Of a stretch of DNA of 64,000 bases, positions 1 to 64,000 are shown in pieces (the stretch's first letter is position 1; every line of letters starts with the position of its first letter). Origin of the DNA: Veillonellales bacterium (GTDB lineage: Bacteria; Bacillota; Negativicutes; Veillonellales; Dialisteraceae); assembly GCA_944390485.1 (NCBI GenBank), contig CALXPQ010000002.1, positions 62,001 to 126,000 on the forward strand, given 5' to 3'. The notes beneath the pieces are model-generated. The model was not told where the DNA came from. It did not search any database and saw nothing but the letters and a program-made list of their open reading frames with translations. A program made the position numbers and the translations under genes.

Positions 1-3000
1 CGCTTCGATGGCGCGGGCCAGATCGTTCGACGCGATGGGGCTGAATTTGACGTAGATCTCGCCCACGATGCCGATGCGGGGCCGCCGCTCTTCCGTGAGG
101 AGGGGCAGATGATCGAAGTCGGAGATGAGGCGGGCGAGGTTCTTCGCATAGGCGTGGTAGCTGTGCCCGTGGAGGAGCGCTTCGCCGCACCGCTTCTGCC
201 ACTCCGAGCAGAGCGCCTCGGCGCTGCCCGGCACCTTTTCATAGGGGCGGGTGCGGTAGAGGCACTGCATGAGCGCGTCGCCGTAGATGGTGGCCATGAT
301 GAGCCGCTGGGCGAGCGTCATGGTAATCTGGAAGCCCGGCTGCGGGGAGAGCCCTTCCGTATTGGCGGAAATGACCGGCACCTGCGAGAGGCCCGCTTCG
401 GCGAGCGCCCGCTGGAGGAAGCCCAGATAGTTCGAGGCGCGGCACGCGCCGCCCGTCTGGGAGAGCATGACCGCCGTGCGGGAGAGGTCGTACTCGCCCG
501 ACTGGAGCGCCCGCACGAGGGAGCCGATGGTGATGATCGCCGGATAGCAGGCGTCGTTGTTCACGTAGGACAGGCCCGTGTCGATGTCTTCCTTCACCGG
601 CGGGAGGACCTTCAGCCGGTAGCCCGCGCCGCGGCCCGCCGCTTCGATGAGCGGGAAGTGGATGGGGGACATCTCCGGCACGAGGATGGTGTACGTGTCC
701 TTCATGTCCTTCGTGAAGGCCGCGTGTTCGTAGGGCAGGTCCGGCACGGTATCCCGGTCCTCCTGCATCCGTTCCCGGATGGCCGCCAGGAGAGAGCGCA
801 GGCGGATGCGCACCGCGCCGAGGTTCAGCCCTTCGTCAATCTTGAGGGACGTGTAGAGGCGGCTGCGGAAATTCATGATCTCCTGCACCTGGTCGGTGAC
901 GACCGCATCGAGGCCGCAGCCGAAGGAATTGAGCTCCACCAGCTCGAGATTCGCGTGGCGGGTGACGTAGTCCGCCGCGCGGTAGAGGCGGCCGTGCCAG
1001 GTCCACTGGTTCAGCACGCGCAGGTTCGGCAGGCGGCCCAGAGGAGCCACGCCGTCTTCCGAGAGCACCGCCATGCCGAGCTGGTTGATCAGATCGGGGA
1101 TGCCGTGGTTCGCCGCGGGGTCCACGTGGTACGGCCGGCCGGCGAGGACGATGCCCACGAGGTGTTTCTCCTGGATCTCTTTCAGGACGCGCTTCGTCTC
1201 GGCGAGCAGGTCCGCCCTGTATTGGGCCATTTCTTCCCGCGCCGCTGTGATGGCCTGGAAAATGTCGCCGTAGGGGATGTGGAGCGGGGCCAGCTCTTCC
1301 ACGAGCCGCTTCTGGAGGGCGCTCGCATCGTGGAGCGGCAGGAACGGATGGAGGAAGGGGATGCCCGCTTTCTGGAAGAGCTCGTCCATATTGCCTGCGA
1401 TGGTCTCCGGATAGGACGTGACCATGGGGCACATGTAGTTGTTGTCGTTCTTCTCATCGGGGCCGCGGTCGATGCAGGGGTACCAGATGAAATCGGGCTT
1501 GCGCCGGATGAGGTCCGCGATGTGCGCATGCACCAGCTTCACCGGATAGCATTCCGAATAGGATGGGATGGTCTCCAGCGCGGTGATGGGGATCTGCCGG
1601 ATCTCCGCGCCGGACAGCACCACCCGGAAGCCGAGTTTCGTGAAGAAGGTGAACCAGAAGGGGTAGTCCTCGTACATATTGAGCGCGCGGGGGATGCCCA
1701 CGGAGCCGCGGGGGGCCTTCGCCTTCGGCAGCGGCCGGTAGGAGAAGAGGCGCTGGTACTTCCATTCATACATGTTCGGCAGGGTGGAGCGCGGCGCGGA
1801 TTTGCCGGTGAGGGCGATGGACGCGCCCCGCTCGCAGCGGTTGCCGGAGACGACCGCCCGGCCGTCGGAGAAGGTGGTCACCGTGATGAGGCAGTGGTTG
1901 CCGCAGCCGGGGCAGCGGTGCACGTCGGTCTTCATGGTGATGCGGGCGAGCGCTTCCGGCGTGACGAGCGTCGACCGGTGCGTCTCGGGGCAGCGGTCCT
2001 TCGTGATGAGGGCGATGCCGTACGCGCCCATGAGGCCCGCGATGTTCGGGCGGATCACGTCGCGGCCGAGGAGCTTCTCCAGCGCGCGGAGCACCGCGTC
2101 GTTGTAGAACGTGCCGCCCTGCACGACCACTTTGTCGCCCAGCTCAGACACATCGCGGAGGCGCACCACTTTGTACAGCGCGTTCTTGATGACCGAGTAG
2201 GAGAGGCCGGCGGAAATGTCCGCCACGGAGACGCCGTTTTTCTGTGCTTCGCGCACACGGGAATTCATGAAGACCGTGCAGCGGGAGCCCAGGTCCACCG
2301 GGTGCTTCGCCGAGAGGGCGATCTTCGAGAAGGTCTGGATGTCCATGCCGAGGGACTGGGCGAAGGTGTCGAGGAAGGAGCCGCACCCGGAGGAGCACGC
2401 TTCGTTCAGCATGATGCTGTCCACCGCGCCGTCTTTCAGACGGCAGCACTTCATGTCCTGCCCGCCGATGTCGAGCACGGTGGTCACGTCCGGGCAGAAA
2501 TGGCGCGCCGCGCGGTAGTGGGCCATAGTCTCCACTTCGCCCGTGTCCGCGGAGAGCGCTTCCTTGATGAGATTTTCCCCGTAGCCCGTGACGCCCGCGC
2601 CGCAGATGTAGGCGCCCTGCGGGAGCCTGCTGTACAGGTCGGAGATGATGGCTTTCGCGCCGGTGAGCGGATTGCCCTTATTATTGCCGTAATATTCATA
2701 GAGGATGCGGCCGTCCCGGTCGAGGAGCACCGTCTTGATGGTGGTGGACCCCGCGTCGATGCCGAGCCAGCACGGGCCCTCCGCTTCGGAAATGGGGGCG
2801 CGGTCCACGTGGAAGCGGGCATGCCGCTCGCGGAACGCCTGGTATTCGTCTTCCGAAGCGAACAGCGGCTCGAGGCACTTCACCGCGTCCAGATTCGACA
2901 CGTCCGCCTGACGGACGCGCTCCAGCCACGGTTCGAATTCGAACGGCTTGTCGTGCATGGCCGTGAGGGCCGCTCCGATGGCGACGTAGAGCTCGCCGTG

Positions 3001-3729
3001 GTCGGGGACGATCATGTCCTCTTCCTTCATGCCGAGGGTCTGGCGGAAACGCTCCCGCAGGACCGGCTGGAAGGTGAGCGGGCCGCCGAGGAAGACGATC
3101 TTTCCCCGGAGCGGCCGGCCGCAGGTGAGTCCCGAGATGGTCTGGTTCACCACCGACTGGAAGACCGACGCCGCGATATCTTCCTTCGGCGCGCCTTCAT
3201 TGAGCAGCGCCTGGATGTCCGTCTTGGCGAAGACGCCGCACCGGGAGGCGATGGGGTAGATCTGCTTCGCCTTTTCCGCGAGCTGGCCCAGTCCCGGCGC
3301 GTCCGTGGAGAGGAGCGACGCCATGCGGTCGATGAAAGCGCCCGTCCCGCCGGCGCACGCGCCGTTCATGCGCTGGTCCACGCCGTTCCGGAGATAGGTC
3401 ACCTTTTCATCCTCCCCGCCGAGCTCGATGATGGCGTCCGCCTCCGGATTGAACGTGCGCACCGCCTTTGTCTCCGCGAGGATCTCCTGGCAGAAGGGCA
3501 GCTCCATGAAGCGGGCCAGCCCCATGCCGCCGCTGCCGGAAATGGAAGCGGTGATGCGGCACCCCGGGAACTGGCCGCGCATCTCGTCGAGCAGATCCAT
3601 GGTGGCCTTGCGGATATCCGACATATGCCGCACGTACCGGCCGAAGAGAAGCTTCAGATAAGGGGACAGTACGGCGATCTTCACGGTGGTGGAACCGACG
3701 TCGATGCCGACATGGAGTACAGGCTTCAT
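1..3729 (-). CDS. Acyl-CoA dehydratase activase (BcrAD/BadFG/HgdC type) with DUF2229-like C-terminus, partial
   Basis: The reading frame starts with ATG at 3729 and stays open to base 1, so the C-terminus lies outside the window (1243 codons seen). An AAGGAGGT ribosome site sits just upstream of the ATG. The protein has two ASKHA-type ATPase modules. The first phosphate loop (G-I-D-V-G-S-T-T) is at residues 8-15 and the second (G-I-D-A-G-S-T-T) is near residue 320. Each module carries a cysteine motif of the kind that ligates the activator Fe-S cluster (A-C-A-G-G-T-G and A-C-S-S-G-C-G). From about residue 670 it continues into a cysteine-bearing region like that fused to large activases. Known family members use ATP to drive electron transfer to 2-hydroxyacyl-CoA or benzoyl-CoA type dehydratases. 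The partner dehydratase is not in the window, so the substrate is unknown. Confidence 0.88.
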   Translation of the reverse strand, partial: MKPVLHVGIDVGSTTVKIAVLSPYLKLLFGRYVRHMSDIRKATMDLLDEMRGQFPGCRITASISGSGGMGLARFMELPFCQEILAETKAVRTFNPEADAIIELGGEDEKVTYLRNGVDQRMNGACAGGTGAFIDRMASLLSTDAPGLGQLAEKAKQIYPIASRCGVFAKTDIQALLNEGAPKEDIAASVFQSVVNQTISGLTCGRPLRGKIVFLGGPLTFQPVLRERFRQTLGMKEEDMIVPDHGELYVAIGAALTAMHDKPFEFEPWLERVRQADVSNLDAVKCLEPLFASEDEYQAFRERHARFHVDRAPISEAEGPCWLGIDAGSTTIKTVLLDRDGRILYEYYGNNKGNPLTGAKAIISDLYSRLPQGAYICGAGVTGYGENLIKEALSADTGEVETMAHYRAARHFCPDVTTVLDIGGQDMKCCRLKDGAVDSIMLNEACSSGCGSFLDTFAQSLGMDIQTFSKIALSAKHPVDLGSRCTVFMNSRVREAQKNGVSVADISAGLSYSVIKNALYKVVRLRDVSELGDKVVVQGGTFYNDAVLRALEKLLGRDVIRPNIAGLMGAYGIALITKDRCPETHRSTLVTPEALARITMKTDVHRCPGCGNHCLITVTTFSDGRAVVSGNRCERGASIALTGKSAPRSTLPNMYEWKYQRLFSYRPLPKAKAPRGSVGIPRALNMYEDYPFWFTFFTKLGFRVVLSGAEIRQIPITALETIPSYSECYPVKLVHAHIADLIRRKPDFIWYPCIDRGPDEKNDNNYMCPMVTSYPETIAGNMDELFQKAGIPFLHPFLPLHDASALQKRLVEELAPLHIPYGDIFQAITAAREEMAQYRADLLAETKRVLKEIQEKHLVGIVLAGRPYHVDPAANHGIPDLINQLGMAVLSEDGVAPLGRLPNLRVLNQWTWHGRLYRAADYVTRHANLELVELNSFGCGLDAVVTDQVQEIMNFRSRLYTSLKIDEGLNLGAVRIRLRSLLAAIRERMQEDRDTVPDLPYEHAAFTKDMKDTYTILVPEMSPIHFPLIEAAGRGAGYRLKVLPPVKEDIDTGLSYVNNDACYPAIITIGSLVRALQSGEYDLSRTAVMLSQTGGACRASNYLGFLQRALAEAGLSQVPVISANTEGLSPQPGFQITMTLAQRLIMATIYGDALMQCLYRTRPYEKVPGSAEALCSEWQKRCGEALLHGHSYHAYAKNLARLISDFDHLPLLTEERRPRIGIVGEIYVKFSPIASNDLARAIEA

Positions 3730-4104
3730 ATAAAACCTCCTTACCGGGCCCAAAGGACTCGGTTTTCTTTTCTGTTTGCGTCTATTATACTGATAAATTC
3801 CGGCAAATGCCAGATACGCAGGGCCGGATCTGTTTGAATCCGGCGGCGCAGGAAGCGGTCTTCGCGCCGGCTGGCCCGCGGGGTATACAGTAGACTATAC
3901 CGGAAAAATGTACAGAAAAAGGGGAAATCCGGGCACTGCGGCCCTTCACGGAGCGGCGGCCTGGGCCCGCACTGCCGCGCTCTCTGCCATGCGGGAGAGG
4001 AAGGCAGCGTTTGAATTTGAGAGCCGGAAAGAAGGGCGGGAACCGCCTCTTCACCCGGACAGAGTTTAGAATTAACCACTGAAAGATAGAAAAATTTTAG
4101 AATT
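3730..4104. other. Intergenic region, 375 bp, no gene
   Basis: No supported coding sequence. A TATAAT hexamer on the minus strand (plus coordinates 3784-3789) could be the -10 box of the activase gene, but no convincing -35 was found. A short inverted repeat, GGTATA at 3882-3887 with TATACC at 3896-3901, is a possible regulator site. The weak pairing near 4060-4090 is not a convincing terminator for the TetR gene. Confidence 0.5.
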
Positions 4105-4752
4105 TCAGAAATCAGCATCTGCAGACGCCGGGGACGGCGTTTCCGCGTCCCGGGGATTCGGCTTTTCGATGCCCCGGAGGAAGACCTCTACCGCATGGGA
4201 CACATAGGTGCGCTCGTCCGGGAGAACGCGCTTTTCGGCGGCGATGCGGTCCCGGACGGGCGTCGAAATATAATGGAAGTTCACGGTCCCGGCAAGGAGC
4301 AGCACCGCGGAAGGCACATCCAGATCGGGCCGGAACAGCCCTTCCTGCACGCCCCGGGTGAGAGCATGGTCCAGCAGGTCGTAGATCCGGGAGACCGCCG
4401 CTTCGAAGAGGCCGGTCTGTGCCGCCGACGGCGACAGCAGCGCGCGGAAGATGTATTTCAGGAGATGGGGATTTTTCTCGTGGGCGCGGATCGCCCGTTC
4501 CGCATACTCCCTGACCAGCGTCCGCGGGTCCATCGCATCGGCATCCATCGAGAGCAGAGAGGACAGCTCGCTGAGCTGCGCTGCGAGCGCGGCGTCGTAG
4601 AGCCCCTTCTTGCTCCCGAAATAATAGGAAATCATGGAAATATTCACGCCGGCGGCCGCGGTGATATCCCGGAGGGAAACACTGTCGTATCCTTTTTCCG
4701 CAAAAAGCGCGGTCGCCGTCTGAAGGATTCGGTCTCTGCTGTCCTGCTTCAT
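4105..4752 (-). CDS. TetR/AcrR family transcriptional regulator, orphan
   Basis: 215 residues. The start is taken at 4752 because AGGAGG lies 8 bases upstream; an in-frame ATG 13 codons earlier has no such site. The N-terminus is a typical TetR helix-turn-helix (I-L-Q-T-A-T-A-L-F-A-E-K-G-Y, then I-S-Y-Y-F-G-S-K-K-G-L-Y). The remaining part is an alpha-helical ligand and dimer domain. Such proteins normally repress efflux or metabolic genes and release DNA when a small molecule binds. No obvious target gene is adjacent: the activase lies downstream and 700 bp of non-coding DNA lies upstream. The promoter is followed directly by an inverted repeat closely resembling the one at the TetR gene at 33967, suggesting self-repression and possible cross-talk. 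Confidence 0.85.
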   Translation of the reverse strand: MKQDSRDRILQTATALFAEKGYDSVSLRDITAAAGVNISMISYYFGSKKGLYDAALAAQLSELSSLLSMDADAMDPRTLVREYAERAIRAHEKNPHLLKYIFRALLSPSAAQTGLFEAAVSRIYDLLDHALTRGVQEGLFRPDLDVPSAVLLLAGTVNFHYISTPVRDRIAAEKRVLPDERTYVSHAVEVFLRGIEKPNPRDAETPSPASADADF

Positions 4753-4785
4753 GCTGTCTGCCTCCTGGCGTCCCATTTTTAAACC

Positions 4786-4805
4786 AATCAATCATTTGTT
4801 TGATT
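4786..4805. promoter_or_regulatory. Candidate TetR operator
   Basis: AATCAATCATTTGTTTGATT, with AATCA half-sites facing TGATT. It lies immediately downstream of the -10 box of the TetR gene at 4105-4752. Its core, AATCATTTGTTTGA, differs by one base from AATCATTTGATTGA upstream of the other TetR gene (33930-33943). Binding by the TetR protein is inference. Confidence 0.55.
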
Positions 4806-4807
4806 TA

Positions 4808-4836
4808 AGCATACCAGCCTTCCAAAGAAGAGACAA
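4808..4836 (-). promoter_or_regulatory. Candidate promoter of the orphan tetR gene
   Basis: Read on the minus strand: -35 TTGTCT (4831-4836), 17-bp spacer, -10 TATGCT (4808-4813). The candidate operator follows directly. Confidence 0.5.
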
Positions 4837-5485
4837 CCGGTTAAAGAAGCGGAATGCATTTCAAAGGCACTTATCCATGAATCCGGCGCAAAATACTTAG
4901 CGCGTTGGAAAAGCTGCGGACAGATCCCGCGGCGCGGCCTGCGGAGGAAGCATTTCATAGAATGCGTTGAGCCGGCCGGCGGGGGAAGCGGAGACGGCAG
5001 GAGCCGGACCGGCATAGGTGGATTCTTCTTATATAAGGAAAAGTAAATAAAAGGAAGGGGGGCAGAGAAAGTCCGGCAGGAGGACAGGCAGGCGCGGCGC
5101 TTTGGCGGAAAAGTCTGTAGGAGCAGGAAGATAAAAGGCGTAGAGGCCTTTCAAAAAAGAATTTAGAAGGAAGACTTTGCGCCGGGACTTCGCCGGCTGT
5201 TATAGAAAATGGAATTATAAATGGGAAGGGGTATAAAAGAGAGGCATGGAGAGAGGGGCTTCGGCCGGCGAAAAGTCCGCCTCGTGCCCCGGCCCGGGCA
5301 GAAAAAGAAGGCGTGCAGACCGCGGCGGACGAGTCTGAAAAACAGAAAAGAAACACACGGAAACGTGGGAAAAGAAACGCCCGTAAACACGAAGAAAATT
5401 CACTCTGTTTTGTTGACAGCGTTTCAGAGGAATGGTATAGTATTATCGTTGCGTAAGTAGAAGTGCGCATGAAGCAGGTGAAGAG
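4814..5485. other. Intergenic region before the str operon, no gene seen
   Basis: No open frame with codon bias or a ribosome site. From about 5020 to 5400 the plus strand is strikingly purine-rich, with many AAAAG and GGAAG runs. It ends in the strong promoter at 5413. No structured RNA that I recognise is visible. Confidence 0.5.
5413..5441 (+). promoter_or_regulatory. Sigma-A type promoter of the str operon
   Basis: TTGACA at 5413-5418, 17-bp spacer, TATAGT at 5436-5441. It lies 45 bp before the L7Ae-like gene and is the strongest promoter match in the window, as expected for translation genes. Confidence 0.8.
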
Positions 5486-5737
5486 ATGACTTTGGAAGAA
5501 TTGAAAAATTCCTCTTTCGTTGTAGGAATGAAGGAAACCGAGCGGGCCCTCGAAAAGGGAGAGGCGGCCTGCGTATTCATCGCATCGGACTGCGATGAGA
5601 AGATTTCCGGACCGCTCCACGAATCCTGCGAGACCCGCGGCGTGCCGGTCACGGCGGAGTTCACGAAGAAAGAGCTCGGCCGGGCCTGCGGCATCAAAGT
5701 GAAAGCGGCTGCCGCAGCGGTTCTCAGATCCCGGTAA
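5486..5737 (+). CDS. Ribosomal protein L7Ae family, K-turn binding (YbxF/RplGB-like)
   Basis: 83 residues, the usual size of the short bacterial L7Ae-like proteins. These bind kink-turn RNA. In Firmicutes the gene usually sits between rpoC and rpsL; here it still precedes rpsL, but rpoBC are absent and the gene has its own strong promoter. The sequence keeps the family layout: a helical N-terminus, the core V-F-I-A-S-D-C-D, and a C-terminal G-R-A-C-G-I-K-V-K-A-A-A segment. The role in the ribosome is not settled for this family. Confidence 0.85.
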   Translation: MTLEELKNSSFVVGMKETERALEKGEAACVFIASDCDEKISGPLHESCETRGVPVTAEFTKKELGRACGIKVKAAAAAVLRSR

Positions 5738-5803
5738 TATCTTCCGGGGCAAATGCTCCGGAGGATCAATTATAAATCCAACTTTCGGAAGGAGGTGCCT
5801 ATA

Positions 5804-6178
5804 TTGCCGACAATCAATCAGCTGGTCCGCAAAGGAAGAGAGACCCTGGTCTACAAAGCAAAGACCCCGGCTCTGAAACAGTGCCCGCAGAAACGCGGTG
5901 TCTGCACCCGTGTTTATACTGCAACCCCGAAGAAGCCGAACTCCGCTCTTCGTAAAGTTGCCCGTGTACGCCTGACCAACGGAATCGAAGTTTCCGCTTA
6001 CATTCCGGGCGAAGGCCACAACCTGCAGGAACACAGCGTCGTCCTCATCAGAGGCGGCCGTGTCAAGGATCTTCCGGGCGTTCGTTATCACATCATCCGC
6101 GGTGCTCTCGATACCGTAGGCGTCAACGGCCGCAAACAGGGCCGTTCCAAATACGGTGCGAAACGCGACAAGAAATAA
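5804..6178 (+). CDS. rpsL: 30S ribosomal protein S12
   Basis: 124 residues starting at TTG 5804, chosen because GGAGGT at 5791-5796 is correctly spaced and the protein then begins P-T-I-N-Q-L-V-R as S12 should. An upstream ATG at 5753 would add 17 residues absent from the family. S12 lines the decoding centre. Lysines 43 (T-P-K-K-P-N-S) and 88 (R-V-K-D-L-P-G) are the wild-type residues linked to streptomycin sensitivity. Confidence 0.97.
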
Positions 6179-6206
6179 TTTTCAAACGTATGTGAATAAC
6201 AGATAG

Positions 6207-6698
<492 letters not shown>

Positions 6699-6719
6699 TT
6701 TTTATAAGGAGAAAAAATC

Positions 6720-8798
6720 GTGGGCAGAGAATTTCCGCTTGAAAAAACAAGAAATATCGGCATCATGGCTCACATCGACGCCGGTAAGACGACGACCACG
6801 GAACGTATCCTGTTCTACACCGGTGTAAACCACAAGATCGGTGAAGTTCATGACGGCGCTGCCACCATGGACTGGATGGCACAGGAGCAGGAACGTGGGA
6901 TTACCATTACATCTGCTGCTACGACCTGCCACTGGAAAGGCTATCGCGTAAATATCATCGATACTCCCGGGCACGTCGATTTCACCGTAGAAGTTGAACG
7001 TTCTCTCCGCGTATTAGACGGCTCTGTAGCTGTATTCAGTGCAAAAGATGGTGTACAGACCCAGTCTGAAACGGTCTGGAGACAGGCCAGCACCTATCAC
7101 GTGCCGCGCATCGCCTTCATCAACAAGATGGATACGGTCGGCGCGAATTTCGAACACGCAGTGCAGACCATGCGCGACCGCCTGCATGCCAATGCGGTGG
7201 CCATGCAGCTGCCGATCGGCAAGGAAAGCACCTTCGTCGGAATCGTCGATCTGCTGACTAGAAAAGCCGAGATCTACAAAGACGATCAGGGCAAGGAAAT
7301 CGAAGTCACGGAAGTCCCGGACGACATGAAAGATGAAGTCGAAGAACTCCGTGAAAAGATCTGCGAAGCCGCGGCGGAAGCCAGCGACGAACTGATGGAA
7401 AAATACCTCGGCGGCGAAGAACTCACCATCGAGGAGATCAAAGAAGCCATCCGTCAGCAGACCATCGACTGCAAGCTGTTCCCGGTCTTCTGCGGCTCCG
7501 CTTACAAGAACAAGGGCATCCAGATGCTGCTCGACGCGGTCCTGGATTACCTCCCGTCCCCGCTGGACGTGCCGCCGGTCAAAGGCACCGATCCGAAGAC
7601 GGAAGAAGAGATCGAACGCCCGGCAGACGACAAGGCTCCGCTCTCCGCTCTCGCATTCAAGATCATGGCTGACCCCTTCGTCGGCAAGCTCGCGTACTTC
7701 CGCGTATATTCCGGCGAAATGCATCAGGGCACCTACGTGCTGAACTCCACCAAAGGCAAGAAGGAACGCGTAGGCCGTATCCTCCAGATGCACGCCAACC
7801 ACCGCAAGGAAATCGATACCGCTTACACCGGCGACATCGCCGCTGCTGTAGGCTTCAAGGATGTCACCACGGGCGATACGCTCTGCGATGAAGAACATCC
7901 GATCATCCTCGAAAAGATGGTCTTCCCGGATCCGGTTATCTCCGTAGCTGTCGAACCGAAGACCAAAGCCGACCAGGAAAAGATGGGCGTCGCTCTCCAG
8001 CGTCTGGCTGAAGAAGATCCGACCTTCCGCGTTCACACGGATCCGGAATCCAATCAGACCATCATTTCCGGCATGGGCGAACTCCACCTCGACATCATCG
8101 TCGACCGCATGAAGCGCGAATTCGGCGTGGACGCGACGGTCGGCAAGCCGCAGGTCGCTTACCGCGAAACCATCCGCAAGGAAGTCGAAGCGGAAGGCAA
8201 GTTCATCCGTCAGACCGGCGGCCACGGCCAGTACGGCCACTGCTGGCTGCGTCTTGAACCGCAGGAACCCGGCACGGGCTTCTCCTTCGAAAACAAGATC
8301 GTCGGCGGCGTCATTCCGAAGGAATTCATCGGACCGGTCCAGGCCGGCGTCGAAGCGGCCATGGAAGACGGCGTAGTCGCCGGCTATCCGATGGTCGATA
8401 TCAAAGTCACCGTATACGACGGCTCCTACCACGATGTCGACTCCTCTGAAATGGCATTCAAGGTCGCAGGCTCCATGGCTTTCAAGGCAGGCGCCAAGAA
8501 AGCGGATCCGGTCCTCCTCGAACCGTACATGAAAGTCGAAGTCGATGTGCCGGAACAGTACATGGGCGACGTCATCGGCGGCCTGAACTCCCGCCGCGGA
8601 CGCATCGACGGCATGGAAACCGAGAACGGCGATTCCAGAATCAGCGGTTTCGTTCCGCTGTCTGAAATGTTCGGTTATGCAACCGATCTCCGCAGCACCA
8701 CGCAGGGCCGCGGCACCTTCACGATGACCTTCGATCACTACGAAGAAGTACCGAAAGCCATTTCCCAGCAGATCACTGAAGAACGCCTGGGCAAATAA
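6720..8798 (+). CDS. fusA: Elongation factor G
   Basis: 692 residues with GTG start at 6720 behind ATAAGGAG. The GTPase P-loop A-H-I-D-A-G-K-T-T is at residues 17-25, followed by the G2 and G3 motifs (R-G-I-T-I and D-T-P-G-H) and N-K-M-D. Full length with all five EF-G domains. It drives ribosomal translocation with GTP and also helps ribosome recycling. The codon choice is that of a highly expressed gene. Confidence 0.98.
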
Positions 8799-8816
8799 TT
8801 TTTAGGAGGAATTCAA

Positions 8817-10004
8817 ATGGCAAAAGCACATTATGAAAGAACCAAGCCGCATGTAAACATCGGCACCATCGGTCATGTCGACCACGGCAAGACCACCCTG
8901 ACCGCTGCGATCACCAAGGTCCTGTCCGACGAAGGCATGGCGAACTTCCTCGACTATGCTTCCATCGACAAGGCTCCGGAAGAAAGAGCGCGCGGCATCA
9001 CCATCAACACCGCCACCGTCGAATACGAAACCGAAAACCGCCACTATGCGCACGTCGACTGCCCCGGGCACGCTGACTATGTCAAGAACATGATCACCGG
9101 CGCAGCACAGATGGACGGCGCGATCCTCGTCGTCTCCGCTGCTGACGGCCCGATGCCGCAGACCCGCGAACACATCCTGCTGGCGAAGCAGGTCGGCGTA
9201 CCGGCCATCGTCGTATTCCTGAACAAAGCTGACCAGGTCGACGATCCGGAACTGATCGATCTCGTCGAAATGGAAGTGCGCGATCTGCTCACCGAATACG
9301 GCTATCCGGGCGACGACACCCCGATCATCGTAGGCTCCGCACTGGGCGCTCTGAACGGCGAACCGAAATATGTGCAGGCTGTCAAAGACCTGATGAAAGC
9401 GGTCGACGACTACATCCCGACCCCGGCGCGTGAAACCGACAAGCCGTTCCTGATGCCTGTCGAAGACGTGTTCACAATCACGGGCCGCGGCACCGTAGCG
9501 ACCGGCCGTGTAGAACGCGGCACCGTCAAAGTAGGCGACGCAGCAGAAATCGTCGGTCTGCAGGATGAACCGAGACAGACGGTTGTCACGGGCGTAGAAA
9601 TGTTCCGCAAGATCCTCGACCAGGCCATGGCAGGGGACAACATCGGCACGCTGCTGCGCGGCATCGACCGTAAGGAAATCGAAAGAGGCCAGGTCCTGGC
9701 GAAGCCGGGCAGCGTCCATCCGCACACGGAATTCACGGCTCAGGTGTATGTCCTGACGAAAGACGAAGGCGGCCGTCATACCCCGTTCTTCAACGGCTAT
9801 CGTCCGCAGTTCTTCTTCCGCACGACGGACGTAACGGGCGACATCCAGCTGCCGGAAGGCACTGAAATGTGCATGCCTGGCGATAACATCGAAATGAGCG
9901 TAAAACTCATCACCCCGATCGCCATGGAAGAAGGACAGCGCTTTGCAATCCGCGAAGGCGGCCGTACGGTCGGCGCCGGCGTCGTTGCGAAGATTTCCAA
10001 ATAA
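8817..10004 (+). CDS. tuf: Elongation factor Tu
   Basis: 395 residues, starting 18 bases after fusA ends and preceded by AGGAGG. The P-loop G-H-V-D-H-G-K-T-T is at residues 19-27, with D-C-P-G-H and N-K-A-D following, then two beta-barrel domains. It delivers aminoacyl-tRNA to the ribosomal A site. This is the only tuf copy in the window; a second copy elsewhere cannot be excluded. Confidence 0.98.
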
Positions 10005-10035
10005 TTTCGATTTGAAACAACGCTGATCTCAGCTG

Positions 10036-10086
10036 AAACACACAAGTCCGGAGCGGCTTCGCGGCTGCTCCGCTCTGTTGTGTTTT
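10036..10086 (+). terminator. Terminator-like hairpin between tuf and rpsJ
   Basis: Inner stem GGAGCGGC (10050-10057) with GCTGCTCC (10064-10071), extended by an outer ACACAA/TGTTGTGT pairing and ending in a short T-run. It probably partly separates the str and S10 transcripts. It could also be an attenuator, because no clear promoter follows before rpsJ. Confidence 0.6.
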
Positions 10087-10179
10087 ATATAAAAACTATG
10101 AAGTGGAAGGTGGCCTGCACGGCAGGGGAATTTCCACGGAGCAGTTCATTCCGGAAATGAACGTCAGGAGGTTTATGTA

Positions 10180-10491
10180 ATGTCAAAACAGGAAAAAATC
10201 AGAATTCGTCTGAAGGGCTATGATCACAAAGCTGTCGATCAGAGCGCGGCGAAAATCGTGGAGACCGCGAAGAGAACCGGTTCCAGAGTGTCCGGTCCGA
10301 TTCCGCTGCCGACCGAACGGAACGTATACACCATTCTCCGTTCTCCCCACGTCAATAAAGACAGCCGCGAACAGTTCGAAATGCGCACGCATAAGAGACT
10401 GATCGATATCCTGGATCCGTCCAAGAAGACCGCGGACGCACTGATGAGACTCGAGCTCCCCGCAGGCGTCAGCATTGAAGTAAAAGCGTAA
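10180..10491 (+). CDS. rpsJ: 30S ribosomal protein S10
   Basis: 103 residues, first gene of the S10 operon, with AGGAGG 7 bases upstream. It contains the typical R-I-R-L-K-G-Y-D-H start and the exposed loop around [10 protein letters not shown]. It is a 30S head protein and doubles as NusE in antitermination complexes. It is separated from tuf by a hairpin-bearing 175-bp gap. Confidence 0.97.
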
Positions 10492-10503
10492 GGAGGTGCG
10501 AAA

Positions 10504-11145
10504 ATGTCTAAAGCTATTTTGGGAACGAAATTAGGAATGTCTCAGGTATTCGCTGAAAACGGCGACCTGATTCCGGTCACTGTAGTGGAAACGGCTCCGA
10601 ACGTAGTCGTTGCAGTCAAGACTGTGGAATCCGACGGATACAATGCCATTCAGCTCGGCTACGGCGAAGTCAAAGAAAAACATCTGACCAAGCCGGTCAA
10701 AGGCCAGTTCGAAAAGGCGGGCGTAGCTCCCGTAAAGTATCTGCGCGAAGTTAGAATGGACGAAACCCCGTCCTATACAGTGGGCCAAACTCTGGCTGCC
10801 GATATCTTCGCTGAAGGTGAAATTGTAGACGTCATCGGCACCAGCAAGGGCAAAGGCTTCGCTGGCACGATCAAGAAGTACAATTTCCGTCGTGGACCGG
10901 AAAGCCACGGTTCCAAGAACCATCGTCAGCCCGCTTCCCTCGGCGCGCGTATGTCCGGCGGCGGTGGCAAAGTATTTAAGGGCAAGAAACTCCCTGGCCA
11001 GATGGGTGGCGTGAGAGTCACTGTGCAGCATCTTCAGGTAGTCAGAGTCGATACCGCACGCAATCTCATGCTCGTTAAAGGCGGGATCCCCGGACCGAAG
11101 GGAAGCCTCGTCATGGTGCAGGCAACCGTAAAGCCTGTCAAATAA
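10504..11145 (+). CDS. rplC: 50S ribosomal protein L3
   Basis: 213 residues, begins [10 protein letters not shown]. It contains the conserved central extension around S-H-G-S-K-N-H-R-Q and G-Q-M-G that reaches the peptidyl transferase centre. Its ATG follows AAGGAGG, 12 bases after rpsJ. Confidence 0.97.
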
Positions 11146-11167
11146 GTTCTGAAAGGGAGGAACAGTA

Positions 11168-11794
11168 ATGCCGAATGTAGCACTGTATAATATCGCCAGC
11201 GAACAGGTTGGCGAAATCGAACTGAACGACAGCGTCTTTGGCGTAGAATACAACGAAGCTGTCATTCATCAGGCAGTGGTGCGTCAGATGAGCAACGAAC
11301 GTCTCGGCACCCATGCCACCAAGACCAGAGGCCTTGTCCGCGGCGGCGGCAAGAAACCGTGGAAACAGAAAGGCACCGGCCGCGCCCGCGTCGGTTCCAT
11401 CCGCTCCCCTCTGTGGGTCGGCGGCGGCACCGTATTCGGACCGACCCCGAGAAGCTACGAGAAGGCCATGCCCCGCAAGGCGCGCCGTCTCGCAGTGAAA
11501 TCCGCTCTTTCTGAAAAGCTCCGCGCCGGCGAACTCATCGTCCTCGACCAGATCGACTTCGATGCGCCGAAAACGAAGAGCGTCGTCCAGATGATGGATG
11601 CGTTCAAGGCGGAAGGCAAAGCTCTCATCGTCGACGGCGGCGACAAGGCCATGAACACCATCCTGTCCGCCCGCAACATCCCCGGCGTGAAAGCCATGAC
11701 CACGGACGGCATCAACATCTACGATCTCGTCCATTACACCAAACTCTTCATGACGAAGAGCGCTGTAGAAAAAATTGAGGAGGTACTCGCATAA
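11168..11794 (+). CDS. rplD: 50S ribosomal protein L4
   Basis: 208 residues. The long loop G-G-K-K-P-W-K-Q-K-G-T-G-R-A-R, which lines the exit tunnel and is a macrolide-resistance site, is intact. The stop codon overlaps the rplW start by one base, so the two are translationally coupled. Confidence 0.97.
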   Translation: MPNVALYNIASEQVGEIELNDSVFGVEYNEAVIHQAVVRQMSNERLGTHATKTRGLVRGGGKKPWKQKGTGRARVGSIRSPLWVGGGTVFGPTPRSYEKAMPRKARRLAVKSALSEKLRAGELIVLDQIDFDAPKTKSVVQMMDAFKAEGKALIVDGGDKAMNTILSARNIPGVKAMTTDGINIYDLVHYTKLFMTKSAVEKIEEVLA

Positions 11795-12078
11795 TGGACG
11801 CACGCGACATCCTCGTGAAACCGATCATCACTGAAAAAACCACCGCTCTCATGGAAGAGGGGAAATACACGTTCCGCGTACCGCTGGCAGCGACCAAGAT
11901 CGAGATCCGTCAGGCTGTGGAACAGATTTTCAAAGTCAAAGTCGAAGCGGTAAACACGATGCGCTATGAAGGCAAGCTGAAACGCATGGGCCGTTATCAG
12001 GGCCGCCGCAGCGATTGGAAGAAAGCGATCGTCACCCTCAAGCCGGGCGAATCGATCGAATTCTTCGAAGGGGTCTAA
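11794..12078 (+). CDS. rplW: 50S ribosomal protein L23
   Basis: 94 residues, begins M-D-A-R-D-I-L-V-K-P-I-I-T-E-K as L23 should. It sits at the tunnel exit, where trigger factor and SRP dock. The start overlaps the rplD stop by one base, with GGAGG just upstream inside rplD. Confidence 0.97.
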   Translation: MDARDILVKPIITEKTTALMEEGKYTFRVPLAATKIEIRQAVEQIFKVKVEAVNTMRYEGKLKRMGRYQGRRSDWKKAIVTLKPGESIEFFEGV

Positions 12079-12101
12079 TAGGTAAGGAGGAAGCAACATA
12101 A

Positions 12102-12929
12102 ATGGCTTATAAATCTTTTAAACCGTATACCCCTGGACGCCGTCAGATGACCGTTTCCACTTTCGAAGAAATCACGGCCACGACGCCGGAAAAATCCCTG
12201 CTGGCTCCCGTACACAGCAAAGGCGGCCGCAACGGTTCCGGCAAAATGACGGTTCGCCACCAGGGCGGCGGACACAAACGCCAGTACAGAATCATTGATT
12301 TCAAGCGTACGAAGGACAATGTCCCGGCTAAGGTCGCTACGATCGAATACGATCCGAACCGCACCTGCCGCATCGCTCTCCTGCACTATGCAGACGGCGA
12401 AAAGCGCTACATCCTCGCGCCGAAGGGCCTGAAGGTGGGCGACGTCGTCACGAGCGGTCCGGAATCCGATATCAAACCGGGCAACTGCCTCCCGCTCCTC
12501 AATATCCCGCTCGGCACAAACGTGCACAACGTAGAGCTGAAGATCGGCAAGGGCGGCCAGATGGTCCGCGCAGCCGGCGAAACCGCTCAGCTCATGGCAA
12601 AAGAAGGCGACTACGCGCTCCTCCGTCTCCCCAGCGGCGAACTGAGAAGAGTCCACATCCGCTGCCGCGCCACTGTCGGCGTGATCGGCAACGAAGACCA
12701 TGAAAACATCACCCTCGGCAAGGCGGGCAGAAACCGCTGGCTCGGCGTACGTCCGGCGAACCGCGGCGTCGTCATGAACCCGAACGACCATCCGCACGGC
12801 GGCGGCGAAGGCAAGTCTCCTGTCGGCCGCAAGCGTCCGGTAACTCCGTGGGGCAAGCCGGCATACGGCGTGAAGACCCGCGACAGCAAGAAAGCTTCTA
12901 CGAAGCTGATTGTTAAGAGACGCAAGTAA
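12102..12929 (+). CDS. rplB: 50S ribosomal protein L2
   Basis: 275 residues, full length. The C-terminal [12 protein letters not shown] motif contains the conserved histidine needed for subunit association and peptidyl transfer. AAGGAGG lies 10 bases upstream of the ATG. Confidence 0.98.
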
Positions 12930-12946
12930 GATAAGGAGGAGTCAAA

Positions 12947-13210
12947 GTGTCCAGATCCGTAAAGAAAGGGCCTTTCGTAGCATTCTCCCTGGAAAAGAAA
13001 ATCAATGCTATGAACGATGCCAACGAAAAGAAAGTAGTCAAAACCTGGTCCCGTGCTTCTACCATCCTGCCGAGCTTCGTGGGTCACACCATCGCCGTGC
13101 ATGACGGAAGAAAACACGTACCGGTCTATGTAACGGAAGATATGGTCGGCCACAAACTCGGCGAATTCGCACCGACCCGTACCTTCAAAGGCCATAACAA
13201 GGATAAATAA
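12947..13210 (+). CDS. rpsS: 30S ribosomal protein S19
   Basis: 87 residues from a GTG start with AAGGAGG upstream. It begins S-R-S-V-K-K-G-P-F and contains the conserved G-E-F-A-P-T-R-T-F. It forms a 30S head heterodimer with S13. Confidence 0.96.
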
Positions 13211-13227
13211 TCCGGGGAGGAATGAAC

Positions 13228-13563
13228 ATGGAAGTCAAAGCAGTTACAAGAAACATCCGCATTTCGCCTCGCAAAGTCCGTGTAGTCATTGACGTCATCC
13301 GCGGCAAGAACGTGGGAGAAGCGCTGGCCATTCTCCGCCAGACCCCGAAAGCTGCCTCCTCTGTCGTCGAAAAGACCCTGAGAAGCGCGATGGCAAATGC
13401 TGAAAACAACAACGATATGAACATCGATAATCTGTATGTATCCACTACCTATGTAGATGCAGGCCCCATCATGAAACGTGTACATCCGCGTTCCCGCGGA
13501 CAGGCTTTCGCGATTATGAAACGCACCAGCACTCTTACGGTTAAGGTTGCGGAAAGAGACTAA
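13228..13563 (+). CDS. rplV: 50S ribosomal protein L22
   Basis: 111 residues. ATG 13228 is chosen over ATG 13222 because GGGGAGG ends at 13220, only one base from the first but 7 from the second. It begins [16 protein letters not shown]. The tunnel-lining hairpin around R-V-H-P-R-S-R-G is intact. Confidence 0.95.
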
Positions 13564-13578
13564 AAGGAGGGAAACGTT

Positions 13579-14349
13579 TTGGGTCAGAAAGTTAATCCGC
13601 ATGGACTGCGCGTCGGCGTCATTGATGACTGGGATTCCAAGTGGTATGCAGAAAAGGACTATGCAGATCTGCTCGTAGAAGACGCTAAAATCCGCACGTT
13701 CCTGAAGAAACACCTGTTCATCGCAGGCATTTCCAAGATCGGCATCAAACGCCTCGGCGACAGAATCAAACTGGCGATCTACACCGCCAAGCCGGGCATG
13801 GTCATCGGCCGCGGCGGCACGGGCATCGAAGACATCAAGAAAGCCCTCACCGCGATCACCGACAAGAAAGTCGACATCGACATTCTGGAAATCAAATCCA
13901 TCGACATGAGCGCGATCCTCGTCGCAGAGAACATCGCTTCCCAGCTGGAACGCCGCATCGGCTTCCGCCGCGCGATCAAACAGGCGGTAGGCAGAACCAT
14001 GCGCGCCGGCGCAAAGGGCATCAAAGTCTGCGTGAGCGGCCGTCTGGGCGGCGCTGAAATCGCCCGCTCCGAGAGCTATCATGAAGGCTCCATCCCGCTG
14101 CAGACCCTCCGTGCGAACATCGACTACGGCGTAACCGCAGCGCACACCACCTATGGCGCCATCGGCATTAAGGTATGGATCTACAAAGGTCTCGTCGCTC
14201 CTGGCGAAATCGTATCTGAAACTGAAAACACCCGCGACGGCAAGAACCGTGGAGACCGCCGCGAAGGCCGCAGAGGCGGCCGCAGAGGCGACCGTCGCGA
14301 AGGCCGCGGCGATCGCAGAGCAAGAAACACGGAAAGGAGTGACGCCTGA
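13579..14349 (+). CDS. rpsC: 30S ribosomal protein S3 with Arg/Gly-rich tail
   Basis: 256 residues from a TTG start at 13579 behind AAAGGAGG. The KH domain G-M-V-I-G-R-G-G is present and the core is normal. About 35 extra C-terminal residues are a basic run of R-R-G, G-D-R-R and R-E-G repeats, likely disordered and RNA-binding. S3 forms part of the mRNA entry channel and its helicase. The stop overlaps the rplP start by one base. Confidence 0.96.
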
Positions 14350-14774
14350 TGTTAATTCCGAAGCGTACAAAATACCGCAAACAGTTCCGCGGCCGCATGA
14401 AGGGCAGAGCTCATCGCGGCAACACCGTCACCTTTGGTGATTACGGTCTGGTCGCCCTCGAACCTTCCTGGATCACCAACCGCCAGATCGAAGCGGCACG
14501 TATTGCCATGACCCGCTACACCAAGCGCGGCGGCAAAGTATGGATCAAGATTTTCCCGGACAAACCGGTCACCGCAAAGCCGCTCGGCACCCGTCAGGGC
14601 TCCGGCAAGGGCTCCGTAGAATACTGGGTAGCTGTCGCCAAGCCGGGCCGCGTCATGTTCGAAATGGCAGGCATCCCGATGGAGACTGCAAAAGAAGCCA
14701 TGCGCCTCGCAGGCAACAAGCTGCCGATCAAAACCAAATTTGTAGTCAAGGGACATGAAGGAGTGGCAGAATAA
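14349..14774 (+). CDS. rplP: 50S ribosomal protein L16
   Basis: 141 residues, begins [11 protein letters not shown] as the family does. It contacts tRNA in the A site and stabilises 23S rRNA near the peptidyl transferase centre. It overlaps the rpsC stop. Confidence 0.97.
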
Positions 14775-14775
14775 A

Positions 14776-14982
14776 ATGAAGGTCAATGAAATCCGCAACC
14801 TCACTGCTGCCGAAATGGACGAAAAAGTCGCCGGCTTAAAAGAAGAACTGTTCAACCTCCGTTTTCAGCTCGCTACCGGTCAGCTCGAAAATCCCGGACG
14901 CATTCGTGAAGTGAAGAAAACGATCGCCCGCATCAAGACCGTTCAGCGTGAAGAAGAATTGAAAGCTGCCCACAAGGCATGA
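14776..14982 (+). CDS. rpmC: 50S ribosomal protein L29
   Basis: 68 residues. ATG 14776 gives the family start M-K-V-N-E-I-R. An in-frame ATG at 14755 inside rplP would add 7 unrelated residues. L29 is a helical hairpin protein at the tunnel exit. Its 3' end overlaps the earliest possible start of rpsQ. Confidence 0.93.
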
Positions 14983-15005
14983 TGATGAAGCAGGAGGAAA
15001 GTACT

Positions 15006-15266
15006 GTGGCAGAAGAAAGAAATTTGCGCAAAGTGCGCCAGGGCGTCGTCGTCAGCAACAAAATGGACAAGACCGTCGTCGTTGCTGTAGAACGTAAAGT
15101 TCCCCACAAGCTGTATAATAAATCGATCAACACCACAACGAAATTCAAGGCGCATGACGAAAACAACGAATGCCGCGTCGGTGACACCGTACGCATCGTA
15201 GAAACCCGCCCGCTGTCCCACGACAAGCGCTGGAGAGTGGAAAAAATCGTTGCCCGTCAGAATTGA
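15006..15266 (+). CDS. rpsQ: 30S ribosomal protein S17
   Basis: 86 residues from GTG 15006, picked because AGGAGG (14992-14997) lies 8 bases upstream. The in-frame ATG codons from 14979 lie before this site and would add 9 residues. The OB-fold core [14 protein letters not shown] is typical of S17. Confidence 0.92.
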
Positions 15267-15295
15267 TATAGAAAGAATATAGGAGGATAGGCACG

Positions 15296-15664
15296 ATGAT
15301 TCAGCAGGAAAGCAGACTCAACGTTGCAGATAATACCGGCGCAAAGAGCGTCCTGGTCATTAAGGTCCTGGGCGGTTCCTGGCGCAAGAGCGGCAACATC
15401 GGCGATGTCGTCGTATGCACTGTCAAAGATGCAACACCAGGCGGCGTTGTAAAGAAAAGCCAGGTGGTCAAGGGCGTCATCGTCCGTTCCGTGAACGGCA
15501 TCAGCCGTCCGGACGGCTCTCATATCCGTTTCGATGAAAATGCAGTCGTCCTGATCAAAGACGACAAGAGCCCGATTGGGACCCGTATTTTCGGACCGGT
15601 CGCAAGAGAACTCCGTGAAAAAGATTTCATGAAGATCATTTCCCTCGCGCCGGAAGTGCTCTGA
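15296..15664 (+). CDS. rplN: 50S ribosomal protein L14
   Basis: 122 residues, begins [15 protein letters not shown], diagnostic of L14. It sits at the subunit interface, near the binding site of the silencing factor RsfS. AGGAGG lies upstream. Confidence 0.97.
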
Positions 15665-15677
15665 TGGGAGGTACACG

Positions 15678-16007
15678 ATGAGCCATTTACACGTAAAGAC
15701 CGGTGACACCGTAGTGGTCATTGCCGGCAAGGATAAAGGCAAGCAGGGCCAGGTCAAAGCGGCCATGCCCGAAAAGAACCGTGTCGTCGTCGAAGGCGTC
15801 AACATGGTGAAGCGGCACACGAAGCCCACCCAGAAAAACCCGAAGGGCGGCATCATTTCCAAAGAAGCCCCGATCCACGTATCCAACGTCATGATCCTGG
15901 ATCCGGAAACGAAGAAACCGACCCGCATCAAGAAGATCCAGCAGGAAGACGGATCTTACGTCAGAGCGGCCGTGAAGAGCGGCGCCATTCTCGACAAGGC
16001 GAAATAA
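15678..16007 (+). CDS. rplX: 50S ribosomal protein L24
   Basis: 109 residues with the N-terminal KOW motif ([13 protein letters not shown]). An early 50S assembly initiator. GGGAGG precedes the ATG, 13 bases after rplN. Confidence 0.96.
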
Positions 16008-16024
16008 GCGGGAAGGAGGAAAAC

Positions 16025-16564
16025 ATGTCCAGATTAAAAGATTTGTACACTGCAGAAATCAGAAATGCAATGCAGGAAAAATTCGGCTACAAGAATCCGA
16101 TGGAGATTCCGAAGCTCGAAAAAATCGTCATCAACATCGGCGTGGGCGAAGCGACCACCAATGCCAAAGCGGTAGATGCAGCGGCTTCCGATCTCGCAGC
16201 GATCACCGGCCAGAAGCCGATCATCTGCAAGGCGAAGAAATCCCTCGCGGCATGGCACATCCGTGAAGGCATGCCCCTCGGCTGCAAAGTCACCCTCCGC
16301 GGCGAAAAGATGTATGAATTCCTCGACCGCCTCATCAATATCGCTCTTCCCCGCGTCCGCGATTTCCGCGGCATCAGCGCGCAGAGCTTCGACGGCCGCG
16401 GCAACTACGCGTTCGGCGTGAAGGAACAGCTGATCTTCCCGGAAGTCGACTATGAAAAGATCGACAAGCTCCGCGGTATGGATATCATTGTAGTCACGAC
16501 AGCCAAGACCGACGAAGAAGCCCGCGAGCTTCTCACCAGATTCGGTATGCCGTTCAAGAAATAA
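16025..16564 (+). CDS. rplE: 50S ribosomal protein L5
   Basis: 179 residues, the usual length. It contains V-I-N-I-G-V-G-E-A and the conserved F-R-G-I-S segment. It binds 5S rRNA and contacts P-site tRNA. AAGGAGG lies upstream. Confidence 0.97.
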
Positions 16565-16577
16565 GCAGGAGGACAAT

Positions 16578-16847
16578 ATGGCAAAGAAGTCTATGTTGGA
16601 ACGCGAGAAGAAGAGAGAACTCGCAGTCCAGAAATATGCGGCCAAACGTCAGGCGCTCAAAGAAGCCGGCGACTGGGAAGCACTGAGCAAGCTGCCGCGC
16701 AACGCATCCCCGACCCGTCTGCACAACCGCTGCAAACTGACTGGCCGTCCCCATGGCTATATGCGCAAATTCGGCATCTGCCGCAATCAGTTCCGTGACC
16801 TGGCTTACCGCGGAGAGATCCCGGGCGTAAGAAAAGCCAGCTGGTAA
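16578..16847 (+). CDS. rpsN: 30S ribosomal protein S14, long zinc-independent form
   Basis: 89 residues, the longer form without the two C-x-x-C zinc pairs of the 61-residue type; only two cysteines are present. It begins [10 protein letters not shown] and ends P-G-V-R-K-A-S-W. It lies at the normal spc-operon position between rplE and rpsH, so it is the housekeeping copy rather than a zinc-starvation spare. Confidence 0.95.
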
Positions 16848-16875
16848 GAGAAATTTTGGAAGGAGGATTCTATAT

Positions 16876-17274
16876 ATGGTAACAACCGATCCGATTGCGG
16901 ATATGCTTACCCGTATTCGTAACGCGAACGATGCATATCATGACAAAGTTGATATGCCTGCTTCTAAAATTAAAGCGGCTGTGCTTGAAATTTTGAAGGA
17001 CGAAGGGTTTATCAGAAACTGCGAACAGATCGAAGTCGACGGCCATCAGGTGCTCCGCGCTTCCCTGAAGTACGGCGCGAACCGCGAAAAGGTCATCAAA
17101 GGTCTGAAGAGAATTTCCAAGCCGGGCCTGCGCGTCTATGCGGGCAAGGAAGACCTGCCCCGCGTACTGGGCGGCCTCGGCATCGCGATCATTTCCACGT
17201 CCAAGGGAATCATGACCGACAAGAAAGCCCGTAAAGAAGGCCTTGGCGGCGAAGTTCTCGCATATGTCTGGTAA
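16876..17274 (+). CDS. rpsH: 30S ribosomal protein S8
   Basis: 132 residues, begins with [14 protein letters not shown] after a short leader. It binds helix 21 of 16S rRNA and in several bacteria represses the spc operon. AAGGAGG lies upstream. Confidence 0.97.
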
Positions 17275-17288
17275 GCAGGAGGAATAAC

Positions 17289-17831
17289 ATGTCAAGAATA
17301 GGCAGAGCACCGATTGCGGTACCGGCAGGAGTGGAAGTCAAGATTGACGGACATACCGTTACCGTAAAAGGTCCGAAAGGCACCCTTTCCCGTACACTGA
17401 ATGAAGAAATGACGATCACCATGGAAAACAACGAGATCCTGGTGACCCGTCCGAACGATAACATCAAAGAACGCTCTCTTCACGGCCTGACCCGCACGCT
17501 CATCAACAACATGGTGGTCGGCGTCACTCAGGGCTTCGAAAAGCGTCTGGAAATCCAGGGCGTCGGCTACAACGCGCAGATGCAGGGCACGAACCTGAAA
17601 CTGTCCCTGGGCTTCTCCCATCCGGTCATCATCACCCCGCCGGAAGGCATCACCATCAGCACTCCTTCCTCCGTCGTGATCCTCGTATCCGGCGCAGACA
17701 AGGAAAAAGTAGGTATGGTGGCAGCAGAGATCCGCGCATGGCGTGAACCGGAACCGTACAAAGGCAAGGGCATCCGCTATGCCGGCGAACACGTACGCCG
17801 CAAAGCTGGCAAGACCGGCGCAACGAAGTAA
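17289..17831 (+). CDS. rplF: 50S ribosomal protein L6
   Basis: 180 residues, begins M-S-R-I-G-R-A-P-I. It contains the C-terminal [10 protein letters not shown] signature. It lies near the sarcin-ricin loop. CAGGAGGA precedes the ATG. Confidence 0.97.
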
Positions 17832-17849
17832 GACAGGAGGCAATGAAAT

Positions 17850-18215
17850 ATGCGTAAAAATGCAAGCAGAGATGCAGTGGTTCGCCGCCATCTTCGTCTC
17901 CGTAAGAAAATCTCCGGTACTGCAGAGCGTCCGCGTCTGAACGTATTCCGTTCCCTGCAGCATATCTATGCGCAGGTGATCGACGATGTAGCGGGCGTGA
18001 CCCTCGTATCGGCCAATACCATGGACAAGGAAATCAAGGAAAAATTCCCCTATGGCGGCAACGCGGAAGCGGCTGCGGAAGTCGGCCGTCTCATCGCCAA
18101 GAGAGCGCTGGAAAAGGGAATCGACACAGTAGTATTCGACCGCGGCGGCTACATTTATCACGGCAGAGTCAAAGCTCTGGCTGAAGGCGCTCGCGAAGGC
18201 GGCCTGAAGTTTTAA
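17850..18215 (+). CDS. rplR: 50S ribosomal protein L18
   Basis: 121 residues with a basic N-terminus and the core [16 protein letters not shown]. It ends G-A-R-E-G-G-L-K-F, the usual L18 terminus. It binds 5S rRNA. ACAGGAGG lies upstream. Confidence 0.97.
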
Positions 18216-18233
18216 GCTAAAGGAGAAAAGCAC

Positions 18234-18737
18234 ATGCCAAGATTTGAAAAACCGGAATCCGATTTACAGGAAAACGTTGTTTTCATCAACCGGGTTGCTA
18301 AAGTTGTTAAAGGCGGCCGTCGCTTTTCCTTTGCCGCAGTCGTTGTAGTCGGCGACGGAAAGGGCAAAGTCGGCGCAGGCCTCGGGAAAGCGGCTGAAGT
18401 TCCGGAAGCCATCCGCAAGGGCGTCGAAGATGCGAAGAAGAACATGATCACCGTGGCGACGAAGAACGGCACGATTCCCCATGAAGCGCTCGGCACCTAC
18501 GGCGCAGGCAAAGTCTTCATGAAGCCGGCGGCAGAAGGCTGCGGCATCATCGCAGGTGGCCCGACCCGTGCGGTCCTCGAACTTGCAGGCATCCGCAACA
18601 TCCTCACGAAGTCTCTCGGCTCTTCCAATCCGATCAACATGGTCAGAGCGACCCTGGATGCTCTCGGCAAGCTGGAAAATGCCCAGACCGTGGCAGCGCT
18701 CCGCGGCAAGACCCTGGACGAGATTTACAACGCGTAA
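18234..18737 (+). CDS. rpsE: 30S ribosomal protein S5
   Basis: 167 residues with the double-stranded RNA-binding-like N-terminal domain ([13 protein letters not shown]) and the C-terminal [12 protein letters not shown] motif. It contributes to decoding fidelity and to the mRNA entry channel. Confidence 0.97.
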
Positions 18738-18751
18738 TTAGGAGAACGATC

Positions 18752-18931
18752 ATGAGCAAAGCTATCATTACACTGAAGAAGAGCGTGATCGGCTCCAGAC
18801 CCGAGCAGATCGCGACCATCAAGGCGCTGGGCCTCAAGAAGACCAATTCCACTGTTGAACAGGAACTGACTCCGCAGATCAAGGGCATGCTTCATAAAGT
18901 ACGCCATCTGGTCGAAGTCAAGGAACTCTGA
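18752..18931 (+). CDS. rpmD: 50S ribosomal protein L30
   Basis: 59 residues between rpsE and rplO, where L30 belongs. Begins [11 protein letters not shown] and contains [13 protein letters not shown] lies upstream of ATG 18752; the stop is TGA at 18929-18931. Confidence 0.95.
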
Positions 18932-18952
18932 TAGAGAAGGAGGTGCTACGAT

Positions 18953-19393
18953 ATGAAACTGCATGAACTCAAACCTGCGGAAGGTTCCACCAGAGTCCGT
19001 CGCCGCGTAGGCCGCGGCCTCGGCTCCGGCATGGGCAAACAGTCCACCCGCGGCGCAAAGGGCCAGAACGCCAGAAGCGGCGGCGGCGTGCGTCCGGGAT
19101 TTGAAGGCGGCCAGATGCCTCTGTACCGCCGTCTGCCGAAGCGCGGATTCAAAAACGTCCTGGCAAAACAGTATGCCGAAGTCAATGTAGAACAGCTGAA
19201 TGCTTTCGAAAACGGAGAAACCGTAACTCCGGCATCTCTGATCGAAAAAGGCATCCTCAAGAATGTTCTTGACGGCGTTCGTGTACTCGGAAACGGTGAA
19301 CTGACCAAATCTCTGACCGTTGAGGCACAGGGCTTCACCAAATCCGCACAGCAGAAGATTGAAGCAGCGGGTGGAAAAGCAGAGGTGAAGTAA
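18953..19393 (+). CDS. rplO: 50S ribosomal protein L15
   Basis: 146 residues, begins [12 protein letters not shown]. The Gly/Arg-rich N-terminal extension (R-V-G-R-G-L-G-S-G) threads into 23S rRNA in known ribosomes. AAGGAGGT precedes the ATG. The stop is followed two bases later by secY. Confidence 0.97.
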
Positions 19394-19394
19394 A

Positions 19395-20657
19395 ATGAGT
19401 AACATCCTCGAAAACCTTTTAAGCAATAAGGAATTGAAGGATCGCATCATTTTCACCTTTGTCATGTTCGTCATCTTCCGGCTCGGGGTCCATATCCCCG
19501 TACCGGGGGTTGACGCTTCTGTCATTGAGAGCCTGTTTTCCGCAGGCAACCTCTTTGGCTTCCTCGATTTATTCGCAGGCGGTGCGCTGAGCAAGTTCTC
19601 CATCTTCGCGATGAGCATCACTCCGTACATCAACGCCTCCATTATCATGCAGCTCCTGACCGCCGTCGTCCCCACGTTCGAAGAATGGCGGAAAGACGGA
19701 CAGGAAGGGTACAAGAAGATCCAGAAAGTGACCCGCTACGGCACGGTGTTCCTCGGCTTTATCCAGGCCTTCGGCATGGCATACGGCCTCCGCATCAACA
19801 ATGCCCTCGTGGACAACAGCTGGTTCTACGTGCTCTTTATCTGCATCGTGCTGACTGCCGGCACCTGCCTCCTCATGTGGATCGGCGAACAGATTACTGA
19901 GAAAGGCATCGGCAACGGCATCTCCCTGATCATCTTCGCCGGCATCGTGGCCCGTTTCCCCGATGCGGTGAATACGATCATCGAATATCTGAAAGTGGGT
20001 ACGATCAGCCCCTTCCAGTGCCTGCTTTTCCTCGTCATTGCCCTCGTCATGATCGCTGTGGTCATCGAAGTCAATGAAGGTCAGCGCCGCATCCCGATCC
20101 AGTATGCGAAGCGCGTCATCGGCCGCAAGATGTACGGAGGCCACAACAGCTTCCTGCCTCTGAAAGTCAATCAGGCCGGCGTCATCCCGATCATCTTCGC
20201 ATCGTCCATCTTGATGATGCCCGTCACTCTGGCCCAGTTCATCCACGTCGAGTGGATCCAGGCCGTGGCGAACTTCTTCAGCTGGGGCACCTGGGCAAAC
20301 ACCATCTGCTATGCGTTCCTGATCGTGGTATTCACCTATTTCTACACAGCCATCACTGTGAACGTGCAGGATCTGGCTGACAACATGAAGAAATACGGCG
20401 GATTCATCCCCGGCATCCGTCCGGGCAAGCCGACCATGACCTATGTGGACAAAGTCCTCACGAGGATCACCCTGTCCGGGGCCATCTTCCTGGCGGTCAT
20501 CGCGATCCTTCCGAACTTCATCGGAAACCTGACCGGCATCCAGGGCGTGTATTTCGGCGGCACCGCCCTCCTCATCATCGTCGGGGTCGCACTCGACACG
20601 ATGAGACAGGCGCAGTCGCTTATGGTAAACCGTCATTATCAGGGCTTTATCAAATAA
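19395..20657 (+). CDS. secY: Preprotein translocase subunit SecY
   Basis: 420 residues with about ten hydrophobic segments. SecY signatures include V-H-I-P-V-P-G-V-D near residue 35 and P-Y-I-N-A-S-I-I-M-Q near residue 75. It is the channel of the Sec translocon in the inner membrane, through which the OmpM, autotransporter and lipoprotein precursors encoded in this window would pass. Directly downstream of rplO, typical for the spc operon. Confidence 0.98.
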   Translation: MSNILENLLSNKELKDRIIFTFVMFVIFRLGVHIPVPGVDASVIESLFSAGNLFGFLDLFAGGALSKFSIFAMSITPYINASIIMQLLTAVVPTFEEWRKDGQEGYKKIQKVTRYGTVFLGFIQAFGMAYGLRINNALVDNSWFYVLFICIVLTAGTCLLMWIGEQITEKGIGNGISLIIFAGIVARFPDAVNTIIEYLKVGTISPFQCLLFLVIALVMIAVVIEVNEGQRRIPIQYAKRVIGRKMYGGHNSFLPLKVNQAGVIPIIFASSILMMPVTLAQFIHVEWIQAVANFFSWGTWANTICYAFLIVVFTYFYTAITVNVQDLADNMKKYGGFIPGIRPGKPTMTYVDKVLTRITLSGAIFLAVIAILPNFIGNLTGIQGVYFGGTALLIIVGVALDTMRQAQSLMVNRHYQGFIK

Positions 20658-20669
20658 GGAGTTAGGGAT

Positions 20670-21323
20670 ATGTATATCTTGTTAATGGGACCGCCCGGCG
20701 CCGGCAAAGGCACCCAGGCGGAACGTCTGATCAGTGAATACGGCATCCCGCAGATTTCCACCGGAGACATGTTCCGCGCAGCGGTCAAATCCGGCACAGC
20801 TCTGGGCAAAGAAGCCAAAAGCTACATGGACAAGGGGGCGCTCGTTCCTGACAGCGTCACGGTAGGCATCGTCAAAGAAAGACTGGCGCAGGACGACTGC
20901 AAGAAAGGATGGATCCTCGACGGATTCCCGCGCACGACCGCACAGGCCGCGGCGCTGGATGCCATCCTTCACGACATGGGCATCACCCTGACGGCCGTCC
21001 TCAATATCTCCGCAGACAAGGACGACCTTGTGAAGCGGATCAGCGGACGCTTCGTATGCCGCAAATGCGGCGCGTCCTTCCATAAGGAATTCCGCCCGCC
21101 GAAAGTCGCAGGCGTCTGCGACAACTGCGGCGGCGAGCTCTATCAGAGAGACGACGACAAGGCGGAGACCGTCAGCCAGCGGCTGGCCGTCTACGAGACG
21201 TCCACGAAGCCGCTCATCGACTACTACCGGGCGAGCGGCTGCCTCTATGACATCGACGGCAACCAGTCCATGGAAGACGTCCATGATCAGATCGAAGCGG
21301 CACTGAAGAAGGCAGCAAAATGA
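20670..21323 (+). CDS. adk: Adenylate kinase
   Basis: 217 residues with P-loop G-P-P-G-A-G-K-G-T near residue 7 and the long LID domain. The LID carries four cysteines (C-R-K-C and C-D-N-C), so it is the zinc-binding type common in Firmicutes. It balances ATP, ADP and AMP. The stop overlaps the map start by four bases (ATGA). Confidence 0.98.
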   Translation: MYILLMGPPGAGKGTQAERLISEYGIPQISTGDMFRAAVKSGTALGKEAKSYMDKGALVPDSVTVGIVKERLAQDDCKKGWILDGFPRTTAQAAALDAILHDMGITLTAVLNISADKDDLVKRISGRFVCRKCGASFHKEFRPPKVAGVCDNCGGELYQRDDDKAETVSQRLAVYETSTKPLIDYYRASGCLYDIDGNQSMEDVHDQIEAALKKAAK

Positions 21324-22072
21324 TTACCATACGGACCCCAGAAGAAATAGAGAAAATCGCGCTCGCGTCGAAACTGACAGCCGACACGCTCTCGCTTCTC
21401 GAGAAGACTGTCAGACCGGGCATCTCGACACTCGAACTGGACCGTATTGCGGAAGAGTACATCAGGAGCAACGGCGGTATCCCCAGCTGCAAGGGCTATG
21501 AGGGATACCCCGCCTCTCTCTGTACCTCTGTGAACGATATGGTCGTCCACGGCATTCCCTCGGCAAAAAAAATTCTTCGCAAGGGAGATATCATTTCCAT
21601 CGATCTTGTGGTAGAATTGAATGGTTACATGGGTGATTCCTGCATTACCATTCCTGTCGGTCATACGAATAAGAAGAATCTTCAGCTTATCGAGGTGACT
21701 GAACAGGCTCTTTTTGCCGGTATAAAACAGGCTGTGCCTGGGAACCATGTAGGCGATATCGGGTACGCAGTGGAGAAGACCGTCAAACCCTACGGGTACG
21801 GCGTGCTGCGGGAATATGTAGGACATGGGATTGGCACCGATATGCATGAAGATCCGGAAGTGCCGAACTACGGTACGCCGGGACACGGACCCCGCCTGGA
21901 AGAAGGCATGGTGATCTGCATCGAACCGATGATTACGATGGGAAGCCCTGATATCCTGACTCTTCGGGACGGATGGGGCGTTGTCACAGCGGACGGCAAG
22001 CCGGCTGCGCACATCGAACATACCGTAGCCATCACGAAAGACGGCCCGAGAATCCTGACACTCCGGTCCTGA
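21320..22072 (+). CDS. map: Methionine aminopeptidase type I
   Basis: 250 residues, single catalytic domain. The pita-bread metal ligands are visible in order: D (I-S-I-D-L), D (M-G-D-S), H (G-H-G-I-G), E (I-E-P-M) and E (H-I-E-H-T). It removes the initiator methionine from nascent proteins. Coupled to adk by a four-base overlap. Confidence 0.97.
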   Translation: MITIRTPEEIEKIALASKLTADTLSLLEKTVRPGISTLELDRIAEEYIRSNGGIPSCKGYEGYPASLCTSVNDMVVHGIPSAKKILRKGDIISIDLVVELNGYMGDSCITIPVGHTNKKNLQLIEVTEQALFAGIKQAVPGNHVGDIGYAVEKTVKPYGYGVLREYVGHGIGTDMHEDPEVPNYGTPGHGPRLEEGMVICIEPMITMGSPDILTLRDGWGVVTADGKPAAHIEHTVAITKDGPRILTLRS

Positions 22073-22110
22073 TTCTGTCATAACGAAACCACAAGCTGAA
22101 GGAGGCTCCC

Positions 22111-22329
22111 ATGAGCAAAGACGACGTCATTGAAGTGGAAGGCAAGGTAGTGGAAAAACTGCCGAACGCCATGTTCCGCGTCAAACTGGAAAACGGACAC
22201 ATCGTCCTGGCACATATTTCCGGGAAAATGCGTATGAATTTCATCCGTATCCTGCCTGGAGACCGGGTCACACTGGAACTGACAGCCTACGACCTCGATC
22301 ATGGCAGAATCACCTATCGTTTCAAATAA
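22111..22329 (+). CDS. infA: Translation initiation factor IF-1
   Basis: 72 residues, an OB-fold S1 domain with the signature [19 protein letters not shown]. It occupies the 30S A site during initiation. AAGGAGG precedes the ATG. Confidence 0.97.
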
Positions 22330-22345
22330 GTAAGGAGGAACCAAG

Positions 22346-22459
22346 ATGAAGGTCAGACCGTCTGTCAAAAAGATGTGCGACAAATGCAAGATCATTAAGC
22401 GCAAAGGCCGTGTAATGGTCATTTGTGAAAATCCGAAACATAAACAGAGACAAGGTTAA
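22346..22459 (+). CDS. rpmJ: 50S ribosomal protein L36
   Basis: 37 residues, begins M-K-V-R-P-S-V-K and ends K-H-K-Q-R-Q-G. It carries the zinc ligands of the C+ form (C-D-K-C, then a cysteine and a histidine). AAGGAGG precedes ATG 22346. It lies between infA and rpsM as in most bacteria. Confidence 0.96.
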
Positions 22460-22480
22460 TTAAAAGGAGGTTCAGAGTAG

Positions 22481-22858
22481 ATGGCACGTATAGCTGGTGT
22501 AGACTTACCCCGTGATAAGCGCGTTGAGATCGGCTTGACTTATATTTATGGAATTGGCCTCACTCTTTCCAAGAAAATTCTCGAAACCACCGGAATCAAT
22601 CCGGACGTCAGAGTCAGGGATCTGACGGAAGAAGACGTTGCAAAGATCCGCAATGCACTGGAAGATTACAAAGTCGAAGGTGATCTTCGCAGAGAAGAAT
22701 CCCTCAACATTAAGAGACTGGTAGAAATCGGCTCCTACAGAGGCCGCCGTCATCGCGCAGGCCTGCCGGTACGCGGCCAGCGCACGAAGACCAACGCGCG
22801 CACCCGCAAGGGCCCGAAGAAAACCATCGCAGGCAAGAAGACTGCGACCAAGAAATAA
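22481..22858 (+). CDS. rpsM: 30S ribosomal protein S13
   Basis: 125 residues, begins [11 protein letters not shown]. It contains the C-terminal [11 protein letters not shown] and a lysine-rich tail that reaches the P-site tRNA. AAAGGAGG lies upstream. Confidence 0.97.
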
Positions 22859-22876
22859 TGTTGAAGGAGGGATAAC

Positions 22877-23266
22877 ATGGCTACAGTAAGAGCAAAAACC
22901 AAGAGAAAAGAAAAGAAACATGTAGAAACCGGCGCCGCTCATATTCGTTCCACATTCAACAATACGATCGTGACGATCACGGATACCAACGGGAATACGA
23001 TTTCCTGGGCATCCGCAGGCGGACTGGGATTTAAGGGCTCCCGCAAGAGCACCCCGTTTGCCGCTCAGATGGCTGCTGAACAGGCTGCCAAAGCGGCGAT
23101 CGACCAGGGAATGCGTTCTGCCGACGTATTCGTCAAAGGTCCGGGCGCAGGCCGGGAAGCCGCTATCCGTGCATTGCAGGCAGCTGGCATCGAAGTCAGC
23201 TCCATCAAAGACGTCACCCCGATTCCGCACAATGGCTGCCGTCCTCCGAAACGCAGAAGAGTATAA
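22877..23266 (+). CDS. rpsK: 30S ribosomal protein S11
   Basis: 129 residues with the conserved H-I-R-S-T-F-N-N-T and the C-terminal [14 protein letters not shown] platform protein near the mRNA exit. It is followed directly by rpoA; rpsD, often placed here in Firmicutes, is absent. Confidence 0.97.
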
Positions 23267-23318
23267 TTGATTCTTTTGCATGATTTTGGCGCAATCAGCG
23301 CGAAAGGAGGAAATCCGG

Positions 23319-24308
23319 ATGATCGAAAACAGAAGCTTCACGATTAAGACAGTGACACTGGATGAAAATGATCGTCACGGCAGATTTGAGTGCGAGCCGC
23401 TCGAAAGAGGCTACGGCATCACCCTCGGCAACAGCCTGAGACGCGTGCTGCTCTCCTCCCTTGACGGCGTAGCCATTACGTCCATCAAGATCGACGGCGT
23501 GCTCCACGAATTCTCTACCATCCCCGGAGTCAGAGAAGATGTGACCGACATCATCCTGAATCTGAAAAAGATCCGTTTCATCGCTCATGCGGAAGCAGAA
23601 TTCCCGATCACGGTGCGCGCGGATATCACCGAGCAGGGAGCCTTCTGTGCAGGGGATCTGAAGCTGCCGTCTGAAATTGACGTGCTGAACAAGGATCTGG
23701 TGCTCTGCAACCTGGACAGCGGTGCGCATCTCGGCATGGAGATCACCATCGACCAGGGCCATGGGTACGTGCCCTTTACGAAGAATAAAAAGGACGACGA
23801 CGTCATCGGCGTCATTCCGATTGATTCCATTTATTCTCCTGTGATCAAATGCAACTACGAAGTCACTGATACGCGTGTCGGCAATGAAATGAATTACGAC
23901 AAGCTCACCATTGATCTGGAGACCGATGGCTCCATCAGTGCGCCGGATGCGATTGCAAAAGCAGCAGCGATCCTCATCGGATGCTTTGAGAACTTCCGTC
24001 AGCTTGCGTCTTCGCCGATTCCTGTCAGTCAGCCGGAAGAACCGGCCGCTGAGGAAACCGCCGTCAAATGGGACGGAGCAGACCCGATCGATCTGAGCCA
24101 GGTGCCGATCGACGAACTGGATCTGTCGGTCCGCGCATACAACTGCCTGAAAAGAGCGGAAATCAATATGATTGCCCAGCTCACGGACAAAACGGAAGAT
24201 GAATTGACACGTGTACGCAATCTCGGGAAAAAATCCGTCGATGAAATCAAGATCAAACTGGAACAGTACAAAGGTCTTGGCCTTCATCTGAAGGAACCCA
24301 GAGATTGA
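23319..24308 (+). CDS. rpoA: DNA-directed RNA polymerase subunit alpha
   Basis: 329 residues from ATG 23319, which follows AAAGGAGG by 9 bases; an in-frame ATG at 23280 would add 13 unrelated residues. The N-terminal domain contains the assembly motif L-G-N-S-L-R-R-V-L-L-S-S-L. The C-terminal helix-hairpin-helix domain (L-D-L-S-V-R-A-Y-N-C-L-K-R-A) contacts UP elements and activators. Confidence 0.97.
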   Translation: MIENRSFTIKTVTLDENDRHGRFECEPLERGYGITLGNSLRRVLLSSLDGVAITSIKIDGVLHEFSTIPGVREDVTDIILNLKKIRFIAHAEAEFPITVRADITEQGAFCAGDLKLPSEIDVLNKDLVLCNLDSGAHLGMEITIDQGHGYVPFTKNKKDDDVIGVIPIDSIYSPVIKCNYEVTDTRVGNEMNYDKLTIDLETDGSISAPDAIAKAAAILIGCFENFRQLASSPIPVSQPEEPAAEETAVKWDGADPIDLSQVPIDELDLSVRAYNCLKRAEINMIAQLTDKTEDELTRVRNLGKKSVDEIKIKLEQYKGLGLHLKEPRD

Positions 24309-24329
24309 CAGGATATGAGGAGGAAACAC

Positions 24330-24668
24330 ATGGTTCACAGCAAATTGAGAAGAGTCAGCGGCGCCCGCAAAGCTCTGCTTCGCAGCCTGACTACTGAACT
24401 CTTTAGACATGGCCGCATCGAAACCACCGAAACGAAGGCAAAAGAGCTGGCCCGTTCCGCAGCAAAGATGATTACCCTCGCAAAGCGCGGCGATCTGCAC
24501 GCACGCCGTCAGGTCCTCGCTTTCGTGATGGATGAAACCGTGACGAAGAAGCTCTTCGACGAAATCGCGAAGAACTACGAAGCTCGCAACGGCGGCTACA
24601 CCCGCATCATGAAGCTCGAACCCCGCAAGGGCGACGCGGCACTGCGCGTCATCATCGAGCTGGTCTGA
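24330..24668 (+). CDS. rplQ: 50S ribosomal protein L17
   Basis: 112 residues starting at ATG 24330, the second of two in-frame ATGs; GAGGAGG lies between them at the correct distance. Begins M-V-H-S-K-L-R-R. Last gene of the ribosomal block, followed by a strong terminator. Confidence 0.96.
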
Positions 24669-24685
24669 TGTGACCTGCCTGAAAG

Positions 24686-24716
24686 ACCTTTCCGGATGTT
24701 CCGGGAAGGTTTTTTT
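24686..24716 (+). terminator. Terminator of the ribosomal block
   Basis: Ten-base stem ACCTTTCCGG (24686-24695) with CCGGGAAGGT (24701-24710), a 5-base loop and a run of T. Classic Rho-independent terminator directly behind rplQ. Confidence 0.9.
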
Positions 24717-25059
24717 GTGTCCGTTTTCCGATTCGCGGGCGCGAGTCGTGGACCGTCGGAGAGTGGGAGAAACCATCCGGTTGGGACGTGTCCAATACGG
24801 CTATGGCCCGCGCTGCGGCGGAGTGCGCCGGATGCGGCGTCATCCGCATCGACTGTCGGGAAGGCAGCCTTTCGGGGCTGTTTTTTTAGATGTGCGGCTT
24901 CGGCCGGCGGCGCAGACGATTCCTTTAAGAAAGATTTATGGGGATTTGACGGGGCGGCCGGCGAAATGGCGGGGAAATCAGGGTATAATAAAAGCAAATA
25001 CCCTGCGGGGGAGAGGGCGCGGCCCTTTCCCTGCGGCAGGCCGTACAGGCGGTGATCGT
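24717..25059. other. Intergenic region before RND pump 1, no gene
   Basis: No supported coding sequence. It holds a second terminator-like hairpin (24865-24887) about 150 bases after the first. A TATAAT at 24984-24989 could be the -10 box for the pump operon, but no good -35 lies at the right distance. Confidence 0.5.
24865..24887 (+). terminator. Second terminator-like hairpin
   Basis: CAGCC paired with GGCTG around a short loop, followed by seven T. It is either a backup terminator for the ribosomal block or the end of a short transcript lying between the two hairpins. Confidence 0.55.
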
Positions 25060-26298
25060 ATGCATAGAGAATGGCTTCAGAGCCGGCGATTCAAATATAT
25101 CCTTTGGTCCGTGATTCTGCTCGTGCTCATGGGCGGCGTGTACTGGTACACCCATTCGTCCACGAAGAGCGCGAAGACCGCGGCGGTTCGTCCTGCGGTG
25201 CAGGTGGAGACGCTCGCCCGGCAGGACATGATGAAGCGCGTGGTCCTTTCCGGTTCGACCGTGCCGAAGGCGGAAGTGGACATCTCCCCGAAGTACGTCG
25301 GGCGCATCGCCCGCGTGGCGGTGGATCTGGGCGACCGGGTGAAGGCCGGGGACGTGCTCATCCAGCAGGACGTGCGCGACCTCGATATTTCCATCCTGCA
25401 GAACGGCGCGAGCAGCGACCAGGCGGCGGCGGAAGCGGTGGAGAGCCGCTCCCAGTACGGCGCGGACACCATGAAGGCCCAGAGCGACTATGACAATGCG
25501 CTCGCCACGTACCAGCGCTACCAGTCCCTGTACGAGCAGGACGCGGTGGCCCTGCAGGAGCGGGACGACAAGTATCGCGCCATGATGGAGGCGAAGTCCG
25601 TGCTGGACAGCCTCCGGAACCAGCAGATGGGCGACCTGCCCGCCGTGGTGGCGGCGAAGGAAGCGGCGTCCCTTCAGGCGCAGTACACCGTGGACGCGCT
25701 CCGGCAGCAGCGCGACGACATGACCATCACCGCGCCGCGGGACGGCATCATCGGCTACCGGCAGGCGGAAGAAGGAGAGTGGGCCTCCGCGGGGCAGAAG
25801 CTCCTCACCGTGGTGGACAACAGTCTTCTCTACGTGGACTGCGACGTGTCCGAGCAGGATATCGGCATCCTGCGGCTGGGCATGACGCTCCCCGTGTCCA
25901 TCGACTCCCTCGGCGAGACCTGCGAAGGGCGCATCACCTACATCAGCCCCTCCATGGACGCGTCCACCCATTCCTACCGGGTGCGCCTCACGCTGGACAG
26001 CCGGGGCGGGCGCATCCTGGGCGGCATGTTCGCCCGGACGGAAGTGACCGCCGTGCAGCGGGAAGACACGCTCTTCGTGCCGAAAGAAGCGGTGGGCGAC
26101 GATAACGGGAAGAAGTACGTCTTCCTCATCGACGACGAGGGGAAGGCGCGGAAAGCCTATGTCACGCTGGGGCTCATCAACGACAATTCCATGGAGATCC
26201 TGGACGGCGTGCGCGAAGGAGACCGGGTGGCGGTGACGAATATTTCCCGGCTCCGTGACGGCCTCGAAGCGGAGATCACCGCCGGAGGCGGCGCATGA
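25060..26298 (+). CDS. RND efflux membrane fusion protein (HlyD/AcrA type)
   Basis: 412 residues. ATG 25060 is followed by a short basic stretch and one hydrophobic anchor (Y-I-L-W-S-V-I-L-L-V-L-M-G-G-V-Y-W). It then has the lipoyl half-motifs (V-D-I-S-P-K-Y-V-G-R and I-T-A-P-R-D-G-I-I-G), a coiled-coil hairpin at about 110-200 and a beta-barrel. It would link the inner-membrane pump to an outer-membrane channel in the periplasm. No strong ribosome site precedes the start, so the start is less certain than the product. It overlaps the pump gene by four bases (ATGA). No TolC-like channel gene accompanies it. Confidence 0.88.
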   Translation: MHREWLQSRRFKYILWSVILLVLMGGVYWYTHSSTKSAKTAAVRPAVQVETLARQDMMKRVVLSGSTVPKAEVDISPKYVGRIARVAVDLGDRVKAGDVLIQQDVRDLDISILQNGASSDQAAAEAVESRSQYGADTMKAQSDYDNALATYQRYQSLYEQDAVALQERDDKYRAMMEAKSVLDSLRNQQMGDLPAVVAAKEAASLQAQYTVDALRQQRDDMTITAPRDGIIGYRQAEEGEWASAGQKLLTVVDNSLLYVDCDVSEQDIGILRLGMTLPVSIDSLGETCEGRITYISPSMDASTHSYRVRLTLDSRGGRILGGMFARTEVTAVQREDTLFVPKEAVGDDNGKKYVFLIDDEGKARKAYVTLGLINDNSMEILDGVREGDRVAVTNISRLRDGLEAEITAGGGA

Positions 26299-29200
26299 AG
26301 CAGTTCAACCTGACGCACTACTCCGTGACGCATCCCATCGGGATCTTCATGATCGTGCTCTTCTTCGTCGTGCTCGGCCTGTACAGCTACTGGCGCATCG
26401 GCGTGGAGCTCTACCCGAATATCAATACGCCCTACGTAGTGGTGAGCGTCAACTATGACGGCGCCGACGCGGAGTCGGTGGAGCAGCAGATCACGAAGCC
26501 CGTGGAAGACGCGCTCTCCGCCGTGTCCGACGTGAAGCACATCACGTCCCGCTCCACCACGGGCCGCTCCCGGGTGACGCTGGAGCTGAATTTCGACGCC
26601 GACGCGGACGCCGCGGCCATCGACGCCCTCCAGAAAGTGAACGCCATCCGCCGGAGCCTCCCGGACGACGCGGACGACCCGGTGGTGCAGAAGCGCGACA
26701 TGGACGCCGCGCCGATCATCGATCTGGCCATCATGTCCAACCATCCGCTGGACGAGATGTACTCCATGGCGGACAATACGTTCACGAACGAATTCACCAA
26801 AGCTTCCGGCGTGTCCGACGTGGAGCTCTCCGGCGGCCGCGACAAGGAAATCGCCGTGAAGGTGGACCGGGACAAACTGTCCTACTACGGCATCACCATG
26901 CGGGATATCATCGACACCCTGCGGGCGGAGAACCGCCTCGCCCCGGCAGGCTCCTCCTACACCGACCGGCGGCAGACCCAGATCCGGCTGGACGCGCAGT
27001 ATGAGGACGTGGACGACATCAAGAAGATCCACCTTACCACGCCCTCCGGCGCGGAGATCCCCATCACCGCCGTGGGCGACGTGGTGCGGCAGGACGCGAA
27101 AGTCTCCCGCTACGCCCGCATTAACGGGCAGGACGCCATCGGCATCTCCATCTACAAGAACAGCGAAGCGAACCTCGTCTCCACCGCGGACAATGTCATG
27201 GAAATCCTCGAAACCATGAAGCAGGAGTACCCGGACTACCAGTTCGTCGTGGTGAGCGACTCCGCGGACTACGTGCGCACCGCCCTCCACAGCACCCTCG
27301 GCACCCTCATCGAAGGGCTTTTCACCACCGGCATGGTGCTTTTCCTCTTCCTGCGGGGCTGGCGCTCCACAGCGGCCGTCATCGTCGCCATCCCGACCTC
27401 TCTCATCTCCACCTTCTTCGCCATGTACATCTCGGGCTTCACCTTCAACATGATGTCCCTCATGGGCATGACCCTGTGCATCGGCATCCTCGTGGACGAC
27501 TCCATCGTCGTCATCGAAAATATCCACCGGCACCTCTCGCAGGGCGAAGACCCGCAGGAAGCCGCCGTCCAGGGGCGCATGGAGATCGGCATGGCCGCCA
27601 TCGCCATCACCCTCTGCGACGTGGTGGTCTTCCTGCCCATCGCCTTCATGGACAGCATGACCGGCCAGTTTTTCAAACAGTTCGGCCTCACCATCGTTTT
27701 CGCGTCGCTCTTCTCCCTCTTCATTTCCTTCACCCTGACGCCCATGCTCGCGTCCCGCTTCTTCCGGGGCGGCCTCCACATCCCCGACCGGAAACTGTGG
27801 CGCACCATCGACCGGTGGGAGCGGAAAGCGCAGGATGAATACACCCTCGCCCTGCGGTGGAGCTTCCGCCACCAGAAGAAACTCTTCGCCGGCGTCACCG
27901 TCGCGCTCGCCGTCATGGTGGGGCTCGTGCCCCTCGGCCTCATCGGCACCGAATACATGCCGAAGACCGACGAGAGCGGCTTCAACGTGCAGATGCAGCT
28001 TCCCACCGATGCCTCCATCGAGCGCACCGACGCCGTGGCGCGGCAGCTCGAAGCCTACCTCGCCCAGGTCCCCGAAGTGGAGACCTACATGGCCATGGCC
28101 GGCGGCGGGAACGGCGTCAACTCCGGCCGCATCCGCGTCTCCCTCGTGGACCGGCAGGACCGGGACCGCTCCATCTGGGACATCACCAATGAAATGCGCG
28201 CCTGGGTCGCACAGAACGTGAAAGACGGGGACGTGCGCATCCGCGAAGACCAGGCCTCCGTCTCCGGCACCTCCGGCGGCGGGCTCGGCCTCGGCGGCGG
28301 CGCTTTCCGCCTTGAGCTGCGCGGCAACAACATGGAAGAACTCATCGCTGCCTCCATCGAAGTGCAGGACATGCTGAAAAACGGGGACTACGGCCTCACC
28401 GACATCAACAGCACCTATCAGGAAGGGCTGCCCGAGCTCTCTCTCATCCCCGACCGGGAAAAGCTGAAACACTACGGCGTCTCCGTGGGCGAGCTCTACG
28501 ATACCTTCTCCTCCGCCATCAGCGGCGCCGACGCGGGCGTCCTTCCGAACGACCCGCTGAACGACGGCAACGACACCGACATCAACGTCTATTTCCGGGA
28601 CGGCGAATCCTATAAGAAATCCGACATCGCCGCCATCCCGCTCCGGAGCGACGAAGGCACCGTGCACGTGTCCGACGTGGCGGAGATCCGGGACGACCTC
28701 GGCCCCATCACCATCAACCGCACGGACAAGCAGCGCACCATCACCATCGGCGGCAATCCTTCCGACCGGCCCCTGAACAACATCATCCAGGACGTCACCC
28801 GCGACCTCCAGGCCATGGACCTGCCGCCGTCCGTCACCTTCCGCTTCTCCGGACAGGCGGACAGCATGACCGAGACCTTCGTGGAACTCCTGTCGGCGCT
28901 CCTCATGGGCATGCTCCTCGTGTACATGATCCTCTCCGTCCTCTATGAATCGGCGAAGACCTCCTTCATCCGCATGTTCTCCCTGCCCTTCGGGCTCATC
29001 GGGTCGCTCCTCTTCCTCTTCCTCATGAACCAGACCATCAACCTCTACTCCATGATCGGCATCATCGTCATGGACGGCGTCGTCGCGAAGAACGGCACTC
29101 TTCTCCTCGACTACACCCTCACCCTCATGCACCAGCACGGCATGAGCGCGAAAGACGCCGTCATGGAAGCGGGCCGCGAGCGTCTCCGCCCGATCCTCAT

Positions 29201-29429
29201 GACCACCTTCACCATGATCGTGGGCATGCTCCCCACGGCGCTCGCCGTCACCGCCGGCTCCGAGACGCGGAGCTCCATGTCCTGGGTCATCATCGGCGGC
29301 CTCCTCACCTCCACCGTCTTCACCCTCCTCGTCATCCCCATCATCTTCCTCTTCTTTGAAAACTATCCCATGCGCACCTGGCCCGCCCGCCTCTGGCGCC
29401 TCCTCCGCCCGGCCGCGCAGAAAGGATAA
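26295..29429 (+). CDS. RND family multidrug efflux transporter (AcrB/MexB-like), pump 1
   Basis: 1044 residues, the normal size, with the RND plan of twelve membrane segments and two large periplasmic loops. Proton-relay residues are present: the aspartate pair at 401-402 (I-L-V-D-D-S-I) and lysine 932 (V-V-A-K-N-G), matching AcrB D407, D408 and K940. A glycine-rich stretch lies near residue 660. Together with the fusion protein upstream it should export drugs, bile acids or similar amphiphiles using the proton gradient. The specificity cannot be read from sequence. No regulator is adjacent. A strong terminator follows. Confidence 0.92.
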   Translation: MKQFNLTHYSVTHPIGIFMIVLFFVVLGLYSYWRIGVELYPNINTPYVVVSVNYDGADAESVEQQITKPVEDALSAVSDVKHITSRSTTGRSRVTLELNFDADADAAAIDALQKVNAIRRSLPDDADDPVVQKRDMDAAPIIDLAIMSNHPLDEMYSMADNTFTNEFTKASGVSDVELSGGRDKEIAVKVDRDKLSYYGITMRDIIDTLRAENRLAPAGSSYTDRRQTQIRLDAQYEDVDDIKKIHLTTPSGAEIPITAVGDVVRQDAKVSRYARINGQDAIGISIYKNSEANLVSTADNVMEILETMKQEYPDYQFVVVSDSADYVRTALHSTLGTLIEGLFTTGMVLFLFLRGWRSTAAVIVAIPTSLISTFFAMYISGFTFNMMSLMGMTLCIGILVDDSIVVIENIHRHLSQGEDPQEAAVQGRMEIGMAAIAITLCDVVVFLPIAFMDSMTGQFFKQFGLTIVFASLFSLFISFTLTPMLASRFFRGGLHIPDRKLWRTIDRWERKAQDEYTLALRWSFRHQKKLFAGVTVALAVMVGLVPLGLIGTEYMPKTDESGFNVQMQLPTDASIERTDAVARQLEAYLAQVPEVETYMAMAGGGNGVNSGRIRVSLVDRQDRDRSIWDITNEMRAWVAQNVKDGDVRIREDQASVSGTSGGGLGLGGGAFRLELRGNNMEELIAASIEVQDMLKNGDYGLTDINSTYQEGLPELSLIPDREKLKHYGVSVGELYDTFSSAISGADAGVLPNDPLNDGNDTDINVYFRDGESYKKSDIAAIPLRSDEGTVHVSDVAEIRDDLGPITINRTDKQRTITIGGNPSDRPLNNIIQDVTRDLQAMDLPPSVTFRFSGQADSMTETFVELLSALLMGMLLVYMILSVLYESAKTSFIRMFSLPFGLIGSLLFLFLMNQTINLYSMIGIIVMDGVVAKNGTLLLDYTLTLMHQHGMSAKDAVMEAGRERLRPILMTTFTMIVGMLPTALAVTAGSETRSSMSWVIIGGLLTSTVFTLLVIPIIFLFFENYPMRTWPARLWRLLRPAAQKG

Positions 29430-29441
29430 AAAGCCCCTCAC

Positions 29442-29480
29442 AAAAGCGCCTGTCCTGCGAACGCAGAGCCGGCGCTTTTT
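29442..29480 (+). terminator. Terminator after RND pump 1
   Basis: AAAAGCGCC (29442-29450) pairs with GGCGCTTTTT (29471-29480). An inner CTGCG/CGCAG hairpin occupies the loop. Confidence 0.85.
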
Positions 29481-29737
29481 GCATGCCCGGAAAAGAAAGA
29501 GAGAAATCCTGCATGAAATACGGAATATAAAGAAACTGTAAAATGTATAGAATTATAGTTGCGGGGGGGGTGCTAAAATGTGATACTGTATATATAACCG
29601 CAAAGAACCCCATCTGTGCGGCAGACGGACTCGAAGAAAAGAACGAGCAGGCAGAGGAAACAAGGCAACTCACGCTGGCGCGCCTTTTTGACGGCTCCTG
29701 AAAAAATGAACGGGGAACAAGAAAGGAGCGAAGAATT
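29481..29737. other. Upstream region of the OmpM gene
   Basis: Non-coding. It contains the candidate promoter with an octa-G tract (29559-29587) and then a leader of about 140 bases that ends in AAAGGAG. The long leader may carry further control, but no known element was recognised. Confidence 0.55.
29559..29587 (+). promoter_or_regulatory. Candidate OmpM promoter carrying an octa-G tract
   Basis: -35 TTGCGG at 29559-29564, 17-bp spacer, and an extended -10 (TG at 29579-29580, GATACT at 29582-29587). Eight consecutive G (29563-29570) overlap the -35 and run into the spacer, so slippage would alter promoter geometry. The -10 and -35 matches are moderate. Confidence 0.45.
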
Positions 29738-31045
29738 ATGAAAAAGATTCTCGCAATGGCAGCGGTAGCTGCTCTCGCTGCAGGCGCATCCGCCTACGCA
29801 GCCAATCCGTTTTCCGATGTGTCCACTTCCGACTGGGCGTATCAGGCAGTGTCCGATCTCTCTGATCAGGGTATCGTAGAAGGCTATCCGGACGGCACGT
29901 TCAAAGGCCAGACGAACATCACCCGTTACGAAATGGCACAGATCGTCGCCCGCCTGATGGCGAAAGAAGATCAGTACAACGCAGAACAGCGCGCAACGAT
30001 CGACAAACTGGCGGCGGAATACGCAGACGAACTGGACAGCCTCGGCGTACGCGTGTCCAACCTTGAAAAGAAGGTGGGCAACATCTCCTGGAGCGGTGAT
30101 GCCCGTATGCGTTACCAGAGCAAAGACAACAGCGCTGACGAAAGCTGGAACGGCCGTATCCGCATCAACATGAAGGGCCAGGTCAATGACAGCACCACCG
30201 TCAACGCCCGTCTCACCACTGGCAACGTCGATCTGGACGGCGAAGGCAGTAATGATGGCGATGTCAGTGCAGAAGTACTGAACGTAAACCATGACTTCGG
30301 CGCCTGGGACGTCACTCTCGGCCGCTATGGCATGACCCTTGGTAATCAGGGCGGCTGGCTCTACGGCGCATCCAATGGCTTTGACGGAGCGGAAGTGTCT
30401 GCTCAGTTCGGCAAAGTGAACCTCGCTGTAGGCTATGGCCAGTTCAATACGGCATTTGATTATTCCGATGAAACGGCTACTTATTTGGCGGCAGACGATA
30501 CTTTCTACGTAAAAGCCGATGCAGATCTCGGAGCATTTGATCTTTATGCCAACTATTTGGCTGTAAATCTGAAAGGTGAACTGACTCCTTATGCGGGGTT
30601 GGATGAAATGAACCTCTGGGGTGTGGGCCTCGTCGTTCCGATTCAGGACTTCCGTGTGTTCGGCGAATACTGGCAGAATACGGAAGATTATGAAGGCGCT
30701 GAAGACTCCTCTTGGAATGCAGGCATTGGCTACGGTGCGAAAGACCTGAAGAAGCCCGGCACCTGGCAGCTGGATGTCGCTTACAATGATGTAAGTGCCG
30801 CGACCTACTTCGGCGGTACCGGTCTGAATACCGATATTCTTGATACGCTGCTCACTGGCGACAAAGATCTTGGTACTGTTTCTCAGTATGAAGAAATTAA
30901 ATTCTGGAACGCTATTGCGGAAGTGACCCTCATGCAGAATATGTACCTCCATGCGGAATACGCTTTTGCGGCGGAAGCAGACGGCGAAACGGGCGAAGGC
31001 GATCCGGACGATACGTGGATGGTTTCCCTCAACTACGTATTCTAA
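29738..31045 (+). CDS. OmpM-like outer-membrane porin with S-layer homology domain
   Basis: 435 residues. A signal peptide (M-K-K-I-L then an alanine-rich core, cleavage after A-Y-A) is followed by one SLH domain at about 24-85 (F-S-D-V-S-T-S-D-W-A-Y and the T-R-Y-E-M-A motif). A short coiled coil (about 86-115) and a beta-barrel ending in aromatic phenylalanine follow. In Negativicutes such proteins anchor the outer membrane to polyamine-modified peptidoglycan through the SLH domain and form a general pore. Good ribosome site (AAAGGAG). Typically among the most abundant envelope proteins. Confidence 0.93.
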   Translation: MKKILAMAAVAALAAGASAYAANPFSDVSTSDWAYQAVSDLSDQGIVEGYPDGTFKGQTNITRYEMAQIVARLMAKEDQYNAEQRATIDKLAAEYADELDSLGVRVSNLEKKVGNISWSGDARMRYQSKDNSADESWNGRIRINMKGQVNDSTTVNARLTTGNVDLDGEGSNDGDVSAEVLNVNHDFGAWDVTLGRYGMTLGNQGGWLYGASNGFDGAEVSAQFGKVNLAVGYGQFNTAFDYSDETATYLAADDTFYVKADADLGAFDLYANYLAVNLKGELTPYAGLDEMNLWGVGLVVPIQDFRVFGEYWQNTEDYEGAEDSSWNAGIGYGAKDLKKPGTWQLDVAYNDVSAATYFGGTGLNTDILDTLLTGDKDLGTVSQYEEIKFWNAIAEVTLMQNMYLHAEYAFAAEADGETGEGDPDDTWMVSLNYVF

Positions 31046-31070
31046 TTCTGAAAAGAAACGGCGTACCACA

Positions 31071-31097
31071 AAAAGAGAATCCTTTGGGGTTCTCTTT
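31071..31097 (+). terminator. Terminator after the OmpM gene
   Basis: AAAGAGAATCC pairs with GGGTTCTCTTT (one G-T pair) around a short loop, followed by T. Confidence 0.85.
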
Positions 31098-31290
31098 TTT
31101 GTGTGCGTTTTTTACAGGGGCGCACAGAGCGGCGGGGCGGAACTTTCGCGGGCATGAAAAGATAGAACTCATTTTCTATGCGGACCGCATCAAAAGTTTT
31201 ATGAAAGGTAAAGTACTTGCCTGCGTCCTCACTGTCCGTGCAGAAATTTTCTCATCGTATATAAGCTGCCCCGTGAGCGTCCGGCGGCGG

Positions 31291-31299
31291 TGATACAAT
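31291..31299 (+). promoter_or_regulatory. Extended -10 promoter element of the uvrA-like gene
   Basis: TGATACAAT, an extended -10 box, lies 37 bases before the GTG start. No clear -35 was found. Confidence 0.45.
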
Positions 31300-31335
31300 A
31301 CAGACAGACATAGAAACAGAACAGGAGGGACGATC

Positions 31336-33858
31336 GTGGGAGACGAGGTAAGGACGGGCGCGCCGTCGTACATCGAGGTGCGGGGCGCGCGGGTGCATAA
31401 TCTGAAGCATCTGGATATCGACATCCCGCTGGGGAAGCTGGTGGGCATCGCCGGGGTGTCCGGCTCGGGGAAGTCGTCGCTGGCGCTCGGCGTGCTCTAT
31501 GCGGAGGGATCGCGGCGGTATCTGGAGGCGCTGTCGGCGTATACGCGGCGGCGGCTGACGCAGGCGGCGGAGGCGAAGGTGGACAGCATCGACCATGTGC
31601 CGGCGGCGCTGGCGCTCCATCAGCGGCCGGCGGTGCCGGGCATCCGGAGCACTTTCGGCACGGCGACGGAGCTCCTGAACAGCCTGCGCCTCATGTATTC
31701 GCGCCTCGGGAGCCACCGCTGCCCGAACGGGCATTACCTCCCGCCCACGCCGGATGTGGCGGCCATGAAGCCTCTCGTGTGCCCGGTATGCGGCGCGTCT
31801 TTCGAGGGGCCGAGTGCGGAGAGTTTTTCGTTCAACAGCGAGGGAGCCTGCCGGACCTGCGGCGGCACGGGCGTGGTGCGCACGGTGGATGAGGCGTCGC
31901 TCGTGCCGGACGAGTCGCTCACCATCGACGAGGGGGCGGTCGCGCCGTGGAAATCGCTCATGTGGTCGCTCATGACGGACGTGTGCCGCGCCATGGGCGT
32001 GCGGACGGACGTGCCGTTTTCGGAGCTGACGCCGGCGGAGCGGGACATCGTCTTCCACGGGCCGGCGGTGAAGAAGCACATTTTCTACCACCCGAAGGGG
32101 AGCAACGACGCGGCGGAGCTGGATTTCACCTATTTCAGCGCGGTGCGCACGGTGGAGAACGCCCTCTCGAAGGTGAAGGACGAGAAGGGCATGAAGCGGG
32201 TGGAGCGGTTCCTGAAGCAGGGCGTGTGCCCGGACTGCGGCGGCACGCGGCTCTGCGAACGGGCGCGCTCCACGAAGCTCCGCGGGCTCACGCTCCCCGA
32301 GGCGTGCGCCATGACGCTGGACGATCTCGTGCCGTGGGTGGCGGCGGTGCCGGACGAAATGCCGCCGGTGCTGCGGGACATGGCGGAGAGCATCGCCGGA
32401 CAGTTCCTCCACACGGCGGCGCGGCTCCTCGAGCTGGGGCTGGGGTATCTCACGCTGGACCGGTCGGGGCCGACGCTCTCCACGGGGGAGCGGCAGCGGG
32501 TGCAGCTCGCCCGGGCGGTGCGGAACCGCACGACGGGCGTGCTCTACGTGCTGGACGAGCCGTCCATCGGGCTCCATCCGGCGAATGTGGACGGCCTGCT
32601 CGGCATGGTGCGGGACCTGACGGCGCAGGGCAATTCGGTGGTGCTGGTGGATCACGACGTGCGGGTGCTCCGCGCGGCGGACTGGCTCATCGAGATGGGG
32701 CCGGGCGCCGGCGCGGGCGGCGGCCGCCTGCTCTATGAAGGGCCGGTCGCGGGGGCGGAAGAGGCGCCCCAGTCTCTCGTGGGGCCCTTCCTCTCCGGGA
32801 AGGAGACCGTGCGCGTGCGGCAGCCGGCGGCGGAGGAGGAGCTCTTCGCCCGCGGGACGATCCGCATGAGCACGGGGCCGCTCCACACGGTGCACGCGCT
32901 GGATCTGGCCGTGCCGAAAGGGCGGCTCACGGCGGTGACGGGCGTGTCCGGCTCGGGCAAGACGACGCTCATCCTCGAGAGCCTCGTGCCGGCACTCGCG
33001 GCAGCCACGTCCGGCGGGGCGCTGCCTGCGCATGTGCGGTCCGTCGAGGCGGCGGGCATCCGGCGGGTGTGCCTCATCGACGCCGCGCCCATCGGGACGA
33101 ACGTGCGCTCCACGGTGGCCACGTACAGCGGCGTGCTGGACGATCTGCGCCGGGTGTACGCGGCGCTCCCCGCGGCGAAGGAGAAAGGCTGGAAGGCCGG
33201 GGATTTCTCGTACAATACGGGGCGGCTCCGGTGCCCGGTGTGCGACGGCACGGGGCAGATCACCATGGACGTGCAGTTTCTGCCGGACGTGTCTGTGCCG
33301 TGCCCGTCATGCGGCGGCTCGCGGTACGGGAAGGATGCGGAGGCGGTGCGCCGCGCGCCGAAGGGGGCGGACCCCGCCGGGGCGCTCGCCCTGCCGGACC
33401 TGCTCGCGCTCACGGTGGATCAGGCTCTCGAGCAGACGAAGGACGTGGCGAAGGTGCGGGAAAAGCTGGCGGCGCTCTCCCGGCTGGGGCTGGGGTACCT
33501 CACGCTCGCCGAGGCGACGCCGGCTCTCTCCGGCGGGGAAGCCCAGCGGCTCAAGCTCGCCGCGGAGATGGGGCGGCCGCAGGAGGATACGGTTTTCGTC
33601 TTCGACGAGCCCACCATCGGGCTCCATCCGCTGGACGTGCGGGTGCTCATCGGCATTTTCCAGTCGCTCATCGAGAGCGGGGCCACGGTCATCGTCATCG
33701 AGCACGACCTGGATATGATTGCGAACGCGGACTACGTGGTGGATATGGGCCCCGGCGGCGGGGAGAAAGGCGGGCGCATCGTCTGCGCGGGCACGCCCGC
33801 CGCTGTGGCCCGGTCGCCGGAGAGCGTTACCGGGCGCTATCTCCGGGAGCTGGTATAA
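31336..33858 (+). CDS. UvrA paralogue (short UvrA2/DrrC-like ABC ATPase)
   Basis: 840 residues from GTG 31336 behind AGGAGG. Two UvrA-type ATPase halves are present: Walker A G-S-G-K-S near 43-48 and G-S-G-K-T near 540, with signatures L-S-T-G-E-R-Q-R near 380 and L-S-G-G-E-A-Q-R near 730. Zinc-type C-P-V-C and C-x-x-C-G-G pairs occur near 149, 174, 298 and 635. It is about 100 residues shorter than housekeeping UvrA. Shorter paralogues of this kind are linked to tolerance of DNA-binding drugs or modest repair roles. Its position between OmpM and a TetR/RND cluster fits a resistance role, which is inference. It could still be a repair protein. Confidence 0.85.
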   Translation: MGDEVRTGAPSYIEVRGARVHNLKHLDIDIPLGKLVGIAGVSGSGKSSLALGVLYAEGSRRYLEALSAYTRRRLTQAAEAKVDSIDHVPAALALHQRPAVPGIRSTFGTATELLNSLRLMYSRLGSHRCPNGHYLPPTPDVAAMKPLVCPVCGASFEGPSAESFSFNSEGACRTCGGTGVVRTVDEASLVPDESLTIDEGAVAPWKSLMWSLMTDVCRAMGVRTDVPFSELTPAERDIVFHGPAVKKHIFYHPKGSNDAAELDFTYFSAVRTVENALSKVKDEKGMKRVERFLKQGVCPDCGGTRLCERARSTKLRGLTLPEACAMTLDDLVPWVAAVPDEMPPVLRDMAESIAGQFLHTAARLLELGLGYLTLDRSGPTLSTGERQRVQLARAVRNRTTGVLYVLDEPSIGLHPANVDGLLGMVRDLTAQGNSVVLVDHDVRVLRAADWLIEMGPGAGAGGGRLLYEGPVAGAEEAPQSLVGPFLSGKETVRVRQPAAEEELFARGTIRMSTGPLHTVHALDLAVPKGRLTAVTGVSGSGKTTLILESLVPALAAATSGGALPAHVRSVEAAGIRRVCLIDAAPIGTNVRSTVATYSGVLDDLRRVYAALPAAKEKGWKAGDFSYNTGRLRCPVCDGTGQITMDVQFLPDVSVPCPSCGGSRYGKDAEAVRRAPKGADPAGALALPDLLALTVDQALEQTKDVAKVREKLAALSRLGLGYLTLAEATPALSGGEAQRLKLAAEMGRPQEDTVFVFDEPTIGLHPLDVRVLIGIFQSLIESGATVIVIEHDLDMIANADYVVDMGPGGGEKGGRIVCAGTPAAVARSPESVTGRYLRELV

Positions 33859-33874
33859 AAAATTTCAGGAAAGG

Positions 33875-33897
33875 CGCGGCCTGCGGCCGCGTTTTTT
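33875..33897 (+). terminator. Terminator after the uvrA-like gene
   Basis: CGCGGCC (33875-33881) pairs with GGCCGCG (33885-33891) around TGC, followed by six T. Confidence 0.85.
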
Positions 33898-33900
33898 CTA

Positions 33901-33909
33901 TGCTACAAT
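33901..33909 (+). promoter_or_regulatory. Extended -10 promoter of the tetR-RND operon
   Basis: TGCTACAAT, an extended -10 box placed just behind the preceding terminator. Transcription would start near 33916, with the operator at 33930 immediately downstream. Confidence 0.5.
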
Positions 33910-33929
33910 GAAGATGAATCGAACGGTCT

Positions 33930-33947
33930 AATCATTTGATTGAATCA
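33930..33947. promoter_or_regulatory. Candidate TetR operator with three half-sites
   Basis: AATCATTTGATTGAATCA reads as three half-sites of one pentamer: AATCA, TGATT (its complement) and AATCA, giving two overlapping palindromes. It lies between the -10 box and the ribosome site of the regulator gene, where bound protein would block transcription. The first 14 bases match the site upstream of the TetR gene at 4105 with one difference. Confidence 0.6.
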
Positions 33948-33966
33948 TATAGAGAGGAGGCGCGCC

Positions 33967-34764
33967 GTGGAGAAGAAAGAGCAGATCCTCGCGGCGGCAG
34001 AAGCGCTGTTCCGCGAGCGGGGGTACCGGCGGACGTCCCTGCGGGCCATCGCCCGGGCGGCGGGCGCGAGTCCGTCGGCGGTGGCCTATTATTTCGGGAG
34101 CAAGGCGCAGCTCTACGGGACGATCTTCCCGGAGGAGGCCGGGCCGGACGACGTGAAGGAGCGCATCCGCCGGGCGGGGCTCCGGCTCTTCGCCGAGGAG
34201 GGCTACGAACGCGTGTCCATCCGCGACCTGGCGGAGGCGGCGCAGGTGAACAGCGCGGCTATTTCCTACCATTTCGGCGGGAAGGCGGCGCTGTACCGGG
34301 ACATCCTGTACCGGGGGACCGAGCGCATCACCGAGTTCGCCGAGACCGTGGCGCGGGAGCGCCCGTCGCCGGAGGGCATCCTCCACCTGTACGGGGTCTT
34401 CCTGTGCCGGTTCGGCGAGGAGCGGCCCGCGGTGCTGCGGCTCCTCTTCCGGGAATTCCTCGCCGGGACGGAAGTATTCCACGATTTCGTGCGGGAGCGC
34501 CTCGCTATCCTCATGGACATCATGCACCGCGCCGTGGCGGAGGGCGTCGCGTCGGGGCGGTTCCGGCCGGATCTCCGCGCGGAGGAGGCGTGCCTCGCCT
34601 GGGCGGGGATGGTGCTTTTCTTCTTCCAGTCGTCGGGCATCCACGGGGACGTGTCGCCCGGCCGGCCGCTCCGGGCGGAGGAATTTCTGGAGGAAGCGTG
34701 GCGGATCTTTGAGCGGGGCGTCCTGCGGGAGCCTGCGGAAAGGAGCGGGAAGGACAATGCATAG
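33967..34764 (+). CDS. TetR family regulator with two tandem DNA-binding domains
   Basis: 265 residues from GTG 33967, which follows GAGAGGAGG by 6 bases. The N-terminus holds two complete TetR helix-turn-helix domains at about 5-51 and 65-111. They are in exact register 60 residues apart: F-x-E-x-G-Y at 15-20 and 75-80, then Y-Y-F-G-S-K at 41-46 and Y-H-F-G-G-K at 101-106. By eye 22 of 47 aligned residues are identical. A single helical ligand and dimer domain follows. Ordinary TetR proteins have one DNA-binding domain per chain. The gene overlaps the downstream membrane fusion protein by 8 bases, so it should control RND pump 2 and itself. Confidence 0.88.
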   Translation: MEKKEQILAAAEALFRERGYRRTSLRAIARAAGASPSAVAYYFGSKAQLYGTIFPEEAGPDDVKERIRRAGLRLFAEEGYERVSIRDLAEAAQVNSAAISYHFGGKAALYRDILYRGTERITEFAETVARERPSPEGILHLYGVFLCRFGEERPAVLRLLFREFLAGTEVFHDFVRERLAILMDIMHRAVAEGVASGRFRPDLRAEEACLAWAGMVLFFFQSSGIHGDVSPGRPLRAEEFLEEAWRIFERGVLREPAERSGKDNA

Positions 34765-35821
34765 GATCATGACGGCGGCTGCGGCGGCGCTCATCGGGGT
34801 GAGCCTCACGGTGTGCGGCTGCGGCGCGAAACAGGCGGAGGCGGCGGAAGCGGCCCCCATCGTGAAGACCATGACCGTCGGGGCGGAAGCGGCCGCGGCG
34901 AAGCGCACCTTCTCCGGGACGGTGCACGGCGCGTTCGAGTCGCCCATTGCATTCCAGGTGGGCGGGCGCATCACCGCGCGGTATGTAGCGGCGGGGGACC
35001 GGGTGTCCGCCGGGCAGGCGCTCTTCCGGGTGGACTCCCGCGACGCGGAGGAGCAGGCCGCGGCGGCGCAGAGCGCGGTCATCTCCGCGGAGGCGCAGCT
35101 CGAGCTGGCCTCGTCCACCCTCGCGCGGTACCGGTCGCTCCACGAGGTGCACGCCATCTCGGACCTCGCCATGGACCAGACGGAGAACCAGTACAAGCTG
35201 GCGTCGGCCCAGCTGGCGCAGGCGCGGGCGGCGCTCGCCCGGGCAGAGAATAATCTGTCCTTCACCACGCTCACCGCGGACCGGGACGGAGTCATCGGCT
35301 CCACCATGTGCGAGGTGGGGCAGGTGGTGGCGGCGGGCACCCCGGTGGCGCTCATCGTGGACGACTCGAGCCTCGACGTGTACATTTCCTTCACGGAGAA
35401 ACAGTACGGCCAGTACCCGGTGGGCGCGCCGTGCACAGTGACCTTCTGGGCCCTGCCGGGCGTGACCGTGGCGGGGACGGTGCGCGAGAAGGCCGCCTCG
35501 CCGGACACGGCCACCGGCACGTACGATGTGAAAGTGGCGCTCACCGACCCGCCGGAGACCGTGGCCCTCGGCATGACGGCGGAAGCGGCGTTCGACGCGC
35601 CCCGGACGGACGCGGTGACGGTGCCGCTCTCGGCCATGGCGGGGGACGCGTCCTCGCCGGCGGTGTGGGTGGTCCGTGACGGCCGGGCGGCGCTCGTCCC
35701 CGTGACGGCCGGCGCGTACGGGAAGGACACGGTGGAGATCACCGGCGGGCTCTCCGCGGGGGACGTGGTGATCACCGCGGGGGCGCAGCGCCTCCATGAA
35801 GGAGAAGAGGTACGGACATGA
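34757..35821 (+). CDS. RND efflux membrane fusion lipoprotein
   Basis: 354 residues from ATG 34757. The signal sequence ends in a lipobox (S-L-T-V-C-G), so the mature protein is probably lipid-anchored and periplasmic. Lipoyl half-motifs (F-Q-V-G-G-R-I and T-L-T-A-D-R-D-G-V-I-G) flank a coiled coil at about 95-170. It belongs to the same family as the fusion protein of pump 1, but that one has an uncleaved anchor instead. It overlaps the regulator upstream by 8 bases and the pump downstream by 4. Confidence 0.9.
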   Translation: MHRIMTAAAAALIGVSLTVCGCGAKQAEAAEAAPIVKTMTVGAEAAAAKRTFSGTVHGAFESPIAFQVGGRITARYVAAGDRVSAGQALFRVDSRDAEEQAAAAQSAVISAEAQLELASSTLARYRSLHEVHAISDLAMDQTENQYKLASAQLAQARAALARAENNLSFTTLTADRDGVIGSTMCEVGQVVAAGTPVALIVDDSSLDVYISFTEKQYGQYPVGAPCTVTFWALPGVTVAGTVREKAASPDTATGTYDVKVALTDPPETVALGMTAEAAFDAPRTDAVTVPLSAMAGDASSPAVWVVRDGRAALVPVTAGAYGKDTVEITGGLSAGDVVITAGAQRLHEGEEVRT

Positions 35822-38800
35822 AAGGCCTGAATCTGGCGGAGTGGGCCATCCGCCACCGGCAGATCGTGTATTTCTTCATCATCTCTATCCTCATCGGCGG
35901 CATCTGGTCGTATTTCCATCTGGGGCGGAGCGAGGACCCGAGCTTCACCATCCGCCAGATGGTGGTGACCGCCGCCTGGCCGGGCGCGACCGCCGAGGAA
36001 ATCGCCGCGCAGGTGGCGGACCCGCTGGAGAAGAAGCTCCAGGACACGCGCGGGCTGGACTACGTCAAATCCTTCACTCACGACGGGAAGACCATCATCT
36101 ATGTGAATCTCAAGGACAGCGTGCCCGCCGAAGAGGTGCAGACCCGGTGGCACGAGGTGCGGAACATGGTGTCCGACGTGTGGGGGACGCTCCCCGCGGG
36201 CGTGGTGGGTCCGATCATCAACGACCGTTTCGACGACGTGTACGGCTCGATCTACGCCATCACGGGCGAGGGGTTCTCCTACGAGGAGAAAAGGAAATAC
36301 GCGGAAGCGCTGCGGCAGCGGATGCTCCGCATCGAGGACGTACAGAAGGTGGAGCTTCTGGGCGTGCAGGAGCAGACGCTCTATGTGGAAATGGACCAGA
36401 ACAAGCTGGCCTCTTTCGGCATGAGCCCGTCGGACGTGTTCCAGCTCATCAGGCAGCAGGGGCTCATGACGCCCTCCGGCGTGATCCGCACGGACGCGCG
36501 GAACGTGGCGGTGCGCGTGACGGGGCTCCTCCCCGCGGCGGACGCGCTCCGGGCCATCCCCATCCACGCGGGGGACCGGTCGTTCCGTCTGGGCGACGTG
36601 GCCGAGGTGTGGCAGGCCTACGCGGACCCGGAGACGGCGCTCATGGTTTTCAACGGCAAGCCCGCCGTGGGCGTGGCGGTGTCCATGGTGCCCGGCGGGG
36701 ACAATCTGAAGCTCGGGGAGGCGCTCTCCGCGGCGGCTGCGGAGATGCAGCAGGCCTTCCCGGCAGGGCTCTCGGTGGAGCTCGTGGCGGACCAGCCGAA
36801 GGTGGTGAACGACTCCATCCGTGAATTCACCGGGGCGCTCCTGGAGGCACTGGTCATCGTCATGGCGGTGAGCTTCTTCTCGCTGGGGCTACGGAGCGGG
36901 CTCGTGCTCGCGCTGTGCGTGCCCGTGGTGGTGTGCGCGGCGTTCCTCTTCATGGCGTGGAAAGGCATCGACCTCCACATCGTGTCGCTGGGCTCGCTCA
37001 TCGTATCGCTCGGCCTCCTCGTGGACGACGCCATCATCGTCATCGAGATGATGCAGGTGAAACTCGAGGAAGGGGCGGGCCGCATGGAAGCGGCGGAAGG
37101 CGCGTACAAAGCGTGCGCGCTGCCCATGCTGGCGGGGACGCTCATCACCGCGGCGGGATTCCTGCCGGTGGCGCTCGCCGAGGGGCAGACCGCGGAGTAC
37201 ACGAATTCCCTCTTCTGGGTCATCGCGGGGACGCTCGTGCTCTCGTGGCTCGCGTCCATCTTCGTCTCCCCCGTGCTGGGCTACCAGCTCATCCGCATCG
37301 GGAAGACGCCCGCCTGGAAGCACGCCCTCCACGAGAAGGCCTACGCCTTTTTCTACCGGGCCATCCGCGGGGCGGTGCACTACCGGAAATCCGTCGTCGC
37401 GGGGACGCTCGCCCTCTTTGCGGCGGCGCTCGGCACGTATCCTTTCATCCATCAGGAATTTTTCCCGCCGTCCGTGCGGCCGGAGCTCATCCTTGATGTG
37501 AATCTCGCGGGCGGCGCGTCCATCAAAGACACGAAGCGCGTCATGAGCGGCATCGAGGACCATCTCTACGGCGACCCGCGGGTGGCGTCCTTCGCCACGT
37601 ACATCGGCGACTCCGCGCCGCGGTTCATCCTCCTCTTCGACCCGCTCCCGCCGGAGGACGGCCACGGGCAGATGATCCTCACCGCGGACAGCACGGAGAG
37701 CCGGGACGCCCTGCGGGACGAGCTCACGGCGATGATCGCCGAGGAGTACCCCGAGGCGCGGGCCCACGTGCGATTCATCACCACCGGGCCGCCGGCGGAA
37801 TACCCGGTGATGCTCCGCCTCCGCGGGCCGGACGCGGAGAAGACCGCGGCTCTCGCGAAAGAAGCGCTCGCCCTCATGGAGCGGCATCCGCAGGTGGCGA
37901 ACGCGAGCCTGAACTGGCCGGAGACGACGCCCGCGGTGCGCCTCGCCATCGACCAGGACAAAGTGCGCGCCCTCGGCATCGACAACTACGCGGTGTCGCA
38001 GGACCTGTACGCGAAGCTCTCCGGCTATACGATCGCCGAATCCTACCAGGGCGACCAGCTTGTGCCGGTCACCTTCCGCCTCGAAGGCGCGCCGGAAGAG
38101 CAGCTCGCGGGCCTCGCGTCGCTCCCCATCCGGGCGGGCAGCGGGCGGTACGTGCCCCTCGGGGACATCGCGGACATTTCCTACGACAGCGAGATCCCCA
38201 CCATCTGGCGGCGGGACGCTTTCCCGTGCGTGACGCTCCGCGCGGACACGGCGAACGGCGGCAAGTCCGACTCCGTCACACGCGACCTGTACGAGCACAC
38301 CCTGAAAGAATTCCGGGAGCAGCTTCCCGCAGGGTACACGCTTGAAACGGACGGCACCCTCGAGAAGAGCGAAGACTCCCTCGCCCAGATCCTCGCGCCG
38401 GTGCCCGTGGTGGTCTTCGTGGTGCTGGCCATCCTCATCTTCGAGCTGAAACAGCTGCGGCCCATGGTCATCGCGGCGGTGTCCGGGCCGCTCGGCCTCA
38501 TCGGGTGCTTCCTTACGCTGGCCGCGACGGGCGAGCCTCTCGGCTTCGTGGCCATCATCGGCATGCTGGCCATCATGGGCATGGTCATCCGGAACAGCAT
38601 CATCCTCCTCGACCAGATCCGGCAGCATCTGGACGAAGGGCTCTCCCCGTACCGGGCGGTGATCGACTCGGCGGTGCTCCGCTTCCGGCCGATCATGCTC
38701 ACCTCCTTCGCGGAAGTGCTGGGGATGATCCCCCTTCTGCCGAATCCCTTCTGGTCGCCCATGTCGGCGGCGTTCATCGGCGGCCTCGCCGTGGCGACCC

Positions 38801-38886
38801 CGCTGGGGCTCCTCTTTGTGCCCGCGCTCTACGCGGCGTGGTACCATGTGGAGGAGACCGGTGAGAAAGGCGCGTGGGAAAAATAA
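35818..38886 (+). CDS. RND family efflux transporter, pump 2
   Basis: 1022 residues with the full RND plan. The aspartate pair is at 403-404 (L-L-V-D-D-A-I). At the AcrB lysine-940 position there is arginine 925 (M-V-I-R-N-S), a conservative change seen in some RND branches. It is clearly diverged from pump 1 and its operon layout differs (regulator, lipoprotein, pump), so the two look like separate acquisitions rather than a recent duplication. The substrate is unknown. It likely needs a shared outer-membrane channel encoded elsewhere. Confidence 0.92.
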   Translation: MKGLNLAEWAIRHRQIVYFFIISILIGGIWSYFHLGRSEDPSFTIRQMVVTAAWPGATAEEIAAQVADPLEKKLQDTRGLDYVKSFTHDGKTIIYVNLKDSVPAEEVQTRWHEVRNMVSDVWGTLPAGVVGPIINDRFDDVYGSIYAITGEGFSYEEKRKYAEALRQRMLRIEDVQKVELLGVQEQTLYVEMDQNKLASFGMSPSDVFQLIRQQGLMTPSGVIRTDARNVAVRVTGLLPAADALRAIPIHAGDRSFRLGDVAEVWQAYADPETALMVFNGKPAVGVAVSMVPGGDNLKLGEALSAAAAEMQQAFPAGLSVELVADQPKVVNDSIREFTGALLEALVIVMAVSFFSLGLRSGLVLALCVPVVVCAAFLFMAWKGIDLHIVSLGSLIVSLGLLVDDAIIVIEMMQVKLEEGAGRMEAAEGAYKACALPMLAGTLITAAGFLPVALAEGQTAEYTNSLFWVIAGTLVLSWLASIFVSPVLGYQLIRIGKTPAWKHALHEKAYAFFYRAIRGAVHYRKSVVAGTLALFAAALGTYPFIHQEFFPPSVRPELILDVNLAGGASIKDTKRVMSGIEDHLYGDPRVASFATYIGDSAPRFILLFDPLPPEDGHGQMILTADSTESRDALRDELTAMIAEEYPEARAHVRFITTGPPAEYPVMLRLRGPDAEKTAALAKEALALMERHPQVANASLNWPETTPAVRLAIDQDKVRALGIDNYAVSQDLYAKLSGYTIAESYQGDQLVPVTFRLEGAPEEQLAGLASLPIRAGSGRYVPLGDIADISYDSEIPTIWRRDAFPCVTLRADTANGGKSDSVTRDLYEHTLKEFREQLPAGYTLETDGTLEKSEDSLAQILAPVPVVVFVVLAILIFELKQLRPMVIAAVSGPLGLIGCFLTLAATGEPLGFVAIIGMLAIMGMVIRNSIILLDQIRQHLDEGLSPYRAVIDSAVLRFRPIMLTSFAEVLGMIPLLPNPFWSPMSAAFIGGLAVATPLGLLFVPALYAAWYHVEETGEKGAWEK

Positions 38887-38892
38887 GCGCAA

Positions 38893-38936
38893 AAAAAGAG
38901 CCTGTGCACAGCTTCGGCACAGACTCTTTTTTATTT
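38893..38936. terminator. Bidirectional terminator between convergent genes
   Basis: A-run and GAG-C-CTGTGC pair with GCACAG-A-CTC and a T-run, giving T-runs on both strands. It ends pump 2 on the plus strand and overlaps the stop codon of the minus-strand hypothetical gene. Confidence 0.85.
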
Positions 38937-39701
38937 CGTGAAGGCCCGGCCTTCCGAGAGATCGCGGAGATTCGCGAGAAGCGGCGGCCACACCTGATGG
39001 GAGAGGTCGTAGCTCCAGGGATTGCGGTACACCGCCGTGACGATGGCCAGCGACGACGCGAGGACGAGGTGCATGGAGAGGAAAAGCTCCTCGTGGCAGC
39101 GGGGCACGTCCCGGAGGAAATCCGGGGAATTGCTGTGGAACGCGGCGCTCGCCCGGCGGTCCAGCGCGCGGATGCGCCGGTGGAACGGGGCGAGCTGCGG
39201 GAGGGACGACGAAAGGCTCTCGGGCAGCGGGGCCATCATGACGTACCGCGTGAGCCGGTCCGCCCGATGGAGGCGGCCCGCCCGGTCCCGGTGCTCCGCC
39301 CACCGGGGCAGCGCCGCCCGGAGCCGGGCAAACGACGCTTCCGCCTCGTCCGTCCGTCCGGCGGAGAGGTCCGACAGGTATTTCCAGTACCAGTACGACA
39401 GCCCCTTCGTGGCCCAGCCGTTGTACAGGTCGGCGTAATTTTCCAGCATGTGCCGCAGGAGCCCGTAGGCCAGGCTCGTCTCGCCGATGCGGTCGGAGGC
39501 GAAATTGTCCCGCAGGATGAGCCAGAGCGCGATGAACGCCGACGCCGTGCGGTGGTACAGCCAGAACGAGTAGTCCGCCCGCACCGAATGGCCGCCCGCG
39601 CGGGCGGAAGCGAGGAACGCGTCCTCCGATTCGAAGGCCTTCAGCGCCGCCGTGAGCGCGTCCAGCCGGTGCGCAAACGGGAGCGCCAGACCGAAAGCCA
39701 T
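38931..39701 (-). CDS. Hypothetical helical protein
   Basis: 256 residues. ATG at 39701 is chosen because AAGGAGG lies 8 bases upstream. No signal peptide or membrane segment is apparent. The sequence is predicted mostly helical and rich in aromatic residues and histidine, for example H-R-T-A-S-A-F-I-A-L-W-L-I-L-R-D-N-F and L-L-R-H-M-L-E-N-Y-A-D-L-Y-N. That pattern recalls helical bundle families of the DUF5677 kind, a guess only. Convergent to RND pump 2 and next to the repeat island. I do not recognise a function. Confidence 0.7.
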   Translation of the reverse strand: MAFGLALPFAHRLDALTAALKAFESEDAFLASARAGGHSVRADYSFWLYHRTASAFIALWLILRDNFASDRIGETSLAYGLLRHMLENYADLYNGWATKGLSYWYWKYLSDLSAGRTDEAEASFARLRAALPRWAEHRDRAGRLHRADRLTRYVMMAPLPESLSSSLPQLAPFHRRIRALDRRASAAFHSNSPDFLRDVPRCHEELFLSMHLVLASSLAIVTAVYRNPWSYDLSHQVWPPLLANLRDLSEGRAFTK

Positions 39702-39804
39702 GGGAAAGTCCTCCTTTTTTTTTCCTCCATTATACCCAATTTCCCCGACCCTCGGGGAGGGCGTATGGGGAGCGGGGCGCATGTTCGATGCAGGGGTTAT
39801 TGGT

Positions 39805-40020
39805 TCATGGGGGAGCAGACCCACATAGAGAGTCCATACGTGTCCGAAATTTACGGATGGTTCCGTTATTGGAATGCGATTCCATGGTCGCTACTTTCCT
39901 TCTTCTCCAAAGAAGAATGGAAAGTAGCAAAGGAAGAAGTTGCCGGCCAGGCGAAAAAGGACCTGTCGGCGGGGCGTCCTGCCGCTCAGTTTGTAATTCC
40001 CTTGCAGCACAAATGCGGCT
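39805..40020 (-). repeat. Repeat copy C, inverted relative to A and B
   Basis: Contains the reverse complement of the end common to copies A and B (CCCACATAGAGAG, then GGAATGCGATTCC, then CCATGG). It has a 16-bp hairpin: 39890-39905 pairs with 39912-39928 with one bulged T. The far part diverges. Confidence 0.6.
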
Positions 40021-40039
40021 TGAACGTGAGGAGACAGTT

Positions 40040-40450
40040 ATGTCGGGACAGTACAAACTGCAAGACGCGTCAGAACGCCCCGCCTGCTGCGGCTCTGAGG
40101 AGCCGCACCGGCCCTTTTTCTAAATGGCCGGGCGCAATCCCGGCGCTCTTGGGAGGAGCGCCTGAGGAGAAGGGCGGCACAGATTAGAAAGCCGCCCCGC
40201 TCGAACTGCCCGGCTTCGGGGCCGGGCTCAGACGAGTGGGGAAAGCAGTATTCCCGTCCGCGGGGAAAGGAGTGTCCGCAAGCGGACTTTTTTCCGCCGT
40301 GCTGCGCACGGGCGTAAGGAAAGAAGTGTCCGGCTGCGCCGGAATTTTACGCGGCACTTTGCGCCTGCGTATGGGGAGAAAGAAGAAAGCCCGGCAGAGC
40401 CGGGCCCTATCCGCCGCGCTTCGCGCGTGCGTATGGGGAGCAACTTTTTG
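40040..40450. repeat. Array of tandem hairpins
   Basis: From 40196 the sequence is a series of units of roughly 55-65 bases, each with two short GC-rich hairpins separated by similar linkers (GTATGGGGAG or close). The stems differ between units but stay paired: GTCCGC/GCGGAC, TCCGGC/GCCGGA and GCCCGGC/GCCGGGC for the first; GCCGTGC/GCACGGGC and GCCGCGC/GCGCGTGC for the second. Related hairpins (GCGGCTC/GAGCCGC, GGCGCTC/GAGCGCC) precede it from 40080. Confidence 0.6.
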
Positions 40451-40589
40451 CAGGATTAACCTTTGCCTGTGATTTAGAAAGTCTTTCATCGTATGTGGGT
40501 CCGCTTCTGTATGAGGTTGTACGTTAGCACAAGGGAGCCGTGAAACGGCGACACAAAACTTCCACGGGCATGAAAAGAAGGGCAGTCGT

Positions 40590-40970
40590 CTCTATGTGGG
40601 CCCGCAGCGGTGTATGAGAATCGCTCGCGTCGAAAATGAAGCCCGCATCCCATGCACGATATAGGTCCAGCATTGGTTCAGCTCCCCGCCCCTTTGAACG
40701 GAGGCCGGTGCCCGAAGGGAGAAAATTTCGCCGGTGGCGTCAGCCGGAGCGCCTGTCTGAGCGAGCAAAGCGAGCGAGTTGCGCGGAGGGTAGTGACCGG
40801 CGAAATTTTCAGGCCGGAGTGACGGGGAGGCTGCCCTTTCTTTTGCTTCGTTTTCTTTCCGTCAGGTACGGAAAGAAAATGAAGGGACCATGGAATCTTA
40901 TTCCAAAAATGGAAATAGTCGTAAATGAACAACACGTACGGTCTCTCTATGTGGGTCCGCACCGCCTGTC
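40590..40970 (+). repeat. Repeat copy A with long inverted repeat
   Basis: Shares blocks with copy B: CAGCATTGGTTCAGCTCCCC, GCGAGCGAGTTGCGCGGA, ACCATGGAAT, GTCGTAAATGA and CACGTACGGTCTCTCTATG. A perfect 15-bp inverted repeat (40721-40735 with 40796-40810) encloses 60 bases. A 12-bp hairpin follows (40851-40862 with 40868-40879). Confidence 0.65.
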
Positions 40971-40989
40971 TAAAAAGGTACTCATTGTT

Positions 40990-41445
40990 ATGTGAGGCCG
41001 CATCGGTGTATGAGAAACGTCCGCATCGAAAATAATGCCTGCAACCCATGCATGATAGTGGTCAGCATTGGTTCAGCTCCCCGCCCGTTCCGCTCCCGGC
41101 CGACCCCGAAGGGGGAAATTTTGAGAGCGCCGCCGTGAAGCGGACGCGCCGTGTTTGAGCGAGCGCAGCGAGCGAGTTGCGCGGACGTAGGCGGGGGTCT
41201 CAAAATTTAGGCCGGAAACGCGCGGCGGCGTCCCCTTTCTTGGCCGACATTCTTTCCGGACGGTCGGAAAGAATGTCGGAGACCATGGAATCGCATTCCA
41301 GAAATGGAAACAGTCGTAAATGAGAGACACGTACGGTCTCTCTATGTGGTTCCGCACCGCCTGTCTAAAAAGGTGCTCGTCGTCATGTAGGACTGCTCCT
41401 GTATGTGCGAACCGTCCGCGTCGAACAGGAATCCCGTTCATAGAG
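40990..41445 (+). repeat. Repeat copy B with long inverted repeat
   Basis: Same layout as copy A. The enclosing inverted repeat is 41116-41126 with 41198-41208 (11 bp, different bases from copy A). The hairpin is 41244-41258 with 41265-41279 (15 bp). The mini-palindrome GGAATCGCATTCC and the conserved tail follow. Confidence 0.65.
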
Positions 41446-41486
41446 CGCATAGACTTTTTATGATCCAGCTTTTATAAGCAGGCTTC

Positions 41487-41554
41487 AAAAAAATCCCCGC
41501 GCCGGAACCTCCGGAGCGGAGAGATTTTTTTCACAAAAAGGATATGTCCTTTTT
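41487..41554. terminator. Hairpin pair at the end of the repeat island
   Basis: AAAAAAATC (41487-41495) pairs with GATTTTTTT (41523-41531) around an inner CCGG/CCGG stem, giving T-runs on both strands. A second small hairpin, AAAAAGGA/TCCTTTTT, lies at 41535-41554. They probably insulate the island from nrdD. Confidence 0.6.
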
Positions 41555-41706
41555 CTATATATCCCTCCACATTTTGGCATAATGGGGACCGGCCGGTCCA
41601 AATGAGAATGACGAAAAAAGTAATTCACACCGCGATTTCCGCGGCGCCGTCGGCGGCGGCACCGGTTATTCACAGGGAAACTGTGAAATTGAAAATTCTC
41701 AATACA

Positions 41707-41752
41707 ACCACCATATATGACGGACACTTCGCGCTGTCAATACCATATCTTG
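41707..41752. promoter_or_regulatory. Candidate pair of NrdR boxes
   Basis: Two imperfect palindromes, ACCACCATATATGACGG and ATACCATATCTTGCGA, share CCATAT and are spaced 32 bp apart, about three helical turns. They lie just upstream of the nrdD promoter. Paired AT-centred boxes with this spacing are typical of NrdR control of ribonucleotide reductases. Confidence 0.45.
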
Positions 41753-41773
41753 CGATTTAGAAAAATTTAATCG

Positions 41774-41802
41774 TGGACAGGGCGGCCGGCCTCCCGTATA
41801 AT
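41774..41802 (+). promoter_or_regulatory. Promoter of nrdDG
   Basis: TGGACA at 41774-41779, 17-bp spacer, TATAAT at 41797-41802. Confidence 0.75.
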
Positions 41803-41875
41803 AAGACCCGTAAGACACTGGCGCGGGCCGCAGGGACGCGCCTTAATAATTGATACATTTCGGGAGGGAATCGCA

Positions 41876-44023
41876 ATGGAGGTCATCAAGCGCGACGGCA
41901 CGAAGGTGCCTTTCCAGAAGGAAAAAATCGCCATCGCCATCGAAAAGGCCATGAACAGCTCCAGCGGCATCTATCAGGAAGGCGTCGCGGAGAAGATCGC
42001 ATCGGAGATCGAGGAATATGCCAAGGGTCTCGGTCATTCCATGACGATCTATTCCATCGAGGATCAGGTCTACTATAAACTGCTGGACAACCACAACCCG
42101 GCCACTGCCCGGGCCTATGAAAATTACAAGGCCATGCAGGCGTTCAAGCGCCACATCAATACGACGGACGACGACATCCTAAGCCTCATCCGCCAGACGA
42201 ACGTGGACGTGATGGACGAAAATTCCAATAAGAACGCCCACGTGGTCTCCACGCAGCGCGACCTCATCGCCGGCGAAGTGTCCAAGGACATCGCCCGGAG
42301 AAAGCTCATTCCCCTCGACATCGTGCAGGCGCACGACAGCGGGGCCATCCATTTCCACGACATGGACTACATCATCCAGCCCATGTTCAACTGCTGCCTC
42401 ATCAATCTGGAAGACATGCTCCAGAACGGCACGGTCATCAACGGCAAGAAGATCGACACGCCGAAGTCCTTCCAGGTGGCGTGCACGGTCACCACGCAGA
42501 TCATCGCCCAGGTGGCGAGCGGCCAGTACGGCGGCCAGAGCATCAACGGCGTGGACCGCATCCTCGCACCGTTCGTGCGCAAATCCTTCGAGAAATACCT
42601 GTCCGCGGTCATCGAAGAGCAGAAGGACATCTACGGCATCGAGCCGGATATGGAAAAAGCCGAGGAAGTGGCCTGGAAGCGCACCCGCAAGGAAGTGAAG
42701 GACGGCATCCAGACCATCCAGTACCAGATCAATACGCTCATGACTACGAACGGCCAGGCGCCTTTCGTGACGCTCTTCATGTATTTCCAGCCTGACTACG
42801 AATACGCGAAGGAAGCGGCCATGATTGACGAAGAAATCCTCGAGCAGCGCCTCCAGGGCATCAAGAACGAGCAGGACGTGTACGTCACCCCCGCTTTCCC
42901 GAAGCTCATCTACGTGCTGGATGAACACAACGTGCATCCCGGCTCCCCGTACTACTACCTGACGGAGCTCGCCGCGAAATGCACGGCCAAGCGCATGTAC
43001 CCGGACTACATCTCCGCCAAGAAGATGCGCGAGATCTACGAAGGCAACGTATTCAGCCCCATGGGCTGCCGCTCTTTCCTTTCCCCGTGGAAGAACAAGG
43101 AAGGGAAATACGTGTGGGACGGCCGCTTCAATATGGGCGTCGTCTCCATCAACCTGCCGCAGATCGGCATCCTCGCCCGCGGCGATGAAGACAAATTCTT
43201 CGAGATCCTCGACAAGCGCCTCGAGCTGTGCCACAAAGCGCTGCTCCTGCGGTACGACCTGCTGAAGGACATCACCAGCGACGTCTCCCCGATCCACTGG
43301 CAGTACGGCGCCATCGCGCGCCTGAAGAAAGGCGAGCGCATCTTCCCGCTCCTCCAGAACGGCTACGCCACCCTGTCGCTGGGCTACATCGGCATCTACG
43401 AAGCGTCCGTCCTCATCAAGGGCAAGAGCCACACCACGCCGGAAGGCGAGAAGTTCGCCCTGAAGATCATCCACCGCCTGCGCGACGCCGTGGACAAGTG
43501 GAAAAAAGAGAGCGGCCTCGGCTTCGCCCTCTACGGCACGCCGGCGGAAAGCCTGACGAACCGCTTCTGCGCCATCGACAAGGCGCGCTTCGGCGAGATC
43601 AAGGACGTCACCGACAAGGGCTACTACACGAACAGCTACCACGTGGACGTGCGCGAACCCATCAACGTATTCGACAAATTCCGCTTCGAGGCGCAGTTCC
43701 AGAAAGTCTCCACCGGCGGCTGCATCTCCTACGTGGAAATCCCGAACATGACGAACAACGTGGAAGCCGTCCTCACCATGGTGCGCTTCATCTACGACAA
43801 CATCTGCTACGGCGAATTCAATACGAAATCCGACTACTGCCATGTGTGCGGCTTCGACGGCGAGATCATCTGCAACGACGACAACGAATGGGAATGCCCG
43901 CGCTGCCACAATAAAGACCGGTCGAAGCTCACCGTCATCCGCCGCACCTGCGGATACCTGGGCGAGAATTTCTGGAACGAAGGACGCACGAAGGAAATCA
44001 AGGCCCGCGTCCTGCACATCTGA
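41876..44023 (+). CDS. nrdD: Anaerobic ribonucleoside-triphosphate reductase
   Basis: 715 residues from ATG 41876 behind GGGAGG. An N-terminal ATP-cone (E-V-I-K-R-D-G-T-K-V-P-F) is followed by the class III reductase barrel. Near the C-terminus are a zinc site of two C-x-x-C pairs (C-H-V-C and C-P-R-C) and the glycyl radical motif R-T-C-G-Y with glycine at about 693. It makes deoxyribonucleotides without oxygen, using formate as reductant in known enzymes. The stop overlaps the nrdG start by one base. Confidence 0.97.
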   Translation: MEVIKRDGTKVPFQKEKIAIAIEKAMNSSSGIYQEGVAEKIASEIEEYAKGLGHSMTIYSIEDQVYYKLLDNHNPATARAYENYKAMQAFKRHINTTDDDILSLIRQTNVDVMDENSNKNAHVVSTQRDLIAGEVSKDIARRKLIPLDIVQAHDSGAIHFHDMDYIIQPMFNCCLINLEDMLQNGTVINGKKIDTPKSFQVACTVTTQIIAQVASGQYGGQSINGVDRILAPFVRKSFEKYLSAVIEEQKDIYGIEPDMEKAEEVAWKRTRKEVKDGIQTIQYQINTLMTTNGQAPFVTLFMYFQPDYEYAKEAAMIDEEILEQRLQGIKNEQDVYVTPAFPKLIYVLDEHNVHPGSPYYYLTELAAKCTAKRMYPDYISAKKMREIYEGNVFSPMGCRSFLSPWKNKEGKYVWDGRFNMGVVSINLPQIGILARGDEDKFFEILDKRLELCHKALLLRYDLLKDITSDVSPIHWQYGAIARLKKGERIFPLLQNGYATLSLGYIGIYEASVLIKGKSHTTPEGEKFALKIIHRLRDAVDKWKKESGLGFALYGTPAESLTNRFCAIDKARFGEIKDVTDKGYYTNSYHVDVREPINVFDKFRFEAQFQKVSTGGCISYVEIPNMTNNVEAVLTMVRFIYDNICYGEFNTKSDYCHVCGFDGEIICNDDNEWECPRCHNKDRSKLTVIRRTCGYLGENFWNEGRTKEIKARVLHI

Positions 44024-44538
44024 TGCGATACGGCCAGATCCGGCGGTATGATATCGCCAACGGCGTCGGCATCCGCACGTCCATCTTCGTGACCGGGTGC
44101 ACACGGCACTGCCCCGAGTGCTTCAATGTGGAATATCAGGATTTCAACGCGGGGAACCTCTGGACCGACGAAGAGACGCAGCTCGTCATCCGGTACATGA
44201 AGGACGACAACGTGGCGGGCCTCACCCTCCTCGGCGGCGAACCCATGCAGAATGCGGAAGGCCTCACGGACGTGGTGCGCGCCGTGAAAAAAGAAGTGCG
44301 GAAATCCATCTGGGTCTACTCCGGCTACCAGTGGGAAGAGATCCTCGCGGACCCCGTGAAAAAAGCGCTCCTTGAAGAATGCGACGTCCTCGTGGACGGC
44401 CCCTTCATCGACGCGCTGAAAGACCCCATGCTCCGCTTCCGCGGCTCCGCGAACCAGCGGGTCATCGACATCCCGAAATCCCTCGCGGCGGGCGGGATCG
44501 TCCTCTACCGCGACGAGATCACGGGCGACGTCATGTAA
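44023..44538 (+). CDS. nrdG: Anaerobic ribonucleotide reductase activating protein (radical SAM)
   Basis: 171 residues. The radical SAM motif C-T-R-H-C-P-E-C provides cysteines 26, 30 and 33 for the 4Fe-4S cluster, and G-G-E-P follows in the S-adenosylmethionine site. It installs the glycyl radical on NrdD. One-base overlap with nrdD; the terminator follows closely. Confidence 0.96.
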   Translation: MRYGQIRRYDIANGVGIRTSIFVTGCTRHCPECFNVEYQDFNAGNLWTDEETQLVIRYMKDDNVAGLTLLGGEPMQNAEGLTDVVRAVKKEVRKSIWVYSGYQWEEILADPVKKALLEECDVLVDGPFIDALKDPMLRFRGSANQRVIDIPKSLAAGGIVLYRDEITGDVM

Positions 44539-44543
44539 AAAAG

Positions 44544-44575
44544 AAAAGACAGACCTCAGGCGGCCTGTCTTTTTT
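44544..44575 (+). terminator. Terminator after nrdG
   Basis: AAAAGACAG (44544-44552) pairs with CTGTCTTTT (44565-44573), followed by more T. Confidence 0.85.
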
Positions 44576-44639
44576 GATGCCCGATTTCAGGGCGGAGGAA
44601 ATTTGCCCTGCCTCTTGCGCGCACCCTATAGAGCGGAGA

Positions 44640-44645
44640 TATAAT
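44640..44645 (+). promoter_or_regulatory. Candidate -10 box of the autotransporter gene
   Basis: TATAAT at 44640-44645 with TTGCGC at 44615-44620, giving a long 19-bp spacer. A leader of about 100 bases would follow, with a GCCGGT/ACCGGC hairpin, an octa-G tract and the hairpin over the ribosome site. Confidence 0.5.
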
Positions 44646-44691
44646 AAAAGAAATTGCCGGTCTGACCGGCCGTCAATGCACAAAAATGAAC

Positions 44692-44699
44692 GGGGGGGG
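44692..44699 (+). repeat. Octa-G tract in the autotransporter leader
   Basis: Eight consecutive G located between the candidate -10 box and the start codon. Homopolymer tracts of this length can change by slippage. Confidence 0.8.
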
Positions 44700-44719
44700 C
44701 AAGCGCTCTCTCCGCACCT

Positions 44720-44749
44720 CCTCCCGTAATTCTTTACGGGAGGTTTTTT
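44720..44749 (+). promoter_or_regulatory. Hairpin with T-run overlapping the autotransporter ribosome site
   Basis: Perfect 10-bp stem CCTCCCGTAA (44720-44729) with TTACGGGAGG (44734-44743), TTCT loop, then six T. It has terminator form, yet the ATG follows 4 bases later and the only Shine-Dalgarno sequence (GGGAGG) is the 3' arm. It should either stop transcription before the gene or hide the ribosome site. Confidence 0.75.
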
Positions 44750-44752
44750 CTT

Positions 44753-47497
44753 ATGCAAAACAATAATAAATTACGGGCGGCGCTCCTCGTGGCGGTCGTC
44801 CTCTGCGGGAGCGGCGAACCATCTATGGCGGCAGATTGGTGGGTAGGCGACGGATCATCCACTATTGAAATAACAAAAGAAAATGCTGATGAGATTACAG
44901 GTCGGGTATATGGCAATCGGGAAAACGCTGCCGAGGGCGTGGTGACCGGCCATGTAACGATGAATGGTGGAAATGTGGCCGATGTCTACGGTGCATATAG
45001 CGAGACAGATACGGTCAGCGGAAGCACAGTGCAGTTGTCCGGCGGTCAAGCTTTGCTTGTATATGGCGGCTACTCCAATAAGGGGAGTGCATCTGGCAAT
45101 ACGGTGAGTATTTCCGGCGGTACTGTTTATGTAGAAGTATATGGCGGCTGCTCCAATAAGGGGAGTGCATCTGGCAATACGGTGAGTATCTCCGACAATA
45201 CTGTTAATATAGTGGTATATGGCGGCTGCTCCTATAATGAGGGCGCATCTGGAAATACGGTGAGTATCTCTGGAGGGACCGTTTCTAGGAACATATTCGG
45301 CGGATATTCGACTGGTCTTAATGGAGAGGCAAGCAGTAATACGGTGAGTATCTCTGGTGGGACCGTTTCTGGGAACATATACGGCGGATATGCGACTGGT
45401 CTTAATGGAGAGGCAAGCAGTAATACGATTATCCTCTCCGACGAGGCCAAGGTGAAAGATGCGCGGCTTTATGGAGGACATGGCAATTCCATGAAAGAGA
45501 ATACTCTTGTCCTCGACGGATGGAGCGGAACCGTGAGCGGCCTGTACAATTTTCAGGGAATTTCTTTTGAAAATATTGCGCTGAACAAGGATACTGAGCT
45601 GGATGTCAGCGGCGCAGTGAACAATGTGAGCGGGGACATAACACTTTCTTCTCTCGGCGCGGGGGATTACGGAACCGGAGAGAAAACAGTCACAGTCAGT
45701 TGGGACGAAAAACTCGGAACCAACGTCGATAGCACAAACCTGTCACAAAAGTCATGGGCTGAGGCGGATCGGGGAGAAAGAGGTGTGTTTGTCAATCATT
45801 TCAGTGAGACCAGCGTTTCACATGAGGATGGAGGTCATCAAGCGTCCATTTCTACGACTATTGACACCTCTGCGCTCACAGGCCAATTCATCGACGAAAA
45901 CGGCGATGCTCATGTGAACAGCCAGTATGCTGCCGCTCTGCCGGAAGACCAGAAAGATATGCCGCAGGCACTTCTGATTGGAGATGGTTTCACCACTAAC
46001 GTAGACACCGTGGCGGGCGTGTATGACGTGAGTACGAGCGGCAAAGGCGCAACGGGCGGACAGGTCTATATTTCCGGGGACACAGAGTATGCAGGTGCCG
46101 TCTATGCGGGATACAGTGAAAACGGTACGGCCAGCGGCAATACGGTATACGTGGGCTACGATGGCTCCGCCGTGAAAGCCGCTGATGCGTCCGGCCTCTC
46201 CGTGTATGGTGCCACCAATAAGGAGAACGGCACCAATAATGCGCTTCACGTGTACGGGAACGGAAACCAGCTTGGAAGTATTGGCCAATTTAATTCTATT
46301 TCCTTTGATGAGGTGACATTCAATGACAGTACGGCGGCTTTGTCCGTGACCAGTGCAGACCTCACAAATACCGACCTTTCCCTGAATAGCCTGAAAGGCG
46401 GCACGGCCTATCAGGAAGGCGACCATGTGACGCTGATTCAGTCTGCCAATGCCATGGAGGGGATGGACAGCGCGTCCGTGACGTACAGTGACAAAGTGAC
46501 CGCAGGGGTAACACAGGATTTGCAGATTGAGACGGAAAAGACGGCCAATGCCATCAGCATGACCGTGAAGAATGTCTCTCTCAATCCCCAGACAACGGTC
46601 ATCGCGGAGAACCGCACCGCCGCGGCGGCCTTTCTCAATCAGGGGGCGGACATCGCCGCGGACAGCCTCGACCTGCTCGGCAGCGACTACAAATACGGCC
46701 TGCGCACCTTCGGGGCGGTCTACGGGAACCGCAGCACTTACGACGCGGCGGGGGATATGAAAATCAACGGATGGAGCGAGATCGTCGGCCTCGGCAATGT
46801 CCATCGGAAAGGCGCCGGCGACCTCTCGTGGGGCGTCTTCTACGAGAACGGCACGGGCAATTACCGCACGTGGAACGAATTCAATAACGAAATGTTCCGC
46901 GGCGATGGGAGCCTCCTCTATAACGGCGGCGGCGCGGCCGTCCGTTACAAACGGGACGACGGCTGGTACTACGAAGCGGGCGTCCGCGCGGGCACCCTCT
47001 CCGCTTCCATGGAGAACGCTGTGAAGGACGGGAACGGCAACAGCTACGGCTTTGACAGCGACAGCACCTACTGGGGCATGCACGCGGGGCTCGGCAGGCT
47101 CATCGAGACCGGCCGGGGCGAATGGAACGTGTACGGCAAATACTTCCATACGGATATCGACGGAGACTCTTTCACCATCGATGGCGACCGCTTCGCATTC
47201 GACAGCCTCACCAGCGACCGCCTCCGCCTCGGCGCGCGGTATACTGCGGACAGGGCGAAACGATGGAGCCTGTACTGCGGCCTCGCATGGGAATACGAAT
47301 TTTCCGGCGACAGTCACATGCGCGCGGGCCGGTGGGACACGCCGGAGCAGAGCCTCGGCGGCAGCACGGGCATCGCGGAGATCGGCACGGTGTGGCAGCC
47401 GGATGACAGCCCGTGGCAGGCGAATATCAATCTCAAAGGCTACGCGGGTGAGCGGGACGGATTCAGCGGCATGGTGCAGCTGGCGTACACGTTCTGA
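44753..47497 (+). CDS. Autotransporter (type Va) with repeat-rich passenger
   Basis: 914 residues. A signal peptide (hydrophobic stretch to about residue 26, cleavage near S-M-A-A) is followed by a passenger of tandem beta-helix-like repeats, roughly 24-28 residues each, built on N-T-V-S-I-S-G-G-T-V and Y-G-G-Y/C-S. The C-terminal 270 residues form an autotransporter beta-barrel ending in aromatic L-A-Y-T-F. The barrel would insert in the outer membrane and expose the passenger. No protease or lipase motif is visible, so adhesion is a guess. Two passenger repeats are nearly identical 84-bp DNA units. Terminator directly downstream. Confidence 0.9.
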   Translation: MQNNNKLRAALLVAVVLCGSGEPSMAADWWVGDGSSTIEITKENADEITGRVYGNRENAAEGVVTGHVTMNGGNVADVYGAYSETDTVSGSTVQLSGGQALLVYGGYSNKGSASGNTVSISGGTVYVEVYGGCSNKGSASGNTVSISDNTVNIVVYGGCSYNEGASGNTVSISGGTVSRNIFGGYSTGLNGEASSNTVSISGGTVSGNIYGGYATGLNGEASSNTIILSDEAKVKDARLYGGHGNSMKENTLVLDGWSGTVSGLYNFQGISFENIALNKDTELDVSGAVNNVSGDITLSSLGAGDYGTGEKTVTVSWDEKLGTNVDSTNLSQKSWAEADRGERGVFVNHFSETSVSHEDGGHQASISTTIDTSALTGQFIDENGDAHVNSQYAAALPEDQKDMPQALLIGDGFTTNVDTVAGVYDVSTSGKGATGGQVYISGDTEYAGAVYAGYSENGTASGNTVYVGYDGSAVKAADASGLSVYGATNKENGTNNALHVYGNGNQLGSIGQFNSISFDEVTFNDSTAALSVTSADLTNTDLSLNSLKGGTAYQEGDHVTLIQSANAMEGMDSASVTYSDKVTAGVTQDLQIETEKTANAISMTVKNVSLNPQTTVIAENRTAAAAFLNQGADIAADSLDLLGSDYKYGLRTFGAVYGNRSTYDAAGDMKINGWSEIVGLGNVHRKGAGDLSWGVFYENGTGNYRTWNEFNNEMFRGDGSLLYNGGGAAVRYKRDDGWYYEAGVRAGTLSASMENAVKDGNGNSYGFDSDSTYWGMHAGLGRLIETGRGEWNVYGKYFHTDIDGDSFTIDGDRFAFDSLTSDRLRLGARYTADRAKRWSLYCGLAWEYEFSGDSHMRAGRWDTPEQSLGGSTGIAEIGTVWQPDDSPWQANINLKGYAGERDGFSGMVQLAYTF
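45254..45421 (+). repeat. Two near-identical 84-bp tandem repeats in the autotransporter
   Basis: Units 45254-45337 and 45338-45421 differ at about 4 of 84 positions and encode 28 residues each. Weaker related units precede them from about 45060. In-frame gain or loss by recombination is likely. Confidence 0.85.
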
Positions 47498-47522
47498 CCG
47501 GCGGACCGGACGGGACGGAAGA

Positions 47523-47543
47523 GGGCTCTGCGGAGCCCTTTTT
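47523..47543 (+). terminator. Terminator after the autotransporter
   Basis: GGGCTC (47523-47528) pairs with GAGCCC (47533-47538) around TGCG, followed by five T. Confidence 0.85.
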
Positions 47544-47601
47544 GCATGGCCGGTTCCCCGGCGCGGGCCGCAAAAAATTTTCAGATTTTCGGATTTTGCC
47601 A

Positions 47602-47630
47602 TTGACGGATTTCGATATATCCGATATACT
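47602..47630 (+). promoter_or_regulatory. Promoter of ahpC
   Basis: TTGACG at 47602-47607, 17-bp spacer, TATACT at 47625-47630. No clear PerR or OxyR site was found. Confidence 0.75.
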
Positions 47631-47701
47631 GAAGACACAGGATATTTATAAAAGTCGATTTACAGCGGGCTTCCCGCTGATGAAAAAAGGAGGAAAAACT
47701 T

Positions 47702-48265
47702 ATGTCTCTCAACGGAAAACAGGTCACTGATTTCAAAGTCCAGGCGTACCAGAACGGGGAATTCATCGAAGTCACCCAGGAAAACCTGAAAGGCCAGTGG
47801 AGCGTGCTCTTCTTCTACCCGGCGGACTTTACCTTCGTATGCCCGACCGAGCTGGCGGACCTGCAGGAAAAATACGCGGACTTCAAGAAGATCGGCTGCG
47901 AGATCTACTCCGTGTCCTGCGACACCCATTTCGTACACAAAGCATGGCATGAATCGTCCGAACGCATCGGCAAGGTGGAATACCCGATGATCGGCGATCC
48001 GACCGGCATCCTCTCCAAGGACCTCGATGTGTACATCGAAGACGCGGGCCAGACGGAACGCGGCACCTTCGTCATCAATCCGGAAGGCAAAGTCGTCCTC
48101 TACGAAGTGAGCGCAGGCAACATCGGCCGCAATGCGGACGAGCTCTTCCGCAAAGTGCAGGCGGCGCAGTTCGTCTATGAACACGGCGACGAAGTCTGCC
48201 CGGCGAAGTGGCATCCCGGCGAAGAGACCCTGAAACCGTCCTTCGATCTGGTAGGCAAGCTGTAA
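47702..48265 (+). CDS. ahpC: Alkyl hydroperoxide reductase, peroxiredoxin subunit
   Basis: 187 residues, the same length as enterobacterial AhpC. Peroxidatic cysteine 47 lies in F-T-F-V-C-P-T-E and resolving cysteine 166 in E-V-C-P-A-K-W, so it is a typical 2-Cys enzyme. It reduces hydrogen peroxide and organic peroxides in the cytoplasm. Strong AAAGGAGG site. The downstream reductase should recycle it. Confidence 0.97.
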   Translation: MSLNGKQVTDFKVQAYQNGEFIEVTQENLKGQWSVLFFYPADFTFVCPTELADLQEKYADFKKIGCEIYSVSCDTHFVHKAWHESSERIGKVEYPMIGDPTGILSKDLDVYIEDAGQTERGTFVINPEGKVVLYEVSAGNIGRNADELFRKVQAAQFVYEHGDEVCPAKWHPGEETLKPSFDLVGKL

Positions 48266-48281
48266 TCCATAAGGAGGCATC

Positions 48282-49904
48282 ATGAACGAGTTCTATGATG
48301 CCGTGATAGTCGGCGGAGGTCCTGCGGGGCTGTCCGCCGCTATTTATCTGTCGAGGGCGCAGTTCCGCGTGCTGGTCGTCGAGAAGGAAAAGATCGGCGG
48401 GCAGATCACGATCACCAATGAAGTGGTGAATTATCCGGGCATCCCGAAGACAGACGGCGTACAACTGACGGAAGCCATGCACCGGCAGGCTGAAAATTTC
48501 GGTGCGGAATTCAAGATCGCCGAGGTGACAGGGCTCGACCTGGACGGCGACTACAAGGTGGTCCATACGGACTGCGGCGACATCCGCGCGCTGGGCATCG
48601 TCTATGCGGCGGGCGCGCATCCGCGTCTGGCGGGCTTCGCGGGCGAGGAGACGTTCCGCGGGCACGGCGTGGCGTACTGCGCCACCTGCGACGGCGAGTT
48701 CTTCACCGGCAAGGAGATCTACGTCATCGGCGGCGGCTTCGCGGCGGTGGAGGAGGGGCTCTTCCTCACCCGCTACGGGAAGAAGATCATCATGCTGGTC
48801 CGCGGGGACGATTTCTCCATCCACGCGCCGGTGGTGGAAGAGGTGAAGCAGCACCCGAAAATCGAGATCCGCTACCACACGGAGGTGGCGAAGGTCGAAG
48901 GCGACAGCGCGGTCCGGGCGGTCACCATCCGGGACCGGAAGACCGGCGAAGAGGAGACCTTCCGCGCGCCGGCGGGCGACAATTTCGGCGTGTTCGTCTT
49001 CGCGGGCTACGCGCCGGAAAATGAGCTGGTGAAGGGCAAGGTGGAGCTCGATCCGCGGGGCTATGTCATCACGGACCGGGATCAGAAGACGAATATCGAC
49101 GGCGTGTACGCCGCGGGGGATATCTGCGTGAAGAATCTCCGGCAGGTGGTGACGGCCGTATCCGACGGGGCCATCGCGGCCACGTCTCTCGAGAAGTATC
49201 TGGGCGGCCAGTACCGGAAGCTCGGCATCGCCCGGGAATTCCGGAAGAAGGAAGCGCCGAAGGCGGAAGCGGCCCAGGCCGCGCCGAAAGCGGCGGCGGG
49301 GGCGTTCCTCGACGACAGCCTCCGGCAGGCGCTCGCGCCGGTCTTTGCCCGCTTCGAGAAGCCCATCGTGCTCCGGCTCCACGAAGACGGCAGCCGCGCG
49401 TCCGCCGAGGACCGGAAGCTCCTGGAAGAGCTCGCCACGCTCACGGACAAGATCCGCGCGGAGTTCGTCCCCGCATCGGGCGATGAGGACAAGCACACCA
49501 TCGCTGTGTGCAGCGAAGACGGCACGGACCTGGGCATGCGCTTCCACGGCGTGCCCGGCGGCCACGAGTTCAATTCCTTCGTGCTGGCCATGTACAATGC
49601 CGCCGGCCCGGGACAGGACGTGGGCGCCGAGAACCAGAAGCGCATCGAGTCCATCGACCGGCCGCTTCATGTGCAGATCGCCGTGTCGCTGTCCTGCACC
49701 ATGTGCCCCGATCTGGTGGCCGCGGCGGAACGCATCGCGGCGGACAATGCGAACGTGACGGTGGACGTGTACGATTTCCAGTACTATCCGGAGATGAAGG
49801 ACAAGTACAATATCATGAGCGTGCCCTGCATGATCGTGAACGGCACGGACGTGCATTTCGGCAAGAAATCGCTCACACAGCTCCTCGACCTGTTCGGCGC
49901 ATAA
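48282..49904 (+). CDS. AhpF-like peroxiredoxin reductase with permuted domain order
   Basis: 540 residues. Residues 1-310 form a thioredoxin-reductase-like flavoprotein: FAD motif G-G-G-P-A-G near 12, NAD(P)H motif G-G-G-F-A-A near 150, and redox pair C-A-T-C at 133 and 136. After an alanine-rich linker (about 320-345), the C-terminal part is a tandem thioredoxin fold of AhpF N-terminal-domain type, with redox pair C-T-M-C at 472 and 475. Canonical AhpF has these parts in the opposite order. It should pass electrons from NAD(P)H through both disulfides to AhpC, 17 bases upstream. Terminator follows. Confidence 0.88.
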   Translation: MNEFYDAVIVGGGPAGLSAAIYLSRAQFRVLVVEKEKIGGQITITNEVVNYPGIPKTDGVQLTEAMHRQAENFGAEFKIAEVTGLDLDGDYKVVHTDCGDIRALGIVYAAGAHPRLAGFAGEETFRGHGVAYCATCDGEFFTGKEIYVIGGGFAAVEEGLFLTRYGKKIIMLVRGDDFSIHAPVVEEVKQHPKIEIRYHTEVAKVEGDSAVRAVTIRDRKTGEEETFRAPAGDNFGVFVFAGYAPENELVKGKVELDPRGYVITDRDQKTNIDGVYAAGDICVKNLRQVVTAVSDGAIAATSLEKYLGGQYRKLGIAREFRKKEAPKAEAAQAAPKAAAGAFLDDSLRQALAPVFARFEKPIVLRLHEDGSRASAEDRKLLEELATLTDKIRAEFVPASGDEDKHTIAVCSEDGTDLGMRFHGVPGGHEFNSFVLAMYNAAGPGQDVGAENQKRIESIDRPLHVQIAVSLSCTMCPDLVAAAERIAADNANVTVDVYDFQYYPEMKDKYNIMSVPCMIVNGTDVHFGKKSLTQLLDLFGA

Positions 49905-49916
49905 GAAAAACAGACG

Positions 49917-49947
49917 GAAAGCCCCTTTCCTTTCGGAGGGGGCTTTT
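49917..49947 (+). terminator. Terminator after the AhpF-like gene
   Basis: AAAGCCCC pairs with GGGGCTTT, with a short CCTTTCGGAGG segment between and a T-run after. Confidence 0.85.
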
Positions 49948-49985
49948 GTGCTGCCTAAAATTTTTATAAAGAATGAGAATCAAAC

Positions 49986-50015
49986 TTGAAATTTAGAAGT
50001 TGCATGCTATATAAT
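49986..50015 (+). promoter_or_regulatory. Promoter of the 3H-domain regulator
   Basis: TTGAAA at 49986-49991, 18-bp spacer, TATAAT at 50010-50015. An AT-rich leader of about 110 bases follows. Confidence 0.65.
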
Positions 50016-50134
50016 ATTTGTATAGATAAAAAATGAAGAAATTAATTTATTTTTGAAGAGATTTTATAAACTCCCGCAGGGACATCACCAGACAGATGCC
50101 TTGTCGGGTGCGGACAGCGGAAAGGAGGAGGCGC

Positions 50135-50653
50135 ATGGATCGGGAACAGCGCATCCAGTACATCCAGCAGCGGCTCCAGTCGGCGGAAAGGCCGGTGAAG
50201 GGGAGCGATCTGGCGGAGGCCTGCCATGTGACGCGGCAGGTCATCGTGGGGGACATCGCCCATCTGCGCATGCAGGGGCAGAACGTCCTCTCGTCGCCGA
50301 GGGGCTACCGGCTGGCGCCGCCGAAAGCGTCCGGCGTGAAGGCGCTCGTGCCGAGCAGCCTCGATATCGGCCAGCTCCGGGATGAGCTCTACACCATCGT
50401 GGACCTGGGCGGCGCGGTGCTGAATCTCAGCGTGGAGCACGGATTCTACGGGTATCTGCGCCTCGACGCGAATCTCTATACGCGCAGCGACGTGGACCGG
50501 TATCTGTCGGATCTGCGGCGGAAGCGCTCCACCGCCCTGTCGAATCTGAAAGACAATCTGCACCGTTTCCTCGTGGAGACGAAGACGAGCGAAGCGATGA
50601 AGACCATCCGCAGCGCGCTCCGCCGCCTCGACGAGAAGTGCCAGGCGGTGTGA
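50135..50653 (+). CDS. HTH and 3H-domain transcriptional regulator, NiaR-like
   Basis: 172 residues from ATG 50135 behind AAAGGAGG. An N-terminal winged helix-turn-helix (about 6-58) is followed by a 3H-like domain (about 75-165) whose I-V-D-L-G-G-A-V-L-N-L-S-V-E-H-G-F-Y-G segment matches the niacin-responsive repressor NiaR. Histidine 102 is kept, but the downstream paired histidines expected in metal-binding 3H domains read H-R-F (143-145), so ligand or metal binding may differ. A nicotinamidase gene lies 1.3 kb away, which supports a role in NAD precursor control. Confidence 0.75.
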   Translation: MDREQRIQYIQQRLQSAERPVKGSDLAEACHVTRQVIVGDIAHLRMQGQNVLSSPRGYRLAPPKASGVKALVPSSLDIGQLRDELYTIVDLGGAVLNLSVEHGFYGYLRLDANLYTRSDVDRYLSDLRRKRSTALSNLKDNLHRFLVETKTSEAMKTIRSALRRLDEKCQAV

Positions 50654-50662
50654 CGGAAAAGG

Positions 50663-50688
50663 AAAAGCCCCGTGAAGGGGGCTTTTTT
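50663..50688 (+). terminator. Terminator after the 3H regulator
   Basis: AAAAGCCCC pairs with GGGGGC and the T-run that follows. Confidence 0.85.
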
Positions 50689-50708
50689 CGTATGGGGAAA
50701 ACAGGCAC

Positions 50709-50735
50709 AAAAAAGAACGGATCGCTCCGTTCTTT
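50709..50735 (-). terminator. Terminator of the minus-strand membrane protein gene
   Basis: AAAGAACGG (50712-50720) pairs with CCGTTCTTT (50727-50735). On the minus strand the stem is followed by a T-run. Confidence 0.8.
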
Positions 50736-50743
50736 GTATCGGC

Positions 50744-51712
50744 TCAGAAGAGCTGGAAAATATCGGCGATGGGCTGCGCCGGCAGGAAGACGTCGATCGC
50801 TTCGGAGATGCCCGCAGGCTCCGGCGCGGTGAGGAAGAGGATGACCGCCGCGAGGACCGTCACGGCGACGGCCACGAGATTCGTCTTGCCCCGGCCGGAC
50901 ATCTGGTAGTAGCCGAAGAGGCGGATGGCCAGCGCGGAGAAGAAGGTCAGCACCAGTCCGGAGAAGGAAAAGATGCCGAAGAGCAGGTTCGCCGCGATGA
51001 AGGCCACGAAGAACGCCGGCAGGAAGATGAAGGGCAGATTGTACGCCAGACGGGAGCAGGGCACGGTGCGGCGCATGTCTTCGATCCAGTCGGACAGGTC
51101 GAAGCCGAAGAGGCCCGCCGGGATGAAGGAGCCGAGGATGACCGCGTCCCACGAAGAAGCGAGGCGGCGGCGGTTCTGGCCCACCCACCAGAAGAAGGCG
51201 CACAGGAGGAGGATCACCACGCCGGCCGCGCCGTAGTAGAGGCTCTCCGGGATGAACTGCACGGCCGCGAGGGACGCCACGGCGAGGACGGACGCGACGG
51301 CCGCTTTCACGGCGAGATCGCCCGCCGGCATGCGGCGGTCTTTCGGCATGTCTGTGTAGATGCGGACGAGGAGCTCCACGATGAAGAAGGCGAGGAACGC
51401 CGCCAGCGCCGCGAAGGGGTAGAAGAAGAGTCCCAAGATGATGAAGACGGCGGGCACCGCGGCGCGCCAGCCTTTGAAGATCCGGAACGTCTTGAAGCTG
51501 ATGGGATGATCCTGCGTGTACATGGTGAGGCGCATGAAGACGATGTACGTCATCATGATGCCGGCGGCTTCCACGGGCCGCGCGCCTGCATAGAGCAGGG
51601 AGCACAGGATGAGAACGGTCATATTGGCGCCGGTGAACCGGGCGACGATGGCGCTGAAAAAGCCCACGTTGAGGAATGTGATAAGCGCGCTGATAAGGTC
51701 CAAAAAATCCAT
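50744..51712 (-). CDS. Polytopic membrane protein of unknown function
   Basis: 322 residues with about nine or ten hydrophobic segments and short loops. AAGGAG is directly next to the ATG at 51712, too close to work well. TTG three codons later (51703) lies 9 bases from it and may be the true start. The opening segments (F-F-S-A-I-V-A-R-F-T-G-A-N and G-A-R-P-V-E-A-A-G-I-M) vaguely recall TSUP/TauE-type carriers, not enough to assign. It is convergent with a NiaR-like regulator gene and divergent from a nicotinamidase, so a precursor transporter is a hypothesis. Confidence 0.65.
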   Translation of the reverse strand: MDFLDLISALITFLNVGFFSAIVARFTGANMTVLILCSLLYAGARPVEAAGIMMTYIVFMRLTMYTQDHPISFKTFRIFKGWRAAVPAVFIILGLFFYPFAALAAFLAFFIVELLVRIYTDMPKDRRMPAGDLAVKAAVASVLAVASLAAVQFIPESLYYGAAGVVILLLCAFFWWVGQNRRRLASSWDAVILGSFIPAGLFGFDLSDWIEDMRRTVPCSRLAYNLPFIFLPAFFVAFIAANLLFGIFSFSGLVLTFFSALAIRLFGYYQMSGRGKTNLVAVAVTVLAAVILFLTAPEPAGISEAIDVFLPAQPIADIFQLF

Positions 51713-51738
51713 CTCCTTATAAAATATGTATCTTTTTT

Positions 51739-51767
51739 AGTATACCGGCAAACGGCGGCCGGCGCAA
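51739..51767 (-). promoter_or_regulatory. Promoter of the membrane protein gene
   Basis: On the minus strand: -35 TTGCGC (51762-51767), 17-bp spacer, -10 TATACT (51739-51744). Confidence 0.55.
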
Positions 51768-51854
51768 GAAGAAAAACGGCGGCCCCGCCCGTCCCGGAGG
51801 CGGCGTCTCCCGCAGGGAAAGGGGCGGCCCGCGGGATTTTTCCGCGCGGTTTTC

Positions 51855-51884
51855 TTGTATCCCCGCGGGGAAAACTGTTACAAT
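51855..51884 (+). promoter_or_regulatory. Promoter of pncA and the genes behind it
   Basis: -35 TTGTAT (51855-51860), 18-bp spacer, extended -10 TG-T-TACAAT ending at 51884. It lies 40 bases before the start codon. Confidence 0.6.
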
Positions 51885-51923
51885 AAAAAGACAGAAATCC
51901 GGCAAAAGGAGGACAATGGAAAC

Positions 51924-52481
51924 ATGGCGGACGATCTCATCCTCGTGGACTGCCAGCACGATTTCATCGACGGCACGCTCGCCTGCGCGCACGGCGAAGA
52001 GGCGGCGGCGTACCTGGCGGCTTTCCTCAATGCGCATCCCGTGCGCGCTCTCTATACGGCAGACTGGCACTCGCCGGCGAACCGGTCGTTCCGGGAGAAC
52101 GGCGGCATCTGGCCGGTGCACTGCGTGGCGGGCACCCGCGGCGCGGCGCTGGCGGAGGTCTTCGCGGAGACGGTGCAGGACGAGGCGAACCGTCCCTCCG
52201 GGCGGAACACGTTCCGCAAGGGCCGGGACGACGAAGTGGAGGAATACTCCGCTTTCGGCGGCGTGAACGACGCCGGGGAGCGGCTGGGAGACGTCGCCTC
52301 GCCCCATGTGTATGTGGGCGGCATCGCCTCGGAATACTGCGTGCGGGAGACGGTGCTCGCGCTCCTCGCCTCCGGCCGCACGGTGACGGTCCTCCCGGAA
52401 GGGCTCGCCTGGGTGTCGGAAGAGGACCACGAAAAGAATCTCGCCGACCTCCGCGAAAGGGGCGTCCGGTTCTTTGGATAA
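51924..52481 (+). CDS. pncA: Nicotinamidase (isochorismatase fold)
   Basis: 185 residues from ATG 51924; an in-frame start 23 codons earlier lies before the promoter. The catalytic triad is visible as D9 (L-V-D-C-Q-H-D-F), K99 (N-T-F-R-K-G) and C139 (A-S-E-Y-C-V). The PncA blocks D-W-H-S, W-P-V-H-C-V-A-G-T and Y-S-A-F are present. It converts nicotinamide to nicotinate for NAD salvage. It overlaps the longest form of the thiL frame. Confidence 0.85.
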   Translation: MADDLILVDCQHDFIDGTLACAHGEEAAAYLAAFLNAHPVRALYTADWHSPANRSFRENGGIWPVHCVAGTRGAALAEVFAETVQDEANRPSGRNTFRKGRDDEVEEYSAFGGVNDAGERLGDVASPHVYVGGIASEYCVRETVLALLASGRTVTVLPEGLAWVSEEDHEKNLADLRERGVRFFG

Positions 52482-52491
52482 GGAAAGGACG

Positions 52492-53469
52492 GTGGCGTCC
52501 GCCGGGGAGTTCGGCTGCATCGATGCGGTGTGCCGGGACCTCCTCTACCGGCCGGAGCTGGTGAAGCTCGGCGCGGGGGACGACGGCGCGGTGTACGTGT
52601 CACCGCCCGGCACGGACCAGGTGATCTCCACGGACACCATGGTGGAGGGCCTTCATTTCACCGCGGAGACCATGGCGCCCGCCGACGTGGGGTGGAAGCT
52701 CTGCACCGCGAATTTCAGCGACATGGCCGCCATGGGCGCGGAGCCGGCGCAGCTCGTCGTCTCGGCGGCGCTCCCGGAGACGCTGCCTCTCGCGTGGCTC
52801 ACGGCGTGCTATGACGGCCTCCGCGCGGCGTGCCGCCGGTACCGGGTGAATCTCCTCGGCGGCGACATGACCGGCTCGAAGCAGGGCGTGGTGCTCACCG
52901 CAGCGGTGGTGGGCTTCGTGCCGGCCGGGCAGGCGGTCCCGCGGAGCGGCGCCGCGGAGGGAGACCTCCTCGTGCTCACCGGCACGGTGGGGGACTCCGC
53001 GGCAGGCCTCGAAGCGATCTTCCGGGGCCGGGCGGGCGATTTCCCCGCGCTCGCGGAGCGGCACCGGCGACCTGTGCCGCACGTCGAGGCGGGGCGCGTC
53101 CTGCGGGAAGCGGGGTTCCGCGCGCTGGACGACATCACCGACGGCCTCGCGAGCGAGGCGAACGAGGTGGCCCGGGCGAGTCGGCGGGACCTCCTGATCG
53201 ACGCGGCGCGCATCCCCCTCTCGGACGAAACGCGCCGGGCGGGAGAGGCTTTCGGCATCGACCCGCTCCGGTGGGCGCTCACCGGCGGGGAGGACTACGC
53301 GCTCCTCGCGGCGGGGCCGGCAGAGGCCGTCCGCCGGGCGGCGGAGCGGATCCCGCTCACGGTCATCGGCCGGGCGGGCGGCCCCGGCGGCCGGGTGTGG
53401 CTCCGGCGGGACGGGGAGACGCGCCTCCTCCCGCGGATCGGCTACGATCATTTCAGGAAAACGCCGTGA
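52492..53469 (+). CDS. thiL: Thiamine-monophosphate kinase
   Basis: 325 residues from GTG 52492, which gives the family-like start A-S-A-G-E-F. A TTG at 52474, overlapping the pncA stop, is the alternative start. It contains G-A-G-D-D-G-A, S-T-D-T-M-V-E-G-L-H-F and N-L-L-G-G-D-M, the metal and substrate motifs of ThiL. It phosphorylates thiamine monophosphate to the active diphosphate. No other thiamine genes are nearby. Confidence 0.92.
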   Translation: MASAGEFGCIDAVCRDLLYRPELVKLGAGDDGAVYVSPPGTDQVISTDTMVEGLHFTAETMAPADVGWKLCTANFSDMAAMGAEPAQLVVSAALPETLPLAWLTACYDGLRAACRRYRVNLLGGDMTGSKQGVVLTAAVVGFVPAGQAVPRSGAAEGDLLVLTGTVGDSAAGLEAIFRGRAGDFPALAERHRRPVPHVEAGRVLREAGFRALDDITDGLASEANEVARASRRDLLIDAARIPLSDETRRAGEAFGIDPLRWALTGGEDYALLAAGPAEAVRRAAERIPLTVIGRAGGPGGRVWLRRDGETRLLPRIGYDHFRKTP

Positions 53470-53541
53470 TGCAGCGGCTTTTGCATAGATTTCCTGCGGC
53501 TCCCGCAGGGTATGCTTCGGCATGGAAAGGATGGTGCGCCC

Positions 53542-54297
53542 ATGTATACGCTGGTGGTCATCAGACATGGAGAAAGTGAATGGAATCAGAAGAACCTCTT
53601 CTGCGGGTGGACGGACGTGGATCTTGTGGAGAACGGCTTCGCGGAAGCGCGGAAGGCGGGCGAGCTCCTGAAGGAAGGGGGCTACGGCTTCGACGTGTGC
53701 TACACGTCCGTGCTGAAGCGGGCCATCCACACGGCGTACACCGTGCTGGACGTGCTGGATCTGGCGTGGATCCCGGTCATCAAGGATTATCACCTCAATG
53801 AACGCCACTACGGCGCGCTGCAGGGGCTGAACAAGAGCGAGACCACCGCGAAATACGGCGCGGAGCAGGTGCAGCTCTGGCGGCGGAGCTACGACGTGCA
53901 GCCGCCGGCGCTCTCCCCGGACGATCCGCGGAACCCGGTCTTCCTCGCGCCGTACCGGGCGGAGGTCGAGGCGGGCGTGGCGCTCCCGCTCACGGAGTGC
54001 CTGAAGGACACGGTGGCCCGGGTGGCGCCGTATTTCGACAGCGTCATCAAGCCGCAGATCCTCGCGGGGAAGCGCGTGCTCATCGCGGCGCACGGCAATT
54101 CCATCCGCGCGCTCATCAAGCATCTCGAAGGCATCTCCAATGAAGAGATCGCCGGGACGAACGTGCCCACCGCGGTGCCGCGCGTGTACCATCTGAACGA
54201 TGACTTCACCGTGCACGATGTGGCCTACCTGGGCGACCAGGACGCCATCCGCGCGAAGATGGAAGCGGTGAAGCAGCAGTCCGCGGTGAAGCCATGA
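53542..54297 (+). CDS. gpmA: 2,3-bisphosphoglycerate-dependent phosphoglycerate mutase
   Basis: 251 residues from ATG 53542 (GGAAAGG upstream). The catalytic R-H-G-E-S-E-W-N opens the protein. [10 protein letters not shown] and the second histidine A-A-H-G-N-S follow. It interconverts 3- and 2-phosphoglycerate in glycolysis. A small CCTGCGG/CCGCAGG hairpin sits in the 72-bp gap after thiL. It overlaps tsaE by four bases. Confidence 0.96.
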
Positions 54298-54773
54298 CGG
54301 ACCGCGAAGCGGCGGTGGTGACGCGGAGCGAAGCGGAGACGGCGGCGCTGGGCCGCTTCCTCGGCGGGCGCGCGGAGGATGGGCTCTTCCTCGCGCTCGT
54401 GGGAGACCTCGGCACGGGGAAGACGCACTTCGTGCAGGGCCTCGCCGAGGGGCTTGGCATTGAAGGGGCCGTCACCAGCCCCACGTTCACCATCATGAAT
54501 TATTACGACGGGGCGCTCCCGCTGAAACATTTCGATTTCTACCGGCTGGACGACGCGGACGACTTGTACAATATCGGCTGGGAGGAATACAGCGCGGGCG
54601 GCGTGGTGGTCTGCGAGTGGGCGGATCGTTTCCCGGAAGTCATCCCGCCGGAGGCGGTGACGGTGACGCTCACGGCGCTCTCGGAGACGGAGCGGCGCAT
54701 CGTTTTCACGTGGACGGACGCCGCGCCCCGGTCCATCGTAAAGGAGATACAGACTTATGCTCTTGGCCATTGA
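54294..54773 (+). CDS. tsaE: tRNA t6A biosynthesis ATPase TsaE
   Basis: 159 residues with P-loop G-D-L-G-T-G-K-T, the family [10 protein letters not shown] and the D-F-Y-R-L motif. It works with TsaB and TsaD to make N6-threonylcarbamoyl-adenosine on ANN-decoding tRNAs. It overlaps gpmA by 4 bases and tsaB by 17. Confidence 0.95.
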
Positions 54774-55452
54774 TACTTCTTCGCTCGTGCTTTCCTGCGC
54801 GGTCATGGACGAGGACCGGCTCGTCGCCGAATGGACGGTGCAGCGGAAGCTCACCCATTCGGAGCAGCTCATCCCGCACATGGACGCGCTCCTCCGGGAA
54901 GCGGGCATCGAAAAAAAGGACATCACCGCCGTGGCCTGCGCCGCCGGGCCGGGGAGCTTCACCGGCCTCCGCATCGGGCTGGCCACCGCGAAAGTGATCG
55001 CCCGCATCTGGCAGGTGCCGCTCATCGCGGTGGACACGCTGGAAGGGCTCGCGTGGAACATGGCCGGCGCGGACGCGTTCATCCTGCCGCTGGAGGACGC
55101 CCAGCGGGGCAATGTGTACGCCGCGCTCTACGGAGCGTTCGAGCACATGTGGCTCGAAGCGCCGGAGGCGGCGGCCCCCGTCGACGCGGTCATCGAGGCG
55201 GCCGTGCGCCACGGCGGGACGGTCATCGCCGTGGGCGAGTGCGCCGACAAATATAAGGAGAAGCTCCTCGCCGCGGGCATCCGCCTCGCGCCGCCGCAGA
55301 ACCGGTGCTGCCGCGCGGGGAGCATCGCCGCCGCAGCATGGGCGAAGTGGCAGCGCAGAGAGACCGCGGACCCGATGACGCTCGTGCCGAATTACATCCG
55401 GAGAAGCGAGGCGGAAGTGCTGTGGGAACAGAGACATCCGGAGACGAAATAA
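54757..55452 (+). CDS. tsaB: tRNA t6A biosynthesis protein TsaB
   Basis: 231 residues, begins L-A-I-D-T-S-S, with A-G-P-G-S-F-T-G-L-R-I-G as the dimerisation motif. An inactive ASKHA paralogue that scaffolds TsaD. It overlaps tsaE by 17 bases and rimI by 31. Confidence 0.95.
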   Translation: MLLAIDTSSLVLSCAVMDEDRLVAEWTVQRKLTHSEQLIPHMDALLREAGIEKKDITAVACAAGPGSFTGLRIGLATAKVIARIWQVPLIAVDTLEGLAWNMAGADAFILPLEDAQRGNVYAALYGAFEHMWLEAPEAAAPVDAVIEAAVRHGGTVIAVGECADKYKEKLLAAGIRLAPPQNRCCRAGSIAAAAWAKWQRRETADPMTLVPNYIRRSEAEVLWEQRHPETK

Positions 55453-55883
55453 TCATCGATGAGGCGTCCGCCGCCGACGCGGGCGCGGTGTATGCGATCG
55501 GCGCGCTGTGTTTTGCCGACGCGTGGAGGAAAGAGACAGTCCGCCGGGACATGGAGGGAGCGCACAGCCTGTACTTCGCTGCCCGGCGGGGTGCGGAGGT
55601 GCTGGGCTACGCGTGCTACTGGTTCGTCGCGGACGAAGCGCAGCTCGTGAATATCGGCGTGCGGCCCGAAGCGCGCCGGCGGGGCCTCGCCGCGCGCCTC
55701 GTGGAAGCGGGCCTCGCCGCCGCCCGGGCGCGGGGCATGGCCTCCATGTACCTCGAGGTGCGCGTGTCGAATACGGGCGCGCAGGCCCTCTACCGCCGGT
55801 ACGGCTTCACCGTGCAGGCGCTCCGGAAGGGCGTGTACGACCTGCCGAAAGAGGACGGCTACATCATGGCCCGTCCGCTGTAA
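55422..55883 (+). CDS. rimI: Ribosomal protein alanine N-acetyltransferase RimI-like
   Basis: 153 residues from GTG 55422 inside the end of tsaB. A GNAT fold with the acetyl-CoA loop R-P-E-A-R-R-R-G-L-A and the C-terminal Y-R-R-Y-G-F. RimI acetylates ribosomal protein S18 in enterobacteria. Its position between tsaB and tsaD is the classic arrangement. The start is the least certain point, since no ATG is available. Confidence 0.88.
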   Translation: MGTETSGDEIIIDEASAADAGAVYAIGALCFADAWRKETVRRDMEGAHSLYFAARRGAEVLGYACYWFVADEAQLVNIGVRPEARRRGLAARLVEAGLAAARARGMASMYLEVRVSNTGAQALYRRYGFTVQALRKGVYDLPKEDGYIMARPL

Positions 55884-55898
55884 GAAATAGGAGAACGA

Positions 55899-56918
55899 AT
55901 GAAAATACTGGCTTTTGAATCGAGCTGCGACGAGACGTCCTGCGCCGTCATCGAAGACGGCCGCCGCATCCTGTCCGACGTCATCTCCTCGCAGGTGCCG
56001 ATCCACAGAAAATTCGGCGGCGTGGTGCCGGAGATCGCATCGCGCCACCATATCGAGGACGTGCTCCCCGTGGCGGAAGAGGCGCTCAGCCAGGCGGGCT
56101 GCCGCTGGCAGGACCTGGACGCCGTGGCGGTCACGCAGGGGCCGGGTCTCGTGGGGGCGCTCCTCGTGGGCGTCGCCGCGGCGAAGGCCGCCGCCTGGGC
56201 GCTCGGGAAGCCCCTCATCGCGGTGAACCACATGGAGGGGCACATCTTCGCGAATCTCCTCCAGTACCCCGACCTGGAGCCGCCCTTCCTCGCCCTCGTG
56301 GTGTCCGGCGGGCACACCATGCTCGTGGTGGTGCGGGACTACAATACGTTCGAGCTCCTCGGACAGACCCGGGACGACGCGGCAGGCGAGGCCTTCGACA
56401 AGATTGCCCGCGTCATGGGCTATCCCTATCCGGGCGGGCCGCACATCGACCGGCTCGCGAAGGAAGGCAATCCGGAGGCCGTCCATTTTCCCATGGCCAT
56501 GGCGAAGGAGCATAATTTCGATTTCTCTTTCAGCGGCCTGAAATCGGCGGTCATCAATTATCTCCACACGGCGGAGATGAAGAAGCAGCCCGTGGTGAAG
56601 GAAGATGTGGCGGCGTCCTTCCAGAAGGCCGTGGTGGACGTGCTCACCGCGAAAGCCATGGCCGCGCTGGAGAAGACCGGCCTCCGGACGCTCGTCCTCG
56701 CGGGGGGCGTCGCGGCGAACAGCGGCCTCCGGGCGTCGCTCGAAGCGGCGTGCGGGGCGCGGGGCGTGCGCCTCTGCCGGCCGGACCCGATCCTCTGCAC
56801 GGACAACGGCGCCATGATCGGCTGCCGGGCGTACTACATGGCGCAGGCAGGCGACTTCGCGCCGATGACGCTCAATGCGGACCCTCGTCTGCCGTTCCTC
56901 GCCGAGCCGGTGAAATAA
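55899..56918 (+). CDS. tsaD: tRNA N6-threonylcarbamoyladenosine transferase TsaD
   Basis: 339 residues, begins L-A-F-E-S-S-C-D-E-T. The metal-binding H-M-E-G-H pair lies near 111-115. V-S-G-G-H-T and G-G-V-A-A-N-S follow. Transfers threonylcarbamoyl to A37 of tRNA. Essential in most bacteria. The histidine kinase gene begins two bases after its stop. Confidence 0.97.
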   Translation: MKILAFESSCDETSCAVIEDGRRILSDVISSQVPIHRKFGGVVPEIASRHHIEDVLPVAEEALSQAGCRWQDLDAVAVTQGPGLVGALLVGVAAAKAAAWALGKPLIAVNHMEGHIFANLLQYPDLEPPFLALVVSGGHTMLVVVRDYNTFELLGQTRDDAAGEAFDKIARVMGYPYPGGPHIDRLAKEGNPEAVHFPMAMAKEHNFDFSFSGLKSAVINYLHTAEMKKQPVVKEDVAASFQKAVVDVLTAKAMAALEKTGLRTLVLAGGVAANSGLRASLEAACGARGVRLCRPDPILCTDNGAMIGCRAYYMAQAGDFAPMTLNADPRLPFLAEPVK

Positions 56919-56919
56919 G

Positions 56920-58332
56920 ATGGACAGGGGACAGCTGTACTCGCTCGCGCGGGAGAAGACGGCCATCACGGAAGTGCAGATGCGCATCCTCGGCCACATG
57001 CAGGAGGCGCTCCAGTTCGCCTCGGACGTGTCCCGCGAGCAGATCGTCATCATGACCCGCGGGAAGAATCCCGACATGGCGGTGGTGCTCTGCGTGGTGT
57101 GCCCCTCCTACGCGGGGAGCCCCGCCTATTACCAGGAAGGGGACGTGTGCTTCCTCGACGAGGCGGCCCTCGCGGAGAGCGTCTTCCTCACGGGGAAGAA
57201 GATCGTCGGGAGGAAAGAGCTGGAGATCGGCCGGCAGGTGGCGGTGACGGCCTACCCCGTGTCGGACAATGCGGGCGTGGTCTTCGCCGTGGCGGCCTTC
57301 ATCTCCGGCTCCACCCGGCAGCATCAGGTGCTCATCGACACGGCGTACATGGCGCTCCTCCTGCCGCTCGACGGCGGGGCCTACCATCCGCCGCGCCTCC
57401 AGGACGGGCTCATCGTGCTCGACTCGGTGGGGCGCATCCTCTACGCGAACGACATGGCGGCGGGGCTCTGCTTCGTTCTCGACAAAGAGGCGGCGGAGCC
57501 GAAGACCCTTGTGGGCCGCGCCATGATCCACCTGCCCCTCGTGGAGAAGATCATGGCCACGGGCCGCCCGCAGTACGGCGAAGAGCAGGCGGGCGGGCTC
57601 ACGCTCACCGCGTGGGGCATGCCGCTCCTCGTGCAGGGGAAGGTGCAGCGCACCATCCTCGTCTTCACGGACGTGACGGCCATCCGCGAGAAGGAGCAGC
57701 AGCTCCTCGTGAAGAATTCCGTCATCAAGGAGATCCACCACCGCGTGAAGAACAACCTCAACACCATCGCGGGCATCCTGCGCATGCAGGCGCGGCGGTC
57801 GAAGAGCGAAGAGACGAAGGAAGCGCTGAAGCGCGCGGTGGACCGCATCCTCGGCATTTCCCAGATCCACGACATCCTCGCCCGGCAGAGCGGGGAGAAT
57901 GTGGACTGGCACCAGCTCCTGGGGCGGCTGTGCCGGCTCTCGCTGGAAAGCCTCACCGCGGGCTCGCGGGTGCACCTCGCCGTGGAGAACGACGGCGAGC
58001 CCCTCATCATGGGCTCGGAAGCGGCGGTGACGCTCGCCATCGCGGTGAACGAGCTCATCCACAATGCGCTGGACCACGGCTTCGCGGGGCTGCCGTCGGG
58101 ACATCTCACCATCACGGAGGAGCGGAAGGACGGCATGCTCCACCTCGCGGTGAAGAACGACGGCCACCTCCTGCCGGAGGGATTCGGCGCGCGGCAGTAC
58201 GATCTGGGGCTGCAGATCGTGCGCACCCTCTCTGAGATCGAGCTCAGAGGGCGGTTCCGTTTCGGAAATGAAGGGGACCTGGTGGCAGCCCACATCTGGT
58301 GCCCGCTGAAAGAACTGGAAGGGACAGAATGA
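56920..58332 (+). CDS. Soluble sensor histidine kinase, HisKA_2 type (PdtaS/EutW-like)
   Basis: 470 residues without membrane segments. A GAF-like N-terminal sensor (about 1-140) and a PAS-like domain (about 160-255) precede a HisKA_2 phosphoacceptor box E-I-H-H-R-V-K-N-N-L-N near 270. An ATPase domain follows (N-E-L-I-H-N-A-L-D-H near 380). This is the architecture of mycobacterial PdtaS and of the ethanolamine sensor EutW. It senses something in the cytoplasm and phosphorylates the response regulator with which it overlaps by four bases. Appended to the t6A operon; the signal is unknown. Confidence 0.88.
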   Translation: MDRGQLYSLAREKTAITEVQMRILGHMQEALQFASDVSREQIVIMTRGKNPDMAVVLCVVCPSYAGSPAYYQEGDVCFLDEAALAESVFLTGKKIVGRKELEIGRQVAVTAYPVSDNAGVVFAVAAFISGSTRQHQVLIDTAYMALLLPLDGGAYHPPRLQDGLIVLDSVGRILYANDMAAGLCFVLDKEAAEPKTLVGRAMIHLPLVEKIMATGRPQYGEEQAGGLTLTAWGMPLLVQGKVQRTILVFTDVTAIREKEQQLLVKNSVIKEIHHRVKNNLNTIAGILRMQARRSKSEETKEALKRAVDRILGISQIHDILARQSGENVDWHQLLGRLCRLSLESLTAGSRVHLAVENDGEPLIMGSEAAVTLAIAVNELIHNALDHGFAGLPSGHLTITEERKDGMLHLAVKNDGHLLPEGFGARQYDLGLQIVRTLSEIELRGRFRFGNEGDLVAAHIWCPLKELEGTE

Positions 58333-58925
58333 AAAAGCCATACCGCATCGTCATAGCGGACGACGAAGCGCTCTCCGCCATGGATCTCAGGGAAATGCTG
58401 GAAGAAGAAGGCCACGAAGTGGTGGGCATCGGCTCCGACGGCGTGGAGGCGCTGGACCTGACGAAGCAGCTTCATCCGGACCTGGTCATCCTGGACGTGA
58501 AAATGCCCCGGCTGGACGGCATCCAGGCGGCGCAGATGATCGCGCACAACAACTGGGCGCCGGTGGTGCTCCTCACGGCCTTCGGCGACGAGGAGATGAT
58601 CGAGCGCGCGAAGAAATCCTTCGTCTTCGGCTACGTCATGAAGCCCGTCCACGAGAAGGTGCTCTTTCCCACCATAGAGATGGCGGTGGGGCAGTTCGAG
58701 CACCGGAAGGAGATCCTCGGCCACGTGCACGACGTGGAGCAGGAGCTCGCCGCGCGGAAGATCGTGGACCGCGCGAAGGGACTCCTCATGAGCTACTACG
58801 GCATCTCCGAAGAAGAGGCCCACCGGCGCATGCAGGTCACCAGCATGAAGCGGGGCATCCCCGTGTCGGAAGTGGCGCAGAAGATCATCAAGGAGATCAT
58901 GGCCCGGAAGAACCGCGGGCAGTGA
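58329..58925 (+). CDS. Response regulator with ANTAR RNA-binding domain (PdtaR/EutV-like)
   Basis: 198 residues. The receiver domain has acidic pair D11-D12, phosphoacceptor D56 (V-I-L-D-V) and lysine 105 (Y-V-M-K-P). The C-terminal region (about 130-190) is an ANTAR three-helix domain (A-K-G-L-L-M-S-Y-Y-G-I-S-E-E-E-A). Such proteins bind paired hairpins in nascent mRNA and prevent termination, so the target is RNA, not DNA. No ethanolamine or nitrogen genes are adjacent. A terminator follows. Confidence 0.9.
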   Translation: MKKPYRIVIADDEALSAMDLREMLEEEGHEVVGIGSDGVEALDLTKQLHPDLVILDVKMPRLDGIQAAQMIAHNNWAPVVLLTAFGDEEMIERAKKSFVFGYVMKPVHEKVLFPTIEMAVGQFEHRKEILGHVHDVEQELAARKIVDRAKGLLMSYYGISEEEAHRRMQVTSMKRGIPVSEVAQKIIKEIMARKNRGQ

Positions 58926-58937
58926 CGCATAAAAAAG

Positions 58938-58963
58938 AAAGCAGGACGATTCCTGCTTTTTTT
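58938..58963 (+). terminator. Terminator after the response regulator
   Basis: AAAGCAGGA pairs with TCCTGCTTT around CGAT, followed by T. A GC-rich palindrome, GCGGGGCGCGCCCCGC, comes directly after. Confidence 0.85.
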
Positions 58964-59000
58964 GCGGGGCGCGCCCCGCATTTTGCATCCGCGCCATTCG

Positions 59001-59009
59001 TGTTATAAT
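59001..59009 (+). promoter_or_regulatory. Extended -10 promoter of the ecf operon
   Basis: TGTTATAAT, a perfect extended -10 box. The leader of about 100 bases contains a GGCCGCGC/GCGCGGCC stem; no riboswitch was recognised. Confidence 0.6.
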
Positions 59010-59114
59010 AAGTCGCAAGATTGGCCGCGCGGAGGATCAAGGCGCGGCCGGGAGTCAAGCTGCATGTCAGCAGGGAGCACCAGGCCTGGCCGGTACATCC
59101 CGGGAAAGGAAATC

Positions 59115-59966
59115 ATGGATTCAGTCATGTTTGAGATCCGGCACCTGACGCACGCCTACGAGACCGAAGACGGGCAGGCGTACCGGGCGCTGGACGACGT
59201 GTCCTGCCGCATCCGGAAAGGCGAGTTCACCGCCGTGATCGGCACGAACGGCAGCGGGAAGTCGACGCTCGCCCGCCATCTGAACGCGCTCCTCCTCCCC
59301 ACGGAGGGGGACGTCCTCGTGGAGGGGATGAGCGTGAACGATCCGGAGAATATCTGGCCCATCCGGCAGAAGGTGGGGATGGTCTTCCAGAATCCGGACA
59401 ACCAGCTCGTCGCCGCGGTGGTGGAGGAAGAGGTGGCCTTCGGGCCGGAAAACATCGGCGTGCCGCGGGAGGAGATCCTCCGGCGCGTGGAGACCGCCCT
59501 CGAGAAGGTGGGCATGACGCAGTACCGGCATCACTCGCCGGCCATGCTCTCCGGCGGGCAGAAGCAGCGCATCGCCATCGCGGGCGTGCTCGCCATGAAG
59601 CCGGACTGCATCATCCTCGACGAGCCCACGGCCATGCTGGACCCGGTGGGCCGCCGGGAAGTGATGGACACCGTGCATGAGCTGAACCGGAAGGAAGGCA
59701 TCTCGGTGGTGCTCATCACCCATTTCATGGAGGAAGCAGTCACGGCGGACCGTGTGCTGGTCATCCACCGGGGCCACCTCGTGATGGACGGCACGCCGCG
59801 GGAGGTCTTCTCGCAGCCGGAGAAGCTGAAGACCATCGGGCTCGACGTGCCGGTGCCGGCGGATCTGGCGCATTTGCTCCACAAGAAAGGCCTCGCCGTG
59901 CGGGCCGATTGTATGACCGATGAAGAACTGGGAGACGCATTATGTCCATTCGTGTCGAAAATATAA
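59115..59966 (+). CDS. ecfA1: Energy-coupling factor transporter ATPase EcfA1
   Basis: 283 residues from ATG 59115, behind AAAGGA. Walker A G-T-N-G-S-G-K-S-T, Q-loop V-F-Q-N-P-D-N-Q, signature L-S-G-G-Q-K-Q-R and Walker B I-I-L-D-E-P-T-A-M are all present. With EcfA2 and EcfT it forms the shared energising module for vitamin-uptake S components. No S component is adjacent, so it serves substrate subunits encoded elsewhere. It overlaps ecfA2. Confidence 0.95.
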   Translation: MDSVMFEIRHLTHAYETEDGQAYRALDDVSCRIRKGEFTAVIGTNGSGKSTLARHLNALLLPTEGDVLVEGMSVNDPENIWPIRQKVGMVFQNPDNQLVAAVVEEEVAFGPENIGVPREEILRRVETALEKVGMTQYRHHSPAMLSGGQKQRIAIAGVLAMKPDCIILDEPTAMLDPVGRREVMDTVHELNRKEGISVVLITHFMEEAVTADRVLVIHRGHLVMDGTPREVFSQPEKLKTIGLDVPVPADLAHLLHKKGLAVRADCMTDEELGDALCPFVSKI

Positions 59967-60808
59967 CCTACGTGTACGGCGGGGGCACGCCGTATGAGAA
60001 GACGGCGCTCTCCGGCGTGGACCTCACCATCGAAAAAGGCGAGTTCGTGGGCATCATCGGCCATACGGGGAGCGGCAAGTCCACGCTCATCCAGCACCTG
60101 AACGGCCTCATCCATCCCACAGAGGGACGCGTCCTCGTGGACGGCGTGGACCTGGCGGGCAAGAGCAGGGAAGCGGCGGCGAAGCGCCACACCGTGGGCA
60201 TGGTCTTCCAGTACCCGGAGCAGCAGCTCTTCGAAGAGACCGTTGCGCAGGACATCGCCTTCGGTCCGCGGAACCTCGGATGCAGCGAGGAAGAAGTGGA
60301 CGCGCGGGTGCACGAGGCCATGTCCTTCGTGGGCCTCGACTATGAAACGTACGCGGGACGGTCGCCGTTCCGCCTCTCCGGCGGGCAGATGCGCCGCGTG
60401 GCCATCGCGGGCGTCATCGCCATGAAGCCGGATTTCCTCATCCTGGACGAACCGTCCGCCGGCCTCGACCCGGTGGGCCGCCGGGAGATCTTCTCGCAGA
60501 TCCGGAAATGGTACGAGGAAGGGGCCTTCTCGGTCATCCTCGTGTCGCACAATATGGACGACATCGCGAAGCTCGCCACGCGCCTCCTCGTGATGAACCA
60601 CGGGCGCTGCATCCTCGACGGCGACCCCATGGACATCTTCCTCCACCACAGGGAGGAACTGGAAGCGGCCGGCGTGGACGTGCCGCCGCTCACGAAGACG
60701 CTCCTCTACCTGAAAGGGCGGGGCATCCCCGTGCCGGAGCGGGCCGTCGCCTGCGAAGAGGCGGCCAACGCGCTGGCGAAGACGCTGAAGGGAGGGAAAT
60801 CATGCTGA
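59942..60808 (+). CDS. ecfA2: Energy-coupling factor transporter ATPase EcfA2
   Basis: 288 residues overlapping ecfA1 by 25 bases. Walker A G-H-T-G-S-G-K-S-T, V-F-Q-Y-P-E-Q-Q-L-F, signature L-S-G-G-Q-M-R-R and Walker B L-I-L-D-E-P-S-A-G-L. It is the second, non-identical ATPase of the ECF module. It overlaps ecfT by 7 bases. Confidence 0.95.
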   Translation: MSIRVENITYVYGGGTPYEKTALSGVDLTIEKGEFVGIIGHTGSGKSTLIQHLNGLIHPTEGRVLVDGVDLAGKSREAAAKRHTVGMVFQYPEQQLFEETVAQDIAFGPRNLGCSEEEVDARVHEAMSFVGLDYETYAGRSPFRLSGGQMRRVAIAGVIAMKPDFLILDEPSAGLDPVGRREIFSQIRKWYEEGAFSVILVSHNMDDIAKLATRLLVMNHGRCILDGDPMDIFLHHREELEAAGVDVPPLTKTLLYLKGRGIPVPERAVACEEAANALAKTLKGGKSC

Positions 60809-61602
60809 CCGACATCACGCTGGGACAGTACTATCCCGGAAATTCCTTCCTCCACCGGATGGACCCGCGGGCGAAGATCCTCTGCACGATGATCTTCATC
60901 GTGGCCATCTTCCTGGCGAACAGCCTCTGGTCCTACCTCCTCGTGACGGCCTTCATCCTCGCGAGCATCGCCGTGTCGGGCGTGCCCGTGAAGATGGTGG
61001 CGAAAGCGGTGAAGCCCCTGTGGATCATCCTCGTCTTCACCCTGCTCATCCACGTGCTCACCACGCCGGGGACGCCTCTCGTGTCCTTCGGGTGGTTCTC
61101 CATCAGCGAAGAGGGCGTGCGGAACGGCATCCTCATGACGCTCCGGCTGGTCTACCTCATCGCCTTCTCGTCGCTCCTCACGTACACCACGAGCCCCATC
61201 GTGCTCACCGACGGCATCGAGGCGCTGCTCACGCCGTGGAAGCGCGTGGGCGTGCCGGCGCACGAGCTCGCCATGATGATGACCATCGCGCTCCGCTTCA
61301 TCCCGACGCTCCTCGAGGAGACGGACCGCATCATGAAGGCCCAGTCCTCCCGCGGCGCGGATTTCACCACGGGGAACCTGTGGCAGCGGGCGAAGAGCAT
61401 GGTGCCGCTCCTGGTGCCGCTCTTCATCTCCGCGTTCCGCCGGGCGGACGACCTCGCCACGGCCATGGAGGCGCGGTGCTACCGCGGCGGCGAAGGGCGC
61501 ACGAAGATGCACCAGCTCCTCTACACCTGGCGGGACGGCGCGGCTTTCGCGGCGGTCGCCGTCGTGACGGCGGCGCTCGCGGGGATGCGCTGGTTCCTGT
61601 GA
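60802..61602 (+). CDS. ecfT: Energy-coupling factor transmembrane protein EcfT
   Basis: 266 residues from ATG 60802 behind GGGAGGG. Several membrane segments and the coupling-helix motifs A-Q-S-S-R-G-A and A-M-E-A-R-C-Y-R (A-R-G type) are visible. It couples the two ATPases to S components in the inner membrane. Terminator after it, then truA. Confidence 0.95.
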   Translation: MLTDITLGQYYPGNSFLHRMDPRAKILCTMIFIVAIFLANSLWSYLLVTAFILASIAVSGVPVKMVAKAVKPLWIILVFTLLIHVLTTPGTPLVSFGWFSISEEGVRNGILMTLRLVYLIAFSSLLTYTTSPIVLTDGIEALLTPWKRVGVPAHELAMMMTIALRFIPTLLEETDRIMKAQSSRGADFTTGNLWQRAKSMVPLLVPLFISAFRRADDLATAMEARCYRGGEGRTKMHQLLYTWRDGAAFAAVAVVTAALAGMRWFL

Positions 61603-61625
61603 GACTATTAAGAATATAAAAAATG

Positions 61626-61658
61626 AACCTGTACGGCAGACGCCGCGCAGGTTTTTTT
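61626..61658 (+). terminator. Terminator after ecfT
   Basis: AACCTG pairs with CAGGTT around an inner GGC/GCC pairing, followed by a T-run. Confidence 0.8.
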
Positions 61659-61673
61659 ATGGCCGTCGGGCCA

Positions 61674-61682
61674 TGCTATAAT
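61674..61682 (+). promoter_or_regulatory. Extended -10 promoter of truA
   Basis: TGCTATAAT, a perfect extended -10 box, 27 bases before the start codon. It means truA has its own transcript although it follows ecfT. Confidence 0.6.
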
Positions 61683-61708
61683 GAAGGAAATCCACGGAGG
61701 GGAAGCGT

Positions 61709-62509
61709 ATGAGAAATATCTGGATCACCGTCATGTACGACGGCTCTTCATTTGCGGGCTTCCAGCGGCAGGAGAACGGCCTCGCCGTGCAGGAAGTGCT
61801 CGAGCAGGTGCTGAAGCGCCTCACGGGCCGGAAGACCACAATCTATTTCGTGGCGCGCACCGACGCGGGCGTCCACGCCTTCGCGCAGGAGTGCACGTTC
61901 TACACGGACTCGACCATCCCGGGCGACCGGTTCCGCGCGGCGATGAACGCGTACCTGCCCCTCTCCATCCGCGTGCGGGCGAGTCGGGAGGTGCCGGAAG
62001 ATTTCTCCGTGCGGAAGCGGAACACCGGCAAGACCTACGGCTACCTCCTCTCCGCGTCCCGCGAGGCGAGCCCCTTCCTCCGGCGCTACGTGTGGGCGGC
62101 GGGCCGCCGGCCGGAGCTGGAGAAAATGCGGGCCGCGGCGGCCGTCCTCACGGGCGTGCACGACTTCACCTCCTTCCGGGGAAGCAACTCCGTCCCCGCC
62201 GACCCGGTGCGCCGGCTCTACGACATCACCATCCGGCAGGACGGGGACCTCTTCCGCCTCTACGTCACGGGAGAAGGCTTCCTCTATCACATGGTGCGGA
62301 ACATCGCCGGAGCGCTCCTCGACGCGGGCACAGGGAAGAAGACGCCGGACGATCTGGCGCGCATCCTCGAAGCGAAAGACCGGACCCTCCTCGGCATGAC
62401 CGCGCCCGCCGCCGGGCTCTGCCTCCTCCGGGTGTACTTCGAGCCGGTGACGGAGGCGGCCGTCGAGGAGACCCTTGCCATGCCGCTCTGGCCGTGGACG
62501 GCCCGATAA
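61709..62509 (+). CDS. truA: tRNA pseudouridine(38-40) synthase
   Basis: 266 residues. The catalytic aspartate 52 lies in R-T-D-A-G-V-H-A. The fold motifs F-A-G-F-Q-R-Q and F-L-Y-H-M-V-R-N are present. It modifies uridines 38-40 of the anticodon arm. It follows ecfA1-A2-T, an order common in Firmicutes, where rplM-rpsI usually come next; here they do not. Confidence 0.96.
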   Translation: MRNIWITVMYDGSSFAGFQRQENGLAVQEVLEQVLKRLTGRKTTIYFVARTDAGVHAFAQECTFYTDSTIPGDRFRAAMNAYLPLSIRVRASREVPEDFSVRKRNTGKTYGYLLSASREASPFLRRYVWAAGRRPELEKMRAAAAVLTGVHDFTSFRGSNSVPADPVRRLYDITIRQDGDLFRLYVTGEGFLYHMVRNIAGALLDAGTGKKTPDDLARILEAKDRTLLGMTAPAAGLCLLRVYFEPVTEAAVEETLAMPLWPWTAR

Positions 62510-62520
62510 AAAGAAAACTG

Positions 62521-62560
62521 AAAACGCCTGCGGACAGCGCAAAGCCTCCGCAGGCGTTTT
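62521..62560. terminator. Bidirectional terminator between truA and the ASCH gene
   Basis: A 13-bp perfect stem, AAAACGCCTGCGG (62521-62533) with CCGCAGGCGTTTT (62548-62560), with T-runs on both strands. Confidence 0.88.
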
Positions 62561-62958
62561 CAATTTTCCATTTCGTCCGGGTCAGAACAGAGGCCCTGCG
62601 AAATCCAATACTCATATGCTGCGTCAAAATCAAACGGTTCCCAGGTGTCATTCCAGCAAAGCCGGGACAATTTCTCGTCGGGGACGTCGAAGAGATGCAA
62701 CCTGCCTTTTACCGGGAAGGGGTCGATCAGCGTGACGTCCGCCAGATGCCATTCGTATTTCCGGTTGCCGCCGGTGATGTCCCGGAGATCGACGGCACAG
62801 AGCGCATACCCTCTGGGGAACTGCGGTCCGTCGTTGAAGCGGGAGGAACAGATGACGAGCGGGCCGCGGTAGTCGGTGCGCCAGGAACGGTACTCGATGG
62901 TCTTTTCCCCGGCGGCGATCATTACGGCATAGTACGGGTGAAGAGATAAAGCTTTCAT
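62560..62958 (-). CDS. ASCH-domain protein
   Basis: 132 residues, start at 62958 preceded on the minus strand by AAGGAGG. It begins K-A-L-S-L-H-P-Y-Y-A and carries the ASCH signature G-E-K-T-I-E-Y-R-S-W followed by R-G-P-L-V-I-C-S-S. This is a small PUA-like beta-barrel. Known members bind RNA or act on modified nucleosides (YqfB is an amidohydrolase), so an RNA or nucleoside role is likely, but the precise function is open. It is convergent with truA and has a divergent neighbour in murB. Confidence 0.8.
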   Translation of the reverse strand: MKALSLHPYYAVMIAAGEKTIEYRSWRTDYRGPLVICSSRFNDGPQFPRGYALCAVDLRDITGGNRKYEWHLADVTLIDPFPVKGRLHLFDVPDEKLSRLCWNDTWEPFDFDAAYEYWISQGLCSDPDEMEN

Positions 62959-63032
62959 GCCGGCCTCCTTTTCCTTTTATTTTATCGGACGGCGGGGGAT
63001 AAAGGAAGACGGGGCTCGGCCGGCCGTGTCCA

Positions 63033-63061
63033 TTGACGGTGGACGGGGCAGCACATATAAT
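63033..63061 (+). promoter_or_regulatory. Promoter of murB
   Basis: TTGACG at 63033-63038, 17-bp spacer, TATAAT at 63056-63061. Transcription would begin near 63068. Confidence 0.75.
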
Positions 63062-63086
63062 GAGGATGATACTTTTGACGAACGGA

Positions 63087-64000
63087 ATGAATGCATGTAT
63101 GAATTTTGAACGGTTTTCATCCATATTGAAAAAAGAACAGATCCGCCTGCGCGAGCCCATGGCGCGGCACACCACCTTCGGCATCGGCGGTCCGGCGGAC
63201 TGTTTTCTCCTGCCCGCGGACCGGGAGGAGCTGCGGCAGGTCTGCGAAGTGATCCGCGAGGAAAGCCTGCCCTTTTTCATCGTCGGCGGCGGGGCGAATC
63301 TCCTCGTGCGCGACGGGGGCATCCGCGGCGTGGTGATCTGCACGGGGCGCATGCAGGGGCTCCAGCAGGAGGGATGCCGGATCGTCGCGGCGGCGGGCGT
63401 CTCCACGGCGAAAGCGGCGCGCTTTGCCATGGAGCACGGCTTGTCCGGCATGGAATTTGCCGGCGGCATCCCCGGCACGGTGGGCGGCGCGGCCTTCATG
63501 AATGCCGGCGCGTACGGCGGGGAGATGTCCCGCATCGTGGCGTCCGCCGTGACCTGCGGAGCAGACGGGACGTTCCATACGTACGACCGGGAGCAGATCA
63601 ACTACGCGTACCGGCACAGCCGCTTCATGGAACCGCCGCAGGAGGTCGTGACGGAGCTCACGCTGGAGCTCACTCCGGGCGACCCGGAGGAGATCCGCCG
63701 CCGCATGGAGGATTTCAACGCCCGGCGGCACGAGAAGCAGCCGCTCGAGGCGCGCAGCGCGGGCAGCACCTTCAAGCGTCCGGAAGGCCATTTCGCAGGG
63801 GCCATGATCGAGGAGCTGGGCCTCAAGGGATTTTCCGTGGGCGACGCGGCGGTGAGCAGCAAGCATGCGGGGTTCCTCATCAATAAGGGAAAAGCCACCT
63901 GTGCGGACATGCTGGCGCTCATCGGCGAGATCCAGCGGCGGGTGCGCGAGCGCTACGGCGTCGAGCTGGAGCCGGAAGTGCAGATCATCGGAGAAGACAG
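63087..64000 (+). CDS. murB: UDP-N-acetylenolpyruvoylglucosamine reductase, partial
   Basis: Runs off the right edge (304 residues visible, nearly complete). FAD-domain motifs T-F-G-I-G-G-P-A-D and G-G-G-A-N-L-L-V-R-D, the A-G-G-I-P-G-T-V-G-G-A segment and S-A-G-S-T-F-K-R are all typical of MurB. It reduces the enolpyruvyl group to make UDP-MurNAc in the cytoplasm. ATG codons at 63087 and 63099 are both possible and neither has a strong ribosome site. TTG 63075 is better spaced from GAGGA, but that sequence lies before the predicted transcription start. Confidence 0.93.
   Translation, partial: MNACMNFERFSSILKKEQIRLREPMARHTTFGIGGPADCFLLPADREELRQVCEVIREESLPFFIVGGGANLLVRDGGIRGVVICTGRMQGLQQEGCRIVAAAGVSTAKAARFAMEHGLSGMEFAGGIPGTVGGAAFMNAGAYGGEMSRIVASAVTCGADGTFHTYDREQINYAYRHSRFMEPPQEVVTELTLELTPGDPEEIRRRMEDFNARRHEKQPLEARSAGSTFKRPEGHFAGAMIEELGLKGFSVGDAAVSSKHAGFLINKGKATCADMLALIGEIQRRVRERYGVELEPEVQIIGED

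Follow-up and report, generated by a model that had tools for sequence, protein, structure and literature searches.

Proteins of the TetR family typically carry one DNA-binding head per chain, and TetR repressors bind their operators either as a single dimer or as two. QacR and CprB are dimer-of-dimers repressors, in which the two dimers are distinct and each chain has a single head (PMC4150764). In Bacillus subtilis, RefZ (YttP) is found on DNA in twos and fours, where it is probably bound as a pair of dimers. A different build is that of Mce3R of Mycobacterium tuberculosis, a chain of 406 aa in which two whole TetR proteins are fused, each with its own C-terminal domain, and in which the two heads of one chain bind an asymmetric site (PMC11667970). 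No description of a TetR protein in which the head alone is doubled was found in literature searches across open-licence papers.

The gene studied here lies at positions 33967..34764 on the plus strand of the window (the whole stretch of 64,000 nucleotides that was analysed) and encodes a putative regulator of 265 aa with orthologs in nine genomes. Its GTG start codon at 33967 is preceded by AGGAGG at 33955-33960. Two TetR_N matches were detected in the protein, both over the Pfam cut-off (61 and 57 bits; cut-off 24), which place it within the TetR family, and both Pfam and AlphaFold2 show two heads in place of the single head of a typical member. The initial annotation of this DNA had described two full TetR helix-turn-helix domains in tandem, in 60-residue register and identical at 22 of 47 positions, followed by one ligand domain, and this description was borne out by Pfam, by direct count and by AlphaFold2. 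The heads at residues 5-51 and 65-111 are in exact 60-residue register and share 22 of 47 residues (23 of 49 when residues 4-52 are compared with 64-112). Head 1 (D1, residues 3-53) is encoded at 33973..34125 and head 2 (D2, residues 63-117) at 34153..34317, joined by a linker (residues 54-62; 34126..34152) of variable sequence, low identity and nearly fixed length, in which the pLDDT dips to 69. The ligand/dimerisation domain (residues 119-252; 34321..34722), all four parts being on the plus strand, was delimited by alignment with the structure 3dew and by a TetR_C_29 match of 24.6 bits, slightly below its cut-off of 26.2.

The AlphaFold2 model of the regulator, obtained for single chains with an alignment of ten sequences, had a pLDDT of 89 and a pTM of 0.71. 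The helices of D1 were predicted at about residues 2-18, 25-32, 36-43 (recognition) and 46-53, and those of D2 at 63-78, 85-92, 96-103 and 106-117. When residues 1-60 were predicted alone and without an alignment, the pLDDT was 93, and a Foldseek search matched D1 to TetR heads with TM scores of 0.77-0.87. The objection that one of the heads might have a defective recognition helix did not hold, as a proper helix is complete in both heads of the predicted structure. Residues 62-251 aligned with 3dew, the closest solved structure, with a Z of 17.1, an rmsd of 2.5 and 31% identity, while residues 58-258 aligned with many ordinary TetR structures at Z values of 14-17; D2 also aligned with the heads of RefZ and 3dew. 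The C-terminal domain has the all-helical fold of the ligand/dimerisation domains of the family, according to both the model (pLDDT 89) and the structure alignments. Because the residues from about 60 on align with ordinary TetR structures, a complete TetR protein is present there and D1 constitutes an addition to it. None of the PDB matches listed spanned both heads.

Within the same family, nine out of 12 genomes had an ortholog with both heads; they represent three of its four genera, with identities of 34-74%. When a double-head profile was searched against 380 genomes of the class, it scored at least 189 bits in the nine ortholog genomes and did not exceed 74 bits in the rest, covering one head only. 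About 1,490 other genomes produced just one other double-head case, L079, which was detected among 398 sampled genomes of the phylum; three further samples, each drawn around another organism and comprising 349, 346 and 395 genomes, contained no double match. The profile was built mainly on the regulator's own family, so that distant double heads could escape it, and its far reach is demonstrated by L079 alone. The L079 protein, encoded on the minus strand at 1087-1881 in a different genome of the phylum, has 264 aa and likewise the order head-head-ligand domain, but its heads are merely 29-36% identical to those of the window regulator. No relatives of it were found in three genomes of its class, and its double-head layout is likely to have had an independent origin. 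A viral collection contained one single-headed relative, and a plasmid search gave only partial matches. The arrangement is thus not common within the genomes searched (the 380 of the class plus the about 1,490 others), which upholds its rarity. The double-head design is real and is conserved in one bacterial family, confirming the original observation.

Both heads have been kept over the long term. Between genera, identity amounts to 48-56% for D1 and 58-60% for D2, with 22-28% for the ligand domain, and the dN/dS of D1 was low in close pairs of the genus g4 (0.056 and 0.084 where measurable). The head-to-head period is 60-62 residues in all nine orthologs. In D1, the residues R26, S37, Y41, Y42, G44 and K46, all of a DNA-contact type, are invariant in the nine orthologs, and the equivalents of Tyr43 of RefZ, whose replacement by Ala renders that protein deficient in DNA binding (PMC6657595), are invariant in both heads (Y41 in D1, Y101 in D2). 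The VNSA recognition motif is invariant in D2 and absent from D1, and the recognition helix is more variable in D1 than in D2. A tree built from 84 heads placed all nine D2s in one group (94/91), among or beside the single-headed relatives, and the D1s together outside the D2 group, with weak resolution. That D1s and D2s group apart implies that the two heads diverged before the genera split, whereas the 49 columns of this tree cannot tell an origin of D1 from D2 from an origin in another TetR gene. Chance resemblance or misassembly was ruled out by the nine independent genomes whose orthologs have a period of 60-62 residues, and a vestigial D1 was ruled out by its conservation. A recent internal duplication with continuing sequence exchange was unsupported, given the separate grouping of D1s and D2s.

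Alignment of the nine ortholog promoters revealed a 17-bp operator core, GAACRRTYnAATCRTTY, at 33921..33937 on the plus strand, with eight of its 17 positions invariant in the nine orthologs and most others nearly so. In seven of the nine genomes, the promoter of the regulator itself was the only place with an exact match to the first 16 bases of the core, and no exact 16-bp match was found in three genomes of the family without the double-headed protein. A wider regulon was discarded, as the one-mismatch sites inspected, most of which fell within genes, were attributed to chance. In the window, the core lies inside a four-box array of the form AATC-N4-GATT-N-AATC-N4-GATT (33917..33941, plus strand; AATCGAACGGTCTAATCATTTGATT) with two mismatches in 16, its boxes being AATC, GGTC (degenerate), AATC and GATT, with three good boxes and a weak one. 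The initial annotation had placed an operator with three half-sites at 33930-33947; its unusual character was maintained, but its extent and the plain three-half-site description have been superseded by the core and the four boxes, one of them degenerate. The array is present with one to three mismatches of 16 in the five orthologs of genera g1 and g2, for a mean of 6.6 in shuffled sequences, whereas the four orthologs of g4 have outer boxes that match no better than chance (six to seven mismatches) and still keep D1. The symmetry of the operator has two near-equal axes, at 33929 (0.62) and 33933 (0.65), and the half-sites can be assigned either way.

Just upstream of the operator, a -10-like hexamer (TACAAT; 33904..33909, plus strand) was read by eye, the g1 orthologs having TATAAT or TACAAT; an automatic scan for promoters gave no sigma-70 hit. 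The core follows just after this hexamer in g1 and g2, a position right behind a -10-like element that fits repression. In g4 it is found upstream of the likely -10, and from this placement in the promoter sequence its effect there may differ.

A single-headed relative of the regulator is encoded in the same window at 4105..4752 on the minus strand, with 30% identity to residues 60-256 and with both TetR_N and TetR_C_29 over their cut-offs. Before this gene, a pattern match located an operator-like palindrome (4786..4805, minus strand; plus-strand sequence AATCAATCATTTGTTTGATT) that resembles one AATC-N4-GATT unit, and cross-regulation between the double-headed regulator and this relative is possible. 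Across the class, AATC-N4-GATT units were found upstream of 26 out of 54 single-headed relatives, compared to 0.28 in shuffles, and seven of the 54 were preceded by an exact two-unit (four-box) array, compared to 0 in shuffles. The four-box array is therefore present both in two genera with the double-headed protein and before some single-headed relatives. Upstream of the single-headed RefZ-like regulators of L018, L019, L057, L059, L098, L125 and L146, two 12-bp AATC-N4-GATT palindromes follow each other with a fixed 13-bp period.

The stop codon of the regulator is overlapped by a gene for an HlyD-type membrane fusion protein (34757..35821, plus strand; Pfam HlyD_D23), with which an RND efflux pump of the AcrB family (35818..38886, plus strand; Pfam ACR_tran, 499 bits) is conserved. 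The order regulator-HlyD-RND pump is kept at six of the nine orthologous loci, comprising all those of g1 and g2 and one of g4; in the three remaining g4 genomes (L083, L084 and L086) the next gene encodes an amino-acid permease (two cases) or a solute-binding protein, in place of the pump. Directly upstream of the regulator, positions 31336-33858 encode a UvrA-like ABC protein of 840 aa with UvrA DNA-binding and ABC domains, which is 84-85% conserved within the genus. About 6 kb upstream, a second RND pump of the AcrB family is encoded at 26295-29429 (804 bits), merely around 22-23% identical to the orthologs of the pump downstream of the regulator.

We propose that the regulator acts as an autorepressor of its own operon, with the four heads of a single dimer on one compact operator and release by a ligand, a model to which we give an even chance. 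The protein would dimerise through its ordinary ligand domain, thereby bringing four heads per dimer, and these would contact one operator at the promoter simultaneously, in the places where single-headed relatives probably put two dimers. Repression would extend to the regulator itself, the HlyD adaptor and the RND pump, until a ligand lodged in the C-terminal domain released the protein and allowed the pump genes to be made. Since g1 and g2 offer four boxes to the four heads of such a dimer, the most economical interpretation is that the added head stands in for a second dimer. More tentatively, and with somewhat less than even confidence, we suggest that doubling the head could be a covalent shortcut that allows a dimer with a single pair of ligand pockets to occupy a four-box operator, in such a way that a single binding event would replace the cooperative assembly of two dimers.

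The intact ligand/dimerisation domain and the four boxes of some orthologs lead us to favour four heads per dimer over a single chain on a palindrome. The chief weakness of the four-head model is that g4 keeps D1 without the outer boxes; moreover, three of the four g4 loci lack the pump as next gene, the two symmetry axes are near-equal, and a linker of about 9-12 residues restricts the reach of D1. The loss of the outer boxes in g4 speaks instead for a reading in which the D2 pair alone recognises the palindrome of the 17-bp core, D1 contacting the flanking DNA to raise affinity or specificity, with no need for another complete set of half-sites. The core is indeed the sole part of the operator conserved in all nine orthologs, and D1 lacks the VNSA motif of D2, but a D1 with a full fold and its invariant set of DNA-contact-type residues, together with a four-box geometry kept in five of the nine operators, makes us regard this reading, the main rival, as somewhat unlikely. 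In g4, however, D1 may establish a less specific contact with the flanking DNA.

On the other hand, D1 and D2 of each chain could form an internal pseudo-dimer able to bind a palindrome alone, with dimerisation joining two sites by looping or bridging. Mce3R provides a precedent for this, as its asymmetric site is bound by two heads of one chain (PMC11667970), and g1 and g2 have two adjacent 12-bp units; however, the exact core appears once per genome, leaving no obvious second site to bridge, and the dimerisation domain is intact, so we judge such an arrangement improbable. Even less credit is due to a D1 that is folded but does not read DNA, with a structural, protein-binding or autoinhibitory role, since Y41, Y42, G44 and K46, which face the DNA, are invariant in all nine orthologs and D1 is almost as conserved as D2, although its recognition helix varies more. 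Finally, a recent duplication in decay, or a functionless artefact of assembly or gene fusion, found no supporting point and was refuted by nine orthologs in three genera, by the low dN/dS of D1 and by the divergence of the heads before the genera split, such that we give it practically no credence. If the four-headed dimer is correct, its coexistence with single-headed relatives that have a similar operator would offer a direct probe of cooperativity between dimers, as well as a ready-made framework for building repressors whose operators are longer and more specific.

Compared to the systems described so far, the regulator is closest in NCBIfam to RefZ, its best match with 103.6 bits, below the curated cut-off of 180 for the RefZ equivalog (NF037937), and its D2 plus ligand domain align with the RefZ structure 6mj1 at a Z of 15.7. 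Nevertheless, RefZ has one head and acts in the placement of the sporulation septum, whereas the double-headed regulator would control efflux. The closest structure, that of the Geobacter sulfurreducens TetR-family regulator 3DEW, also has one head and belongs to a protein with no established function. Mce3R shares with the regulator the presence of more than one TetR head per chain, but it does so through two complete TetR units, while here a single C-terminal domain is found within 265 aa and the head alone is doubled. QacR and CprB bring four heads to an operator by means of two dimers, for which one dimer is proposed in our case. The regulator is thus a TetR member that departs from the one-head plan, being neither a RefZ equivalog nor a fusion of the Mce3R type.
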